A DNA stretch of 64,000 nucleotides, taken from Methanosphaera sp. BMS (GTDB lineage: Archaea > Methanobacteriota > Methanobacteria > Methanobacteriales > Methanobacteriaceae). Below are positions 1 to 64,000 of the stretch, one piece after another; within the stretch, counting starts at the first letter, position 1; each line of letters opens with the position of its first letter. A program made the translations under genes and the position numbers. The notes beneath the pieces were generated by a model. That model was not told the DNA's origin and searched no databases. It saw only the letters and a list, made by a program, of their open reading frames with translations. The DNA is taken from contig NZ_CP014213.1 in assembly GCF_003268005.1 (NCBI RefSeq), forward strand, positions 1,054,001 to 1,118,000, read 5' to 3'.

Positions 1-52
1 GATTGTTATATTTTCAGTATAAGTTTTAGTATCATTATTAACAGTACATTCT

Positions 53-76
53 GGCAGTGCCCAAAATACAGTCTGA
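53..76 (+). repeat. Left terminal inverted repeat of the first IS
   Basis: These 24 bases match the reverse complement of 1815-1838 at 23 positions. The mismatch is a C here against a T in the reverse complement of the right end, at the eighth base. Confidence 0.85.
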
Positions 77-112
77 CTTCCTATAAATTTAATATTTTTT
101 CAGTGGGTTGTA

Positions 113-1534
113 TTACAAAGACTGGTAGGATAAAATCTTTTTTCCTAAACATACCCTATAATTCCATCTGGATCTATTAGCCCTCATTTTTCTATTAACA
201 CCCTTATCAGTCTTATAATGTTTTTTTAATTTATTACCACATGTAACATTGAAAAATAATTCGACTAAATTATTTGTACTAGGTATATCATCATTTCCAA
301 TATGTTTAGTTAATTAATCAAATTTTTTATCTATTTTGTCAATGGCATCCACTATAGAATCAGGTAGTTTATTTTTATCTTCTTTTAATCTGTTTAATCT
401 ATTCTTGGATGTTTTGAGAGTTTTTGATTTGAATATTAATGAGATTCTATCCATATATTTATCTAGTTCTTTATCCTCATTATTTAACGTTCGGATTTCT
501 TGATTTAATGTGGATATCTGTCTGTTTTTGGATTGTATTTTATCATATAATTTACGGCGTTTAGTCTCGTTTTTTCCAAATCTACCACATTTAGGAATAT
601 ATTTATTATTCAATTCTGTTAAATCTTCATTAATAGTCTTAATCTTCTTTGATTTATTTTTTCTTTTTGTATTATTTCTATTTATTATCTTGTATGGTTT
701 ATCACGTACATTATGGATGGCATGAAAAGTACATAATGCTTGTTCTATTTCAAATTCTTTACAAATTGATGGATACATTGTATGACCATCAGTAATCATG
801 CATTCTTTTGGTAAATTTGATAAAGTTGCATTCCAGTATTTTAAAATTGTATCAGAATCAAATTTATCTTGATTAATAATCATAGCAGGATAAGCATATT
901 TTGTGTTAGCATCAAGCAATTGTAATTTTGCTTTTTTATTTTTAGATACTTTCATAAATTGTTCATCATAATTATAGTTTCCAGATGCTTCTATTTCTTG
1001 TTTTTCAACTTCTGCATCAATTTCTTTTTCAACGGCAGTTAATATTTCATCACTAGTTTGATCTTGATGATTATACAAGGTAGACTTAGGTATTCTTATT
1101 CCAAAAATAGCTTCAAAAATTTCACTCATTTTACGATAGACTATATTTTCAATAAATTGAAGTCTAGAACCCAATTGTTTCATATTACTAGTATAATTAG
1201 AGCCATCATCAATAAATTTATCTAATTTAACCCTGTGTTTCTTACCACATTCCTTATCAGGACACCTATAAACAATTCTATAAACATTTTCTAATTTATT
1301 GGGATAAAATTCTTCAACTGTACTCTCAACCAATTCCAATCCACAATCAGGACAAATTGGATTTGATTTAAAATACAAAACACCATCAATATCCGGATTT
1401 AAGAATCCTAAAAACGGTATAACATCAGGTGAAACAGTATCTGGTAACATGACCAATAGTTTTTCTTCTTCACCGAAAAATTTAACTACTTCAAAATTAA
1501 TAAATATACTTGTAGGGGTTATTTTCTTAGACAT
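113..1534 (-). pseudogene. DDE-type transposase interrupted by one in-frame stop
   Basis: The reading frame opens at 1534 and meets TAA at 314-316 after 406 codons. The same frame then continues for 66 more sense codons (HIGNDDIPSTNNLVELFF onward, then a basic stretch) to a second TAA at 113-115, so the intact protein would be about 473 residues. Visible parts are an N-terminal zinc-ribbon-like region (CPDCG near residue 60, then CPDKECG near 90), a core with DEQFMKV and ITDGHTMYP, and a Lys-rich coiled-coil stretch near residues 290-390. The post-stop segment looks like the conserved end of a transposase (STNNLVE), which argues for a nonsense mutation rather than a natural end. The position between matched inverted repeats confirms the IS context. 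The family was not assigned. Confidence 0.8.
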
Positions 1535-1951
1535 AACATTATATAACTCCCTACACCTATATAAACTTATTTTATAACCCTAAACTCATTATAACAAATT
1601 AAATAAACCACTATAAATAAACAACAACATATATATCAACCGTATATTAAAATACTAATACGGATAATTTTATTAATTAAATAACATTTTATGTATAATT
1701 TAATTGAATATTAAATAATTGTGTAGTGTTATATAGTATTTTGACACCCGTTTAATCAATGAAAAAATAAAATGATTTATTAAATAATGTTATATGGTTA
1801 ATAGACATCAAAACTCAGACTGTATTTTGGACACTGCCTAATCTAATCATAATCAACTCCATTGTTTAGTTATTATATAATACTTTTCTAAATGAGTGGA
1901 TAAAAACTTTTCATCAAAAAATTATACTAAAAAAAAATAGTTGGGGTAGAA
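1535..1951. other. Non-coding DNA: IS upstream region and spacer
   Basis: The first 300 bases belong to the IS (upstream region and right inverted repeat). The remaining 113 bases up to the end of the CDF gene are AT-rich, and I see no gene or clear structure in them. Confidence 0.6.
1815..1838 (-). repeat. Right terminal inverted repeat of the first IS
   Basis: Partner of 53-76, with 23 of 24 positions matching after reverse complementation. It lies about 280 bases upstream of the transposase start. Confidence 0.85.
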
Positions 1952-2836
1952 TTACAGTTCAATGGCATCACTTAATCCCTCCTCACTTTCAAGGTGAATA
2001 AGCACTTCCTTAACCTCTTCTATTGAATCTGTTATCCTATCTTCACAGTATTCTGCAATTTTATGGGCTTGCTTCATTGACAAATCAGAATCCACCACCA
2101 TATGCATATCCACATATACACATGAGGATGTGCCCCGAGTTCTTATGTTGTGAACATCAATTACCCCATCAACGTCACAGATTAAATCTTTGATTCTGTC
2201 GGCATCAAGGATATTTGCATCAAGCAATATCCTGAAGTTTGTCCGGAATATGTCGATTGCCGTTTTGAGTATTATCAAGGTTATGATTATGGATATGACC
2301 GGATCTATTATGGATAAATCGAAGTACATCAACACCAATGCTATTATCACGATACTTGTTACCATCACGTCACTTTTTGTATGGTTGCTGTCGGCTATTA
2401 ACAGATCGCTTTTTAGTTGTTCTCCTTTATGTTTTTCATAACGTGAGACGGCTATGTTAACTATCAGGGTGAAAATCATCACAACAAATGCTATGCTTGA
2501 TATCTCTACAGGCTGTGGATTAAGGATTTTATCGATTGCCTGAGTTACTACCTCATAACCTACAAACAGTAGCAGACCAGCAACAAACAATGATGCGAAG
2601 TTTTCTATCTTGTTGTATCCATATGGATGATTCTTGTCTATTGGTCGAGATGACAGGTATACGGCCGCTAGGGCTATGACATTGGCTATTGAATCCAGGA
2701 ATGAATCATAACCGTCTGCACTTATACTCAGTATTCCGGAGTAATATCCAAATGCTATCTTTACCGAAGCCATCAGGATATTAAATAGCAATACAACCAC
2801 CAATACCCTTTTTACTTCATCATGATAATTATTCAT
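1952..2836 (-). CDS. Cation diffusion facilitator (CDF) family metal transporter
   Basis: A 294-residue inner-membrane protein of the usual CDF length, predicted to export a divalent metal (Zn, Mn, Fe, Co or Cd) in exchange for protons. The membrane domain spans about residues 10-200 and holds two typical metal-site helices: DGYDSFLDS near 41-49, and SNHTKSDVMVT near 149-159, which carries the HxxxD pair. The last 90 residues form the cytoplasmic ferredoxin-like CDF domain (DVHNIRTR, VDMHMVVD). The ATG at 2836 follows AGGTGAT by three bases, a strong site. A perfect 9-1-9 palindrome lies about 40 bases upstream, so the gene is probably under a repressor, plausibly metal-responsive. The metal specificity cannot be read from the sequence. 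Confidence 0.92.
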   Translation of the reverse strand: MNNYHDEVKRVLVVVLLFNILMASVKIAFGYYSGILSISADGYDSFLDSIANVIALAAVYLSSRPIDKNHPYGYNKIENFASLFVAGLLLFVGYEVVTQAIDKILNPQPVEISSIAFVVMIFTLIVNIAVSRYEKHKGEQLKSDLLIADSNHTKSDVMVTSIVIIALVLMYFDLSIIDPVISIIITLIILKTAIDIFRTNFRILLDANILDADRIKDLICDVDGVIDVHNIRTRGTSSCVYVDMHMVVDSDLSMKQAHKIAEYCEDRITDSIEEVKEVLIHLESEEGLSDAIEL

Positions 2837-2876
2837 AATATCACCTGAGCCCTCTATGATGACTATTCATCAATAG

Positions 2877-2895
2877 ATAATTAGTTACTAATTAT
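2877..2895. promoter_or_regulatory. Operator-like 9-1-9 palindrome upstream of the CDF gene
   Basis: ATAATTAGT-T-ACTAATTAT is a perfect inverted repeat around one central base. It starts 41 bases upstream of the CDF start codon, and on the minus strand a TATA-like stretch (ATATATATCC) lies further upstream. A repressor bound here would cover the transcription start. The role is inferred from position and symmetry. Confidence 0.5.
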
Positions 2896-3312
2896 TATGA
2901 TATTATAGGATATATATGTAACTGTTTTTAAGTATGACTAAAGAATATTCTTAGTTGAGCCTAATTATTATTTAGGAATGCTTAAAATATTGAAAAAAAA
3001 TATACTATTTAATTATTGAAAAAAAATCTTATTAAATGAATAAATATCCAATAGACATCGGACAACCAGCACGTCTAACTGCTCAAAACACAATATTTAT
3101 TATAATAAATTATCCCCATATTCTTATCTACAGTAATCCAATGACTTTCAATGAAAAATTATTCAAATCATCAATCCCCATATCACTACATCATATCCAT
3201 AATTAAATCGAAGAAAATGAATGACTGAAAATAGAATGAACAAAAATTAATTAACAAAGTCCGACTAAAATAATAATATTACAAAGAATAAAATATTTTA
3301 GAGGGTGTTATT
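2896..3312. other. Intergenic DNA between divergent CDF and Rqc2 genes
   Basis: AT-rich spacer that should carry the promoters of both divergent genes. TATA-like stretches occur near 2905-2920 (for the leftward gene) and 3270-3295 (for the rightward gene). I see no reading frame or RNA in it. Confidence 0.5.
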
Positions 3313-5334
3313 ATGAAATCAATGTCAAATGTAGATATTCACAGGATTGTTAAAGAGTTAAATGATGAAATATTAAACGTTAAAGTGGAAAAAGCATATC
3401 AACCATCATATGACACCATACTAATAAAGCTTAGAAAAGCTGGTGAGGGAAGAAAGGACCTGGTTATCCAGGCGGGTGCCAGGATACACCTGACAGAATA
3501 TCCGCTGCCAAATCCTACAATACCGCCCCATTTTCCAATGCTGCTTAGAAAACACTTGAGCGGTGGATTCATTACATCAATCAGGCAATATCAGTTCGAC
3601 AGGATTGTTGAAATTACGGTAGAAAAGCAGGAAAAGTTCACGCTAGTAGTTGAGCTGTTCAATAAGGGAAACGTAATCCTGCTTGATGAGAACATGAACA
3701 TCATCTCGCCCCTCAAGCATGAAAAATGGCAGGATCGTAAAATAACAAGTCATGAGCAATACAAGTATCCTCCATCCAAGATAGACATCAAAAACACCAC
3801 GGCAGATGAAATCCGGGAAATCACGTCTGAAAGTGACAGGGACGTAGTAAGAACCCTTGCAACCAATGGTCTCGGTGGATTATACGCCGAGGAAATACTA
3901 TCATACACAGACATTGATAAAGAGAAGATGGCAAATGACCTATCCGATGATGAAATAACAGAAATAGACAATGCACTAAAGGAATTATTTGACAAGGTGG
4001 AAAACAATCCGCAACCTCAGATAATTATCGAAGAGAAGGATGACGAGAAAACAAATAAGGACCTGGTGCCTATAAGCCTAAACAAGTATTCATCCTTCAA
4101 ATCCCAAACATTTGAATCATTCAACAAGGCGGCGGATGAATTCTACTCCAAGAAGATTGTCAGTGACATAAAACAAAAGGAAGAAAACGTCTGGACTAAG
4201 AAGATTAACAAGTACAGAAAACGACTGGATATGCAGGAGGAAAGTCTTGAAGGATTCTATAAGACAATAGAGGACACCCAGCTTAAGGGCAATACAGTCT
4301 ATGCCCATTATGGTGAAATTCAGGAAATACTTGACGTCATAGCCAAGGCCCGGCAAAACTACTCCTGGAAGGAAATAGGCAAAATCATCAAGAAATCCAA
4401 GAAAGAATCGGACATTCCTGCATTGGAGTTGATAGAATCCATTGACAACATGGGTGTTATCACATTGAAGCTTGATGGCCAGATTGTACGTGTCGACAGT
4501 AATCTGGGAATAGCAGAAAGCTGTGAGAAGTTCTACTATAATAAGGGCAAGAAGGCAAAACGTAAAATAGAGGGAGTTAAGATTGCAATTGAAAACTCCA
4601 AGTCACAAATAAAGAAACTTGAAGACAAGAAGGAAGTTGCCATGAGCGAACTTAAAACCCATACTAAAAGGGAGAAAAAGGAACTTAAATGGTATGAAAA
4701 ACTCAGATGGTTTATCAGCAGCGATGGATATATGGTTATCGGTGGTCGTGATGCCAACAGTAATGAACAGGTAGTTAAAAGATACTCCAAAAACAATGAC
4801 GTTTATTTCCACTGTGACATCCATGGTGCACCATCCACAATCGTACAGAACGAGAATAAAGATGAAGCCATACCGGAGTCCACGTTATATGAGGCCGCCT
4901 GCTTTGCTTCAAGCTACAGCAGTGCATGGGGTGAGGGTTTCAGCAGTTATGATTCATACTGGGTTAACCTTGACCAGGTATCAAAGACCCCCGAAACAGG
5001 TGAATATCTGAAGAAGGGATCATTTGTCATAAGGGGTAGAAAAAACTTCATAAGAAATGTGCCCGTACTTATAGCTGTGGGTGTGGTTGACTATGATAAT
5101 AACAAACGTATCATGGCGGGCCCCGTTGATGCCGTTAGAAATATGTCCGGCAATTATGTTATCATAAAGCCGGGTTTTACCAAGAAGGAGCGTATGGCCA
5201 AAGAGATACTTCATAGAATAGATAATGATAAGCTGTTTGGCGTTGACGATATTGTACGTAATCTTCCTAGCGGTAAGTGTGACTTCATGGACGAGCGTGA
5301 ATACAACCAGAAATATAGCCGAAAGTACAGGTAA
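3313..5334 (+). CDS. Rqc2/NEMF/RqcH homologue (NFACT-domain ribosome quality control protein)
   Basis: A 673-residue protein with the full NFACT layout, expected to bind the large ribosomal subunit carrying a stalled peptidyl-tRNA and help clear or tail the nascent chain. NFACT-N begins with the hallmark MSNVDI at residues 4-9 and continues through LLRKHLSGG and the QFDRIVEI segment near 95-105. A long coiled-coil middle covers about 300-470, with a second Lys/Glu helical stretch just before the NFACT-R (DUF814) domain at about 470-600 (SSDGYMVIGGRDANSNE, then FHCDIHGAPS). The length is typical for archaea. GAGGGTGTT lies just before the ATG. It is a single-gene rightward unit, divergent from the CDF gene. 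Older annotations call the family fibronectin-binding protein; that name is misleading here. Confidence 0.93.
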   Translation: MKSMSNVDIHRIVKELNDEILNVKVEKAYQPSYDTILIKLRKAGEGRKDLVIQAGARIHLTEYPLPNPTIPPHFPMLLRKHLSGGFITSIRQYQFDRIVEITVEKQEKFTLVVELFNKGNVILLDENMNIISPLKHEKWQDRKITSHEQYKYPPSKIDIKNTTADEIREITSESDRDVVRTLATNGLGGLYAEEILSYTDIDKEKMANDLSDDEITEIDNALKELFDKVENNPQPQIIIEEKDDEKTNKDLVPISLNKYSSFKSQTFESFNKAADEFYSKKIVSDIKQKEENVWTKKINKYRKRLDMQEESLEGFYKTIEDTQLKGNTVYAHYGEIQEILDVIAKARQNYSWKEIGKIIKKSKKESDIPALELIESIDNMGVITLKLDGQIVRVDSNLGIAESCEKFYYNKGKKAKRKIEGVKIAIENSKSQIKKLEDKKEVAMSELKTHTKREKKELKWYEKLRWFISSDGYMVIGGRDANSNEQVVKRYSKNNDVYFHCDIHGAPSTIVQNENKDEAIPESTLYEAACFASSYSSAWGEGFSSYDSYWVNLDQVSKTPETGEYLKKGSFVIRGRKNFIRNVPVLIAVGVVDYDNNKRIMAGPVDAVRNMSGNYVIIKPGFTKKERMAKEILHRIDNDKLFGVDDIVRNLPSGKCDFMDEREYNQKYSRKYR

Positions 5335-5501
5335 ACGTGAAAAGTATAATGTTAAAAATGTTTAATAGCTAAAAATAGTCAAAAAAGAAACTTTAAGTAT
5401 GAAAAGATAATTAAATTTTTTATTTTAAAGTTTATAGGATATAATGTGTTAAACCTTTCATACTTAATATAGATTATATTTTTATTAATATATATAATTA
5501 T

Positions 5502-6800
5502 TCAAATTTTTCTTTTCATATTTCTCAGCGATGATGTAAGCTTCCATGAATTTGATGAATAAATGCTTTCTATGGTATCATTTAGCTTCTGGTTACGTTG
5601 TTTCAAGTCTTCATTGTTTTTTACCAATTTATCACGCAAATTCAACAATTTAACCTTTTCTTCTTTTAGACTGTTTAATTCATTTTGCTGTTTTTGATTT
5701 TCCACTTTTAGTTCTACCGGATTAAATTCCTTATCCATGAGGTTATCTATTGATTTTTGACTTACGCGTATGTCTTCTTCCAATACCTGTATCCTGTCAT
5801 TGGCTTCGGACAGCTTATTTTCAAGTTCATCCCTCTGGGATTCGGCTTGTTTTTTTGATTCTAGTTGAGTGTTCAAATCATCTTTTATTATATCCTGTTG
5901 TTTTTTTATTTCATTGACGTATTTGTCCTTTTCAACCAATTCAAGTTCATATTCGGTCATCAGAACATGACTATTTAATTTGTCCTTTCGGATTGACTCG
6001 TTTAGGTTGGCGTATTCGCTATCTGACAGCAGTCGGTTACGTTCGTCTATTTCGCAGATTTGTCTTGTGTAGTTGGTGTAGTAGTCTTCGACGTAGTGTT
6101 TTGGTCCCAGTCCCCATTGGTGATTTTCATCAAGAAGTACGTTTTTATCATATTCCAGTATTTCCACGTCAAATTTCTTTGCTATGTATGAGTCAACCAG
6201 TGGCAGGTAATGGTTGTCTGTCCTGTTTTTGAATTCCAGGTTTTCTTCTATGCTGCCGTCGGCCTTCTGTATGCGGTATGCTTCCCTTACCGGATTTAGT
6301 ATGACAGTTATATCAGGGTATTCATCGGACATCACGTCAAAGAATTGCCTGTAGCTTTTCTTGAATAGCTTCATGTATTCATTGGTGTTATCCTGTATCG
6401 TGATGAATCGCTTTTCTGAGAGGTTATTGAAAAACTCGGTCCTGTCATATCGTGGATAGTTGAAGAATATGTAATCATCAAATGATACCAATCCCCATTT
6501 GACCTCAAGACCGGCATCAATCAGCAGGTAATCTATATCGGCTCGTGATAATCTGTCAAAGAATAGTTTATCCAAATCTTTTTCTATAAATGATGAGTAT
6601 GACTCGTTTTCCTTATTTTCCGGGAGTATTTTTATGGATTCTTTATCGTATGGCACTGGAGTTTGCATATTGCTTATGATTGAATTATTTACATAGCTTA
6701 AATTTATTGTAAAGTAATCCTTATAGTTTTTATTTATTGAACTGTTAAAGATATCCCTTGTTGGACAACTTCCAAATACTCCGATTTTAATTGTAGACAT
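5502..6800 (-). CDS. DUF6270-type SGNH-hydrolase-like protein with coiled-coil tail
   Basis: A 432-residue protein. Residues 1-270 resemble the DUF6270 group: an N-terminal GVFGSCPTRDIF block supplies a candidate nucleophilic serine, and LLDENHQWGLGPKHY near residue 220 supplies a candidate DxxH pair, the arrangement seen in SGNH esterases and acetyltransferases. The last 160 residues are a charged coiled coil rich in Lys, Glu, Gln and Asn. No signal peptide or membrane segment is visible. A paralogue without the coiled coil lies at 57924-58847. In other organisms such proteins often sit near surface-polysaccharide genes, so modifying a glycan is a reasonable guess, but the substrate is unknown. 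No clear Shine-Dalgarno site precedes the ATG, which follows a TATA-like stretch, so the message may be nearly leaderless. Confidence 0.7.
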   Translation of the reverse strand: MSTIKIGVFGSCPTRDIFNSSINKNYKDYFTINLSYVNNSIISNMQTPVPYDKESIKILPENKENESYSSFIEKDLDKLFFDRLSRADIDYLLIDAGLEVKWGLVSFDDYIFFNYPRYDRTEFFNNLSEKRFITIQDNTNEYMKLFKKSYRQFFDVMSDEYPDITVILNPVREAYRIQKADGSIEENLEFKNRTDNHYLPLVDSYIAKKFDVEILEYDKNVLLDENHQWGLGPKHYVEDYYTNYTRQICEIDERNRLLSDSEYANLNESIRKDKLNSHVLMTEYELELVEKDKYVNEIKKQQDIIKDDLNTQLESKKQAESQRDELENKLSEANDRIQVLEEDIRVSQKSIDNLMDKEFNPVELKVENQKQQNELNSLKEEKVKLLNLRDKLVKNNEDLKQRNQKLNDTIESIYSSNSWKLTSSLRNMKRKI

Positions 6801-6935
6801 ATATAAATATATTAAATTGTTTAAATAAATAGATTTTGAATTTGGTGGCCTTTCATAGATTAGCAGTCCGTTGAAAAAAAGTGCTGAAAATAATAATATT
6901 TTTAAAAGTTTAAAAAAAAGAAATTTGAGAAAAAT

Positions 6936-7646
6936 CTATTCGATTTCTTCTGTGTATTCTTCACCGGGTTTTAGTGGGACTGTGATTGTACCTATGCTTT
7001 CATCCTCGACGAGTTTTGCAAATAGGTCAACGTCCTGTTCTATTGCCTCGAAGGTGTTGTAGTGCATTGGTATTACTATTCTTGACTGTAACCATCCTGC
7101 TGCTATTGCGGCATCTTCTATTCCCATGGTGAACTTGTCTCCTATAGGAAGTAGTGCAATATCCGGCTTGTAGATGTCTCCTATGACCATTTTCATGTCG
7201 CCGAATAGTCCCGTGTCACCTGCGTGGTAGATTTTCTTTCCGCTTTCCAGGGTTATGATAAATCCTGTTGCCACTCCACCAACTTCAAGGTTTTCCATGA
7301 AGTCTATTGCGGATGTATGTCTTGCATCAGTCATTGTCACGTTAATCAGGTTGTTAACTGATATTGATCCGCCGATGTTCATTCCTATTGCGTTGAAGCC
7401 CTGTTTTTGTACGAATGTTGCAAGTTCATGTGTTGCTATTATTGTTGCCCCTGATTGGTTTGCAATTTCAAGGGCATCTCCGAAGTGGTCGGAGTGTGCG
7501 TGGGTAATGAGTATTATGTCAGGGTTTAAAAGTTCCACAGGGGTAGTGCATGAGGGGTTGTTGCTGATGAATGGGTCTATTAATATTTTAAGTCCTTCCT
7601 CGGAGGTTATGTTGAATGCTGAATGTCCTAGATATTCTATTTTCAT
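6936..7646 (-). CDS. UPF0173-type metal-dependent hydrolase (metallo-beta-lactamase fold)
   Basis: A 236-residue cytoplasmic protein of the usual UPF0173 length. The metal-binding signature HAHSDHFGDA is at about residues 49-58, the second His ligand is in MTDARHTS near 110-117, an Asp is in IYHAGDTGLFGD near 144-155, and a final His is in IPMHYNTF near 192-199. Together these give a complete two-metal site. The physiological substrate of this family is not known. AGGAATTGAT precedes the ATG at 7646. The next gene upstream on the same strand, a glycosyltransferase, ends 43 bases away, so the two may be cotranscribed. Confidence 0.9.
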   Translation of the reverse strand: MKIEYLGHSAFNITSEEGLKILIDPFISNNPSCTTPVELLNPDIILITHAHSDHFGDALEIANQSGATIIATHELATFVQKQGFNAIGMNIGGSISVNNLINVTMTDARHTSAIDFMENLEVGGVATGFIITLESGKKIYHAGDTGLFGDMKMVIGDIYKPDIALLPIGDKFTMGIEDAAIAAGWLQSRIVIPMHYNTFEAIEQDVDLFAKLVEDESIGTITVPLKPGEEYTEEIE

Positions 7647-7689
7647 TTTATATCAATTCCTATGTTTTATTATATTTATATTTGTGTTT

Positions 7690-8826
7690 CTATTTATATA
7701 GACTTTCTATTTGTTTTAATGCATTTGTTTTTCCATCATATTTAACAAATTCATTATATTGGTCTTCGTTGATTTTGATTGAGTCGAGCCTACCTAGTGT
7801 ATCGTTTATTGTTTCAAGCAGTTTTTTGCTGTCGTTTATATCTGTTGTAGAGGTAATCTCGTATTTTTCCATGTTTTCTATGTTTTTTTGTTGTTCTATA
7901 TGATTTTTTAGGGGTATTAGTATGTTCGGCTTTTTGATGGATATTAATTCCATGCTTGTTGTGTGGCCTGCAAGTGCTATGGTTAAATCAGATATTTGCA
8001 TCCAGTCAACAAGATATGGTGTGAAGTCCTTGATTATTATCTTGTCGGTGTCATTGATGTTGAAGTCTTCGGTTTTTATCTCCAGTCCTGTGAAGATTAT
8101 TATCCTGTCGCAGTTTATATCCTTTGATATGTCGCATATGTTTTTTATCAGGACTTCGCCGAATTCGCTTCCGCCAACCGTTAAAAGTATTATCACGTCA
8201 TCATCATTGAAATTGTATCTTTTTCTCAAAGTGGTTTTCGATTCTATTTCGTCGGGATTTTTATGAAGCAATGGTCCGATGTATTCTGTTTTACCTTCTA
8301 GTTTTGACGGTAACTCCACCGTACCTTCTATATCCGGTATCAGTATCTTTTTGCATCCGCGTGTTATCTCTTTTATGAATTTTCTGATGCTTTTTTCGAA
8401 GTATTTTATGCTCATTGACTCCGTACTGTCGGAGAAGCCGAATGTCAGGTCATTTGTTATTATGAAGCAGGGGATGTTTAGAAACTTTGCCGTTATCGGG
8501 GAGGTGTATGTGGAGTCTGCTATGATTACGTCCGGTTTTATTTGTCTTATTATTCTTGCTTCCTTGTACATTGTCTTAATGAAGACATAGGGTATGTCCT
8601 TTGATTCCTTTACCGTGTCCTTTATGTTTATTTCACCTTCATCTGCCTGGAAGTTCATGGTTGGCATGTCATATGTTTCCTGTCTGTTCATTTTCAGGTA
8701 GTTGTATCCTGATCCGAAGCTTGCGAATATCACTTCGTGGCCGGCCTGCCGTAATTTTCTTGCCAGTGCCAGATCCCGTGATGCATGACCTATTCCTACG
8801 CCGAATGACGTGATTAATATCCTCAT
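7690..8826 (-). CDS. MurG-like (GT-B fold) glycosyltransferase
   Basis: A 378-residue protein. The N-terminal Rossmann half opens with RILITSFGVGIGHASRDLALARK (nucleotide-sugar transferase glycine-rich loop, GxGxGH-like). The C-terminal half has LLTVGGSEFGE near 218, DFTPYLVDWMQISDLTIALAGH near 269-290 and a TSMELISIKKPNILIPL block, all typical of UDP-sugar binding in the MurG/GT28 group. It would transfer a sugar to a lipid or glycan at the inner face of the membrane. Acceptor and sugar cannot be told from the sequence; a role in pseudomurein or other envelope glycan synthesis is possible. A GGGG run precedes the ATG at 8826. The gene diverges from the small pilin-like genes. Confidence 0.82.
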   Translation of the reverse strand: MRILITSFGVGIGHASRDLALARKLRQAGHEVIFASFGSGYNYLKMNRQETYDMPTMNFQADEGEINIKDTVKESKDIPYVFIKTMYKEARIIRQIKPDVIIADSTYTSPITAKFLNIPCFIITNDLTFGFSDSTESMSIKYFEKSIRKFIKEITRGCKKILIPDIEGTVELPSKLEGKTEYIGPLLHKNPDEIESKTTLRKRYNFNDDDVIILLTVGGSEFGEVLIKNICDISKDINCDRIIIFTGLEIKTEDFNINDTDKIIIKDFTPYLVDWMQISDLTIALAGHTTSMELISIKKPNILIPLKNHIEQQKNIENMEKYEITSTTDINDSKKLLETINDTLGRLDSIKINEDQYNEFVKYDGKTNALKQIESLYK

Positions 8827-8884
8827 AGTAATTCCCCGTTTATTAATTATATTATATAGGTTTTAATTATTAAATTTAAAATAT

Positions 8885-8953
8885 GTAATACATATGATTA
8901 AAAATAGTAATACTTATAAGGTATGTAATACTAATATGTTATTATAGTAATAC
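8885..8953. promoter_or_regulatory. Four GTAATAC repeats in the divergent promoter of the pilin-like genes
   Basis: GTAATAC occurs at 8885-8891, 8907-8913, 8925-8931 and 8947-8953, with start-to-start spacings of 22, 18 and 22 bases. The block fills the gap between the leftward glycosyltransferase and the rightward pilin-like genes and ends one base before GGGAGGTGAT. Regular spacing of two helical turns suggests a binding array for a regulator. GTAATAC or its complement also flanks the GNAT/53-residue pair at 45474-45511 and 46273-46279. Confidence 0.4.
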
Positions 8954-8966
8954 GGGAGGTGATTGC

Positions 8967-9149
8967 ATAAACATCATAAAAGACACCCATGGCCAAGGTG
9001 CAGCTGAATACATCCTGCTGTTTGGAGGAGTAATAGTAATAGCACTAATAGCCCTGCAGATATACCAGGGATACTTCAACCAGTCAAGCTCATTCAGTGC
9101 AAAAGATGATGCCGAACAGATAAGAAACAACCTTACAAACAAAACATAA
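8967..9149 (+). CDS. Class III signal peptide (type IV pilin-like) small protein, apparent AUA start
   Basis: A 60-codon frame encodes INIIKDTHG, then QGAAEYILLFGG, a hydrophobic stretch, and a polar tail ending NNLTNKT. This is the archaeal class III prepilin pattern: a short charged leader, Gly, then Q-x-x-x-E and a hydrophobic helix, cut by an EppA-type peptidase. Such proteins form thin pili or membrane-associated filaments. The frame has no ATG, GTG or TTG between the upstream stop (8895-8897) and the pilin motif. GGAGGTGAT sits three bases before ATA at 8967, the spacing used by ATG genes in this window, so AUA initiation is the best reading. The product is short for a pilin. A second pilin-like gene follows 19 bases downstream. 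Confidence 0.72.
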   Translation: MNIIKDTHGQGAAEYILLFGGVIVIALIALQIYQGYFNQSSSFSAKDDAEQIRNNLTNKT

Positions 9150-9168
9150 AAAAGAGAGTATGATTTAA

Positions 9169-9342
9169 ATGATAAATGACAATAAAGCACAGACAAGCGT
9201 AGAACTGATACTTATACTTGCCTGCATGATGGTAATAGTACTGATATGCGGAAATTTCATAACCGATACCTTGAATGACATAGTCCTGCATTTAAAAATA
9301 GTTATAAGAAACCTCAGAAATTCTATGATAAATAATATATGA
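9169..9342 (+). CDS. Second class III signal peptide (pilin-like) small protein
   Basis: A 57-residue protein starting at the ATG at 9169. The leader MINDNKA is followed by QTSVELILIL, matching the QxSxExxxL class III motif, and then a hydrophobic helix to about residue 27 and a short basic tail. It should be processed and membrane-inserted like the first gene, 19 bases upstream, with which it forms an operon. The ribosome site is weak (GAGAG about 11 bases upstream), which would suit translational coupling. No pilin peptidase or assembly ATPase lies in this window. Both proteins are too small for a full pilin head, so minor pilins or membrane-anchored accessory proteins are alternatives. Confidence 0.68.
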   Translation: MINDNKAQTSVELILILACMMVIVLICGNFITDTLNDIVLHLKIVIRNLRNSMINNI

Positions 9343-9354
9343 AAATAAAAGTTT

Positions 9355-9810
9355 TCATAATATATTACCTTTCTTATCTATTTCACCCTTTCTTATGCGA
9401 GTGGATGAAATAGGTACACCATCGGCTGCAAGAACCCATTCAATTACAATAATATCAAGAGGATTCAAGCCATTGTTCACCCGGATATTGTTGATATCCA
9501 ATGCAGTAGTTTCGGTTTCATGACTGACTACAATTGCATCCAAATCAGGATCGGTATCTGCAGAACCGTAAACATCGTTTATTTCTTTGATTTCATAATT
9601 AGTATCATATTTTTCAACAAGTTTTTTTAGTCGCTTGATTCTTATATTACATGGCTCTATGTCATGCTTTTTACTCTTTACAAAATCATCAGAAGTTATG
9701 CCGATAAGTACATTATCCGCTACTTCAAAGGCAGTACTTATCAATGTTTCATGACCCTTGTGAAACTTGTCAAAGGTTCCGCCAACTGCTACTTTATTAT
9801 ACTTCTTCAT
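9355..9810 (-). CDS. coaD: Phosphopantetheine adenylyltransferase, archaeal type (CoaD)
   Basis: A 151-residue cytoplasmic enzyme that transfers AMP from ATP to 4'-phosphopantetheine to give dephospho-CoA, the penultimate step of coenzyme A synthesis. Residues 8-22 show the nucleotidyltransferase start VGGTFDKFHKGHETL with the HxGH signature. The C-terminal end has the ISSTRIRKG motif near 136-144, the counterpart of ISSTxxR. The length fits the archaeal enzyme, shorter than some eukaryotic fusions. The gene converges on the pilin-like pair, with 12 bases between stops. The ATG at 9810 has only a weak GATTGAT site before it. Confidence 0.93.
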   Translation of the reverse strand: MKKYNKVAVGGTFDKFHKGHETLISTAFEVADNVLIGITSDDFVKSKKHDIEPCNIRIKRLKKLVEKYDTNYEIKEINDVYGSADTDPDLDAIVVSHETETTALDINNIRVNNGLNPLDIIVIEWVLAADGVPISSTRIRKGEIDKKGNIL

Positions 9811-10218
9811 TTTAAATCAATCTTTTATTTTTTTTAAAAAAAAAAGGGTAACCCTATAAAAAAATTTTATCTACTATTAACATATTTGTTTCACATCATA
9901 TTTATTTTTAATAAGAAAAGCACCCTACTCTTTTTACAGATACATTACCAATTCAGATACAATATCATTAAATAATTCAAAAAAACATTTGAACATTAAA
10001 GGAACAATAAAATGTTCCATTTATATTTATAGATTTTTGAATATTCATTGACAAAAAATAGAAAAACATGACCTAATAGCCCATAACTTTGGAAATTAAT
10101 TTAAATCAAACCACTTACGTAGAGATTAAAGAATTATAAGAATTTAACTAATCAAATGTATTATAATAAATTTTATAAATCAATTATAAACCGAAATTTA
10201 TATTATTTTTTAATATTA
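9811..10218. other. Long AT-rich intergenic region upstream of adhesin 1
   Basis: About 400 bases of very AT-rich DNA between the leftward coaD and the promoter of the first giant adhesin. I see no reading frame, repeat family or tRNA. It must hold the coaD promoter near its left end. Confidence 0.5.
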
Positions 10219-10412
10219 AAGATATATACAATAATGAAATAAATTTTAATAAATTTAAATAATTAAAAACAGTAATCAAGAGTGCAAATTAAATATTTTT
10301 TTATAAATCAATTAAAAAAATTATAAAAATTTAGTATGATGATGATTACATCATAAAATTTATTCCATTATTAATTTTCTTTAAAATAAAAAAAAAGCTA
10401 TAGTTGATAATA
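10219..10412 (+). promoter_or_regulatory. Promoter and long leader of adhesin 1
   Basis: A TATA-like stretch GATATATACAATAATGAA lies at 10221-10238, about 181 bases before the ATG. The same box precedes adhesins 2 and 3 at almost the same distance, so the mRNA probably has an untranslated leader of roughly 150 bases. Just before the start, CTATAGTTGATA provides a weak Shine-Dalgarno site (GTTGAT) that is conserved in all three genes. The palindrome seen in genes 2 and 3 is degenerate here (10375-10391). Confidence 0.5.
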
Positions 10413-13400
10413 ATGAATAGAAAACTGAAATATTCTTCGATATTTCTACTGTTTACACTATTGTTAATACTAGCAGGCGGTATAGCAGCCGCCACAGATG
10501 TTGATAATAATGACAACACGGACTTATCGGACAATATACAAACCCAGACAGTTGGTGATGATGCCTCCAGCATACCACAACCAACTGATAATAATATGGA
10601 AACTAAGACAATAAAAGAAGTAGACGATACTTATACCTATACAACAACTGCTTCAGAGGCTAAAGAATTAGCAAAAGATGAGAAAAACTTGAAAGGAAGA
10701 GATTATGCGGGTACACTTACATTAAACCCTACTTCAGCACGTGTAGGAGACAATATAACCGCCAGTCTTAATTCACGTTACATTATGTCCCGTATTAGTA
10801 GTTCTTATGGAATTACAATAGATGGAAGTACTATTGTTAGTGGTAGCATTACCCCTTCCTCTCAAACTGTAACTATGACCTTTACATTGCCAGAATGTAG
10901 TCCAGGTGATCACACAATTAAAATGAATGTGGCATATTCCTCTATTAATGCTGTAGGTTCAGCTACATTAACTGTTCTAAGCAGTGCAGTAGATACAAAA
11001 ATCACCGAAGTTACAGGAGTAACTGATGAAATCGGCAATACTGTAATTCCAGTTACAGTTACCGATACGAATGGTAATTCCATTAATGGTTCATCTACAC
11101 TTACAATTAAGGATGCTGACACGGTTCTTTTAGAAAGCTATCCAATAGAAGACGGTGTGGCAAATGTATCCGTACCAACAACAAGAGTTGGTGATTATGA
11201 CTTAACAATACTGTTTAATGGAAATGTATTTTTTAATCCATCCAACACCACTATCCCAGTTAGTGTATCTAAAGCAGCAACTACATTAACAGTAGATCAA
11301 TATGATGAAGGCATCTACGAAGTAATAAATGCCCTAAACAATACTGTTCTTACAGGTACATTAATACAAACAAGTAACAGCAAAGTTTTAGGTAACAAAG
11401 AAATAATTGTTAGCGTTGATGGAACTGATTACACTGTTACTACTGATAATGAAGGTAAATTTGTATATAAATATGATGTAGTGCAAATAGAGGAGAATAT
11501 ACCGATTTCCATTAAATTTGCGGGTGATGAATTATACCAAGCTAGTCAGGAATATAGCGGTACATTTGACATAGAAGCACTTGAAACGAATATCATATTG
11601 GATGAAGACCCATTATCAGAGGTCAATGAAACCACTACCATCTCAGGTAAATTAACCGATAACTACAACAATCCAATACCAAATACTGATGTAAACCTTG
11701 AAATAACAGGTGTCAATGATATTGTTACTGTTACAACAGACTCAGAAGGTAAATTCAGTTATGATGTAATCTACAATGACGTCTTGGAAGTAACTGTTGA
11801 AGCATCCCTAGCCAATGCAGTATTATATGAAGCAGAACCTGCTACCATGACATTCAATGTAGTAGTCGGCCCAAAAAGAACCAACCTTACAATCGAAACA
11901 GGAAGTGGAAGTGGAAACAACATCAATATAGTTGATGTAACCCCATACTTCAATGAAGTAATCACAAACGGTACACTCATAGACATATTCAACGAACCAG
12001 TAGCCGGTGCAACAATAAAAATACTAATCAACAATGAAGACTACTCACAAACAACAGACTCAGAAGGTAAATTCACACTGGTATACAACGCAACACAAGG
12101 ACTAACCACATACAACATAAGCGTAGAATTTGAAGGTAACGATGCATACAAACCAGCAGGCGAAGTATACACCGGAACATTCAAAACCGAAGCATTCGAC
12201 ATAACAGTAACGGTCGATGAAAACTTCCCAGAAGAAATACTCATAGGAGATGAAGTAACAATAACCGGTACTGCCACCCTTCAAAATCAGACCTTGAAAA
12301 ACAATCCGATTGTACTTACAATAGACGGTACGAAATACACGACAAGTACCGACGAAGAAGGTAAATACTCATACACCTACACTGTTGCAAGAAACGGTAC
12401 TATACCTATAACAGCAAATGCAACATTTGCCAATGCAGATGTAAAACTTGGTCAGACAAGCTTCTTTGTAGCAAAACCTGCGGTAAACATTGACTTGGAT
12501 GAAGTTGCCGATACAAAAGTATACTCAGATATTACCTTAAACGGTAGAATCTACATAGCTCAAAATGATACGGCAATCGAAGATAGCTTAATACTTAAAA
12601 TCAATGGAAATGACATGAACCTGGCAAGTGATGAAGAAGGATTATTCACATATACCTTCACACCAACACAGGCAGGCATATACGACATCTTAATCTCTTA
12701 TGGCAATATAAAATATGCCGTCAATAATGCTACAGCACAGGTAACTGCAATACAAAGACAAGCACAACTAGTAAATGATAAACAGCCAATATCAGTGAAA
12801 GTAAATGACTTCTACACAATATCCGGTTCATTAGTGGATGAAGACAATAATCCAATAGCCAATGCAGAGGTAATCTTCATAATAAATGATGAAACATCCA
12901 CAAATAACACCGATGCAGATGGTCGTTATGTATACAATTACCAGACAAGCAATGTTGCAGATAACAACTTATATGAGGTAAGCTACTCCGGTGATGACAA
13001 TTACGCTTCTGCTAAAAACTATGTTGGATCATTCTTTGATGTGGAAGCTACAACAGCCGATATTTCAATATATGCCATGGACACTTCAATAGCCATTCCT
13101 ATAAGCATAACAGGTACTGTCTCTGACAAAAACAACAACCTATTGAGCAATGTTAATGTAGTAATTATTATAAAAAATAATGAAATCCAAACTACAACAA
13201 ATGATGTGGGAATGTATGGGGTAGAATACACTCCGACAAAAGTTGGACAAACTACTGTGACGGCAACAATCAAGGACAAAAACTACCTAGAACAGTCAAT
13301 TTCAACAACAATTAATGTTGAGAAGGTTACAACCACAACTACAATCGAAACCGTCAGAGCAAATGGAGACTATGAATCTAACCTGACAGCTACCGTTATG

Positions 13401-15992
13401 GACTCGAACAATAACGTAGTGCCAAGCGGTAAAGTAGTCTTCAAAATCAATGGAAAAACAGTAAAAGATGAGAATGGAAAAGTAATTTATACAAAAATAT
13501 CAAACGGTCAAGCGATACTCCCATATACATTCACACAGGATGACATCGACAACAACGTATCAATATCAGCAGCATTCAGCGGTTCAAGCAACTATGACTC
13601 ATCATCAAGTCAAAAGGCAAATATCCTTCTTGATAACCAACATGAATCCACGGTAACAACAAGTGATATAACTGCAAAAGCAGGAGATTTGGTTACATTC
13701 ACCGCTAAAGTCACAGATTATGGTGAAAACATAAACACTGGTAAAGTAGTATTTAAAATTAACGGTAAGACAATAAAGGATGAAAACAACAAAGTAATCT
13801 ACTCACCGGTTGAAAACGGAATAGCATCATGCGAATACACAATACCAGAAACAATGAAGGCAAAAACATACAACATAACAGCAGTATTTACTGCAAGCCA
13901 GTACAACAGAACAGAAGCAAACGCTCAATTAACTGTTGAAGCTACAGAAAATAACGGTACAAACCCTACCGGTACGGTACATATCATTACAAATGACAAT
14001 GTTGACAGTTATATGACTAAAAATGGATTAAGCGATTTGGTATCCGCCGGTGATACACTTGATATACAAGGAACAATTGATAAAACACATTCACTTGTAA
14101 TCAACAAGCCGATTAATGTAATCTCATCTACACGGGATGCCGTGATAAACCTTCACACCAAGGCCGGTAGTCTGATGGGTGAAGATCCAGGAAACTGCTT
14201 TACAGTAAACAAGGCAGGTGCTGGTTCAAACATCAGCAGTCTATATCTAACCAATACCGAATGCTGGATATTTAACACGCATGATGTTACCTTACACAAC
14301 ATGACCATGCATGTTAAAGATGCACAGGTAGGAAGTGGAGTAGGACAAACAGCCGTAAGATATTCTGAAAGAATAATCATCGATTCATGTTTCATATACA
14401 CAGAAAACAATGGTGGAAGTACTTCCATGGCATTAACGGCATGTAAGGATATTCTAATCAAAAATACAACCATTCAAGGTGTTTACGGATCAGGCCAAGT
14501 AGGAAACATTCTATACATAGGAAACAGATATAATATGGGTGATAAACCATCAGATTTCACCGTTGGTGTTGATACCAACATTACCCTTATGGATTCTACA
14601 ATAATGGGTGAATGTATAGGAGCAATAACAGTTGCAGTATACAATAACCTTACAGCATCAAGCAACTGTAACTTCATTAACAATACATTTGACACTACCG
14701 GTAGCTATGGAACCCTTATAAGCGGACCAAATGCATATATTGAAGGAAACAAAATGTATGGTACTTCCGGAATATCCGTTGGAGCAAATTCCATCGCATG
14801 TGGTAACGTATTCTATGGATCAGGTAAAATTACACTAGCCGGTAATACTACTATCTATGATAACACATTAGGTACATTGAATCTTTCTGCAAAAGCAAAT
14901 CTTTACAATAACACTATTGCTTCTGTAATCATGAATTCAAATATGGAACTGTCAAATAACATCGTTACTGGAGATGTAACTCTCACCAGAGCAGCCATAT
15001 CAAACGTAATAATATCCAACAACACCATATATGGTAATATAGTAAGTACCGGAACCAATACTGTCAGAAAAAATACGAATAACCTCATAGCAAACAACAC
15101 CATAGGCGGAGGCATATCATTATCAGTGACAGACACGCATAGAATTGAAGGTAACACGATTAACGGTACTGTAACCATTGCAAATACGGCAACAAATACC
15201 GTGGTCAACAACAATACAATCATAACCGCTAATCAATATGCGGTAACAACTGCAATTGCCTCAACAACAATAACAAATAATTTCCTAACATCAAACAATA
15301 ACCAGTTATTCGGAAATGCCGCAGTATCAGATTCAAGTAGAAAAGCAACCATCGCCAATAACACCCCAAATGATGCTTACTACACACACGTCACATTTGA
15401 TGAAGCAGGTGGTATGATTGGAGAGACTGCAAATATCGTAATTAGTGTAACTAACAATCAAGGTGCAAATACTGATGGACAGATATACTTGAAAGTTAAT
15501 GACGAGGTATTGACAGATGAAAATGGAAATACCCTAATTTACGAAGTTACCAATAATCAAGCCGTGATTACTGATATTATAATACCTGTTGAATGGTTGA
15601 AGTCTGATACGATACTTACAGCCGTCTATACAAACAACAATAATTATATTGTTACAGAAAGTACCACTATGAATATCGATAAATATGAAGCAACTGTAGA
15701 GATAACCACTGAAGAGTTGACTGTAAACACTGGTAGTTCAATCACATTAACAGCAAAAGTAACAGACAATAATGGTGAACTAATAAACGGTCAACTGGCA
15801 TTCAAACTTGACGGCAACACACTCGAAAATAATGATGAAACACTCATATTCGTAGATGTAATCGATGGAATCGCAACACTAGATTACACAATCCCAAGTG
15901 ACATGACAGCAGGTTCATACACCTTAACGGCAGTATTTGAAAATACATACTATCAACGCTGCGATGACGTTAAAACATTGATAATAGAATAG
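10413..15992 (+). CDS. Giant adhesin-like surface protein 1 (Ig-like repeats plus beta-helix)
   Basis: A 1,859-residue secreted protein. The ATG at 10413 is chosen over the TTG at 10404 because it aligns with the paralogues. Residues 1-28 are a signal peptide (basic start, LLFTLLLILAGGIAAA). A polar Asn/Asp/Thr linker follows, then a variable domain at about 85-190, then many bacterial Ig-like repeats to about 1185 (recurring patterns like SGKLTDNYNNPIPNTDV and TDSEGKFSYDV). A right-handed beta-helix with NosD/pectate-lyase-like turns covers about 1190-1655 (VHIITNDNV start, many NNT and NNTI rungs), and two final Ig-like repeats end in KTLIIE. There is no C-terminal membrane helix or sortase-type signal. 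The likely role is adhesion or envelope decoration; the ligand is unknown. Confidence 0.88.
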   Translation: MNRKLKYSSIFLLFTLLLILAGGIAAATDVDNNDNTDLSDNIQTQTVGDDASSIPQPTDNNMETKTIKEVDDTYTYTTTASEAKELAKDEKNLKGRDYAGTLTLNPTSARVGDNITASLNSRYIMSRISSSYGITIDGSTIVSGSITPSSQTVTMTFTLPECSPGDHTIKMNVAYSSINAVGSATLTVLSSAVDTKITEVTGVTDEIGNTVIPVTVTDTNGNSINGSSTLTIKDADTVLLESYPIEDGVANVSVPTTRVGDYDLTILFNGNVFFNPSNTTIPVSVSKAATTLTVDQYDEGIYEVINALNNTVLTGTLIQTSNSKVLGNKEIIVSVDGTDYTVTTDNEGKFVYKYDVVQIEENIPISIKFAGDELYQASQEYSGTFDIEALETNIILDEDPLSEVNETTTISGKLTDNYNNPIPNTDVNLEITGVNDIVTVTTDSEGKFSYDVIYNDVLEVTVEASLANAVLYEAEPATMTFNVVVGPKRTNLTIETGSGSGNNINIVDVTPYFNEVITNGTLIDIFNEPVAGATIKILINNEDYSQTTDSEGKFTLVYNATQGLTTYNISVEFEGNDAYKPAGEVYTGTFKTEAFDITVTVDENFPEEILIGDEVTITGTATLQNQTLKNNPIVLTIDGTKYTTSTDEEGKYSYTYTVARNGTIPITANATFANADVKLGQTSFFVAKPAVNIDLDEVADTKVYSDITLNGRIYIAQNDTAIEDSLILKINGNDMNLASDEEGLFTYTFTPTQAGIYDILISYGNIKYAVNNATAQVTAIQRQAQLVNDKQPISVKVNDFYTISGSLVDEDNNPIANAEVIFIINDETSTNNTDADGRYVYNYQTSNVADNNLYEVSYSGDDNYASAKNYVGSFFDVEATTADISIYAMDTSIAIPISITGTVSDKNNNLLSNVNVVIIIKNNEIQTTTNDVGMYGVEYTPTKVGQTTVTATIKDKNYLEQSISTTINVEKVTTTTTIETVRANGDYESNLTATVMDSNNNVVPSGKVVFKINGKTVKDENGKVIYTKISNGQAILPYTFTQDDIDNNVSISAAFSGSSNYDSSSSQKANILLDNQHESTVTTSDITAKAGDLVTFTAKVTDYGENINTGKVVFKINGKTIKDENNKVIYSPVENGIASCEYTIPETMKAKTYNITAVFTASQYNRTEANAQLTVEATENNGTNPTGTVHIITNDNVDSYMTKNGLSDLVSAGDTLDIQGTIDKTHSLVINKPINVISSTRDAVINLHTKAGSLMGEDPGNCFTVNKAGAGSNISSLYLTNTECWIFNTHDVTLHNMTMHVKDAQVGSGVGQTAVRYSERIIIDSCFIYTENNGGSTSMALTACKDILIKNTTIQGVYGSGQVGNILYIGNRYNMGDKPSDFTVGVDTNITLMDSTIMGECIGAITVAVYNNLTASSNCNFINNTFDTTGSYGTLISGPNAYIEGNKMYGTSGISVGANSIACGNVFYGSGKITLAGNTTIYDNTLGTLNLSAKANLYNNTIASVIMNSNMELSNNIVTGDVTLTRAAISNVIISNNTIYGNIVSTGTNTVRKNTNNLIANNTIGGGISLSVTDTHRIEGNTINGTVTIANTATNTVVNNNTIITANQYAVTTAIASTTITNNFLTSNNNQLFGNAAVSDSSRKATIANNTPNDAYYTHVTFDEAGGMIGETANIVISVTNNQGANTDGQIYLKVNDEVLTDENGNTLIYEVTNNQAVITDIIIPVEWLKSDTILTAVYTNNNNYIVTESTTMNIDKYEATVEITTEELTVNTGSSITLTAKVTDNNGELINGQLAFKLDGNTLENNDETLIFVDVIDGIATLDYTIPSDMTAGSYTLTAVFENTYYQRCDDVKTLIIE

Positions 15993-16008
15993 AAATATTC
16001 TATTTAAC
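15911..16008 (+). repeat. 98-bp segment identical to the 3' end of adhesin 2
   Basis: Bases 15911-16008 are identical to 24036-24133. They cover the last 27 codons, the stop and the hairpin after it. Direct repeats of this length about 8.1 kb apart could support recombination that deletes or swaps the intervening IS1182-type transposase gene and most of one adhesin. Confidence 0.85.
15983..16004 (+). terminator. Stop-codon hairpin with GAAA loop, adhesin 1
   Basis: AATAGAATA-GAAA-TATTCTATT forms a perfect 9-bp stem closed by a GNRA tetraloop, and a T-rich run follows (AACCTTTTTTC). The TAG stop codon lies across the stem-loop junction. The same structure ends adhesins 2 and 3. It may serve as a terminator or a 3' stability element. 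Confidence 0.6.
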
Positions 16009-16296
16009 CTTTTTTCTTTTTTTATTGAGTATATGACAAAACTTTTTATTCTTTTATTTTCTGCTTAATCGTTTTATATTTTCTTGTTTTCTTGTTTTAA
16101 CCTATTTTTGAATATTATTATTTTATCAATGTTGATATTTTATTGGAGTTTTTTCATCATTTTTTCCTTATTTTTTGTGTTTATTTAGATTTTTTATTAA
16201 AATAATTAACATTGTTATATTTTTATTTGTTTTATTAGGTGTTTGTAAAAAAAGAGGGTGTGTTTTTTGAGGAGGTTAGTAAATGTTCTATTTTTT
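16009..16296. other. AT-rich spacer, no gene seen
   Basis: T-rich DNA between adhesin 1 and the leftward IS1182-type transposase. It probably includes the downstream end of that IS, but I could not identify a terminal inverted repeat. Confidence 0.4.
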
Positions 16297-17781
16297 TTAT
16301 AATTGATATTCTTTTATTTTTTCTTTTTTAAATGTTTGATATTCTTTATTTACATCTAATTCTAGTTCTATCATGTTTATTATTCGTTTTATATTGTATG
16401 TTATGCTGTATAGGTTTATGTTGTTTTCTATGTTTTGTGTTTTGATAAATGGTAGTTTGTTGATGTGGTATTGTTGTTTGAATGTTCCGAATGGTGCTTC
16501 TACTGTTTTGGATCTTTTTTTGTATTCTTCTTTTCCTTCGATGGTTTCGAGTTTGTATTTCATCTGTTGTGTGTATTCTGATCCATATTCTGTTACTTGT
16601 CTGTGTGTATGTGAGTCAGTGAAGCATAATTTTTTGTATGGGCAGATGTAACATGCTTCGGGATTGTTGAATATTCTTTTTATTTCATATGGGTCTTCTT
16701 GTTTCTTTTTATTTTTGTTATTAACTACGTATTGGTATTTGAATGTTAGTAGTTCATTATTAAAGCATAAAAATGCATTAGTTCCTTCAATTTCTATCAT
16801 ATTATCTTTATGGAATGGGTTGGAATTGTATTGTTTTTTGTGGTCTTTGGTTTGTTTTCTGTTAACTATATATCCATCTAGTTCGTATTTTTGTAGTATG
16901 CTGCTGCTTACTTCGTTATGGTATCCTGTATCGGCACTTATTTTATTTAATGGTACTGGACTATTTTGTATGGCTTTGGTTAGTGTTGGTGGTAGTTGAT
17001 AATGGTCAGTAGGGTGATTGGAAACATGAATAGCTAATATTAGTTTGCTTGTGTAGTCTACTGCTGTTTGAAGATTGTATGATATTTCTTTTTTTCCTTT
17101 TTTGTTTAACATCCAACGAGCTTCACTATCATACAATGCCACAGTTTTTTGCCCACTACTTTTTAATTCTTCTTTCAAATGATATAAAAAGTCAAGTTTT
17201 TCTTTTAACTTCATATCACTATTTAACAAATTATAAGCAGGTTTTCTTAACTTATTTATAATCTCTTCATCATGATTATCATTTTCTAGTATTTTAATTA
17301 AACGATTAACATCTACTTTACGAATAACATTAAAACTACTGTTATATGCTTTAATAATTGTACCATCAATTGCTACATGATCAAAATCTGTTAAACCCAA
17401 ATCAACAGCCAACTGCAATGTTCTAGAAAGAATAGACTTATAATAACAACCTAAAACAAAACGATAACGACTAATACTACGACTAGATGGTGTTAACCCA
17501 TCCATCAACACCATATAAGGAATATTAGTACGTGAATTGCTCTCTATGTCCTTCGGAGAAAATACTTTATTACAATAAGCATATAAAAGCAATCCAAGCA
17601 TGTTTTCAATTGGATAACGAGGACGTCCAGTTCCTTTTTGCTCAAAATAACCACAAATTTCCTGACAATAATTCTCAACAAAAAACTTGATAAAAAACAA
17701 CAAATCATCATCCAAAACAAAACTAATCAAACCACGCTCACGTAACAAACGTTTCTTTTCATCAAAAACTTCAGAATACAT
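16297..17781 (-). CDS. IS1182-family type transposase
   Basis: A 494-residue protein when started at the ATG at 17781 (MYSEVFDEKKRLL), which follows GGGTG by eight bases. An upstream in-frame start at 17823 would add 14 hydrophobic residues and looks wrong. Layout is typical of IS1182: an N-terminal helical DNA-binding region with GTGRPRYP near 50-57, first catalytic Asp in HVAIDGTIIKA near 150, second Asp in KISADTGYHNE near 285, a Cys-containing CPYKKLCF zinc-like block near 388-395, and the catalytic Glu in KTVEAPFGTFKQQ near 427-439. The frame is intact. The gene lies between two adhesin paralogues on the opposite strand. The IS ends were not found, so mobility is uncertain. Confidence 0.85.
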   Translation of the reverse strand: MYSEVFDEKKRLLRERGLISFVLDDDLLFFIKFFVENYCQEICGYFEQKGTGRPRYPIENMLGLLLYAYCNKVFSPKDIESNSRTNIPYMVLMDGLTPSSRSISRYRFVLGCYYKSILSRTLQLAVDLGLTDFDHVAIDGTIIKAYNSSFNVIRKVDVNRLIKILENDNHDEEIINKLRKPAYNLLNSDMKLKEKLDFLYHLKEELKSSGQKTVALYDSEARWMLNKKGKKEISYNLQTAVDYTSKLILAIHVSNHPTDHYQLPPTLTKAIQNSPVPLNKISADTGYHNEVSSSILQKYELDGYIVNRKQTKDHKKQYNSNPFHKDNMIEIEGTNAFLCFNNELLTFKYQYVVNNKNKKKQEDPYEIKRIFNNPEACYICPYKKLCFTDSHTHRQVTEYGSEYTQQMKYKLETIEGKEEYKKRSKTVEAPFGTFKQQYHINKLPFIKTQNIENNINLYSITYNIKRIINMIELELDVNKEYQTFKKEKIKEYQL

Positions 17782-18392
17782 AACATAAACACCCAACCAT
17801 ATAATATTTAATAAATCTAACAAAATATAATCAAAATATAAAAATACAATTAAATAAACATTAATACTTAGTTTAAAGACTAACTAACTACTTATATTAA
17901 ATATTAAATAATTATAATTATTTATATAAAAAATAATATATAAAACTAACTGTAACTATCAAAAACAAGCAAAATACACGCAGAAAAAAATTAATAAAAA
18001 AATAAAAATAATTAAAAAAATAATAAAACTAAAATAAAAAAAGAACAATACACCATTAAAAAACTAAAATAAGAATAAATATGGAAAATTAAGATAAAAT
18101 AAGTAATTTAAGAGTTTTGTCCAATACTCTTATTTATCCCCATCAGAAGATAACCTTAAAATCATAATTCCAAAAGATTTATTCTTTTAAGATTTGTTTA
18201 ATAATTCTCCTAATCACTTAGTTATAAACTCCTGATGAATAAATTACTACTATCATACCAGTTGCTTTCTATAACTTATTCCATTTAATCATGAAGGATA
18301 ATTTAATCAGTAATTATAGAATCCAATCCATTATAATAAACTTTGGAAATGTCCCCATGGGAAAAAAAATTAATACTATTTTGTCACATAAC
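17782..18392. other. Long AT-rich region upstream of adhesin 2
   Basis: About 600 bases with no gene. The left part is the upstream flank of the transposase; no IS boundary is visible. The right part leads into the adhesin 2 promoter. Confidence 0.45.
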
Positions 18393-18585
18393 TATATATC
18401 ATAATGAATTAAATTTTAACATGATTCAATAAAAATAAATGATAATCATCAAAGCTAAGAAAATATTTTTTTATACATCCATTAAAAAAATTATAAAAAA
18501 TTAGTTATGTAGTGATTGAATGTTAAAATCTTATTTTTCATTATTAATTTGATTTAAATCAAAAGAAAAACTATGGTTGATATAA
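18393..18585 (+). promoter_or_regulatory. Promoter and long leader of adhesin 2
   Basis: TATATATCATAATGAA at 18393-18408 matches the box before adhesin 3, and the C of the box lies exactly 186 bases before the ATG in both genes. The leader also shares a stretch near 18460-18504 with adhesin 1 (TATTTTTTTATA, then CATTAAAAAAATTATAAAA). A 16-bp palindrome at 18546-18561 and the CTATGGTTGATA start-proximal motif complete the unit. Confidence 0.55.
18546..18561. promoter_or_regulatory. Perfect palindrome before adhesin 2
   Basis: TTTGATTTAAATCAAA is a perfect 16-bp palindrome. Its core TTGATTTAAATCAA ends 25 bases before the ATG, exactly as in adhesin 3. It could be a protein-binding operator or, in RNA, pair between two transcripts or within one leader. 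Confidence 0.45.
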
Positions 18586-21500
18586 ATGAATAAGAAACTA
18601 AAATATTCTTCGATATTACTAGTGTTTGCACTATTGTTAATACTTGCAAGCGGTTTAACTGCCGCAGCCGATATCGACAATGACAACACAGACATATCTG
18701 ATAATAGCATAACAGACACGGTTGGTGAGAGTGTTTCAAGCACGCCACAACCAACTGATAATAGCATGGAGACGAAAAGCATAAAAGAAGCAGATAATGA
18801 CGATACATATACTACAACTGCTTCAGAGGCTAAAGAATTAGCAAAAGATGAGAAAAACTTGAAAACAAAGATGAACACCGGAACATTAACCGCAACACCA
18901 GATAACGGTTATGTTGGTGATAATGTTACTTTATATTTAAAAGCTGGAACTAGTGATTTGATTCAAAGCCTATCATATAGTATCACAGTTAAATTTAATG
19001 ATAAGCAAGTCTATTCCGGCAGCGGAAAACCTTCTTCAAGGGGTAATGCATACCTGACTATCCCAGTACCAAACCTTGAACCGGGTGAATATACCGTTAC
19101 CATGAAATGGGGTTATTCAAACGATTTCATCGGAGCAACAGGAAGTACTCCATTCACAATTCTAAACGGTGCTGTTGACACAAAAATAACCGCAGTTGGA
19201 ACCATAAATGGAGAAATAGATAATACAATACTTCCTATTAACATTACAGACAGCAACGGCAATGCACTTGAGGGTTCACCTATGATAAATATTAAAGACG
19301 GAGATACAGCACTAGTAGAAAATTACACCGTCACAAATGGTGTGGCAAACGTATCCGTCCCAACAACAAGAACAGGTGACTATGACCTTACAGTGGAAGT
19401 AATTGAAACACCATTCTTCAACAGCTGCAACGCCACAATACCAGTTAGTATATCCAAAGCACAAACCACATTAACGGTAGATCAATATGATGAAGGCATC
19501 TACGAAGTAATAAATGCCCTAAACAATACTCTTCTTACAGGTACATTAGTACAGACAAGTAACAGCAAAGCTTTAGGCAACAAAGAAATAACTGTTACCG
19601 TTGAAGGCAGTGATTATACTGTTACTACTGATAATGAAGGTAAATTCATATACAAATATGATGTTACTCAACTGGCTGAAGGTTTATCAATATCCATTAA
19701 ATATAATGGTGATGAATTATACCAAGCTAGTCAGGAATATAGCGGTACCTTTGACATAGAAGCACTTGACACAACCATCATATTGGATGAAGACCCATTA
19801 TCAGAGGTCAATGAAACAACTACAATCTCAGGTAAATTAACCGATAACTACAACAACCCAATACCAAATACTGACGTAAAACTAGAAATAACAGGCGTAA
19901 ATGATATCGTTACAGTTACAACAGACTCAGAAGGAAAATTCAGTTATGATGTAATCTACAATGACGTACTGGAAGTAACAGTTGAAGCATCACTAGCCAA
20001 TGCAGTATTATATGAAGCAGAACCTGCTACCATGACATTCAATGTAGTGGTCGGTCCAAAAAGAACCAACCTTACAATTGAAACAGGAAGTGGAAGTGGA
20101 AACAACATCAATATCGTTGATGTAACCCCATACTTCAATGAAGTAATCACAAACGGTACACTCATAGACATATTCAAAGAACCAGTAGCCGATGCAACAA
20201 TAAAAATACTAATCAACAATGAAGACTACTCACAAACAACAGACTCAGAAGGAAAATTCACACTGGTATACAACGCAACACAAGGACTAACCACATACAA
20301 CATAAGCGTAGAATTTGAAGGAAATGATGCATATAAACCAGCAGGAGAAGTATACACCGGAACATTCAAAACAGAAGCATTCGACATAACAGTAACAGTC
20401 GATGAAAACTTCCCAGAAGAAATACTCATAGGAGATGAAATAACAATAACAGGTACTGCAACATTACAAAACCAGACCTTGAAAAACAATGAAATAGTTC
20501 TAACTATTGGTGGTACAAAATTCACAACCGCAACAGATGAGGAAGGTAAATACTCATACACCTACACAGTAGTAAAAAATGGTAACATTCCAGTTATAGC
20601 TAATGCAACATTTAGTAATGCTGACATTAAAGTAGGACAGACAAGCTTCTTTGTAGCAAAACCTGATGTAAATATCGACTTAGATGAAATTGCCGATACA
20701 AAAGTATACTCTGATGTTACATTAAACGGTAGAATCTACATAGCACAGAACGATACTCCTATAGAAGATAGTTTAATACTTAAAATCAACGGTAATTCAT
20801 ATGATTTATCCAGTGATGAGGATGGAAACTTTAACTATGTATTTACTCCATCACAAGCAGGCACATATGAGATATCAATATCATATGCTAATGTAAGGTA
20901 TAATGCCCATAACATTTCATTCCAAGTAACTGCAATACAAAGACAGGCACAACTTGTTAATGACAAATTAGCTGTAGCAGTTAAAGTAAATGACTTGTTT
21001 AGCATTACTGGTTTATTAACAGATGAGACAAACACTCCAGTATCCAATGCTGAGGTAATATTCATAATCAATAATGAAGAATATAGCAATGTTACCGATG
21101 AAAATGGTCGTTATGAATATAACTATCAAGCAACAAAAACTGGTGTTAATAATCAATATGAAGTAAAATATTCTGGTGATAATAATTACGTCTATGCTAA
21201 AAATTATGTCGGATCATTCTTTGACGTTGAAGCAGCAAAAGCAGATCTTACATTATATGTAACGGATACATCAGTAAACAAGAAGACCATCATAAGCGGT
21301 ACTGTTTCAGACAAAAATGAAAACTTCCTAAGTAATGTCAATCTAATAATTGACGTGAAAAATTCACAACTTCAAACAAAAACTGATGATACGGGAATGT
21401 TTAATGTAGAATACACTCCTACAAAAACAGGTCAGACTACCGTAACAGTAACTGTTAAAGATGACAATTACCTTGAAGAAAGTGAAACCACGACATTCAA

Positions 21501-24117
21501 TGTTGATAAAGAAACAACAATTACCACGATAAGTCCTGTAAAAGTAAATGAAAACCTTGAAGCAGACTTAACTGCAATTGTTACAGACTCTGACAATAAC
21601 CCATTAACTAGTGGTAAAACAGTATTCAAAATAAACGGTAAAACAGTCAAAGACGAAAACGGTAAGGTAATCTATAGCAAGATATCAAACGGTCAAGCAT
21701 CCCTGGCATACACATTCACACAGGATGACATCAACAACAACGTATCAATATCAGCGGTATTCAGTGGTTCAAGCAACTATGTCTCATCATCAAGTCAAAA
21801 AGTAACTATTATAACAGCAGAGGACCATGACATTACAATTACTCTTGATGACATAACCGCAACACAAGGTGAGTCAATCACAATCACGGCAGTAGTGAAA
21901 GACTATGATGAAAATGTAAACACGGGTAAAATAGTGTTCAAAATAAACGGTAAGACAATAAAGGATGAAAACAACAAGGTTATCTACTCACCGGTTGAAA
22001 ATGGAATAGCATCCTGTGAATACCCAATACCGGAAACTATGAAAACAAGGACATACAACCTAACAGCAGTATTCACTGCAAGCCAGTACAACAGAACAGA
22101 AGCAAACGCTCAATTAACTGTTGAAGCTGCAGAAAACAACGGCACAAACCCAACTGGCACAGTACATATCATTACAAATGATAATATTGACCAATATATT
22201 ACTAAAAATGGATTAACAAGCCTGGTATCTGCCGGTGATACTCTTGATATACAAGGTACTATCGACAAACAAAATTCACTTGTAATAAACAAGCCAGTAA
22301 ATGTTATTTCATCCACCAAGGATGCCGTTATTAGCTTACATACTAATGCTGGTTCCTATTTAGGTGAAGATCCGGGTAACTGTTTTGTTGTAAACAAAGC
22401 TGGTTCAGGTTCAAATGTAAGTAACTTATACTTATATAATACCGAATGTTGGATGTATAACAACTATGATGTAACCTTATACAACATGACGATGTATGTT
22501 CAAGATGCACGTGTCGGTAGTGGAGTAGGACAGACTGCCATAAGATATTGTGAAAGATTCACAATGGATTCATGTGTAGTTTACACAGAAAACAATGGTG
22601 GAAGTACTTCCATAGCATTAACCGGTACTAGTGATGCTCTTATTAAGAATACTACAATTCAAGGAGTAGGTAATGTAGGAAATATATTATACCTAGCTAA
22701 TTCATATAACATGAATGATCAGCCATCAGGTTTCACTATTAGAAATACCAATATTACTGTTGATGGCTGTATGTTAATAGGCGAATGTAATGCAGCCATT
22801 AATTATGCAATGATGAACAATGCTAAAGACTGTAAACTAATAAACACAACAGTTCATACTGCAGGCCAGTATGGTTATCTTGATACGGGAACCAATGGTA
22901 TTGCTATTGGAAACAAAATGTATGGTGCTAGTGGTTTAGTTGTCAGAGCTGGTTGTGATGCATATGATAACGTATTCTATGGAACTGGTAAATTAACCGC
23001 ATATGAAAGATCAAGAATCTACAACAATACAATCAAAACAATAGCTGTCAGCGGATTAAATGTACTTGTAGAAAACAACACAATAGATAGTGTTGAACTT
23101 AAATCCACTAGTGCAACATATATGGTAAATAATTCAGTAATATCCAACAACAACATTACAGGTAACATAAAAAGTGAAGGTCTTTCAAGTAAAAGAGCCA
23201 ATTCAAACGTTACTATAAAAGGTAATATCATCGGTGGAAGCATAACTCTTTCACAAACGATTACACACACTATTGAAAACAATACAATATCTGGTTCAAT
23301 CAGCATCCCAAGTAGTGCTGCTGATACCCTTGTCAGATATAATACAATTATTACAAGCAATCAATATGCAATAACAAATGCCATAGCATCAAGTGTGATT
23401 ATAAACAACTACCTAGTATCAAATAACAACGGATTGTTGGGAAATGCCGCAGTATCAGATACAAGTAGAAAAGCAACAATTGCAAACAACACACCAAATG
23501 ATGCATTCTATACCCATGTCACATTTGAGGACGTCACCGGTACTGTTGGTGAAAACATAAATATCGCAATAATTGTATCTAATGAAAATGGTGAAAACAC
23601 TGACGGAGAAATATACCTGAAAGTCAATGATGAAATATTAACAAATGAGGATGGAAACACCATCACATTAGAAGTATCTAATGGTATGGCAATGCTTGAT
23701 AACTACATCATACCAACCGAATGGTTAAAATCAGATACAATTCTAACAGCCGTATACACGAATGGTGCATACACAATAACAGAAAGCACATCAATGAACA
23801 TCGAGAAAATGGATGCATTTGTGGAAATTACCACAGAAGACCTGACAGCGACAGCAGGCAGTCAAATCACCTTAACAGCAAGAGTAACAGACAATAATGG
23901 TGAACTGATTAACGGTCAGCTGGCATTCAAACTCGACGGCAACACACTTGAAGACAATGATGAAAAACTCATATTCGTAAATGTAATCGATGGAATCGCA
24001 ACTTATGAATACACAATCCCAGGTGACATGCAAACAGGTTCATACACCTTAACGGCAGTATTTGAAAATACATACTATCAACGCTGCGATGACGTTAAAA
24101 CATTGATAATAGAATAG
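18586..24117 (+). CDS. Giant adhesin-like surface protein 2 (Ig-like repeats plus beta-helix)
   Basis: An 1,843-residue secreted paralogue of adhesin 1. The signal peptide is residues 1-28 (LLVFALLLILASGLTAAA). The N-terminal domain at about 90-195 is clearly different from that of the other two paralogues, while residues from about 275 onward are closely similar, with long stretches identical at the DNA level. Ig-like repeats run to about 1190, the beta-helix covers about 1191-1640 and two Ig-like repeats finish the protein (DDVKTLIIE). No membrane anchor is visible at the C-terminus. It would reach outside the pseudomurein wall and bind a partner cell or host surface; this is inferred from architecture. 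Expression is probably controlled by the shared promoter, leader and palindrome. Confidence 0.88.
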   Translation: MNKKLKYSSILLVFALLLILASGLTAAADIDNDNTDISDNSITDTVGESVSSTPQPTDNSMETKSIKEADNDDTYTTTASEAKELAKDEKNLKTKMNTGTLTATPDNGYVGDNVTLYLKAGTSDLIQSLSYSITVKFNDKQVYSGSGKPSSRGNAYLTIPVPNLEPGEYTVTMKWGYSNDFIGATGSTPFTILNGAVDTKITAVGTINGEIDNTILPINITDSNGNALEGSPMINIKDGDTALVENYTVTNGVANVSVPTTRTGDYDLTVEVIETPFFNSCNATIPVSISKAQTTLTVDQYDEGIYEVINALNNTLLTGTLVQTSNSKALGNKEITVTVEGSDYTVTTDNEGKFIYKYDVTQLAEGLSISIKYNGDELYQASQEYSGTFDIEALDTTIILDEDPLSEVNETTTISGKLTDNYNNPIPNTDVKLEITGVNDIVTVTTDSEGKFSYDVIYNDVLEVTVEASLANAVLYEAEPATMTFNVVVGPKRTNLTIETGSGSGNNINIVDVTPYFNEVITNGTLIDIFKEPVADATIKILINNEDYSQTTDSEGKFTLVYNATQGLTTYNISVEFEGNDAYKPAGEVYTGTFKTEAFDITVTVDENFPEEILIGDEITITGTATLQNQTLKNNEIVLTIGGTKFTTATDEEGKYSYTYTVVKNGNIPVIANATFSNADIKVGQTSFFVAKPDVNIDLDEIADTKVYSDVTLNGRIYIAQNDTPIEDSLILKINGNSYDLSSDEDGNFNYVFTPSQAGTYEISISYANVRYNAHNISFQVTAIQRQAQLVNDKLAVAVKVNDLFSITGLLTDETNTPVSNAEVIFIINNEEYSNVTDENGRYEYNYQATKTGVNNQYEVKYSGDNNYVYAKNYVGSFFDVEAAKADLTLYVTDTSVNKKTIISGTVSDKNENFLSNVNLIIDVKNSQLQTKTDDTGMFNVEYTPTKTGQTTVTVTVKDDNYLEESETTTFNVDKETTITTISPVKVNENLEADLTAIVTDSDNNPLTSGKTVFKINGKTVKDENGKVIYSKISNGQASLAYTFTQDDINNNVSISAVFSGSSNYVSSSSQKVTIITAEDHDITITLDDITATQGESITITAVVKDYDENVNTGKIVFKINGKTIKDENNKVIYSPVENGIASCEYPIPETMKTRTYNLTAVFTASQYNRTEANAQLTVEAAENNGTNPTGTVHIITNDNIDQYITKNGLTSLVSAGDTLDIQGTIDKQNSLVINKPVNVISSTKDAVISLHTNAGSYLGEDPGNCFVVNKAGSGSNVSNLYLYNTECWMYNNYDVTLYNMTMYVQDARVGSGVGQTAIRYCERFTMDSCVVYTENNGGSTSIALTGTSDALIKNTTIQGVGNVGNILYLANSYNMNDQPSGFTIRNTNITVDGCMLIGECNAAINYAMMNNAKDCKLINTTVHTAGQYGYLDTGTNGIAIGNKMYGASGLVVRAGCDAYDNVFYGTGKLTAYERSRIYNNTIKTIAVSGLNVLVENNTIDSVELKSTSATYMVNNSVISNNNITGNIKSEGLSSKRANSNVTIKGNIIGGSITLSQTITHTIENNTISGSISIPSSAADTLVRYNTIITSNQYAITNAIASSVIINNYLVSNNNGLLGNAAVSDTSRKATIANNTPNDAFYTHVTFEDVTGTVGENINIAIIVSNENGENTDGEIYLKVNDEILTNEDGNTITLEVSNGMAMLDNYIIPTEWLKSDTILTAVYTNGAYTITESTSMNIEKMDAFVEITTEDLTATAGSQITLTARVTDNNGELINGQLAFKLDGNTLEDNDEKLIFVNVIDGIATYEYTIPGDMQTGSYTLTAVFENTYYQRCDDVKTLIIE

Positions 24118-24133
24118 AAATATTCTATTTAAC
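24036..24133 (+). repeat. 98-bp segment identical to the 3' end of adhesin 1
   Basis: Identical to 15911-16008, including the stop and the hairpin. Adhesin 3 differs in this segment at many positions, so the identity of 1 and 2 looks like recent duplication or gene conversion. Confidence 0.85.
24108..24129 (+). terminator. Stop-codon hairpin with GAAA loop, adhesin 2
   Basis: Same 9-bp stem and GAAA loop as at 15983-16004, followed by AACATTTTTTTTTC. The TAG stop lies at the stem-loop junction. Confidence 0.6.
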
Positions 24134-24410
24134 ATTTTTTTTTCTTTTATGCTGTCACTTTGACCATGACTTTCAAATAACTATATTTTGAATAATCATA
24201 TCCAATAGTTAACTTAAACTGACATTAATATACTCTTTAGTATTTATTAAATACCAACCTAATCATTAACCATCCATCCAATAATATTCAATTCTAGCTT
24301 TAATTCATTTATGGCAATATTATATTCATTATTCATAATATACCCTAGAGCATATCTATCTTTTTTAATCATATTGAAAAAAAGAAGATTTAATACTGTT
24401 TTATTACATA
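24134..24410. other. AT-rich spacer between adhesins 2 and 3
   Basis: No gene, tRNA or repeat seen. It leads into the adhesin 3 promoter. Confidence 0.45.
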
Positions 24411-24604
24411 ATATATATCATAATGAAATTCACTTTAATTTTTATAAAAAATTAAAAAAAGAATAGTTCTGATTTGTAAATAGAAATTTTTTATAATTGA
24501 AAATAAAGTTATTATAAAAAATATAATGCAATATTACGAATTAAAAAATGATTTCATTATGTCTTTTGATTTAAATCAAAAAATAAAAACTATAGTTGAT
24601 AAGA
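24411..24604 (+). promoter_or_regulatory. Promoter and long leader of adhesin 3
   Basis: ATATATATCATAATGAA at 24411-24427 is the shared TATA-like box, placed as in adhesin 2 (C of the box 186 bases before the ATG). An 18-bp palindrome at 24564-24581 and CTATAGTTGATA just before the start repeat the arrangement, although the middle of the leader has diverged. Confidence 0.55.
24564..24581. promoter_or_regulatory. Perfect 18-bp palindrome before adhesin 3
   Basis: TTTTGATTTAAATCAAAA is perfectly symmetrical. The core TTGATTTAAATCAA (24566-24579) ends 25 bases before the ATG at 24605, matching adhesin 2. Confidence 0.45.
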
Positions 24605-27600
24605 ATGAATAAAAAATTAAAACATTCTTCGATATTTCTTTTATTTGCACTATTGTTGATATTGGCAAGTGGTATAACCACTGCAGCTGATGTTGATAAT
24701 GATAACACAGATATATCGGACAATATAATAACAGAAACGGTTGATGACAGTGCTTCAAGCACACCACAAGCAACCGATAATAATAATAATATAGAGACGA
24801 AAACTATAAAAAAAGCAGATAGTTACGATACATATACAACAACTGCTTCTGAAAGTAATGGATTAGTAAAAGAGGATAAGAACCTGAAAACAAGTGTAAG
24901 AGAGGGTACTGTAACAGCAAACGCTTCAAGTGGATATGCGGGTGAAAAAGTTAACCTACACATAACTGCCGGTGGAACAGCACTTTCTTCTACAAGTTAT
25001 ACCTTTGTAGTAACTGTTAAATTAAATGATACACTATATTATACGGGAAATCATAAAGTTACTTCAGCAAGAAATGGAGATTTAACATGGACCGTTCCTG
25101 ATGTAAATCCGGGTACATATACTCTTTACATGGAATGGAACTACAACAATGGTTTCCGTGGAGCTTACGGTACTACTCAATTTACAGTACTAAAGGATGC
25201 TCTGGAAACCAAAATATCAGAAGTTCCAACCGTTAGTGGCGAAGCAGGAAATACCATACTACCTATTACAGTAACTACTACAAATGGAGCAGCCATTACA
25301 GGTTCATCTACAATAACGGTTAAGGATGCGGATACTACACTTATAGAAGATTATTCAATAGAAAACGGTGTGGCAAATGTATCCGTTCCAACAACAAGAA
25401 CAGGCGAATACGAGCTAACAGTAACCTTTGCCGGAAACGGGAATTATTCCGAATGTACCGGTACCATACCTGTCAGCGTATCAAAAGCAACTACGACATT
25501 AATTGTAGACCAGGACGATGAAGGTATCTATGAAGTAATTAATGTACTCAACAACACCCTTCTTACGGGTAAGTTAATTCAAACAAGCAACAATGCTACA
25601 TTAAACAATAAGGAATTAACAATCAATATAGACGGCGTTGATTATATTGTTACCACAGATGATGAAGGTAAATTCATATACAAATACCCTGTAACTCAAC
25701 TGGCCGAAAGCGTACCTGTATCTATCAAATTTGCAGGTGATGATTTATACATAGCCAGTGAAGAAATAAGCGGTACGTTTGACATTGAATCCCTTGATTG
25801 TCAAATAATACTTGATGAAGATCCATTATCAGAGGTCAATGAAACCACAACAATTTCAGGTAAAGTAACTGATAACTACAATAATCCAGTAAGCAACGCT
25901 GAAGTTAACCTTCAGATAACAGGTGTTGCCGATACCGTTACAGTTACAACGGATGAAGAAGGTAAATTCTCATATGATGTCGAATATAATGATGTACTTG
26001 AGGTAACAGTAACGGCATCCATGAAAAATCAGGCATTATATGAAGCAGAAACTGCAACCATGACATTCAATGTCGTTGTCGGTCCAAGAAGAACCAACCT
26101 AACAATTGAAACAGGTTTAGGTACTGAAACCACAATTGACATAGTTGATGTAACGCCATACTTCAACGAAGTAATAACCAACGGTACACTCATAGACATA
26201 TTCAAAGAACCAGTAAGTGACGCCACAATAAAAATATTGATTAACGGCGAAGACTACTCACAAACAACAGATTCAGAAGGTAAATTCACATTAACATACA
26301 ACGCAACAGAAGGATTAACCCCATACAACATAAGAGTAGAATTCGAGGGTAACGATGCATACAAGCCGGCAGGCGAAGTATACACCGGAACATTCAAAAC
26401 CGAGGCATTCGACATAACAGTAACAGTCGATGAAAACTTCCCGGAAGAAATACTAATAGCAGATGAAGTAACAATAACGGGTAGTGCCACCCTTCAAAAC
26501 CAGACACTTAAAAACAATGAAATAGTACTTACAATAGACGGCAAGAAATACACAACCACAACTGATGATGAAGGTAAATACTCATACACATATACCGTAT
26601 TAAGAAACGGCGACATACCAGTAATAGCTAATGCAACATTTGCCAATGCAGATGTTAAAGTTGGTCAGTCAAGCTTCTTTGTAGCAAAACCGGCAGTAAA
26701 CATCGACTTGGATACAACAGAGTTTACAACGAAGGTATACACAGGAATTACATTAAACGGTAGAATCTACATAGCTCAAAACGATACGCCAATTGAGGAC
26801 AACTTAGACTTAAGAATCAACGGCAAATACTACAGCTTGGCAAGTGACGAGCAAGGAAACTTCAACTATGTATTCACGCCGGAACAGGCAGGAACATATG
26901 AAATAACCGTTTCATACGGAAATGTTCGATATGACGTTCAAGATGCCACGGCTCAGGTAAATGCAATACAAAGATCTGCCCAAATAGTAAACGATAAACT
27001 GCCTATAGCAGTAAAGGTAAATGACATCTATACTATATCAGGATCACTATTAGATGAAGACGACAGTCCAATAGCCAATGCTGAGGTAGTATTCAAGATT
27101 AACGATGAGACATTCACCAACACCACCGATGAAAACGGTCGCTATGCATACAACTATCAGACAACAAAAAAAGAGGACAATAACCAGTATGAAGTAAGTT
27201 ACTCCGGTGACAACAATTACGTCTATGCCAAAAACTACGTCGGATCATTCTTTGACGTTGAAGCAGCATCAGCAGAGATTTCATTATATGCCGAGAATAC
27301 ATCAGTAAATGTAGCCACCACTCTAAGCGGTACGGTATCTGATAAAAACGACAACTACTTAAAGAACATTAATGTAGTAATCATTATTAAAAACAAGCAA
27401 ATTCAAACAACGACAAACAATGAAGGAATGTTCACAGCAGAATATACTCCTACAAAAATCGGAGAACATGTCGTGAGAGCCACCATAGTCGACGACAACT
27501 ACCTTGAAGAGTCAGTTGAAACAACGTTCAACTCAGAAAAGGTAGAGACCACAACTGTAATAAATACCGTTAGAGTAAATGAAAACCTTGAAGCTAACCT

Positions 27601-30172
27601 AACAGCCAGCATCATCGATTCAAACAACAACATAGTGCCAAGCGGTAAGTTAGTCTTCAAAATCAATGGAAAGACTATAAAAGATGAAAACAATAAGGTT
27701 TTCTACATAAAAATAGCAGATGGTCAGGCAGTACTTCCATATACATTCACACAGGATGACATCGACAACAATGTATCAATATCAGCAGTATTCAGTGGTT
27801 CAAGCAACTACTACTCATCAACAAGCCAGAAAACATACATCCTCTTTGATGATATGCACGAATCAACACTAACCACCAGTGATATAACCGTATATGCAGG
27901 AGAAACTGTAACATTCACCGCTAAAGTCACAGACTACGGAGAAAACATAAACGCGGGAAAAGTAGTATTCAAAATCAACGGTAAAACAATTAAGGATGAA
28001 AACAACAAGGTAATCTACTCACCGGTTGAAAACGGAATAGCATCATGCGAATACACAATACCAGAAACAATGAAGGCAAAAACATACAACATAACAGCAG
28101 TATTTACTGCAAGCCAGTACAACAGAACAGAAGCAAACGCCCAACTGGTAATTGAAAGTCTACCTGTTGATAATCAGACAGAAAGCAACGAAACCGTACC
28201 AGACAACTGGCATATCATCACAAACAGTAATGTTAACCAGTATATTACGGCCAGCGGATTATCTAGCTTAGTATCTCCTGGAGATACTCTGGATATTAGA
28301 GGTACAATCGATCAACAGCATTCACTCGTAATTAACAAGCCGATAAACATTGTTTCAACAACAAAAGATGCTGTCATAAACCTACACACCGTTGCAGGTA
28401 GCCTTATGGGTGAAGACCCTGGTAACTGTTTTGTCGTAAACAAAGCAGGTTCAGGCTCCAACATAAGCAGCCTATACCTATACAATACCGAATGCTGGAT
28501 ATTCAATACACATGATGTAGTACTACACAACATGACAATGTACGTTAAAGACCAGCGTGTAGGTAGCGGTGTAGGACAAACCGCAATCAGATACTCCGAC
28601 AACATTACCCTAGATTCATGTTTCATCTACACCGAAAACAACGGTGGAAGTACATCCATGGCACTTACAGGAACAAGCAACATACTCATAAAAAACACCA
28701 CAATACAGGGAGCATACGGTTCAGGTCAAGTCGGTAACATATTATACCTTGGAAACAGGTATAACACGGGTGACAAACCAGGTGACTTCACATTAGGCGT
28801 TGATACAAATATTACAATCGTAAACTCCACATTACTAGGTGATTGTAGAGGACCAATAACCGTATTGACATATTACGGTTCAGCAACCAACGTAACATTC
28901 ATAAACAATACAATCGATGTTAATGGTAGCTATGGACAACTGGATACCGGATCAAACGGTATTGCTACAGGAAATAAATTCTATGGTGAAGGTAGTATGG
29001 TTGTAAGAGCAAATGCTCATGCATATGATAATGTATTCTATGGAAGTGGTACGACAACAGTATATGCAAACAGTAACCTCTACAACAATACCCTCAACAA
29101 ATTAATCGTTGCAGGAACAAACCAGGTTATAGAACATAACACAATTAGTAGTGTTGAACTTGGATCAGGTAGTTATATGCCTGATAATTCAGTACTGGCA
29201 TACAACAATATTACCGGCAGCATTAGCAGTAAAGGTTCTTCAAGAACAAAACTCAATAATAACATTACAATAAGAAACAACAATATCGGCGGTAGCATAA
29301 CACTCACATACACAACAGCACACGTCATTGAAAACAACAACATGACCGGTACAATCAGTATAACCTCATACGCTGGAAATACGATAATCAGAAACAACAC
29401 GATTATTACTACAAGCCAATATGCAGTTACTGTCGCAAATGCTTCAACCCAGGTAATAGACAATTACTTAGTATCCAACAACAACCAGTTATTCGGTAAC
29501 TCTGCAGTTTCAGATACAACCCACAATGCAATCATTGCCAACAACAGCCCAGCTAGTGAATTCTACACTCATATAGTATTTGAGGAAGTCACAGGTATTG
29601 TTGGTGAAAACATAAATGTTGCCATGTACGTTACCAATGATAACGGTGAAAATACCGATGGTGCAATATGCCTGAAAGTCAATGATGAACTGTTGTATGA
29701 TGAAGATGGAAACATTATCGTATTGGAAGTAGCTGGTGGATTTGCAATGCTTGATAACTACATCATACCTACCCAGTGGCTAAAATCCGATACCATATTA
29801 ACAGCATTATTCACAAACGGAGTATACAGTATTAGCGAAAGCACTTCAATGAACATTGAGAAAATGGATGCATGCGTTGAAATTACCACCGAAGACCTAA
29901 CTGTAGCAGCAGGCAGTCAAATCACATTATCAGCAAGAGTAACTGATAGTAACGGTGAAGCAATTAACGGTCAGCTGGCATTCAAACTCAACGGCAACAC
30001 AATCGAAGACAATGATGAAAAACTCATATTCGTAGATGTGGTCGATGGAATCGCAACGTATGAATACACCTTACCAAGTGATATGACCTCTGGTACATAC
30101 ACTTTAACGGCTGTATTTGAAAACGCATACTATCTACGCAGTGATGACAGTAGAACTTTGACAATAGAATAG
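24605..30172 (+). CDS. Giant adhesin-like surface protein 3 (Ig-like repeats plus beta-helix)
   Basis: An 1,855-residue secreted paralogue. The ATG at 24605 is preferred over the TTG at 24596 by alignment with adhesin 2. The signal peptide is residues 1-28 (LLFALLLILASGITTAA). A divergent N-terminal domain covers about 90-195 (EGTVTANASSGYAGEKV region), Ig-like repeats run to about 1195, an Asn-rich linker follows (SLPVDNQTESNETVPD), then the beta-helix at about 1200-1655 and two Ig-like repeats ending SRTLTIE. It is the most diverged of the three, although some blocks match adhesin 1 exactly. Predicted role and location are as for its paralogues; the binding partner is unknown. Its stop lies in the same kind of hairpin, here with a GAGA loop. 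Confidence 0.88.
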   Translation: MNKKLKHSSIFLLFALLLILASGITTAADVDNDNTDISDNIITETVDDSASSTPQATDNNNNIETKTIKKADSYDTYTTTASESNGLVKEDKNLKTSVREGTVTANASSGYAGEKVNLHITAGGTALSSTSYTFVVTVKLNDTLYYTGNHKVTSARNGDLTWTVPDVNPGTYTLYMEWNYNNGFRGAYGTTQFTVLKDALETKISEVPTVSGEAGNTILPITVTTTNGAAITGSSTITVKDADTTLIEDYSIENGVANVSVPTTRTGEYELTVTFAGNGNYSECTGTIPVSVSKATTTLIVDQDDEGIYEVINVLNNTLLTGKLIQTSNNATLNNKELTINIDGVDYIVTTDDEGKFIYKYPVTQLAESVPVSIKFAGDDLYIASEEISGTFDIESLDCQIILDEDPLSEVNETTTISGKVTDNYNNPVSNAEVNLQITGVADTVTVTTDEEGKFSYDVEYNDVLEVTVTASMKNQALYEAETATMTFNVVVGPRRTNLTIETGLGTETTIDIVDVTPYFNEVITNGTLIDIFKEPVSDATIKILINGEDYSQTTDSEGKFTLTYNATEGLTPYNIRVEFEGNDAYKPAGEVYTGTFKTEAFDITVTVDENFPEEILIADEVTITGSATLQNQTLKNNEIVLTIDGKKYTTTTDDEGKYSYTYTVLRNGDIPVIANATFANADVKVGQSSFFVAKPAVNIDLDTTEFTTKVYTGITLNGRIYIAQNDTPIEDNLDLRINGKYYSLASDEQGNFNYVFTPEQAGTYEITVSYGNVRYDVQDATAQVNAIQRSAQIVNDKLPIAVKVNDIYTISGSLLDEDDSPIANAEVVFKINDETFTNTTDENGRYAYNYQTTKKEDNNQYEVSYSGDNNYVYAKNYVGSFFDVEAASAEISLYAENTSVNVATTLSGTVSDKNDNYLKNINVVIIIKNKQIQTTTNNEGMFTAEYTPTKIGEHVVRATIVDDNYLEESVETTFNSEKVETTTVINTVRVNENLEANLTASIIDSNNNIVPSGKLVFKINGKTIKDENNKVFYIKIADGQAVLPYTFTQDDIDNNVSISAVFSGSSNYYSSTSQKTYILFDDMHESTLTTSDITVYAGETVTFTAKVTDYGENINAGKVVFKINGKTIKDENNKVIYSPVENGIASCEYTIPETMKAKTYNITAVFTASQYNRTEANAQLVIESLPVDNQTESNETVPDNWHIITNSNVNQYITASGLSSLVSPGDTLDIRGTIDQQHSLVINKPINIVSTTKDAVINLHTVAGSLMGEDPGNCFVVNKAGSGSNISSLYLYNTECWIFNTHDVVLHNMTMYVKDQRVGSGVGQTAIRYSDNITLDSCFIYTENNGGSTSMALTGTSNILIKNTTIQGAYGSGQVGNILYLGNRYNTGDKPGDFTLGVDTNITIVNSTLLGDCRGPITVLTYYGSATNVTFINNTIDVNGSYGQLDTGSNGIATGNKFYGEGSMVVRANAHAYDNVFYGSGTTTVYANSNLYNNTLNKLIVAGTNQVIEHNTISSVELGSGSYMPDNSVLAYNNITGSISSKGSSRTKLNNNITIRNNNIGGSITLTYTTAHVIENNNMTGTISITSYAGNTIIRNNTIITTSQYAVTVANASTQVIDNYLVSNNNQLFGNSAVSDTTHNAIIANNSPASEFYTHIVFEEVTGIVGENINVAMYVTNDNGENTDGAICLKVNDELLYDEDGNIIVLEVAGGFAMLDNYIIPTQWLKSDTILTALFTNGVYSISESTSMNIEKMDACVEITTEDLTVAAGSQITLSARVTDSNGEAINGQLAFKLNGNTIEDNDEKLIFVDVVDGIATYEYTLPSDMTSGTYTLTAVFENAYYLRSDDSRTLTIE

Positions 30173-30184
30173 AGATATTCTATT
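30163..30184 (+). terminator. Stop-codon hairpin with GAGA loop, adhesin 3
   Basis: AATAGAATA-GAGA-TATTCTATT keeps the 9-bp stem of the other two genes. The loop has changed from GAAA to GAGA and so remains a GNRA tetraloop. A T-rich stretch follows. Confidence 0.6.
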
Positions 30185-30332
30185 TTCTTCTTATTTTTTT
30201 TCACTTTTATGACCTCCAATTAGGATACTATTTTTATATTACTTTAATACATCTGCCAACACAATCAAAATTTTAAAATATGTCAAGACATAAATATACT
30301 ATCATATAATTAAATACTTTGAGTCTAATTAC

Positions 30333-31892
30333 ATGATTGAAGAATACAATACCGTTATAAAAAATCCGCGTAAGGTCATTACCCGTTATGCCTCATGTTA
30401 TCCCAATATCTACAGGGTTGCCATGAGTTCACTGGGTTACCATATTATATATGATTACCTGAATGAACGTGAGGACATCTACTGCGAACGTGTTATCTAC
30501 CCACAGACTAAGAGTATTGAAACCCGCACTTCCCTTTCAGAATTTGACATTGTCGGCTTTACCCTTCAGTTTGAACAGGATTACCTTAACATGATAGACA
30601 TGTTAAAGCGTAGCGGCATACCCCTCTTATCAAAAGACCGAAAACCACATCATCCATTGGTCATTGCAGGCGGTCCATGTGCGGCTTCAAATCCGCTTCC
30701 CATATCCAATTTTGTAGATTTCTTCGCAGTCGGTGACGGTGAATTGATGCTTGATGAGATTGTTAATATAAGACAGGACACCAATAATCCAAGGGCTGAC
30801 ATATTTGACTTTCTGGAAGTGCCCGGCGTTTACATTCCAGGTCAGAAGGTAAAGCTTCAGCAGGTAAGAAATATGCAGAAGGCACATCGTCCAATCTATC
30901 AGATTGTTACAAAGACCGATAATCCAAAGTTTATGCCCGCTTTTGGTGATAATGCATTCCTACTTGAGGTTTCACGTGGATGCAGTCGTGGATGCAGGTT
31001 CTGTATGAGCGGTTGCATGTACCGTCCAAGACGTGAGGTAAAACTGGAGACACTGGTGGATACCGCCATTAAGACAAGACATGTAACGGGCCATGACAAG
31101 GTAGCGTTAATTGGTGAGGCCGTAAGTGACTACAGCAGAATTGAAGACTTATGCAGCATACTGTCCGAGGAGGGATTTCAGATAGCCACACCTTCCCTGA
31201 GGGTGGAAAGCGTGAGTGATGAACTGCTTGAAATCTTAAAGGATAGTGGTTTGAAGACAATTACCATAGCACCGGAGACCACACAGAATCAGAGATGGAA
31301 ACTTAACAAGCCGATGAGTGATCATCAGATACATCATACGATTGACCGTGCCATTAACCTGAAGTTAAAGGTTAAGATGTACCTGTTGTTGGGTACACCC
31401 GGCGAGACAAAGGAGGACGTTCTGGAATTGGTTAACTTCATAAGGGGCATTACCAGTCGTGGCGTCAGGTACAATACCGTCAAGACCAGCGTTAATCCAC
31501 TTATTCCAAAGCCGCATACGCCTTTGCAGTGGATGAAATTTGACTATGATGACCTCTTTGACAAGTTCAAGAAGTACAGTACCCGGCTTAAGTATTCACA
31601 TAAGCAGGAAAATCTAAAGAAAGCCACCATGCAGTATGTATTGACCAATTCGGGCGGTGAATTAAATAAGTTGCTCATGATTGGTGACAGGATACAGTTT
31701 AAGGACTGGTATAAGCTGGCCGTTAACATAAACAATATCAAGCAAAACAGCGAGTATGCACTTCCATGGCACGAAATTGACGTGGGGGTAAGCAACAAGT
31801 TTCTAAGGGCCGAATATGACAGGGTTCAATCCGGCCAGATTACTCCATGGTGTGAGGAGGATGGCTGTCACGGATGTGGAGCCTGTATGTAA
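30333..31892 (+). CDS. B12-binding-domain radical SAM protein
   Basis: A 519-residue cytoplasmic enzyme. Residues 1-185 resemble the cobalamin-binding fold found in front of many radical SAM enzymes (DIVGFTLQFEQDYLN, then VIAGGPCAASNPLP). The radical SAM core starts with the cluster motif SRGCSRGCRFCMSGC near residues 214-228 (CxxxCxxC), followed by IAPETTQNQR and MYLLLGTPGETKEDV strands. The C-terminus ends in a second Cys cluster (C-x4-C-x2-C-x2-C in CEEDGCHGCGAC), which could hold an auxiliary iron-sulfur cluster. It probably performs a methylation or other radical step on an unknown substrate. The gene stands alone between adhesin genes, with no partner pointing to a pathway. Confidence 0.82.
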   Translation: MIEEYNTVIKNPRKVITRYASCYPNIYRVAMSSLGYHIIYDYLNEREDIYCERVIYPQTKSIETRTSLSEFDIVGFTLQFEQDYLNMIDMLKRSGIPLLSKDRKPHHPLVIAGGPCAASNPLPISNFVDFFAVGDGELMLDEIVNIRQDTNNPRADIFDFLEVPGVYIPGQKVKLQQVRNMQKAHRPIYQIVTKTDNPKFMPAFGDNAFLLEVSRGCSRGCRFCMSGCMYRPRREVKLETLVDTAIKTRHVTGHDKVALIGEAVSDYSRIEDLCSILSEEGFQIATPSLRVESVSDELLEILKDSGLKTITIAPETTQNQRWKLNKPMSDHQIHHTIDRAINLKLKVKMYLLLGTPGETKEDVLELVNFIRGITSRGVRYNTVKTSVNPLIPKPHTPLQWMKFDYDDLFDKFKKYSTRLKYSHKQENLKKATMQYVLTNSGGELNKLLMIGDRIQFKDWYKLAVNINNIKQNSEYALPWHEIDVGVSNKFLRAEYDRVQSGQITPWCEEDGCHGCGACM

Positions 31893-31916
31893 TAAGATTA
31901 ATCCATCAAACAACAT

Positions 31917-31926
31917 CCCCCCCCCC
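31917..31926. repeat. Ten-base poly-C tract
   Basis: A run of ten C residues followed by TCCC in otherwise very AT-rich DNA. It lies 24 bases after the radical SAM stop and about 225 bases before the fourth adhesin start. Such tracts slip easily during replication. Confidence 0.8.
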
Positions 31927-32151
31927 TCCCTTTTAAATATGAAATTACTATTTTTAATCATCAATTCCATTTTATAATTTTTTTTAGATAATCATAAGCG
32001 ATTGTTATAACAATGAATATACGGCAATCCTGGAAGTATTGAAATTAAAAGACATGTCCATTAACTCAATGCGTTCTAATTACAATTTTCAGTAGAATTA
32101 TTAATATCAAAGAACAAAAATATTATTATAAAAATATATGGATGGTGAACT

Positions 32152-34419
32152 ATGAATAATAAAAAAGTTATTTCCTTGTTCATATTTTGTTTAATCCTCA
32201 TTGTAGGTGTTAGTGCAGTTTCAGCAAGTGACGCTAATCAAACAGATGATAATATGCAAGATACACTAACACAATCACATGAGGTTAATGAGGATATCAA
32301 GGATGTACAGGCAAGTAATTTAAATGATAATAAAGAAAAGAACATTAAAACGGCAACAAAAACTGTTTCAACATATAATCAACTTAAAACAGCCATGACT
32401 GCTGTTGATGACAATAAGATAATAAACATGCAGAAAGGTACATATGCCATTACAAGTCCCATTTCACTTACGGGTAAAATAGACAATATAACAATCAATG
32501 GTAACGGTGCAGTAATTGACGGTCAGAACAAGTATCAATTCCTGACGTTTAACGGTAAGAGAAACATTACGATAAATGACCTTACAATTAGAAATACCAA
32601 AGCTACCGATCAGGCTGCTGGTATTGCGATGACAGGAGTATCCAGTTTAAAGTTGAATAACGTTAACTTTACCCATAACGTTGCAGCAGGCAGAGGTGGA
32701 GCAATAACCAATAGGGGAGAATTAACCATCAACAACTGTGTATTCACACAAAATACCGCCCAGCAGGGTGGTGCCATATGGAGTACCGGTGAGTATGGTG
32801 GAAGCATGACCATTACAAACAGTAAATTCATAGCCAACAGTGACAGTACCAAAGCAGACTTTGATCGTACAGGCGTAATTTACATGTTAAATGGTGGAAG
32901 CATAACCATTACAAATAACGTATTTGAAAACAATGACGGCAGAGCAATCCACAACTTCCTAAAAACCAAGGCGACCATTACAAACAACATCTTTAAAAAC
33001 TCAAGGATGAACGTTCCATCAGGTACCATTCGTGGATCTGTTATCGATAACTTTGAAGCTGACATGACCTTAAGCAACAATATATTTGACAATATTAACG
33101 CCACTGCCCAACAAGTTAACGGTGGATTAATATATTGTGAGATAGGTAATGTGAAAATTGAAAACAACATTTTCAAAAATGTCAACTCACAGTCAACAGG
33201 CCAAACCAATGGTGGAATCTTATTCAACAGGAATACGACAACACTTGTTAACAACAACACATTCAACAACAAGGATACATCAAATAAGGTAAACGGTGCA
33301 ACTTTATACAACAACATCGGTACCATAACTGTTACAAACAACACATTCAATACAAACATTGCATCCAAAGGTGAAGTAAGGGGCAGCGTGTACAATGATA
33401 TCAGTTCTGAAGGAAAAACCGTGATGAATGCCGGCGGTAATGACTTTGACAACGTTAAAGCTACAGGTTCCAAAATATACACCAAGGAGATATATAACCT
33501 TGGAACATTAAACAACATAACATATCCTACAAGATATCAGATTATAGTCAATGCTCCTAAGACAATAGCAACAGGTCAGACCGCCAAGATTAATATTACA
33601 GTTTTAAATAACCGCAACAAACCTGTAAATACTAATGTAATTCTTAAGGTTAACGGACTTACACAAAAAGATAAGACCGGAAATCCGATTATTGCCGTTA
33701 AAGATGGTAAGGCTACATATGATTTACCGCTTGCAGGTTACTCCGGTAAAACTTATAATATCAGCGTTCTCTGTACGGATACTAAAATCCTGAGAAGTGA
33801 AAATTCTACCAACATGACAGTTCTCAGAGGTCAATGTGTCCTTGATCCTATCACGGTTAACACAACAAGTGAAGGCATAATTACAATCAACAGGGTAATT
33901 AAGGATACCTATGGAAATGTCATCTCAGGAAATACCCAAGTGGCTATTAAGTTAGGTGACAGGACAGTTCTTACTACAAGAATATCCAATGGAGTACTCA
34001 ACGTAAAAGTTAAGGTTCCATACCTTCCACCGGGTGAAAACAAGTTTAGAATCATTCTAGGTGAAAACTACAGGTATGAATCAAAAATCATAAACAATAC
34101 GTTAAATATTCATAAACAAAATGTAACAGCAACAATAGCTCCTATTAAGGCTAAAGCTGGGGATAAAATTACGATTAAAACCACATTGCTAAATAGTGAA
34201 ACAAAAACCAATGTCATTAGTGGTAAATTCTCATATAAATTGGATGCTAAGACCATCGTATCCAACACCACATTGGAAGTTAAGAATGGCATAGCTTTGA
34301 TGGATTATACCTTACCAAATGACATAACGGCAGGTCTTCATTATATTACAATAGTATATGCTGGTAACACTCAATCAAATACATTAAGGTATGATGCTAA
34401 GGCATTGACCATAGAATAA
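32152..34419 (+). CDS. Adhesin-like surface protein 4 (beta-helix plus Ig-like repeats)
   Basis: A 755-residue secreted protein, shorter than the other three and of different domain order. The signal peptide is residues 1-25 (KKVISLFIFCLILIVGVSAVSA). An Asn/Asp-rich linker follows to about 75, then a right-handed beta-helix at about 80-460 with many NNxF and NNTF rungs typical of chlamydial-type and NosD-like adhesins (AAGRGGAITNRGEL, QQGGAIWSTGEYGG). Three Ig-like repeats cover about 460-755 and end in AKALTIE, the same kind of tail as the giant proteins. No C-terminal membrane helix is present. GGTGA lies five bases before the ATG. The leader does not share the promoter box of adhesins 1-3. 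Confidence 0.86.
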   Translation: MNNKKVISLFIFCLILIVGVSAVSASDANQTDDNMQDTLTQSHEVNEDIKDVQASNLNDNKEKNIKTATKTVSTYNQLKTAMTAVDDNKIINMQKGTYAITSPISLTGKIDNITINGNGAVIDGQNKYQFLTFNGKRNITINDLTIRNTKATDQAAGIAMTGVSSLKLNNVNFTHNVAAGRGGAITNRGELTINNCVFTQNTAQQGGAIWSTGEYGGSMTITNSKFIANSDSTKADFDRTGVIYMLNGGSITITNNVFENNDGRAIHNFLKTKATITNNIFKNSRMNVPSGTIRGSVIDNFEADMTLSNNIFDNINATAQQVNGGLIYCEIGNVKIENNIFKNVNSQSTGQTNGGILFNRNTTTLVNNNTFNNKDTSNKVNGATLYNNIGTITVTNNTFNTNIASKGEVRGSVYNDISSEGKTVMNAGGNDFDNVKATGSKIYTKEIYNLGTLNNITYPTRYQIIVNAPKTIATGQTAKINITVLNNRNKPVNTNVILKVNGLTQKDKTGNPIIAVKDGKATYDLPLAGYSGKTYNISVLCTDTKILRSENSTNMTVLRGQCVLDPITVNTTSEGIITINRVIKDTYGNVISGNTQVAIKLGDRTVLTTRISNGVLNVKVKVPYLPPGENKFRIILGENYRYESKIINNTLNIHKQNVTATIAPIKAKAGDKITIKTTLLNSETKTNVISGKFSYKLDAKTIVSNTTLEVKNGIALMDYTLPNDITAGLHYITIVYAGNTQSNTLRYDAKALTIE

Positions 34420-34616
34420 TCCCTCCCATTAATCTTTTTTTTTCAATCGATAATTTATTTAAACAACATCTTCCATCATTGCCGATATCTTAAGTTACAG
34501 GTCAATCTCATTTTTTAAAAAGTGTGTTCCTTATTCATTCATATTCCCTTTAAATTTAATAATCTATAAAAAGATAAATATATAATAATTATCAATTAAT
34601 TAAAGAGGTTATTCAT

Positions 34617-35729
34617 ATGGATTATCAAGCAGACAGAGTAAAAAATATTAATCTTTCACAGGTACGTAAAATGTTTGAAATGGCAAGTCCCACGGCAATA
34701 AATCTGGCTCTTGGAGAGCCTGACTTTGATACGCCACCGCATATCATAGATGCTCTTAAGGATGCCCTGGACAATAATTACACCCATTACTCCCAGAATA
34801 AGGGAGAACCTGTTTTACGTGAATCAATCGCCAAGAAACTAAAAAAGGACAACAACATAAATGTTGACGGTGATGACGTTATAGTAACAGTTGGAGCAAG
34901 CGAAGCATTATATTCAAGCATCCAGGCATTGATTAATCCAAAAGATGATGTTTTAATACAGGATCCGGCATTCTTATCATACAGGGAGTGCATCACACTG
35001 GCCGGTGCCAATGCAATACCAGTCAAGTCAACATACGAGAATGAGTTTAAGACAAAGGTTGAGGATATAGAGGAGGCCATTACACCCAACACAAAGGCCA
35101 TGATAATCAATTCCCCTTCAAATCCTACCGGGGCAGTTCTTGAAAAGGAGGATGTTAAATCAATAAGTGACTTTGCAACGGATAATGATATCATTATCTT
35201 CTCTGATGAGATATATGAAAAGATTATCTATGGCAGGAATCATTACAGCTTCCAATCATACTGTGACAATACTGTCACAATCAATGGTTTCAGTAAGGCT
35301 TATGCCATGACCGGTCTTCGTATCGGCTACTGTACATCACGGCCTGAAATAATGGAGGAGATTCTTAAGGTTCATCAGTATAACATTGCATGTGTTGATA
35401 CGGCAACACAGATTGCCGCCAATGTAGCTCTTACATCCAGCCAGAAATGTGTAAGTGATATGACGGCTGAGTTTAGAAAAAGAAGGGATTTGGTTGTTAA
35501 TTCATTGAATGATATGGGCCTTGACTGTCATATGCCTGATGGGGCTTTCTACGTATTCTTCCACCATGACAATCCTGAGGAGTTTGTAGAGAAGGCCGTC
35601 GGTGAAGATGTTATCATGGTCCCGGGTAGGGCTTTCGGTTCACAGGGTGAGAAATTCATAAGAATATCCTATGCTCAAAGTTATGAAAACCTCAAATTGG
35701 CTATGGAAAGATTGGAGAAAATTGTATAA
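34617..35729 (+). CDS. Class I/II PLP-dependent aminotransferase (aspartate aminotransferase-like)
   Basis: A 370-residue cytoplasmic enzyme of fold type I. Visible features are NLALGEPDFDTPPHI near the start, SPSNPTGAV near 165-173, FSDEIYEKIIYG near 195-206 with the conserved Asp and Tyr, and the PLP-lysine motif NGFSKAYAMTGLRIGY near 222-237 (Lys in SKAY). A C-terminal Arg in KFIRISYAQS would bind the substrate carboxylate. Length and motifs fit the aspartate aminotransferase Igamma group, but related enzymes act on aromatic amino acids, alanine or kynurenine, so the substrate is not certain. AGAGGTTATTCAT precedes the ATG. There is no operon partner. Confidence 0.87.
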   Translation: MDYQADRVKNINLSQVRKMFEMASPTAINLALGEPDFDTPPHIIDALKDALDNNYTHYSQNKGEPVLRESIAKKLKKDNNINVDGDDVIVTVGASEALYSSIQALINPKDDVLIQDPAFLSYRECITLAGANAIPVKSTYENEFKTKVEDIEEAITPNTKAMIINSPSNPTGAVLEKEDVKSISDFATDNDIIIFSDEIYEKIIYGRNHYSFQSYCDNTVTINGFSKAYAMTGLRIGYCTSRPEIMEEILKVHQYNIACVDTATQIAANVALTSSQKCVSDMTAEFRKRRDLVVNSLNDMGLDCHMPDGAFYVFFHHDNPEEFVEKAVGEDVIMVPGRAFGSQGEKFIRISYAQSYENLKLAMERLEKIV

Positions 35730-35766
35730 CTATCTAAAAAAGGGTATGGGTGGTTATAGTTTAGGA

Positions 35767-36285
35767 TTACTTCCAATCCTTTAATTTTTTTAGTATTTCC
35801 TTTAATTTTTCTATTATCAGTAGGGAATTCTTTTCATTGTTTTCATATATGCTTATTTTTTCCTCGTATATTTCTACCAGTGGCAGGCACTCCTCGAAGA
35901 AGTCACTGTCCATGTACTGTGACCTGTAGAATTTAAGTGTTCTTTGGGTATTGTTTAAGTCACGTTTGTTCTTGATGATGTATTTTTCCAACACCTGTAT
36001 TTCATCTAATGCATCCTGTTTGATTTGTACATAGTTTCGATAGACTTCATTTATATTGCTTTTGAAATATCGTGGCAGATCTTCAATTTCTATGTTGAAG
36101 TCATTACTGCTTTCCTGCAGGAACTTTACCAGATCATCATAAAATTTAGAGTATCCTTCTATTGCATCGGTTAATTCTTTTTCTTCTACATGTAATGTTT
36201 CTAACTCTTTATTTTCCTTTTTAATACGTTGCTGTACTTCTTTTTGAGCTTTGGATAAGAATTCTTTTTCTGCATTAGATGTCAT
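35767..36285 (-). CDS. Coiled-coil protein of unknown function
   Basis: A 172-residue, highly charged helical protein. The ATG at 36285 (MTSNAEKEFLSKAQ) is preferred over the GTG at 36297, because GTGGGAT in the extra codons serves as the ribosome site. Heptad-like Leu/Ile spacing with Lys and Glu runs from residue 5 to about 50 and again from about 85 to the end, separated by a less regular segment (YPSKFY-like aromatic region and DLPRYF). There is no signal peptide, membrane helix or recognised domain. It converges with the aminotransferase gene. I do not recognise the family; a structural or scaffold role is only a guess. Confidence 0.65.
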   Translation of the reverse strand: MTSNAEKEFLSKAQKEVQQRIKKENKELETLHVEEKELTDAIEGYSKFYDDLVKFLQESSNDFNIEIEDLPRYFKSNINEVYRNYVQIKQDALDEIQVLEKYIIKNKRDLNNTQRTLKFYRSQYMDSDFFEECLPLVEIYEEKISIYENNEKNSLLIIEKLKEILKKLKDWK

Positions 36286-36403
36286 AAATAATCCCACATT
36301 TATATCTGTTATTTAATAATTTATTTTAAATAGTATAAATGTTTTTTAGAGAAAAAACTGGAATGATAAACAGGATTAAAAAATTAGTTTGTAAAGTAAA
36401 AAG

Positions 36404-36487
36404 CGCCGAGACCGGGATTCGAACCCGGGTGGAGATCTCTCCAGTGGCTTAGCAGGCCACCGCCGTACCAGGCTGGGCCATCTCGAC
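36404..36487 (-). tRNA. tRNA-Ser (GCU anticodon)
   Basis: On the minus strand the RNA begins GTCGAGATGG and ends GGTCTCGGCG. The acceptor stem GTCGAGA pairs with TCTCGGC (one G-U pair), with discriminator G. The anticodon loop CTGCTAA gives GCU, which reads AGC/AGU serine codons. The T-loop GGGTTCGAATCCC is canonical, and a long variable arm (TGGAGAGATCTCCA) marks a class II tRNA as expected for serine. CCA is not encoded. The length is 84 nt. Confidence 0.95.
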
Positions 36488-36561
36488 AATTGTAAAAATA
36501 AGTTAAATTCAAGTCTATATAATAATATCTATTTTATTACATTTAAATATTTCTATTTATA

Positions 36562-36871
36562 GCGGCATGTAATTGGATGGACATACCTCATAGAAATAGG
36601 TGATCTATAACCGTAACTCCACCCCGCTGATCCATAAACATCAGTTGTCCGAAACAGAGCTGCTTCTTTCCAGACCTGACCCATTCAGTCGATTAAAATA
36701 GTTTAACCCAACCCTCCAGTTGGATTCCCATTACCACTAATCCTATGGGGCGAAACTTCGACATTACAACTATAGGCCTATTAATATTTAATATGCCTCT
36801 CCAAAAACTTCGGTCGCTCCATATAGAGGATTTGAGCTTACAAGAGACCACTAACCTCCCAACCTAGCCTA
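36562..36871 (-). ncRNA. Archaeal signal recognition particle 7S RNA
   Basis: On the minus strand the RNA runs about 310 nt. The 5' part holds CTTGTAAGC with the UGUAA motif of the Alu domain. The SRP54-binding helix 8 is clear: GGGTCAGGTCTGGAAAGAAG followed by CAGC, with a GGAA tetraloop and the conserved asymmetric loop. The two ends pair as GGC with GCC and TTGGGAGG with CCATCCAA. A TATA-like stretch (AAAAATATATATT) lies about 20 bases upstream on the minus strand. It forms the core of the particle that targets secreted proteins, such as the adhesins here, to the membrane. The ends are estimated to within a few bases. Confidence 0.92.
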
Positions 36872-37098
36872 ATGTAATATATATTTTTTATCATTATTAA
36901 ATGTTTTGTCTAAAATCACAATAACCCACATTTACCAAAGTGTCTTATTTAATAATCAAAAAGCAAATGACACCCTAAATTAAAAAATGGACAATATACA
37001 CGAATATGAAATTTTAACATATGCATTAAAAAAGAAGCCTATTTTAATTATAAAAAACATAAATATATATTGTTTTAATATTGTGGAGTAATGTTTAT

Positions 37099-37596
37099 AT
37101 GAATAAAAAAGCAGTTATTGTACTTATAATATTACTACTGTTAGTAATTGCAGGCTTACTTTATATAACAAACATATATAAAATCGACTCGGAGATTCCT
37201 TATATAAATTCAAACCTTAACAAGGGAAATGAAGAATACAATAAGGCGGTTCTATCATTAAACAATAGACAATATCTTGATGCTCAAAAGAAATTCAACG
37301 ATAGCCTATCATACTACTCCAATGCTAGGGAAAAAACGGATACTGCACTGCAAATAGCAGACAATAAGGAAGACACGGTACTTGTCGAATATTTAAATGC
37401 AACACTTATGGAACTGGACCTTAAAATCAGTGCCGTGAATGAAAATCTTGAGGGAATAAAGGTCAAAGACAACAGTTCATCAACAGCATACACGCATTAT
37501 ACAAATGCAAACAAAAACCTGCAAAACATAACCCAATATTCAGATAAACGAAGCCAATTAGAACAACAACACCCTGACAAATTTATATCAGGATAA
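37099..37596 (+). CDS. Membrane-anchored extracytoplasmic helical protein, unknown function
   Basis: A 165-residue protein started at the ATG at 37099 (MNKKAVIVL), with GGAG ten bases upstream; the TTG at 37081 would add six unlikely residues. Residues 1-25 are one hydrophobic segment (VIVLIILLLLVIAGLLYI), probably an uncleaved anchor. The rest is outside the membrane and predicted helical, with NKGNEEYNKAVLSLNNRQYLDAQKKF resembling a TPR-like or four-helix sensor arrangement. The DHH protein gene follows 44 bases downstream on the same strand with its own strong ribosome site, so cotranscription is possible. I do not recognise the family. Confidence 0.65.
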   Translation: MNKKAVIVLIILLLLVIAGLLYITNIYKIDSEIPYINSNLNKGNEEYNKAVLSLNNRQYLDAQKKFNDSLSYYSNAREKTDTALQIADNKEDTVLVEYLNATLMELDLKISAVNENLEGIKVKDNSSSTAYTHYTNANKNLQNITQYSDKRSQLEQQHPDKFISG

Positions 37597-37640
37597 GATA
37601 AATAACAACATTATTTATCTAAATAATAGGAGATTCATAT

Positions 37641-39554
37641 ATGAAAAATGATAAAAATACATATCACAGGCCAAACAATACAAAGCCAATAGTATATGTA
37701 TTAAATCCTTCATGTCAAATAGAAGACCTTGAAATAGGAAGCAGTTATGAAGGAGTTATTACCAGAGTAGAAAAATATGGATTCTTTGTAAGCTTAAGCA
37801 AGAGTGTATATGGACTACTGAGAACAAGAAATCCTAAAGAAAAAGTAGGAGACAAAATCGTCGTAAGAGTAGCTGAAATCAAACCACACAAAGGCAAGAT
37901 GGATGTAGACCTAACATACTCCAAGACAAGATACGGTGATAACTATGAAACAGTAAAAGTAAGACGCAACGTTAAACGTACACCAATCGGTGACTTATCA
38001 GAAAACAACATAGGACGTAACGTTGCCATTCAAGGTGAAATAATACAGATTCAACAGACCAGCGGACCTACAATATTTACCATACGTGACGAAAGTGACG
38101 TGACATGGGTAGCCGCATTCAATGAACCGGGTGTTAGAATGTATCCGGAACTGGAAGTGGACGATCTTGTAGAGGTACTGGGAGAAGTATCATTACACAG
38201 CGGTAAGATACAGATTGAATCAGAATTAATCGAAAAACTTGACAGTGATGAAGAAGAAAAACTAAGAAACATCATAGCAGAGGCAATCGATAAAAAAGCT
38301 CAACCGGAACATGTTGAATTTTTAGTTGAAAGTGAAATCCTTGATAAGCTAAGACCTAAAATGGAACTGGCAGCAAAAACAATTAGAAAAGCAATATTTG
38401 ACGGTCGTTCAATACTTGTCAGACACCACTGGGATGCAGATGGAATATGTGCAGGACTGGCCGTAGAACACGCAGTACTACCACTGTTACGTGAAGAAAG
38501 CAACGACGCTGACGCCGAATGGCACTTCTTTAAACGTTCACCAAGTAAGGCACCATTCTATGAATTGGAAGATGTGGTAAAAGACCTGTCATTTGCACTT
38601 GAAGACCAGGAAAGACACGGACAAAAACTGCCACTATTAGTACTACTGGATAACGGTTCAACCGAAGAGGATGCAGCAGCACTGAGTCATTCCAAGGTAT
38701 TTGGAATAGAATCCATCGTAGTGGACCATCACTACCCTGGAGAGGTAGAAGACGGACGAGCACTAATCGATGACTACGTGGACGTACACGTAAATCCATA
38801 CCTCGTAGATGGAGACAGCCAACTGACAGCAGGGGCACTGGCCGTAGAGTTAGCCATAATGATAAACCCTGAAGTACGTGAAAAAATCAAACACATGCCC
38901 GCAATAGCAGCAATAGGAGATCATGCAGAATGTCATGAAGTAGACCAATACCTTGAAATTGCAGCTAAGGAAGGCTATGACCGTGATGATTTGGATAAAG
39001 TGGCAACATGTGTAGACTTCGAGTCATACTTCCTAAGATTCATGAACGGAAGAGGAATAATGAACGTATTATTCGGACTTGAAGATAAAGAACGTCAAAA
39101 CAACCTATTGGATGTACTTATGAAAGAATCCGATAAACGGGTTGAAACACAGCTTAAAGCTGCAATGCCAAACGTTGAAACAATCAACTTTGACAATGGT
39201 ATCCAGCTAAACCGTCTTGATGTTGAAAAATACGCACATAAATTCACATATCCTGCACCTGGTAAAACAACAGGTTACGTACACGACAAGATTGTACAAG
39301 AAAAAGGTGAAGACCAGCCAATAATGACACTGGCAAACGGACCTGACTTTGCAGTAATAAGGGCAACAGAGGTTATCAAGAATGACTTCGAGTTTAACCT
39401 AAACAATGTGATTGCAAAGATTCAGGAAGAGATTCCACAAGCCGGTGCTGACGGTGGAGGTCATGAAGTTGCAGGTTCCCTGAAATTCGTTGAAGGATTA
39501 CAGGAAGAAGTACTTGCAATGTTTATAGAAGAGGTTAAAAACCTTAAAAGATAG
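37641..39554 (+). CDS. Archaeal RecJ-like DHH phosphoesterase with S1 and OB domains
   Basis: A 637-residue protein. Domain order is an S1 RNA-binding domain at about 25-90 (GSSYEGVITRVEKYGFFV), an OB-fold nucleic-acid-binding domain at about 110-195 (NVAIQGEIIQI, then WVAAFNEPG), a DHH phosphoesterase core at about 250-460 with HHWDADGICAGLA (motif I), LLDNGST (motif II), VVDHHYPGE (motif III) and IAAIGDHAECHE (motif IV), and a C-terminal DHHA1 domain with GGGHEVAGSL near 607-616. All metal-binding Asp and His residues are present, so a Mn-dependent 5'-3' exonuclease on single-stranded DNA or RNA is expected. The S1 domain points towards RNA. AGGAGAT lies before the ATG. Confidence 0.9.
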   Translation: MKNDKNTYHRPNNTKPIVYVLNPSCQIEDLEIGSSYEGVITRVEKYGFFVSLSKSVYGLLRTRNPKEKVGDKIVVRVAEIKPHKGKMDVDLTYSKTRYGDNYETVKVRRNVKRTPIGDLSENNIGRNVAIQGEIIQIQQTSGPTIFTIRDESDVTWVAAFNEPGVRMYPELEVDDLVEVLGEVSLHSGKIQIESELIEKLDSDEEEKLRNIIAEAIDKKAQPEHVEFLVESEILDKLRPKMELAAKTIRKAIFDGRSILVRHHWDADGICAGLAVEHAVLPLLREESNDADAEWHFFKRSPSKAPFYELEDVVKDLSFALEDQERHGQKLPLLVLLDNGSTEEDAAALSHSKVFGIESIVVDHHYPGEVEDGRALIDDYVDVHVNPYLVDGDSQLTAGALAVELAIMINPEVREKIKHMPAIAAIGDHAECHEVDQYLEIAAKEGYDRDDLDKVATCVDFESYFLRFMNGRGIMNVLFGLEDKERQNNLLDVLMKESDKRVETQLKAAMPNVETINFDNGIQLNRLDVEKYAHKFTYPAPGKTTGYVHDKIVQEKGEDQPIMTLANGPDFAVIRATEVIKNDFEFNLNNVIAKIQEEIPQAGADGGGHEVAGSLKFVEGLQEEVLAMFIEEVKNLKR

Positions 39555-39860
39555 TTTTTAATCCCCAATCAAATTTCTCTTTTTTAGGGAAAGATTGATA
39601 ACTAAACCCTTTTTTTATTTCCACTTATTTTATAAATAATATTATAAAAGAATGATGTAATCCTTTTTTTTAAAAAATAATTTATTAACTTCTTTAAATA
39701 GTCATTTTTGTTAAAAAAAATAATCATGTGCTCTTTGATGATTTGAATATAATTGATATATGTTATAATGAATATTTTAACAAACAAACTGTTAAAATAA
39801 TAAAAAGAGAAAAAAATATTTAAATAAAGAGATATTTTAAGTAAATTTGTTTAGTTATTG
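39555..39860. other. Intergenic AT-rich region between convergent genes
   Basis: No gene seen. TTTCTCTTTTTTAGGGAAA near 39580-39595 is a weak imperfect hairpin that may end the DHH transcript. Confidence 0.4.
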
Positions 39861-40517
39861 TTATTCCAATCCTTCAAGATATGTCTGACACATGTCTGTG
39901 AATGGACATTCTTCGTGCTGTGGATTAATCGGTTTGCATATATTTTGTCCAAACTGTACCATCAAGTCATTTAATGGCAGCCATAACTCCTGTGGAAGTA
40001 TTTCACGCAGGACCTCCTCTGTCTCTTCAGGCTCTTTTGTATGTACCAGCCCCAACCTGTTTGAGATTCTGTGTACATGCACGTCCACCGGTATTGCATC
40101 CTTCTGAAAGCCGAATACCAGTACACAGTTAGCCGTTTTTCGTCCCACACCAGGAAGTTTAATGAGTTCTTCTACAGTATCTGGTACAACCCCCCCATAT
40201 TCATCAAGGAGTATGTTGGATACCTCCTTTATACGTGCAGCCTTTACATTGTAGAAACCTGCCTGTCTTACAAGCTCTGCAATTTCATCCACTGGTGCAT
40301 CGGCAACCTCCTCCATTGTAGGATATACGCTAAACAGGCTTTCTGTTGCCTTGTCAGTATTTTCATCCCGTGTTCGCTGGGACAATATTGTTCTTACAAG
40401 TACCTCATATGGTGTTGATTCCTCAAATGTACGTCTTGTGAATATTTCATTCAACTCATCTTCAATATACTTCATTTCATCCTCTGTAAAATCGCCAACC
40501 TGTTTATCATCTACCAT
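39861..40517 (-). CDS. nth: Endonuclease III (DNA glycosylase/AP lyase)
   Basis: A 218-residue base-excision repair enzyme that removes oxidised pyrimidines and cuts at the abasic site. The ATG at 40517 is chosen over the GTG at 40526 because GGTGTGAT lies four bases upstream of it. The helix-hairpin-helix [13 protein letters not shown] is near 108-120, with catalytic Lys in GRKTA, followed by the catalytic Asp in [15 protein letters not shown]. The iron-sulfur loop near the C-terminus reads [11 protein letters not shown], then CPFTDMC, so the second of the four usual cysteines is replaced by His. The cluster may be altered or have a His ligand. The downstream neighbour aroA is upstream in transcription, 13 bases away, so the two form an operon. 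Confidence 0.93.
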
Positions 40518-40530
40518 AATTATCACACCA

Positions 40531-41808
40531 TTATTTTGTTATTTCATCCATGACCTCTAGGAAGTTAGGAAATGAGACGTCATAGCATGATGCATCCTTG
40601 ATTTTTACATCACCTATCTTAAGGCCAAGTACATAAAATGCCATCACCATACGGTGATCCATGTGGCTGTCCACAAAGCCACCTTTCGGAGTGCCTTTTA
40701 TTATCAGTCCGTCACGCAATTCCTCAACATCCAATCCAACGTTTTTAAGTTCAATCGCACAGTTGTGTACACGGTCGGTTTCCTTAAAACGTGCATGCTC
40801 CACACCGGTAATCTTTGACGTACCAGCGGCTGCTGCCATGAGTACCGCCACAGTTGGCAAAAGATCCGGTGCATCAGATAAATCAACGTCAAATGCCTTT
40901 AAACATCCATCACTTTCTATTGTAACGGATGAATCGTCCCTTGTGACTTTTGTGCCCATCTTCTCGACAATATCCAATATCAATTTATCGCCCTGCATTG
41001 AATTACTGTAAAGATTTCTGATAGTAATCTTCGATGGCAGGATGCTTGCTGCTGCTATCATGTATGAGGCTGATGAGTAGTCACCCTCTATGGTATAATC
41101 GGCACATTCATATTTTTGAGGTTCAATATAGTATGAGGAGTACTCAGGTACGTTGGTCGTATCATATTCAAATTCTATGCCGAACTTACTTATAACCGAT
41201 AATGTCATGTTCACGTATGGCTTTGACACGAAGGTTCCACGCACATTGAGCGTAACTGGCTTCTTGGAATATGGTGCTGCCATTATTATCGATGAGATGA
41301 ATTGACTGCTTACATCCCCCTTGATATCAGTCTCGCCGCCATCAAAGCCGCCCTTGACAATGATTGGTGGCGTACCGTTGCTCTGTGAGGATACTATTGT
41401 TACGCCAAGGTTTTCCAAGGCATCAATCAAGTCCTGCATCGGCCTTTTTCTAAGTGATTCATCCCCGGTAAATATCGTGTAATTTGCCCTTGGTGCAATA
41501 GCGGCTATACTGCTTAGGATACGTACACTTGTACCGCTGTTTTTAACATCCACAATATTTTCAGGTGTTCTGATGTAGCCTGCCGTTCCCTGAACTATAC
41601 ATTTATCAGGGTATCTTTGAAAGAGTGCCCCCAGTGCCTCACATGCCTCCAACGTAGCAAGCGTATCCTCACTGTAGAGTGGATCTCTTAACACTGACTC
41701 GCCCTCCGCCAGTGCCGCTGCTATGAATGCCCTGTGTGAATAACTCTTTGATGCCGGTGCCTTAATGCAACCTGATATTCTATCTACCTTTTCTACTTTT
41801 AAATCCAT
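40531..41808 (-). CDS. aroA: 3-phosphoshikimate 1-carboxyvinyltransferase (EPSP synthase)
   Basis: A 425-residue enzyme of usual length that joins PEP to shikimate 3-phosphate in the synthesis of chorismate and aromatic amino acids. Motifs: [18 protein letters not shown] at about 19-36, SGTSVRIL near 91-98, DESLRKRPM near 117-125 (the conserved RKRPM block), SSQFISSI near 166-173, [17 protein letters not shown] near 305-321 with the catalytic Asp, and KETDRV near 345-350. GAGGTTGT precedes the ATG at 41808. It is cotranscribed with nth, an arrangement that gives no functional link. Confidence 0.95.
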
Positions 41809-42221
41809 ACTTTTACAACCTCAAAAATAATAATTGATTAAATATTTGTTATATTATAATTTATTCTAAGAAATTAATAATATTTTCAGATGGTGTGTAG
41901 GGGAATTTGAATTTTAATAGTAACAGTACGAAAAAAAATATGGAAAAAAAGTCCTTTTTATGAAAAAAATATTTATTTAAGAAAAATCATAAAGTCATTA
42001 CTAATAGTTTTTAAAAACCCAAAACACCTCAATTTCCATAAATCATAAAAAGTATATATTTTTTTTTACATAGATATTATTAATTCTTGTTTGTTATAAT
42101 CAGAAATTAGTGGATTTTTTCATTTTTTAAATTGCCATTAATTATTTTGGAGTAATCTATACCCATATCTCACTTGATTATGGTCATTCAAGATTTATAT
42201 TTAATAATAAATTATAAAGAG
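41809..42221. other. Divergent intergenic region, aroA and GT-C genes
   Basis: AT-rich, with TATA-like runs in both orientations. I see no gene. Upstream in-frame codons of the GT-C frame extend back to 42174 but probably are not translated. Confidence 0.4.
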
Positions 42222-43757
42222 ATGAAAAAATTGGATTTAATTGATACGTTCTACGATAATAGGGATACTGTTGGTTATATATTATTTATAGCAAGCATAC
42301 TCTTTTTATTGTATTTGTTTGTTAATCCGGCCAATGATTTGGTAATTCACATTGATGAACACTATACTCTTGGTTTGATTCAGCTTCCATTCGAGAATGC
42401 ATGGAAGTTACTTGTTAGTGATGTTCATCCACCATTGTACTATCTTATACTGATGGCCGGCTGTGGAGTTTTAAATGTTCTTCATATCCCGTATGATGTT
42501 GTCTTTGTAACCAAGATGCTGTCCTTACTTCCATTGATATTAATATTGATTGTTGCCGTTACAAAGATTAGGCGTGACTATAATATTCTCACAATGGGAA
42601 TATTTACATTTGCCATTACTACCATGAGTTCCTGTATGATTGAGTTTCTGACTGTTCGTATGTATGGTTGGGCTATGCTGTTTCTGTTGATGGCATTTAT
42701 CTATTATGCGGAGATATTGAAGGATTCAAATAGAAAATCATGGATTTTATTTACAGTATTTACTGTCTTGTGTGCATATACACATTATTACCTGTTGTTT
42801 TCACTTGCAGTATTATATGTGTTATATCCGATCTATCTTTACTTCAATAAGGATATGGACTTGAAGGAAAACTTGAAAAAATGGGCGTTATCCATTGTAG
42901 CAGCATTCATACTATATCTTCCATGGTTTTTCACATTCATTAATCAGACACTCGTGACTAAAGATACTTATACTACCATGAAGTCAGTTACCATCGGTAC
43001 TCAGATTAACTACTTTACATTCTTTATCTTAAAGCAGACATCCAAATTGACCGATGTGATAATCTTTAAAATACTCATTGCAGTATTCTTCATATTACTA
43101 GTATATCTATTGTTTATTCACCTGTTGGATTTCAAGAAGGATGAAAGCTTCTTTATATTCAGTGGTTTTGCAGTTTATGTCCTTTCAATATTAATTGGGG
43201 TTTTAATATTGACTTATACATTCAGACCACTTGATATCAGGTACATTTTACCTGCCATTGTGGTATTCTGGTTTGCCATAGCGGTTCTGTTGGGTAAGGT
43301 TAATACGAAGCTTTTACTTATAATTATGGTTCTTGCCATTGTTATGTTTGGTACGGTCGGTATTCTTATGACAAATGACAATTTTAATGCACATAACAAG
43401 GAAGCAAGTCAGGAAAAGAATGTCCTTTCCCAGATAAATAATGCAAATAGCGTTGTGATATATAACAGTTCATTCCATTATGACTGTTATCATTATACGT
43501 TGAACAATACCAAGGAGTACACGTTGAAGAAGTTAAACCTCCCATATGAAGAGAAGACATGTACATACGAGAATAACCTGACGAAGATACTTGAGGACAA
43601 TCCTGATAAGGATGTCTATGTATGGCGTTTGGTAAACAATGAGAAGGACAAACAAGTACCTGATGGCATTGTAGCTGAAAAAGTTGTTAATAGGGGTAAG
43701 AATTGGCTGGTAAAGTTGGATTTCGACAATAATGAGGAAGAGCAAGTAACAGAGTAA
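42222..43757 (+). CDS. GT-C membrane glycosyltransferase (PMT/ArnT-like), copy 1
   Basis: A 511-residue protein of the GT-C fold, which uses a lipid-linked sugar and acts at the outer face of the membrane. The ATG at 42222 (MKKLDLIDTFYDN) aligns with the start of the neighbour, while earlier starts at 42174 and 42180 do not; no good ribosome site decides it. About eleven membrane helices run from residue 20 to about 400. The first outer loop holds IHIDEHYTLGL with an acidic pair, and SDVHPPLYYLILMAG near 70-84 carries the conserved DxHPPLYY motif of the PMT_2 group. The last 100 residues form a soluble domain. A tandem paralogue follows 50 bases downstream. Donor and acceptor are unknown; surface protein or glycan modification is likely. 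Confidence 0.8.
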   Translation: MKKLDLIDTFYDNRDTVGYILFIASILFLLYLFVNPANDLVIHIDEHYTLGLIQLPFENAWKLLVSDVHPPLYYLILMAGCGVLNVLHIPYDVVFVTKMLSLLPLILILIVAVTKIRRDYNILTMGIFTFAITTMSSCMIEFLTVRMYGWAMLFLLMAFIYYAEILKDSNRKSWILFTVFTVLCAYTHYYLLFSLAVLYVLYPIYLYFNKDMDLKENLKKWALSIVAAFILYLPWFFTFINQTLVTKDTYTTMKSVTIGTQINYFTFFILKQTSKLTDVIIFKILIAVFFILLVYLLFIHLLDFKKDESFFIFSGFAVYVLSILIGVLILTYTFRPLDIRYILPAIVVFWFAIAVLLGKVNTKLLLIIMVLAIVMFGTVGILMTNDNFNAHNKEASQEKNVLSQINNANSVVIYNSSFHYDCYHYTLNNTKEYTLKKLNLPYEEKTCTYENNLTKILEDNPDKDVYVWRLVNNEKDKQVPDGIVAEKVVNRGKNWLVKLDFDNNEEEQVTE

Positions 43758-43807
43758 TATATGTTATACTCTTTCTTAAATCAATTTTTTAATTTGGGGT
43801 GTGTGAG

Positions 43808-45352
43808 TTGAATTTTGATATTCTTGAGGATTACAGGAATCATATCGGAAAGATATTATTTGCTATTAGCATTATCATTTTAGCGTATTTATTCCTTAAT
43901 CCTGCGATGGGTTGCTATTTTAATATTGATGAACAGTTTACTTTGGCCATACTTAATCTTCCGTTTAATCAGGCATGGAAGCTGATAATCAATGATGTGC
44001 ATCCACCATTATATTATCTGATTTTAATGGCTTTTAAGGGATTATTTAACACGTTACATGTATCTATTGACATGCTGTATCTTACAAAGCTATTGTCACT
44101 TTTACCGTTGGTTCTTTTGATGTTGATATCATGTACCAAAATCAGAAGGGAATATGGATGGCTGGCCTGCGGTGTTTTCATGTTTGGAATTACCGCCATG
44201 AACAATATTGGTGAAATATTTATCATCGGCAGGATGTACAGCTGGTCTGTGCTGTTTATGGTGATTGCATTTATTGCATATATGGGTGTTCTCAAGTCAT
44301 CCAGCGTTAAGTCCTGGGTTCTGTTGACGGTATTTACAATATTGTGCATGTATACCCATTATATACTGGTATTTCCGCTTTTTATAATGTATTTGGCATA
44401 CTTTATGTACATCAGCTATAATGATAAGTTAGATAAAAAGTCAGAAAAAAGAAAGGTAATCGCATCAATGGTAGTGTCCATACTTTGTTATATTCCATGG
44501 ATTTTCACGTTGATTCGTCAGGTATCTGCCATTAACAGAACTTATATCCATACGGCAAAGTTAAGTGGAGACGTGCTTGTTAACTATTTGACCTGTTTTG
44601 TATTGCAGGATACAAGACAGCTGTTGGATCTGGTCTTCTGGAAGTTTCTGGTATTCGTACTTTTAATTCTGATTATCGTGGCATTTATCACTGAGATTAA
44701 AAACTTTAAAAATCATGAGGCATTTGCCATTTTCAGTGGAATTAATATATACATTTTCACGATACTTCTTGCATCATTCTTTGTAACGTTCATGTTCAAG
44801 GGAATTACGGTAAGATACTTTGTAGCTGTTATAGCAGTACTCTGGCTAGCCATAGCGATACTTTTAAGCAAAATCAAAAACTATAAAATACTGCTGGTGG
44901 CATTGATACTTATATTAGCTTTGGGTGTTCATGGAATCAATACAACAGTAAAGGATATAAATTATCATAATCAATTAGGCATAGAACAAAAGGATGTAAT
45001 CGTTGACATCAACAAGCCGGACAATATCGTCATTTACAATGGTACATATAATACGTATCATTTCCTGTTAAACAATACAGAGGAGTATTCATTAAGGGAT
45101 TATACGGGAGATAATGGCCCATCGTATATTGTTGAAGAGGATTTGGATGCAATCATGGATGACCATCCCGATATGAATGTTTATCTGGTAAGCGTACTTT
45201 ATAATGTCAAGGATAATGATGTTAAAATCAATGACAACATTACAGCCACTAAGTTATCACAGCAGGGTAGAACGTACATCATGAAGTTAAACAAGAAAGC
45301 CCCAGCTGATGAAAACTCTACTGAGAATACTGGTGAAAACGAAACGATTTAA
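43808..45352 (+). CDS. GT-C membrane glycosyltransferase (PMT/ArnT-like), copy 2
   Basis: A 514-residue paralogue of the preceding gene. The TTG at 43808 is preferred over the GTG at 43799 because the GGGGTG lying between them serves as ribosome site and the protein then aligns with copy 1. The same signature appears in the first outer loop (NIDEQFTLAI, then NDVHPPLYYLILMA), with about eleven membrane helices to residue 380 and a soluble C-terminal domain ending in a Glu/Asn-rich tail. The two enzymes may act in sequence on one glycan or on different acceptors. They share a transcript by spacing. Confidence 0.8.
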   Translation: MNFDILEDYRNHIGKILFAISIIILAYLFLNPAMGCYFNIDEQFTLAILNLPFNQAWKLIINDVHPPLYYLILMAFKGLFNTLHVSIDMLYLTKLLSLLPLVLLMLISCTKIRREYGWLACGVFMFGITAMNNIGEIFIIGRMYSWSVLFMVIAFIAYMGVLKSSSVKSWVLLTVFTILCMYTHYILVFPLFIMYLAYFMYISYNDKLDKKSEKRKVIASMVVSILCYIPWIFTLIRQVSAINRTYIHTAKLSGDVLVNYLTCFVLQDTRQLLDLVFWKFLVFVLLILIIVAFITEIKNFKNHEAFAIFSGINIYIFTILLASFFVTFMFKGITVRYFVAVIAVLWLAIAILLSKIKNYKILLVALILILALGVHGINTTVKDINYHNQLGIEQKDVIVDINKPDNIVIYNGTYNTYHFLLNNTEEYSLRDYTGDNGPSYIVEEDLDAIMDDHPDMNVYLVSVLYNVKDNDVKINDNITATKLSQQGRTYIMKLNKKAPADENSTENTGENETI

Positions 45353-45473
45353 ATGAAAAAAATAAACATTTTAACCTCCCTTAAACTTTTTTTATAGAAT
45401 ACTTTTAGAATTAAATGTAATTTATAATATATAGTATTTAGTAATTGATATGTTAGCTTTATAGCATCAGAGT

Positions 45474-45511
45474 GTATTACACATATTACAAATAAGTATT
45501 AATAGTATTAC
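45474..45511. promoter_or_regulatory. GTATTAC repeats before the GNAT gene
   Basis: GTATTAC occurs at 45474-45480 and 45505-45511, with near copies between (ATATTAC, GTATTAA). An inverted pair AAGTA/TACTT flanks the second copy. A TATA-like stretch (TTATTATATATA) follows. The complementary form GTAATAC is found upstream of the facing 53-residue gene at 46273-46279, so both promoters may share a repressor. Confidence 0.4.
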
Positions 45512-45528
45512 TTATTATATATAAAAGT

Positions 45529-46065
45529 ATGAATAAAGAAGAGATAATGCAAAAATATAGAATAGAGAAATTAAAACCACACCATTATTTGGATGACTTT
45601 GACTGTGAAAAAAAGGGCTTGAATAAGTTTTTAAAAGAGGATGCACTGGAACAACAAGAAAACAATTTCAATGTAACATATCTTGCAATATATAATGACA
45701 TTATCCTTGGATATTATAGTTTACTTGCCGATTATATCCACCTAAAAGAAGTTGATTTTTCATTAAATAAAGAATTTAAAAATGCTCCTGCCATAAAAAT
45801 AGGAAGATTAGCCCGAGACATAGATTTCAAAGGATATGGACTTGGTGAGGAATTACTAGATAACATTTATAATCAAATATTAAAGTGTAAAAATGTATTT
45901 GGAATTAAATACATTACCGTGGATTCTTACGTTACAGCTCGTCATTTTTATAACAATAATCGTTTTTTATACATCAATAATGTAAATATAACCAAATTAA
46001 AGAAGGCAGAAAAAAGAAATCCAAACAGTACTGTGGTGATGTATAAAGATGTGAAGAAAATTTAA
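45529..46065 (+). CDS. GNAT-family N-acetyltransferase, toxin-like
   Basis: A 178-residue acetyltransferase. The ATG at 45529 has no ribosome site and closely follows a TATA-like stretch; the internal ATG at 45547 follows GAAGAG and may be used instead. The GNAT core is visible: LAIYNDIILGYYSLLADYI (beta strands 2-4), AIKIGRLARDIDFKGYGLG near 90-108, with the acetyl-CoA loop (KxxGxG), and TVDSYVTARHFYNNNRF near 140-156. The N-terminal FDCEKKGLNKFLKEDALEQQ pattern is typical of GNAT toxins of the AtaT/TacT kind, which acetylate aminoacyl-tRNAs. The 53-residue gene on the opposite strand overlaps its last four bases and could be its antitoxin. Confidence 0.75.
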   Translation: MNKEEIMQKYRIEKLKPHHYLDDFDCEKKGLNKFLKEDALEQQENNFNVTYLAIYNDIILGYYSLLADYIHLKEVDFSLNKEFKNAPAIKIGRLARDIDFKGYGLGEELLDNIYNQILKCKNVFGIKYITVDSYVTARHFYNNNRFLYINNVNITKLKKAEKRNPNSTVVMYKDVKKI

Positions 46066-46223
46066 TAAATAATTTCAACTTTTCTTCTGTTTTTTCTTCT
46101 TTGAATTAATTTAAGATCTTCTTCAGTAATCGGATCATCCATATGTTCAATAAATCGTTTTGCATCCTCCCCCTCCAGGATAGGCGTAGGTGCTATTTTA
46201 TTGAATACCTGTTTTTTCATCAT
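46062..46223 (-). CDS. 53-residue protein facing the GNAT gene, candidate antitoxin
   Basis: A short frame starting at the ATG at 46223, preceded by GGGTGAT one base upstream (a second ATG follows directly at 46220). The protein begins MMKKQVFNKIAPTPILEGED, then AKRFIEHMDDPITEEDLKLI, and ends in a strongly basic segment (QRRKNRRKVEIIY). The middle acidic helix could bind a partner and the basic tail could bind nucleic acid. Its stop overlaps the GNAT stop by four bases, convergently. Antitoxins are normally cotranscribed with their toxin, so this tail-to-tail layout is unusual, and the pairing is inferred. A GTAATAC motif lies about 50 bases upstream. Confidence 0.65.
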   Translation of the reverse strand: MMKKQVFNKIAPTPILEGEDAKRFIEHMDDPITEEDLKLIQRRKNRRKVEIIY

Positions 46224-46612
46224 AATCACCCATTGCTTTGTTTATTATTAGTAATTAATATAATATTTATAAGTAATACTATTTATATGTACTATTATTA
46301 AGAACATGTATAAAAACCCAAATAGGAAAAACGAACATAACTAATCAAAAAGTAAATAATTACAAAACACATATACATTCTATAAATGTATTTTCCAATA
46401 GTAATTAGTTACTACATAAAATATTAAAAACAGAACAAAAATAACCGAATATTTTCCATATGAATTTGTTTTAATTAATCATAAAAATAAGGATTCAAAT
46501 AGCAATTGCTAGAAGAAATTATCGATGAAAAAATGACACACATCAAATAGCACAAACTGACATACCTTCATATAAAAAAAATTTTAAAAAAAAATATTAT
46601 TGAAGAACATCT
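46224..46612. other. AT-rich intergenic region
   Basis: It contains the promoter of the 53-residue gene, GTAATAC at 46273-46279, and a short inverted repeat AGTAA-TTAG-TTACT at 46400-46413. TAATTAGTTACTA within it matches 13 bases of the CDF operator, possibly by chance. No gene seen. Confidence 0.4.
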
Positions 46613-47683
46613 TTAATAAGAGTATTCTTCATCTACTTTCGCATGTTTTTGATTTGAAATAGGTTCTGGATCCGGGGTAGGTTCTGGATTTGAAGTAGGT
46701 CCAGGTTCAGAATATGGTTCTGAATTGGAAGTATTTGATATATCGACAGTATCATTTGTATCGTTTTCCGGAACTTTAGGATTACTAATACTAAAGTCAA
46801 TTACTGACAAGTTATTAGCATTTATCTTAATACTTCCAAGTACTTGTTTATCAGTACCATTTTCATATATGATACTGTAAGTGTAATTTGTTGAACCGTT
46901 TTCAGTTTGCTCCTGAGCTTCTCCTAAAGATAAATACTGTGAGTAATTATAGTTCTTACCGTCCAAGGTCTGTTGGGCTAACTGTCTGCATTCTGATTCT
47001 GAGTGCAGTGTGGTTTCTTCCTCCTGAACAAACAAGTCCAGCAACTCACCGGTATTACCATCATATGTAGCTTCCATAACTCCACTGTTTACATTAACGC
47101 CATATATCGTTTGATTGCCGGAGCTAAATCTGTTAATATCATACGTATCATTACCTGCCGGTGTTCTATGTTTGGCATACTCTGCCTTAGCCAGTTTCAG
47201 TATATCATCTTCTGATAGTTTAGCTTTAGCATCGGTCTTCTTATCCATATGACAATACCATACAGCATAAATTGTGTCAACACCCTTGCTAGGTAAGATA
47301 TTACCATCAACTACCATATATAACTTATCAATAAATTTGTCATTCTCTATGATTGCTTCTACACCATAAACTGCTTTACCATTATCGAATTTGTATGGAC
47401 CGTATACATTGACTTTTATATCCACATTTCCATATAAGTCCTTAAGTATCTTGGTGTAAGCTTCTTTTATTTGTGTTGGTGGTATAGTTGCATTTGTATC
47501 CTGATCTTTTTTAACTTTCTTATGATAATCTGCTATACTTACCTGCTGTATATCTGCAGAGGTGTTTAATGAGAGTATTGTAGTATCTCCATGTGCCCTA
47601 GGCTGAACATAGGACATATAACCATAAACAGATACAGATAAAATAGCTACAACGATTAAACCTATTATAATTTGTTTTCGCAT
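46613..47683 (-). CDS. Membrane-anchored extracytoplasmic protein with PepSY-like repeats and Pro/Glu tail
   Basis: A 356-residue protein. Residues 4-25 form one hydrophobic segment (QIIIGLIVVAILSVSVYGYM), a probable anchor or signal peptide. Two PepSY-like units can be seen near 155-215 (SEDDILKLAKAEYAKH, then GVMEATYDGNTGELLDL) and 220-300 (SESECRQLAQQTLDG, then IIYENGTDK), a fold often found in extracytoplasmic inhibitors or ligand sensors. The last 50 residues are a low-complexity Pro/Glu/Ser tail (EPGPTSNPEPTPDPEPISN) encoded by imperfect short DNA repeats. AGGTGAC precedes the ATG at 47683. It is a single gene. The function is unknown; a surface protein spanning the wall is likely. Confidence 0.7.
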   Translation of the reverse strand: MRKQIIIGLIVVAILSVSVYGYMSYVQPRAHGDTTILSLNTSADIQQVSIADYHKKVKKDQDTNATIPPTQIKEAYTKILKDLYGNVDIKVNVYGPYKFDNGKAVYGVEAIIENDKFIDKLYMVVDGNILPSKGVDTIYAVWYCHMDKKTDAKAKLSEDDILKLAKAEYAKHRTPAGNDTYDINRFSSGNQTIYGVNVNSGVMEATYDGNTGELLDLFVQEEETTLHSESECRQLAQQTLDGKNYNYSQYLSLGEAQEQTENGSTNYTYSIIYENGTDKQVLGSIKINANNLSVIDFSISNPKVPENDTNDTVDISNTSNSEPYSEPGPTSNPEPTPDPEPISNQKHAKVDEEYSY

Positions 47684-48006
47684 TTATGTCACCTTAATTA
47701 ACCCGTTAAATAAAATGATTGTAATTAAAAATATTTATTTAACTGTTAAATAAAGATATGTTTAAAGTAATATAAAAACATTTTATTCCCATATTTAAGA
47801 GATATACAATTATTTTAATAAAATCAAAGCGATTAAATTAGAGTTATTATTAAATACCCATTAGGTCTTAAAATAAAAAATAAACATCAGTTAATCTATA
47901 AAAACACATAATTGAGTAAAATCAGAATAAAGAGATTATGTTATATTATTAAAAATAAAAAATAGGTGAAATTAACTTATTAAAAGTTAATTATGTTAAA
48001 AAGAGT
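47684..48006. other. Intergenic AT-rich region between galU and the PepSY-like gene
   Basis: No gene or repeat seen. It should hold the promoter of the leftward PepSY-like gene and the end of the galU transcript. Confidence 0.4.
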
Positions 48007-48858
48007 TTAATACTTGTTTACCTGTTCCTTAAGGTATGCTATGACATCATCTTTTACATCATCATGGGTTAAAGCCATGTCGATTGAGCTTTTAAGCCAC
48101 TCTAATGTGTTACCTATGTCATATATTTTACCCTCAAATGTACATGCATACACATCATCCTGAGCATTTATTGCATCGGTTAATTGTATTTCTCCACCAA
48201 CACCCTCAACAGTATTATCCAACTTGTCAAAGATATCCGCAGTTAATATGTAACGACCCGTTATTCCAAGATTGGATGGTGCATCCTCCAGTTTAGGCTT
48301 TTCAACCAGATTATTTACCTTGTAGGTATTTTCCTCTAATTGTGTTCCATCAACTATACCATATCTTTCGATTTTATATTCAGGCAGTTCTTCTATTGCT
48401 ATAACAGAGCCACCATATTTATCATGAACATTCATCAATTGTTTTGTACATGGAACATCAGAGTAGGTAAATGTATCCCCTAAAAGTACTGCAAATGGCT
48501 CATTTCCAATATGCTTTTTAGCACATCTAACAGCATCCCCCAGACCTTTTTGTTTTTTCTGTCTGATATAATGGATATCTGCCATGTTTGTAATGTCCTG
48601 TACTTGTTTAAGGTAGTCTGTTTTACCTTTCTGTTCAAGATTATATTCTAGTTCGAATGACTTGTCAAAATGATCTTCTATTGTACGTTTTCCCTTACCT
48701 GTGATTATAAGTATGTCATCTATTCCAGAGTTAACTGCCTCTTCTACAACATATTGTATTGTAGGTTTACTATACACTGGTAACATTTCTTTAGGTTGTG
48801 CCTTAGTAGCAGGCAAAAATCTAGTACCAAATCCTGCTGCCGGTATAACCGCTTTCAT
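48007..48858 (-). CDS. galU: UTP--glucose-1-phosphate uridylyltransferase
   Basis: A 283-residue enzyme of usual length that makes UDP-glucose from UTP and glucose 1-phosphate for envelope glycan and glycolipid synthesis. The nucleotide-binding start is IPAAGFGTRFLPATKAQPKEML at about 4-25, with KPTIQYVVEEA next. FAVLLGDTF near 134-142 holds the metal-binding Asp, and LVEKPKLEDAPSNL near 198-211 the sugar-binding block. A GGGGGG run lies before the ATG. It follows the iron alcohol dehydrogenase gene by 67 bases on the same strand, so it may be the last gene of the phosphonate cluster transcript, and that would tie the phosphonate product to sugar chemistry. That link is inferred. Confidence 0.94.
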   Translation of the reverse strand: MKAVIPAAGFGTRFLPATKAQPKEMLPVYSKPTIQYVVEEAVNSGIDDILIITGKGKRTIEDHFDKSFELEYNLEQKGKTDYLKQVQDITNMADIHYIRQKKQKGLGDAVRCAKKHIGNEPFAVLLGDTFTYSDVPCTKQLMNVHDKYGGSVIAIEELPEYKIERYGIVDGTQLEENTYKVNNLVEKPKLEDAPSNLGITGRYILTADIFDKLDNTVEGVGGEIQLTDAINAQDDVYACTFEGKIYDIGNTLEWLKSSIDMALTHDDVKDDVIAYLKEQVNKY

Positions 48859-48925
48859 GATTTAATTTCCCCCTATCATTATATAATTACTTAAATTATC
48901 ATTATGTTTATTTTTATTTTCGTAG

Positions 48926-50056
48926 TTAATATACATTACTTAATATGTCCCTTACTTCATCCTCGTTAAATACTATAGGATTGTTGTCCATTCTACCACC
49001 AGTAAATGTTAATTTTATTATAACCGCAATTTCTTCTTCTTTAACATCAAAGGAGGATAACTTAAGTGTTTGAATATCCTTTGACACATTGTTTATCCAA
49101 CAATCAATATCGGCTATTGAGTCAGCATTCCATGCATCCATGAATAAATCATAATCTTCAATGTAATCTTTATTTCTTTTTAATACTTCTGCAAGTGTGA
49201 GTGCTACCGCATATCCATGAGGAATACCATATAATAATGTTAATGGATAGCTTATGGAGTGACATGCAGTTGTACGTGTATTAGAGAATGCGAGTCCAGC
49301 GAAGAATGAACCCATATATACCTTTTTACGATATTCCAAGTTATTCATATCAGATAATACCTTCGGTAAATATTCAACGATTAATCTTATGGCATCACGA
49401 GATAGTACCTGGACTATTTTATTGGTAGATACAGACCAGTATGCTTCACATGCATGGCTTAATGCATCAAGAGCCGTGGATAATGTTAAGCTTTTGGGAA
49501 GGGTGAGTGTCAGTTCGGGTATTAACCAGGACTGTGTTGGATATAGGTAATCAGCGTCAATGGAATATTTTTTGGTATTGTCATAATCCCATATTGTAGC
49601 CCACTTGGTACAGTCAGAACCTGTACCTGCCGTTGTTGAGGATGCTATTATTGGTATGTAATTAGTGTTTTCCAAGTATTTTTTACTTGTTATTATATCC
49701 ACTACTTCATCAACTGTTATGTTTCCATTGCCAGTGTATTCATATAACGCAGATATTGCCTTTGCAAAGTCAATGGATGTTCCTCCACCAATAGCTATAA
49801 TAAGTTCTGGTTTTTGTTTGATTTGTTTGAAATAATCACATATTAAATGGGTATCAAGACTTTTCATACTCTCATCAAAGAGTGTGAATGTATCATTAAC
49901 ATTAGATAAAACATCCGTTAAATCATTATCCCTGATTAGTCTTTTACTGGCTATCAATACCACGTTATCCTTTGATAAATATTCTGTTAATGTATCTTTT
50001 AAGTCAGTAATACCATATTCATAGAATTTTATTGGAACATTATAAACCCAATCCAT
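48926..50056 (-). CDS. Iron-containing alcohol dehydrogenase, probable phosphonoacetaldehyde reductase
   Basis: A 376-residue group III alcohol dehydrogenase. Visible are the NAD(P)-binding GGGTSIDFAKAIS near 91-103, STTAGTGSDCTKWATI near 145-160, LDALSHACEAYWS near 206-218 with one metal-binding His, and TTACHSISYPLTLLYGIPHG near 267-286 with two more. Eleven bases after the stop of phosphonopyruvate decarboxylase, the context indicates reduction of phosphonoacetaldehyde to 2-hydroxyethylphosphonate, as done by PhpC/FomC-type enzymes. Sequence alone cannot exclude another aldehyde substrate. GGGGGAAGAG precedes the ATG. Confidence 0.82.
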   Translation of the reverse strand: MDWVYNVPIKFYEYGITDLKDTLTEYLSKDNVVLIASKRLIRDNDLTDVLSNVNDTFTLFDESMKSLDTHLICDYFKQIKQKPELIIAIGGGTSIDFAKAISALYEYTGNGNITVDEVVDIITSKKYLENTNYIPIIASSTTAGTGSDCTKWATIWDYDNTKKYSIDADYLYPTQSWLIPELTLTLPKSLTLSTALDALSHACEAYWSVSTNKIVQVLSRDAIRLIVEYLPKVLSDMNNLEYRKKVYMGSFFAGLAFSNTRTTACHSISYPLTLLYGIPHGYAVALTLAEVLKRNKDYIEDYDLFMDAWNADSIADIDCWINNVSKDIQTLKLSSFDVKEEEIAVIIKLTFTGGRMDNNPIVFNEDEVRDILSNVY

Positions 50057-50067
50057 AACTCTTCCCC

Positions 50068-51201
50068 CTAGTTTTCTTGTAGTTTCTTCATGAATGCTTG
50101 CTTGTTTTCTATAGGTGTTGTTGTTGGTCTTCCAAGATTAGACCTTGAACCTATACTCACATCAACAATTAACAGTACCGGTCCTGTACTTGATAAGAAC
50201 TCAGCTAAAACATCAGTTAATGATTCTTCACTGCAAGCATGGAATACCTTGTTATATCCGCAACTGATTGCAATACTTTCCACATCAACATTTCCCATTA
50301 CTGTTGGAAGTCCACCCACTGTTTCATGTGCCTCGTTATTAAACAGTACATGATAATAATTTGCAGGTTTATTTGCTCCAACTAATGCCATTGAACCCAT
50401 ATGCATAAGCAGTGCTCCATCACCGTCAAAACATAATATTCGTCTATCTTTATGATTTAATGCTATGGATAAGGCTATACTTGATGAATGACCCATAGAT
50501 CCGACAGTTAGAAAATCATTTGAATGTCCCTGGTTTAATTCTTCCCTGTATTCGAATAATTCACGGGATGCCTTACCCGTAGTTGATACTACCATATCAT
50601 CAAGTGTTAAATTGTCAACTATTATCTTGATAGCATCTTCCCTTGATAAAGTATAGTCATTTGATTTGGTGGTTTTAAAGCTTTCAAATGCTCCTTTTGA
50701 TACCACGTAAGCTATGCTGTCACCCTGTGCCAGTTTTTCTTTAAAGTTTTCTTCAAAGTATTTTCTAACATCATCCATTGTTGTATCCTTGGTTAAAATT
50801 TGACAGTTTACATCAAGCATTTCAAGTAAATCAGTTGTGATAGCTCCCTGCTTTACATGTTGTGGCTCGTCTTTAACTCCGGGCTCTCCACGCCATCCTA
50901 CTACATAAACAACCGGTACATCATATACTTCCGGATGGGTTAAAGAGGTAATTGGATTAACGGCGTTTCCCAAACCGGAGTTTTGCATATATACAAGCCC
51001 ATATTTACCTGTTGATAAGTGATAACCTGTTGCCAGTGCTACTGCATTTCCTTCATTTGCCGCGATTATATGTTTTTCACCAATGGAATATTTATCCTCA
51101 AGGTAATCACAGAATGCCTTTAACTGTGAATCCGGTACTCCCGTATAGAAACCCACACCACTTTCCTGTAGAAATTCTTCAAATTCTTTTACATTAATCA
51201 T
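50068..51201 (-). CDS. Phosphonopyruvate decarboxylase
   Basis: A 377-residue ThDP-dependent enzyme that irreversibly converts phosphonopyruvate to phosphonoacetaldehyde and CO2, pulling the unfavourable PEP mutase reaction forward. The family start VKEFEEFLQESGVGFYTGVPD is clear, the catalytic Glu sits in HIIAANEGNAVALATGYHL near 43-61, VYMQNSGLGNAVNPITSL follows near 70-87, and VVYVVGWRGEPGVKDEPQH near 96-114 is characteristic of this family. The ThDP/Mg motif is GDGALLMHMGSMAL near 259-272, with the Asn pair in VLFNNEAHETVGG. The length fits. It starts 22 bases after the PEP mutase stop, with AGGATGT as ribosome site. Confidence 0.93.
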   Translation of the reverse strand: MINVKEFEEFLQESGVGFYTGVPDSQLKAFCDYLEDKYSIGEKHIIAANEGNAVALATGYHLSTGKYGLVYMQNSGLGNAVNPITSLTHPEVYDVPVVYVVGWRGEPGVKDEPQHVKQGAITTDLLEMLDVNCQILTKDTTMDDVRKYFEENFKEKLAQGDSIAYVVSKGAFESFKTTKSNDYTLSREDAIKIIVDNLTLDDMVVSTTGKASRELFEYREELNQGHSNDFLTVGSMGHSSSIALSIALNHKDRRILCFDGDGALLMHMGSMALVGANKPANYYHVLFNNEAHETVGGLPTVMGNVDVESIAISCGYNKVFHACSEESLTDVLAEFLSSTGPVLLIVDVSIGSRSNLGRPTTTPIENKQAFMKKLQEN

Positions 51202-51223
51202 AGTTAATACATCCTTTTACTGC

Positions 51224-52522
51224 TTATTCATCAGGTATTAATGTCAATATTTTCTTAATTGATAGACATTTTTCATCCACTTCATGACAGCGGTTATTTT
51301 CAAGTATTGTCTCGGCTGTCTCCATCATGGCAGGATATGCACTTCTTATCAGGTGATTTGCATAAATTACAATATTTACTCCACGACGTGCAAATTCATC
51401 CTCATAAACCGTGTTGAATGAGGTAGGTACAACAACTAGTGGTAAATCCGGTGCAAATTCACGGAATTTCTCACAAAACTCAAATATCTCATCAGGTTCC
51501 TTTTCACGACTGTGTATCATGATTCCATCAGCACCTGCTTCAACATATGCCTTAGCACGAGTTATTGCATCATCCATTCCCTGTTTTAATATTAATGATT
51601 CGATTCTTGCAATTATCATGAATTCATCTGTAGTAAGTGCCTTTTTGGCGGATGATATTTTAAGTGCAAAGTGTTCTATTGTATCCTGGGTTTGTTCTAC
51701 TTCCGTACCGAACAATGAGTTTTTCTTAAGTCCTATTTTGTCTTCGATTATGACAGCAGATACTCCTATACGTTCTAATGTTTTGACGTTGAAAACGAAG
51801 TGTTCTATTTCTCCACCAGTATCTCCATCAAGTATTATTGGTTTTGTTGTAACTTCCATTATCTCATCAATAGTGTTAAGACGGCTTGTCATGTCAACCA
51901 GTTCTATGTCAGGTTTTCCTTTTGCCGTACTATCGGTTAGACTGGATAGCCACATTGCATCAAATGTTTCTATCTTATCATCCTTAACTACCTTGGCGTT
52001 TTCTACTACAAGGGCACTTAGTCCGTTATGTGCTTCCATTACCTTAACGATTGGTTTGAGCTTGAGTAATTTTTTAAGTTTTACTCTCCTAACTTCTGGC
52101 ATTGAAGATGTTTCATTAACTGCTTCGTTAAGTTTATCAACACTTACACCTTGAGTGTATGGTATTTCTATTAACTCCCCACCCCACTCTTTAAGTGTTT
52201 CTATTACTTTAGAACGAATGGAACTTTGATCATTACTTTGCCAGTCATCACCATGAACTACATAGTCCGGTTTTAATTTAAGTAAATTTTCAGTATAGTC
52301 CAGAGTGTTTTGAGCTATTACTTCATCAACTCCTTCTATGTTACTGATGATAAACTTACGTTCTTCAAAATCAAGTACTGGTAATCTTTTATATGTAGCA
52401 ATTGCTTCATCTGTAAGTACTCCAACAGTTAAACTACCATATTCGCTTGCCTTTTTAATTAAATTAATATGTCCATGATGTAAAATATCAGCACTAATTG
52501 CTACATATACTTTTTTAGTCAT
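51224..52522 (-). CDS. Phosphoenolpyruvate mutase fused to an N-terminal cytidylyltransferase-like domain
   Basis: A 432-residue fusion. Residues 1-130 are a TagD-like nucleotidyltransferase domain: VYVAISADILHHGHINL with HxGH, and YVVHGDDWQSNDQSS. Residues 145-430 are a PEP mutase, which forms the C-P bond by turning PEP into phosphonopyruvate: EAHNGLSALVVENAK, the metal-binding LDGDTGGEIEHF near 231-242, the mutase gating-loop motif EDKIGLKKNS near 260-269, which distinguishes mutases from isocitrate-lyase-type relatives, and IARIESLILKQG near 305-316. The ATG at 52522 follows GGTGAT and overlaps the end of the upstream nucleotidyltransferase gene by eight bases. Fusions of this kind are known in bacteria. 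The enzyme commits the cell to phosphonate synthesis. Confidence 0.93.
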   Translation of the reverse strand: MTKKVYVAISADILHHGHINLIKKASEYGSLTVGVLTDEAIATYKRLPVLDFEERKFIISNIEGVDEVIAQNTLDYTENLLKLKPDYVVHGDDWQSNDQSSIRSKVIETLKEWGGELIEIPYTQGVSVDKLNEAVNETSSMPEVRRVKLKKLLKLKPIVKVMEAHNGLSALVVENAKVVKDDKIETFDAMWLSSLTDSTAKGKPDIELVDMTSRLNTIDEIMEVTTKPIILDGDTGGEIEHFVFNVKTLERIGVSAVIIEDKIGLKKNSLFGTEVEQTQDTIEHFALKISSAKKALTTDEFMIIARIESLILKQGMDDAITRAKAYVEAGADGIMIHSREKEPDEIFEFCEKFREFAPDLPLVVVPTSFNTVYEDEFARRGVNIVIYANHLIRSAYPAMMETAETILENNRCHEVDEKCLSIKKILTLIPDE

Positions 52523-53234
52523 TTGCATCACCTATCAATTCTTTATAATTATTCAAATCTTCAACTGTGTCTATTTCAGAACAATAATATCCTTTAACAT
52601 CCATTGCATTAAGTCTTATTCTATCTGTTAATAATTCATTTAATGCTTCTTCAGCATATACATTGGTATTTCCTTCTTGACAATAATCGTGAATTTTATT
52701 TTTCCAAATCTTCCAATCATGTGCAGTTAATTTATATAAAGGCTGACAACTTAGAGCATCCTCCCCAAAGTATTTGACGCTGATTTTTTCTACTGCATTC
52801 TCAACTACTTTTGCTTTGAAATCCTTTTCAGGTATATTAACGCTACTATCTACAACTACACTTGATACACTTGAAGAAACAATCATTTCAAGAACCTCCT
52901 CATCAAATACTAAATCCCCATGTAACAGTAACGTATCCTCATCAAAATCATTAATATAATCTATTGATTTAATATAGTTGGTTGAAGAGTATTCAGGATT
53001 GTGAACAAAAGTAAAATTTAAATCCGAAAAGTTTTCCATAATATATTCTTCAAGTACTTCATTTAAGTAGCCTGTAGTGATTATAAATTCATCAATATCA
53101 TATTTTCTTAATAACTTCATTGCTTTTGAAAAAATTGTATCCTTATTGGTTATTTGTACCATTGATTTTGGATTGTTAGCAGTATATTCTTTTAATCTTG
53201 AACCTACTCCTGAATTTAAAATAATTGCCTTCAT
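52515..53234 (-). CDS. LicC/PntC-like nucleotidyltransferase, candidate phosphonate cytidylyltransferase
   Basis: A 239-residue nucleotidyltransferase of the LicC/PntC kind, started at the ATG at 53234 (MKAIILNSGVGSRLKEYT), with GGATGT six bases upstream; the longer frame from 53324 would run into the valS end. Conserved points are the glycine loop SGVGSRL, the Lys in NPKSMVQI near 27-34, NPEYSSTNYIKSIDY near 78-92, LLHGDLVFDEEVL near 101-113 with the metal-binding Asp, and a C-terminal EIDTVEDLNNY with a second acidic pair. It overlaps the PEP mutase gene, so the substrate is plausibly the phosphonate product (CMP-hydroxyethylphosphonate or similar). Choline- or ethanolamine-phosphate activation is an alternative. 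Confidence 0.78.
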   Translation of the reverse strand: MKAIILNSGVGSRLKEYTANNPKSMVQITNKDTIFSKAMKLLRKYDIDEFIITTGYLNEVLEEYIMENFSDLNFTFVHNPEYSSTNYIKSIDYINDFDEDTLLLHGDLVFDEEVLEMIVSSSVSSVVVDSSVNIPEKDFKAKVVENAVEKISVKYFGEDALSCQPLYKLTAHDWKIWKNKIHDYCQEGNTNVYAEEALNELLTDRIRLNAMDVKGYYCSEIDTVEDLNNYKELIGDAND

Positions 53235-53307
53235 AATATTACATCCTTTAGTATATTGCAAAAATAGAAAAAATATTCGAAAAAAAAGAGATTTGAATAA
53301 AGTACAT

Positions 53308-55944
53308 TTATTGTTGTACTTCAAGTAATACTTGATATTCTTCTGTTTTAAGAATATCCACTACTTCACCAGTTTTACTAACCAGTTCTGATTCTGTGGT
53401 GATGTGTTCATCAGTAAATGCTACATTGTCTACCTGTACTTCGCCATTTTCTGCAAGTATTTTTGCTATTTCTTCAGGATTTGTGTTTGCTATATAGTCA
53501 ATAATTTTTTTAGCATCCTGTTTAAATACCGGTCCGACTTTACTCATTACCGGTTCTACTTTGGTTACTTTTTCATGTAAATCAGGACTTCCTGATTGAA
53601 CCAGGATATTCTCCACCTTGTTAGTATTTTTAATATCATCCACTGATTTTTCTATTACATCCACATCATCGGTGTAGATGTTTACAGTATTTAATAATTG
53701 ATTTAATGGTATTCCGTGTGATGATTTGTATCTTCTGAGTTCATCGATAATATCTATTGCATAGTCTCCTATTTGTTCTGCTTCATCACTAATTAAGTCT
53801 TCATCAATTTCAGGCCATCCACCAATATGTAATTCCAGGGATTCATTTCCAAGATATCCATTTACCATATCTGCAAAGAATGGTGTTATTGGAGCCATTA
53901 GTTTAAGTACAGTTTCTATTACATTTTTAAGTACATATTTAGCATCGGCTGTTGAGTCCACTTCATCATATAGACGGTATTTTACCGCTTCAATGTATTC
54001 ATCACAGAAGTCATGCCATACGAAGTTGTATATTGCTTGTTCTGCTTTGGCAAAGTTATATTCTTCATAGGCCTCTGTGACTATCTTGTTTAGTCTGTTG
54101 AGTTTTGACAATATCCATTTATCGATGATGTTATCTCCACTTAATGAATCGGCTACATCACCACCGAGGTTCATGTTGATGAATCTGAATGCATTCCAGA
54201 ATTTTCTGAGGAACTTATATGCATGTTTTATGTCTTTCCATGCAAATGGTACGTCTGAACCTGGTACACTGTTAGCACTCCATAGTCTTAGTGCATCTGC
54301 ACCGTACTCTGTAATTACTTCCTCAGGTGCTATTACATTTCCAAGGGACTTACTCATTTTATGTCCGTCTTCACCGAATACCATACCGTTTATTACTAAT
54401 TCATCGAATGGTTTTTCGCCTGTTAATGCATAACATCTTAAAATGGTATAGAATGCCCACGTACGTATAATGTCGTGTCCTTGTGGTCTGAGTGTTGACG
54501 GATATACATTTTCCCATCCAGGCTTTGGCCAGTCTGCCACGGTTAGTGGTGTGATTGAACTGTCCATCCATGTATCCAGCACATCCTCCTCTGCTGTAAA
54601 CGATGCACATCCACAGCTGCATGCATGGTCCGGCTGGTCTATTGTTGGATCGACCGGTAGTTGTTCTTTGCTTGGAAGTACTACTTCATGACATTCATCA
54701 CAGTACCATACTGGTATAGGCGTTGCGAATATTCTTTGTCTTGATATACACCAGTCCCAGTCCATGGAGTTAGCCCAATTTTCAAGTCTTATGTACATAT
54801 GATCAGGAATCCATCTCATGCTGGATGCCTGTTTTATGATGTCATCAGTCATCTGCTTTACCGCTACAAACCATTGTTTTTTGGTCATGATTTCTATTGG
54901 TGTTTTACATCTCCAACATAATCCCACATTCTGGTCTACATCTTCCTGTTTTGTTAGATATCCTTCAGATTTTAAGTCATCAATAATTGCTTTACGGCAT
55001 TCTTTGATTTCCATCCCAGAATATTTGCCGGCAACATCAAGCATGTGTCCATCTTCACTTATTGCATCAATTACATCCAAATCATATCGGGTAACCCATT
55101 CAACGTCGGTTTTATCCCCGAATGTACAGATCATTACTACCCCTGTACCATATTCAGGGTCTACTGAGTCGTCGGTGATGATTTTTACTTCACGTTCATA
55201 TATTGGAAGTGTAACTGTTTTTCCATGAAGATTAGTATAACGTTCATCATCGGGATGCACAACTACTGCTACACATGCACATAAAAGTTCAGGCCTTGTT
55301 GTAGCTATTGTAGCATACCCGTCACCTTCGGTAGCTGGGAAGTTAACATAGTTTAGCTTTGTAGTGTTATCCTTATATTCTACTTCTGCAAATGCTATGG
55401 CAGTTTCACAACGTGGACACCAGTTGATTGGGTGGATGTCCTGATAGATCATGTCCTTATCATATAATTCCAGGAAGGACAATTGGGTTCTGTACTTGTT
55501 TTCCGGTAGCATTGTAATGTATTCGTGACTCCAGTCCTGTGAGTAACCCATACTTAGCATCTGTTTTCTCATTTTTTCTATGTTGTCATGGGTTAGGTCA
55601 ATACAGTATTCCCTGAATTTTTCTCTTGATACGTCATTTTTCTTGATGCCATGAATTTCCTCCACTTTTACCTCTGTTGGAAGTCCATGACAGTCCCATC
55701 CCTGCGGAAACAGCACATCGAAATTGTTCATACGTTTGAAACGTGCAATAATATCCATGTATACCCAGTTTAGAACATGTCCCATGTGTAGTTTTCCTGT
55801 TGGGTATGGTGGTGGGGTATCTATGATATAGGTAGGTTTTGTCCCATCACCAATAAAACGATATGTGTTGTCTTTTTGCCATAAATCCTGTAATTCTTCT
55901 TCCATTGATTGATCATAATCCTTTGGAATTTCTTTATTGGTCAT
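53308..55944 (-). CDS. valS: Valyl-tRNA synthetase
   Basis: An 878-residue class I synthetase that charges tRNA-Val. The HIGH-type motif is [17 protein letters not shown] near 45-61 (HMGH), [15 protein letters not shown] follows, the editing domain covers about 195-340 ([20 protein letters not shown]), zinc-like Cys pairs sit in [11 protein letters not shown] and CWRCKTPI, and the KMSKS loop is [11 protein letters not shown] near 531-541. The anticodon-binding domain follows, with a charged C-terminal region. The length is typical of archaeal ValRS. The ATG at 55944 has only a weak ribosome site. The phosphonate cluster starts 73 bases after the stop on the same strand. An IS4-type element lies 200 bases upstream. 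Confidence 0.95.
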
Positions 55945-56134
55945 ATGATATCTAACTCCATTAACTCTTTTAATAAATACTGATAATCATTATTTCTATA
56001 ATATTTTTAGAATAACATCATAGCTTATGTTATTATATTTATATAAACATGAATATAATTTTATGTAAGAGGTGATTGAAAATACAATAAACAACAATGT
56101 TAATAGATGAATTAAAAAAAATTTTATGTATTGT

Positions 56135-56143
56135 AAAAAAAAT
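56135..56143 (+). repeat. Probable 9-bp target-site duplication (left copy)
   Basis: AAAAAAAAT is repeated directly at 57805-57813 on the other side of the element. Low complexity lowers the weight of the match. Confidence 0.5.
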
Positions 56144-56163
56144 CAATGCTGTCAAGTTAAGAT
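56144..56163 (+). repeat. Left terminal inverted repeat of the IS4-type element
   Basis: Perfect 20-bp inverted match to 57785-57804. Confidence 0.92.
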
Positions 56164-56408
56164 TTTTACTTATTTTTATACCTTAGTTTACTTATTCTAA
56201 CCAATATTTACTTTAATTTTACTTAATTCCATAGCATATTTAATTATATTAAATATTATAAGTGTTTATTTTATTTAAGCTTATTTTAAGAATAAATTAT
56301 AGTTTAATTTATATATTACTTATTATATATTATTATTTAGTAAATTCACATTGTGTTTATATTTGTTTTTTATTATTGTTTTGTGTGGATTTGAGTAATA
56401 GTATTTTG

Positions 56409-57746
56409 ATGGTAATTATGTTTTTATGTAATCATTTGTTGGATAATTTAGGAAATTTTAATAATTATGTTTGTGAAAAATATATATTAGGAGAAAATAA
56501 TTTTGTTCGTAATCGTAAGTTGCCTCAGGAATGTATTATGAAATATGTTCCATGGAATCGTGGACGTACAACTGCATTAGAGGCCTTGTATTTTATGGAA
56601 GAATTTTGGGGTGAAATGGATATGGATGTGTCTAAACAGGCTATTTCTGAAAGAAGGATGATTATTGACCCACAGGCATATATTGATATGAATGGTGATT
56701 TATTAAAAAGAATATATACGGAACCCGAATTAAAAACATTTAAAGGTTATTATTTAGCAGCTCATGATGGTTCTATATTTGATTTGCCGAATTATCCTAC
56801 TATCCGTGAAGATTTTGGTATTGAAGATAATATTGATCATTCCAAACATACGGCTACTGCCAGAGTATCTACAATGGTTGATGTACTAAATGAATTTATT
56901 TTAAGTTCTACCATTACCAGCAGAAAGTCTGGTGAACCTGATCTTGCCATTGACCATTTAGAAGATGTTAAAGATAAGATTAACATTCAAAAAACAATAT
57001 CAATATGTGATAGAGGTTATGGTTCAAAAAAACTAATGTTAAAAATAATGCAACTAAATTCATATTTCGTAATACGACTAAAAAAAGACACATTCATAGA
57101 TCAAAGATATAAAATGACTACTGATGATGAAATAATTGAAGTACCACTAACTAAATCATTCATAAAAACAATACAAGACGAAAAATTAAGAAACTATGCA
57201 AACAAAGAACAAAAACTCAAAATAAGAATAATAAACATAAAATTACCAACCGGAGAAATAGAAACACTAGCAACCAATGTATTCGATAAAACAATGACAA
57301 TACAAGATTTTAAAGAAATATACAACAAAAGATGGACAATAGAAACCAACTACGACAAACTAAAAAACAAATTAGAAACAGAAAACTTCTCCGGCCGCAG
57401 AAAAATAATCATAGAACAAGACTTCTACTCAGACGTATATGTATTTAACATAGCAACAGTAATCAAACATGATGCAAATCAACAAATAACACGACAACCC
57501 CGAAAAAACAACAAACACCAATACAAAGAATACTCATCAAACTTCAACATAGCAGTAGGACTAGTAAAAAAAGAATTACTTAACTTACTAAATCCTGATG
57601 AAGAAAAACAACAACAAGCAATACAAAAAATATTCAAAATACTACAAAAAAACCTAATACCCATAAAAGAAGAAACCAAAACAACAACCCGAGAACCAGT
57701 AGACTACGGACACAAATTCAACGACAACAACAAAAGATCATTCTAA
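56409..57746 (+). CDS. IS4-family type DDE transposase
   Basis: A 445-residue transposase if the ATG at 56409 is used; the frame opens earlier, at 56262, but the extra 49 residues are purely hydrophobic and unlike a transposase. The DDE residues are visible as LAAHDGSIFDLPNYP near 117-131 (first Asp), TISICDRGYGSKKLM near 197-211 (second Asp), and the IS4 signature Y-x2-R-x3-E-x6-K in YNKRWTIETNYDKLKNK near 307-323 (Glu). The frame has no interruption, so the element could be active. Codon use is more AT-rich than in valS, as often seen for mobile genes. Confidence 0.88.
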   Translation: MVIMFLCNHLLDNLGNFNNYVCEKYILGENNFVRNRKLPQECIMKYVPWNRGRTTALEALYFMEEFWGEMDMDVSKQAISERRMIIDPQAYIDMNGDLLKRIYTEPELKTFKGYYLAAHDGSIFDLPNYPTIREDFGIEDNIDHSKHTATARVSTMVDVLNEFILSSTITSRKSGEPDLAIDHLEDVKDKINIQKTISICDRGYGSKKLMLKIMQLNSYFVIRLKKDTFIDQRYKMTTDDEIIEVPLTKSFIKTIQDEKLRNYANKEQKLKIRIINIKLPTGEIETLATNVFDKTMTIQDFKEIYNKRWTIETNYDKLKNKLETENFSGRRKIIIEQDFYSDVYVFNIATVIKHDANQQITRQPRKNNKHQYKEYSSNFNIAVGLVKKELLNLLNPDEEKQQQAIQKIFKILQKNLIPIKEETKTTTREPVDYGHKFNDNNKRSF

Positions 57747-57784
57747 AAAAAAAACACAATACAAAAAAATTTCACATAAAAACT

Positions 57785-57804
57785 ATCTTAACTTGACAGC
57801 ATTG
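57785..57804 (-). repeat. Right terminal inverted repeat of the IS4-type element
   Basis: Perfect 20-bp inverted match to 56144-56163. It begins 38 bases after the transposase stop. Confidence 0.92.
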
Positions 57805-57923
57805 AAAAAAAATAACAAAAACGGAAATTTTTAGATATAAATAAAAAATATATATTATAACTAAATTTCAGATAAAAAAATAAATACAATCACATAAATA
57901 TAAATTCAAAAAACATACTTTTC

Positions 57924-58847
57924 TTATTTTAGAAAATTTCTAATAAATACCATTATCTTATCAAGTTCTTTATTGGAATTTCGAACCTTACGTAGTTTAC
58001 AATTGAAATGCATATATTCCTTTGGTATATCCTTTTTAGAAAATATTTTATTATTCATTTCAAAATAGTATTTATCAGAATTTCCATTAACAATTTTTTG
58101 CATAACATTGAAAAAATTGTGATAATACTCATGATTATAATGAACTAAGCTTTTTCCCCAAATATGATTTTCATCACCAGTAACATCACTAGTTAAATCA
58201 ACAAATATAACATCAAAATTTGATAAAATATACTGTTCAATCATGTCAATCATTGGGTTGAACTTAAGCAATCGTTTAGTGTATAATGGTTCAACATAAT
58301 AATCGCCATTTTTATCTTTGATTACATCAATTATCTTGACCTTATTTAGAATTACCTTCAAATTAGGATAATTTTCTTGTAAATAAGTAAAAAATTTATC
58401 ACAACAATTTGTCCATAAAACATAATATTCATAAGGATTTACATTAAAAGATACTTCTTTTTTTTCTTTAAGATTTTTGAAAAAGTTAGTATTCAGATAA
58501 TCCCAGTTATTATTAGAAATAATACCTTTATCAGTAAATAAAACACCAAAAATAAGATCAAAATATAAATCAAGAATTAAATAATCAATATCCTCATTTA
58601 ATTCACTTAGGAAATTCTTTCTTAAATCATTTCGTAAAACATTTGTACTGAATCTATGTTGAGGTGTATCTGGTACTATTCTTATTTCATCTTCCGAAAA
58701 ATCAATAGCATCTTGCATAATACTTATTAATGATAATCTAAGTTGTACAGGATATAATTCAAAATAATCTTTATAATCTTCATTATATGCCGATCTAAAA
58801 ATATCCATAGATACACATGAACCAAATATTGCTAATTTAGATTTCAT
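57924..58847 (-). CDS. DUF6270-type SGNH-hydrolase-like protein, short paralogue
   Basis: A 307-residue protein homologous to the N-terminal part of the gene at 5502-6800. The start LAIFGSCVSMDIFRSAYNED has the candidate catalytic Ser in GSC, and TSDVTGDENHIWGKSLVHYN near 217-236 has the DxxH pair (DENH). The middle contains DIDYLILDLYFDLIFGV, matching the IDYLLIDAGLEVKWGLV segment of the other copy. There is no signal peptide or membrane helix, and no coiled-coil tail. GGTGAAT precedes the ATG at 58847. It may act on an envelope glycan, such as by adding or removing an acyl group; no substrate can be named. Confidence 0.7.
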   Translation of the reverse strand: MKSKLAIFGSCVSMDIFRSAYNEDYKDYFELYPVQLRLSLISIMQDAIDFSEDEIRIVPDTPQHRFSTNVLRNDLRKNFLSELNEDIDYLILDLYFDLIFGVLFTDKGIISNNNWDYLNTNFFKNLKEKKEVSFNVNPYEYYVLWTNCCDKFFTYLQENYPNLKVILNKVKIIDVIKDKNGDYYVEPLYTKRLLKFNPMIDMIEQYILSNFDVIFVDLTSDVTGDENHIWGKSLVHYNHEYYHNFFNVMQKIVNGNSDKYYFEMNNKIFSKKDIPKEYMHFNCKLRKVRNSNKELDKIMVFIRNFLK

Positions 58848-59267
58848 TAAAATTCACCATGAACTGAATTAAATAATTATATCATCTATTATATTTTATA
58901 TTATTATATCTGTAAATTATTATTAATAATTATTTGAGAATTATAAATTCAAATATTAACGATATTGGAATATTTTTAAACCCGTTAGTTATTTATCATT
59001 TAAAAATAATCATATATTAACTATAAGTAAATCAGGTTATGCATGGATAATATTTTATAGTTAAACATCATTAGAGAATGCGAGATTCTTAGGTTCTTGA
59101 AATTTTATATTTCAAAGTACCTTCTATCCTCTTAGTTCCTAATCTTCATGAATTAATTTTTTTAATATTTATTAATAGTTATTCTTTAGGAATAAATATG
59201 TATAGTATAAACATATTAATAATAAAAATCACAAATAAATTATTAGAATATAAATGGGTGTGATATT
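58848..59267. other. Divergent intergenic region
   Basis: AT-rich spacer with the promoters of the leftward DUF6270 gene and the rightward anchored-protein gene, and the possible structured element at 59075-59160. No other gene seen. Confidence 0.4.
59075..59160 (+). other. Possible structured RNA element (nested hairpin)
   Basis: AGGT at 59091-59094 pairs with ACCT at 59119-59122, and TTGAAAT at 59097-59103 pairs with ATTTCAA at 59109-59115 around a TTTAT loop. Outside these, GAGATTCTTAGG (59082-59093) can pair partly with CCTAATCTTC (59138-59147). The segment is less AT-rich than its surroundings and has no open frame. It lies about 110 bases upstream of the AUA-start gene. It does not match an RNA family that I know. 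Confidence 0.3.
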
Positions 59268-59711
59268 ATAAATAAAAAATATTTTGGAATTATATTAATA
59301 GTTTTAATATTATTAATTTTAGGTGCATTTATTTTAACCAATAATTCACAAGAAAAAATTAAGATTAGAACTTCATCCATTACATTACCTGATGGATTTA
59401 TTGTTAGTAACTCTTCAGAATATGGTGTTACTATAAAAAATAACAGTACTGAAATTGGAATTTATGAACATTCTAAAAATAAAAAACTTAATGAACTTGA
59501 AAATAATATTAAAGATATAAATAAAGGCTATGAAATTAAAAACAATACTACAACCATTAATAATTATCCCGTGAAAACTTTTAAAATAATCAAAGGTAAT
59601 AAAACTTTTAAAACCCATTATCTTTTTGAAAAAAATAGTAAAAATTATGAGATTATTGTTAAGGGAGCGGGAAATAATTCTGTTTTAGAGAATATTATAT
59701 CTCAATTATAA
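59268..59711 (+). CDS. Membrane-anchored small protein with apparent AUA start
   Basis: A 147-codon frame begins INKKYFGIILIVLILLILGA, an N-terminal membrane anchor, followed by an extracytoplasmic domain with ITLPDGFIVSNSSEYGVTIK, a Lys/Asn-rich helical part and a final strand region (KNYEIIVKGAGNN). No ATG, GTG or TTG occurs in frame between the upstream stop (59244-59246) and the anchor, and the protein has no Met at all. GGTGTGAT lies three bases before ATA at 59268. The nth gene uses the same GGTGTGAT before its ATG, and the CDF gene has GGTGAT-ATT-ATG. AUA initiation is the simplest reading; a recent ATG-to-ATA mutation is the alternative. The domain resembles short stress or surface proteins common in Methanobacteriales but was not identified. 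Confidence 0.65.
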   Translation: MNKKYFGIILIVLILLILGAFILTNNSQEKIKIRTSSITLPDGFIVSNSSEYGVTIKNNSTEIGIYEHSKNKKLNELENNIKDINKGYEIKNNTTTINNYPVKTFKIIKGNKTFKTHYLFEKNSKNYEIIVKGAGNNSVLENIISQL

Positions 59712-60469
59712 AAAAAATTCAATTACATTTTTTTATTTTTTTGAAACGTGACAATTTAATTATTTGAGATTAATACTTTAAAGTCACAGATTTTAATTTT
59801 AATTTTTTATCTTTTTTATTAAAAATTAATATTTATTGCTATTTTATTATGAATTATATTTTTATCATTTTTCTACCCATAATAATTTTATTTTGATGAT
59901 TTTTTTTAAAGTGTTATTTCTTATTTATAATTATTAACTCCTTTACAAACAACAATAATAATTATGTACCGATTATATGTTAAAATGTTGTTTTACTATT
60001 ACGAACCAATATTTTTATTTCCATTCATACCCATACTATCTAAATGAGTTAAATCCTCGTTATGTCCAAGTTAATTATTTCATGAAAAAATTTCTTCAAA
60101 TTAAATAGTTACATTCCACATTTGAATACAAGGATGTGTGAAAACTTGTGCTGAAAACTAGTTAAAAAGATAAAGACAATATTTTCAAGAGCAATAGCTT
60201 CAAACTTCTTCTAATGCAAATGGAATTTACAATTTAACATATAAAAACATAATCATCACAGCAGGATATACCTTTTGATGTGGTTTATCACTATAGAAAT
60301 CAATTTCACTAAGTTATACAATTAATATATATTTGACAAAAAACTAATAGAATAATTGCAATCCATTTATTATATCAATTGGTTATAAAAAAAAACTTTA
60401 TCCAATAGAGACTTTAAAAAACAAGAAAAATTGTAATAAAAATATTTAAATAGAGATTAATCTAATCTA
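59712..60469. other. Large gene-poor region
   Basis: About 760 bases with no open frame of note on either strand. Short fragments such as HLNTRMCENLC near 60120-60150 are broken by stops and could be remnants of a decayed gene, but nothing is recognisable. It carries no tRNA or clear repeat. Confidence 0.45.
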
Positions 60470-61285
60470 TTAATCAAAATCATAAATACGCAATATACGA
60501 GTACCTGTAATTTTTTCAAATGAATAGTCCCTATCACTAGCCCAAAAGTCAATTACCCTTTCATCAATCATATGATGATCCCTATTTTGAGGCCTGAACC
60601 ATTTATAAGGTAATGTGATAATAGCTCGTTTAGACATTCTTTCAAATTCATTGAATATTTTTACTTGTTGTCCCCTTAATCCAAAATGTTCCAATACCTG
60701 ACATGCAATAATCAAATCATATTCCTTATCTTTAACAGGATAAGGTACTTTTGAACAATCATGTGCAATAAACTTACCTATTTCATATGGATAATATTTC
60801 GTGAACTTGTCTGATATATCCATGACATCTTCTCCACGTACTAACGGAGATTTGTATGGTCCTAATTCTAATATCTTTTCAACATCATCCATTTGAATAA
60901 CATGTTCAATCACTTCATTAAAATATTCCCATCTATTTTTATAATAAGAATCATTTTTCAACAATTTTTCATTGAAAATTCTTTGATTCATCACCCTTGA
61001 TTCTATTGATTTTGCTGGGAAAATTTCCCTGTTCTCTTTTTTTCCAAATAAAACATAATGAATCAAAGGATTAATACCTGTTAATTTAACATCATGATAA
61101 TTTTCAAGATATGCATATGTACTGAATTTTTTTGATGGATTTTTTCCTTCAAGATATCCTATTTGAAGGTAATGATTCAATGGTTTGAGTTCAGAATTAA
61201 AATCAGAAAACTGTTGAACATAATACTCTTCATCAAATAATTCATTTATCATAATTTTTGAATATATTTCTTCGTTAAAATTCAT
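60470..61285 (-). CDS. SAM-dependent methyltransferase with N-terminal glycan-cluster repeats
   Basis: A 271-residue protein in two parts. Residues 10-90 hold two copies of a short repeat (FDEEYYVQQFSDFNSELKPL with LNHYLQIGYLEGKNPSKKF, then YAYLENYHDVKLTGINPLIH), a module often found on glycosyltransferases of capsule and envelope glycan clusters. Residues 125-255 are a class I methyltransferase: KILELGPYKSPLVRG (motif I), PYPVKDKEYDLIIACQVLEH (motif IV region) and RAIITLPYKWFRPQN. The likely target is a surface sugar or glycan. It starts 35 bases after ahcY, so AdoMet synthesis, recycling and use may be on one transcript. GGGTGAT lies three bases before the ATG. Confidence 0.72.
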   Translation of the reverse strand: MNFNEEIYSKIMINELFDEEYYVQQFSDFNSELKPLNHYLQIGYLEGKNPSKKFSTYAYLENYHDVKLTGINPLIHYVLFGKKENREIFPAKSIESRVMNQRIFNEKLLKNDSYYKNRWEYFNEVIEHVIQMDDVEKILELGPYKSPLVRGEDVMDISDKFTKYYPYEIGKFIAHDCSKVPYPVKDKEYDLIIACQVLEHFGLRGQQVKIFNEFERMSKRAIITLPYKWFRPQNRDHHMIDERVIDFWASDRDYSFEKITGTRILRIYDFD

Positions 61286-61320
61286 ATTATCACCCTAATA
61301 ATTATTAATAAAATTCTTGA

Positions 61321-62574
61321 TTATGTACCTATATCCCAGCTGTTCAAGTAATCTTTTTGTTCGGCGGTCAATTCATCTATTTCTATATTCATGGATTTAA
61401 GTTTAAGTTTTGCTACTTCCACGTCTACTTCATCTCTTGTTTTATATACTCCAGGTTGCATGTCTTCTTCAAGTATACGTTTTGCTGACAGTGCCTGCAT
61501 TGCAAAGCTTAAATCCATTATTTCAGCCGGATGTCCCTGGCCGTGTTCTCCTGCAAGGTTAACAAGTCTTCCGCCTGCAAGCAGGTACACGTTTCTTCCG
61601 TCTTTTAGCGTGTAGGATTCGATGTCCGGTTTTATTGTTTCCTTTTCCCGGGTATATTTAAGTAGGTCTTCTTCGTTTATTTCCACATTGAAGTGTCCTG
61701 CATTTGCCAGCATACATCCGTCTTTGACGTATTCAAAGTCGTCGCCGGAGATTATGTCTCGGTTTCCGGTGGCGGTTACGACAATATCGGCCTCTTTGAG
61801 GGCTTGTTTTACCGTCATTACACGGTATCCATCCATCCTTGCCTCTAGGGCTCTGATTGGATCTACTTCCGTGACTATCACATTTGCTCCAAGTCCGTCT
61901 GCCCGCATTGCGATTCCTCTTCCGCACCATCCGTATCCGCATACTACTACTGTTTGACCGGCGATTACTGAGTTGGTCGTACCCATTATTGAATCGAATG
62001 TTGATTGGCCTGTTCCATATCTGTTGTCAAATAGGTATTTCATGTATGAATCGTTTACTGCCATGACTGGTATTTTAAGTGCTTTGTCCTGGTGCATTGC
62101 TTTAAGTCTGTGTATACCTGTGGTTGTTTCTTCACATCCTCCCCGTAGTTTTTCGAGTAGTTCAGGTCTTTCTTTGTGTATTAGGAATATTAGGTCTGCA
62201 CCGTCATCTATGACAATGTCCGGTTCATAGTCCAATACCTTGTTCAGGTGTTCATAGTATTCCTCGTTTGTTTGGCCGGTCCAGCCGTACATGTTCAGTC
62301 CGAGTTTTGCACCCGCCGCGGTTGCATCATCTTGTGTTGAAAGTGGATTACATCCTGTCATCACGACTTCTGCTCCACCTGCCTGTAGAGTCAGACCGAG
62401 ATTTATCGTTTTTGGTTCCAGGTGTAGACATGATCCTATTGTTATTCCCTCAAATGGTTTAGTTTCTTCAAAGTCTTTTTTGATACTTTCAAGTATGGGC
62501 ATGTGTCTTTGTACCCATTTAATCTTTTTTTCTCCCAATGGAGCTAAATTAATATCTTTAATATCATAGGCCAT
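61321..62574 (-). CDS. ahcY: S-adenosylhomocysteine / S-inosylhomocysteine hydrolase
   Basis: A 417-residue NAD-dependent enzyme that removes the by-product of methyl transfer. Motifs: [18 protein letters not shown] and [14 protein letters not shown] in the substrate domain, DDGADL near 136-141, [18 protein letters not shown] near 182-199 with the conserved Asn-Lys region, the NAD loop [20 protein letters not shown] near 229-248, and [10 protein letters not shown] near 309-318. Methanogen members of this family can prefer S-inosylhomocysteine made by deamination, and this cannot be told from sequence here. The C-terminal Lys-Tyr pair of classical eukaryotic enzymes is absent, as usual in archaea. 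It starts 13 bases after the AdoMet synthetase stop. Confidence 0.93.
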
Positions 62575-62587
62575 AATTATGTCTCCC

Positions 62588-63811
62588 TCAAAATGTTCTT
62601 AGTTTTCCTTCAAGCATGAAATCTTTGATATCTGTGATGTTTTTTAACCATTTGTCAATGATTATTGCTACATCTTCTTCCACATCTTCGATTTCATATC
62701 CTTCTTTTGTTTGTATGTGTGCTGTTGCGGTTCTTGGTTGGTCGATTGGTTTTCCTATTTGACTTAAGATTATCATGTCAATGTCCTGTACACCTTCTAT
62801 CTCACTTACTACTTCTTTTGTTATTTCGTTTGATAATAGGTTGTATATTTTTCCTACGTGGTTGATTGGATTTTTACCACTGGTTGCTTCCATAGACATT
62901 GGTCTATTTGGTGTTATTAATCCATTTGCACGATTTCCACGACCTACTGATCCATCATCCCCCATTTCTGCACTTGTACCTGTTACTGTTAAGTAGTAAC
63001 CTGATTCATCTTTCTTACTTTCATCATCAGCTGTGTTGATGAGTGTGTCTACAGAGTAATTTGTTGTTTTTGCTGCTAAATCCTTAATTATTTCATTTAA
63101 TTCCGCTTTCATGTTTAGGTATGCATCTACGTCATCAACATATTTTGAAACGAATGCTGCCGCAATTGTAAGTGTTATGTTATCTTTTTCACGTAAACCC
63201 ATTACCTTGATATCTTCTCCTATATGAGGATATTGCTTTTTAAAGTCCCTACTGTTGAGTAATTCCTCTGTTTTAAGAACAAGATTTTCTGTCTGTGATA
63301 ATGGTGCAAATCCTACACCAAATGATGTATCATTTGATGATGGTATTTGGTTCGTTCTTTGGAATACATCACGTAAGTCAGCGGATCCCTGTCCTATTTT
63401 ACATTCCACTACTGTTCCATGTTCAACATCCAAGTTTATTATTGTATCTTTTAAAAAACCCTTCGCGGCTTCTATTGCTATGGTATCTACACCTACTTTG
63501 TGTGTTTCCCCATCTGGTAGTGTAAATTCTTTTGCTGCCCTACCTGTAAGTAATATTTCAATAGGTTTTATAATCTGGCCACCACCAAATTTTGGATCCG
63601 ATTCACCCGCCGTAATCTGTACTTCATCAGTGTTATGGTGTAACACATGCCCGGCCTTTTTTTTGTATGTTTGTGATAGTATGCGGCTAACTGACTCTGC
63701 TATACCATCACTAATACTATCAGGATGTCCTATTCCTTTTCTTTCAACAATTTCAATTTCATTTTGTTCAATTGGTTTTTGAATTGCTTTTTCTATTTTA
63801 ATATTACGCAT
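62588..63811 (-). CDS. mat: Archaeal S-adenosylmethionine synthetase
   Basis: A 407-residue archaeal-type AdoMet synthetase making AdoMet from ATP and methionine. Motifs: [20 protein letters not shown] near 21-40 (catalytic GHPD), [20 protein letters not shown] near 59-78, [13 protein letters not shown] near 137-149, the [20 protein letters not shown] stretch near 274-293, and [13 protein letters not shown] near 307-319. This family is unlike the bacterial MetK in sequence, which supports an archaeal host. GGGGCTGT lies before the ATG at 63811. It is the first gene of a leftward run with ahcY and the methyltransferase, which groups the AdoMet cycle. Confidence 0.95.
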
Positions 63812-64000
63812 TAATACAGCCCCATTTTTTGAAAAAAAAAGTTATATTAATATTTCTTGAATTAAAAAAAAATATTATAATATGTTATAATTATCTTTAA
63901 ATAAAAAAATATTTAAATTCTTTGGAAAACATATCGACAAAATTATTTTAGTAAGATATTCTTCTTTTTTTCAAAATCAAATATAATAGTTATTTCTTGA

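Follow-up and report, generated by a model that had tools for sequence, protein, structure and literature searches.

A small membrane protein gene with a putative AUA start codon in Methanosphaera sp. BMS, and comparative support for near-cognate starts in its genus

An open frame without a canonical start

Archaeal genes are taken to start at AUG, GUG, or UUG, and gene finders enforce this set. The window analyzed here (64,000 nucleotides of contig NZ_CP014213.1 from Methanosphaera sp. BMS, positions 1,054,001 to 1,118,000) contains an open frame, hereafter the focal frame, in which ATG, GTG, and TTG are all absent before a GTG at codon 102 (Table 1). A start at this GTG would leave 46 residues and no membrane anchor; indeed, no canonical start is possible without losing conserved sequence. 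The codon-usage margin of the frame (0.54) is like that of real genes, homologues match it across its whole length, and its last 147 codons contain neither stops nor frameshifts, conserved positions being kept. The preliminary description had depicted it as a membrane anchor and a domain with no Met codon and no canonical start, and the sequence, the coding margin, and the homologues all bear this out, coordinates included. Around the frame the DNA is AT-rich and intergenic, and a transposase-like ORF (56262-57746) lies nearby.

Table 1. Features discussed in the text; positions are those of the window unless preceded by a locus handle.
Feature	Position	Strand	Remarks
Focal open frame, 154 codons	59247-59711	+	Sequence and coordinates as first described
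Mini-ORF, 5 codons (ATG GGT GTG ATA TTA TAA)	59254-59271	+	Stop overlaps the ATA start; candidate re-initiation
GGTGTGAT, Shine-Dalgarno (SD)-like element	59257-59264	+	GTGAT (59260-59264) in register with AGGAGGTGATCC
ATT codon, less likely alternative start	59265-59267	+	Duplex energy -5.7; one codon before the Met1 position of homologues
ATA, proposed start codon	59268-59270	+	Aligned with ATG/TTG of homologues; optimal SD spacing
Gene for a 147-residue protein with a single membrane pass and a putative PsbP/DcrB-like domain	59268-59711	+	Homologues and AF2/Foldseek
Membrane anchor, residues 3-25	59274-59342	+	Modeled as helix H3-25; every aligned homologue is hydrophobic here
GTG, earliest canonical in-frame start	59571-59573	+	Unlikely: cuts the domain
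GGGAGGTGAT, perfect SD of the pilin-like gene	8954-8963	+	Spacing 13
Class III signal peptide (pilin-like) gene, ATA start	8967-9149	+	Pfam PF04021; genus orthologues
QueE-like radical SAM gene, ATC start	L061:9191-9886 (G000:C1:2269191-2269883)		Source genome; genus and outgroup comparison
SHOCT-like gene	L061:18174-18882; L107 reverse-complement coordinates 18503-19136	L107 minus	ATA in both species
Homocitrate-synthase-like (HMGL) gene	L248:6849-8018 (G014)		ATC, preceded by AAGGGGGAGATTAT, is its sole plausible start

Geometry of the start site

SD spacing was calibrated on the long ORFs of the source genome and counted from the virtual 5' end of AGGAGGTGATCC; the start codons of this genome peak at 13-14 nt. 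The GTGAT motif gives a spacing of 13 to ATA 59268, which therefore has its SD at the optimal distance, whereas ATT 59265 can be reached only via the GGGTG register, at a spacing of 12. The duplex energy with the standard archaeal anti-SD, used in place of that of the source genome, is -7.2 kcal/mol for ATA and -5.7 for ATT, the median of canonical genes being -6.5. Because of this spacing and pairing, ATA 59268, and not ATT 59265, is the best-placed start codon. The SD of the focal gene is of average strength, and the conserved near-cognate cases reported below mostly have GGAGG or GGGGG.

The focal protein and its family

Homologues of the focal protein were retrieved from 12 of the 20 genus genomes, at about 30% identity (range ~20-40%), with four copies in the source genome; the other genera sampled yielded none, and the scan of named genome contigs did not reveal any close orthologue. 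The family is multicopy and fast-evolving. ATA 59268 aligns exactly with Met1 or with the TTG start of the genus homologues, and one of them (L025, in G006) has the leader gggttgtgat-ATT-ATG, that is, the focal leader followed by ATG. The remaining members have a canonical start at or near the aligned position, and AUA, AUU, or AUC does not start any homologue of the family, so that conservation of the focal start codon is not evident within the family. The preliminary description had proposed the AUA start and had counted an ATG at this position in the homologues against it. AUA is still the best reading of the frame; the ATG or TTG of the homologues shows a derived change from AUG to AUA, and the use of AUA is not thereby disproved.

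The protein consists of a membrane anchor and an alpha/beta domain. Its AF2 single-sequence model (pLDDT 82) had its best Foldseek matches, with modest TM-scores, in CyanoP (2lnj) and DcrB (6e8a); the top match reached E 4.7e-4 and TM 0.48/0.42 with this single-sequence model as the query. The Pfam search did not assign the protein to any family, and all NCBIfam matches were far below the cut-off. The predicted alpha/beta fold of the extracytoplasmic domain may resemble that of PsbP, CyanoP, and DcrB-like proteins, from which the focal protein differs in having no Pfam or meaningful NCBIfam match, a TM-score of only ~0.4-0.5, and no link to a photosystem.

Probable near-cognate starts in other genes of the genus

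A second AUA case in the window is the pilin-like gene of Table 1. At the aligned codon, its 17 orthologues, including that of the source genome, have ATA (6), ATT (4), ATG (5), GTG (1), or TTG (1), i.e., ATA or ATT in 10 out of 17, and six of them are devoid of canonical codons over the whole interval from the preceding stop to codon 15. Since five other species carry the same AUA as the source genome, sequencing error is ruled out for this codon by the comparison. A second short pilin-like frame (MINDNKAQTSVELILILACMMVIVL..., 9169-9342), with an ATG start, directly follows this gene.

Judging from the genus and outgroup alignments, the strongest case for near-cognate starts is QueE. The codon aligned with Met1 is ATT or ATC in 16 out of 20 genus species. 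Of the other four, one carries ACG there, two have ATT at the next codon, and the last, the basal G016, is the only one with an ATG, likewise at the next codon. In the 21 Methanobacteriaceae sampled from other genera, the aligned codon is invariably ATG. In 15 of the 16 genes with ATT or ATC, no canonical codon occurs anywhere between the preceding stop and codon 15, and two named QueE records concur (L259 with ATC, L260 with ATT). According to the QueE tree, the start codon changed in the ancestor of 19 species, which include near-identical ones and do not represent 19 independent cases.

Moreover, 1.24 Mb of the source genome (about 43% of its single contig of 2,868,093 bases) was compared with 1.2 Mb (68%) of the 1,767,403 bases of G014, a member of the same genus. 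By an objective rule, seven gene ends had no canonical start nearby, and in six of them the SD-anchored codon was AUA, AUU, or AUC, versus a background of 13% (binomial p about 3e-5); the six include QueE of both species and represent five gene families. Near-cognate starts would thus account for ~1% of genes (denominator about 330 genes per species). A wider set, in which a canonical codon was allowed nearby and which contains chance intragenic SD matches, was likewise enriched, with 19 out of 62 (p 3e-4).

Among the individual genes, a nitroreductase with Fer4 domains starts with ATT in the source genome (L077) and with ATG in G014, these being the two species compared; a GT2 glycosyltransferase has an ATT start at L090 and probably at L057; and the SHOCT-like gene has GGGGG followed by ATA in both species, its family name being the analyst's reading of a protein for which Pfam gave no match. 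Besides these and the HMGL gene of G014, two or three weaker cases were found. An ATA after AAGGAGG (L075:2919) was not counted, its SD lying inside an HsdS-like coding frame, and many apparent ORFs without a start were discarded by hand as antisense shadows, alignment overruns, or repeats. Several AUU and AUA starts across the genus stand behind GGGGG instead of GGAGG. Furthermore, a near-identical leader, tataggggaggtgaactaAGAGAGATTATG, precedes four ORFs of 243-464 codons (L033:9276, L045:6964, L065:15730, and L086:8154), which represent a repeated and probably mobile gene.

On these comparative grounds, conserved near-cognate starts in Methanosphaera are well supported. They do not emerge from raw counts: in an SD-anchored codon census, peaks were present for ATG and TTG, with no excess of ATA (15/587 at the optimal spacing versus 19/335, 12/372, and 27/565 at wrong spacings), and the near-cognate signal becomes visible only after filtering for coding and homology. 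The bulk preference for SD-spaced ATA that the preliminary description would lead one to expect is therefore not supported. The idea that AUA starts are a habit of this organism holds insofar as the genus has conserved near-cognate starts, but these include AUU and AUC and concern the small fraction of genes given above. The likeness of the focal leader to that of nth, on which the same description relied, did not prove to be a recurring signature either: GGTGTGAT followed after three or four bases by ATA occurs at eight sites genome-wide and by ATG at five, against six in all for the reversed-pattern control. Only the focal site, one of the eight with ATA, is start-like, opening a long frame without a canonical start, and the motif was rejected as a genome-wide signature.

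Alternative explanations for the focal gene

The alternative that best withstands these data is recent start loss, by which ATG would have become ATA in a paralogue that is no longer translated and whose decay is still to come. A multicopy, fast-evolving family that keeps ATG or TTG in all homologues, and a gene placed in AT-rich intergenic DNA near a transposase-like ORF, speak for this explanation. The 147 codons are nevertheless intact, with normal codon usage and with their conserved positions kept, the SD is retained, and the genus appears to start other genes at AUA, AUU, or AUC; on balance, we regard start loss as unlikely.

An assembly error at a true ATG is far less probable still. 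A single base separates the focal codon from the start of its homologues, but an error would explain neither the AUA of the pilin-like gene in five other species nor the genus-wide AUU/AUC of QueE, and these shared codons neither require nor suggest any special error process. The initial argument that two AUA cases in the window make sequencing error less likely holds for the pilin-like gene, where the shared AUA excludes an error; a wrong base at the focal codon keeps a very small chance.

Finally, a start at ATT 59265, a codon type used in the genus but here not aligned with Met1 and with the weaker SD fit (-5.7 vs -7.2), or re-initiation after the mini-ORF, whose stop does overlap the ATA in the sequence ATAA but which has no visible SD before it, can be considered very improbable.

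Proposed mechanism and comparison with known systems

The reading that we favor, with a probability of roughly 0.7, is that the focal ORF is a real gene, encoding a small, membrane-anchored, outward-facing PsbP-like protein, with a functional but weak AUA start. The other genus genes that apparently start at AUA, AUU, or AUC make this reading credible. In this gene, a paralogue within a Methanosphaera multigene family, AUG would have changed to AUA. The 16S tail would pair with the GTGAT/GGTG element and place the AUA in the P site, where the ordinary initiator tRNA (CAU) may accept it as a near-cognate despite the mismatch at the third position, presumably inserting Met as the first residue. 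In the 30 of 40 tRNA loci scanned, the initiator-type and the other Met tRNAs have a CAT anticodon, and neither a TAT-anticodon tRNA nor a special AUA-reading initiator was seen; the AUH codons are thus presumably decoded as third-base near-cognates by the usual Met-tRNAi, kept in place through SD pairing. Translation would proceed with reduced output, and the focal gene would join a small class of AUA/AUU/AUC-start genes of the genus.

In S. aureus, conserved AUA and AUU starts with an extended SD are known for infC (AUA), ccpN (AUA), cvfC1 (AUU), and citZ (AUA), with reporters at about 10-30% of AUG activity and with Ribo-Ret peaks (PMC13009471). Archaeal aIF1, in turn, has been reported to destabilise non-AUG complexes (PMC6237735), and together these data make a low output of the focal gene likely. 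The S. aureus and Methanosphaera starts share a third-base near-cognate of AUG, a properly spaced SD, and the fact of having been overlooked by annotation, and the cross-species conservation of ccpN and cvfC1 has a parallel in the near-cognate genes of Methanosphaera. The former are bacterial and backed by reporters and Ribo-Ret, whereas the latter are archaeal and known from sequence; the genes also differ, being in Methanosphaera QueE, the pilin-like gene, the nitroreductase, GT2, and the homocitrate-synthase-like gene. E. coli pcnB has an AUU start (Binns and Masters 2002, as cited in PMC13009471), and in pcnB and infC an inefficient third-base near-cognate start limits expression, as proposed here for the focal gene; these are, however, single bacterial genes, and infC is autoregulated via IF3, while archaea use aIF1 instead. 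A literature search, with most subscription journals outside its reach, turned up, among the papers it listed, no archaeal report of AUA, AUU, or AUC starts.

Implications for Methanosphaera

As had been suspected at the outset, gene finders limited to ATG, GTG, and TTG would overlook AUA-start genes, and annotations of Methanosphaera genomes probably omit or shorten genes such as the focal and pilin-like ones. More tentatively, Methanosphaera may have evolved a clade-wide class of genes that use AUA, AUU, or AUC as start codons and have strong SDs, often of the GGGGG type. In this scenario, the start of QueE would have changed from AUG to AUU/AUC a single time, early in the history of the genus, almost all descendants would have retained the weak start, and the focal gene would be a recent recruit. 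With core genes, QueE among them, that lack AUG, GUG, and UUG, the genus offers a natural test bed for aIF1 fidelity versus SD strength; if the clade-wide class is real, it would represent a selected, possibly regulated, low-efficiency mode of initiation in an archaeon.
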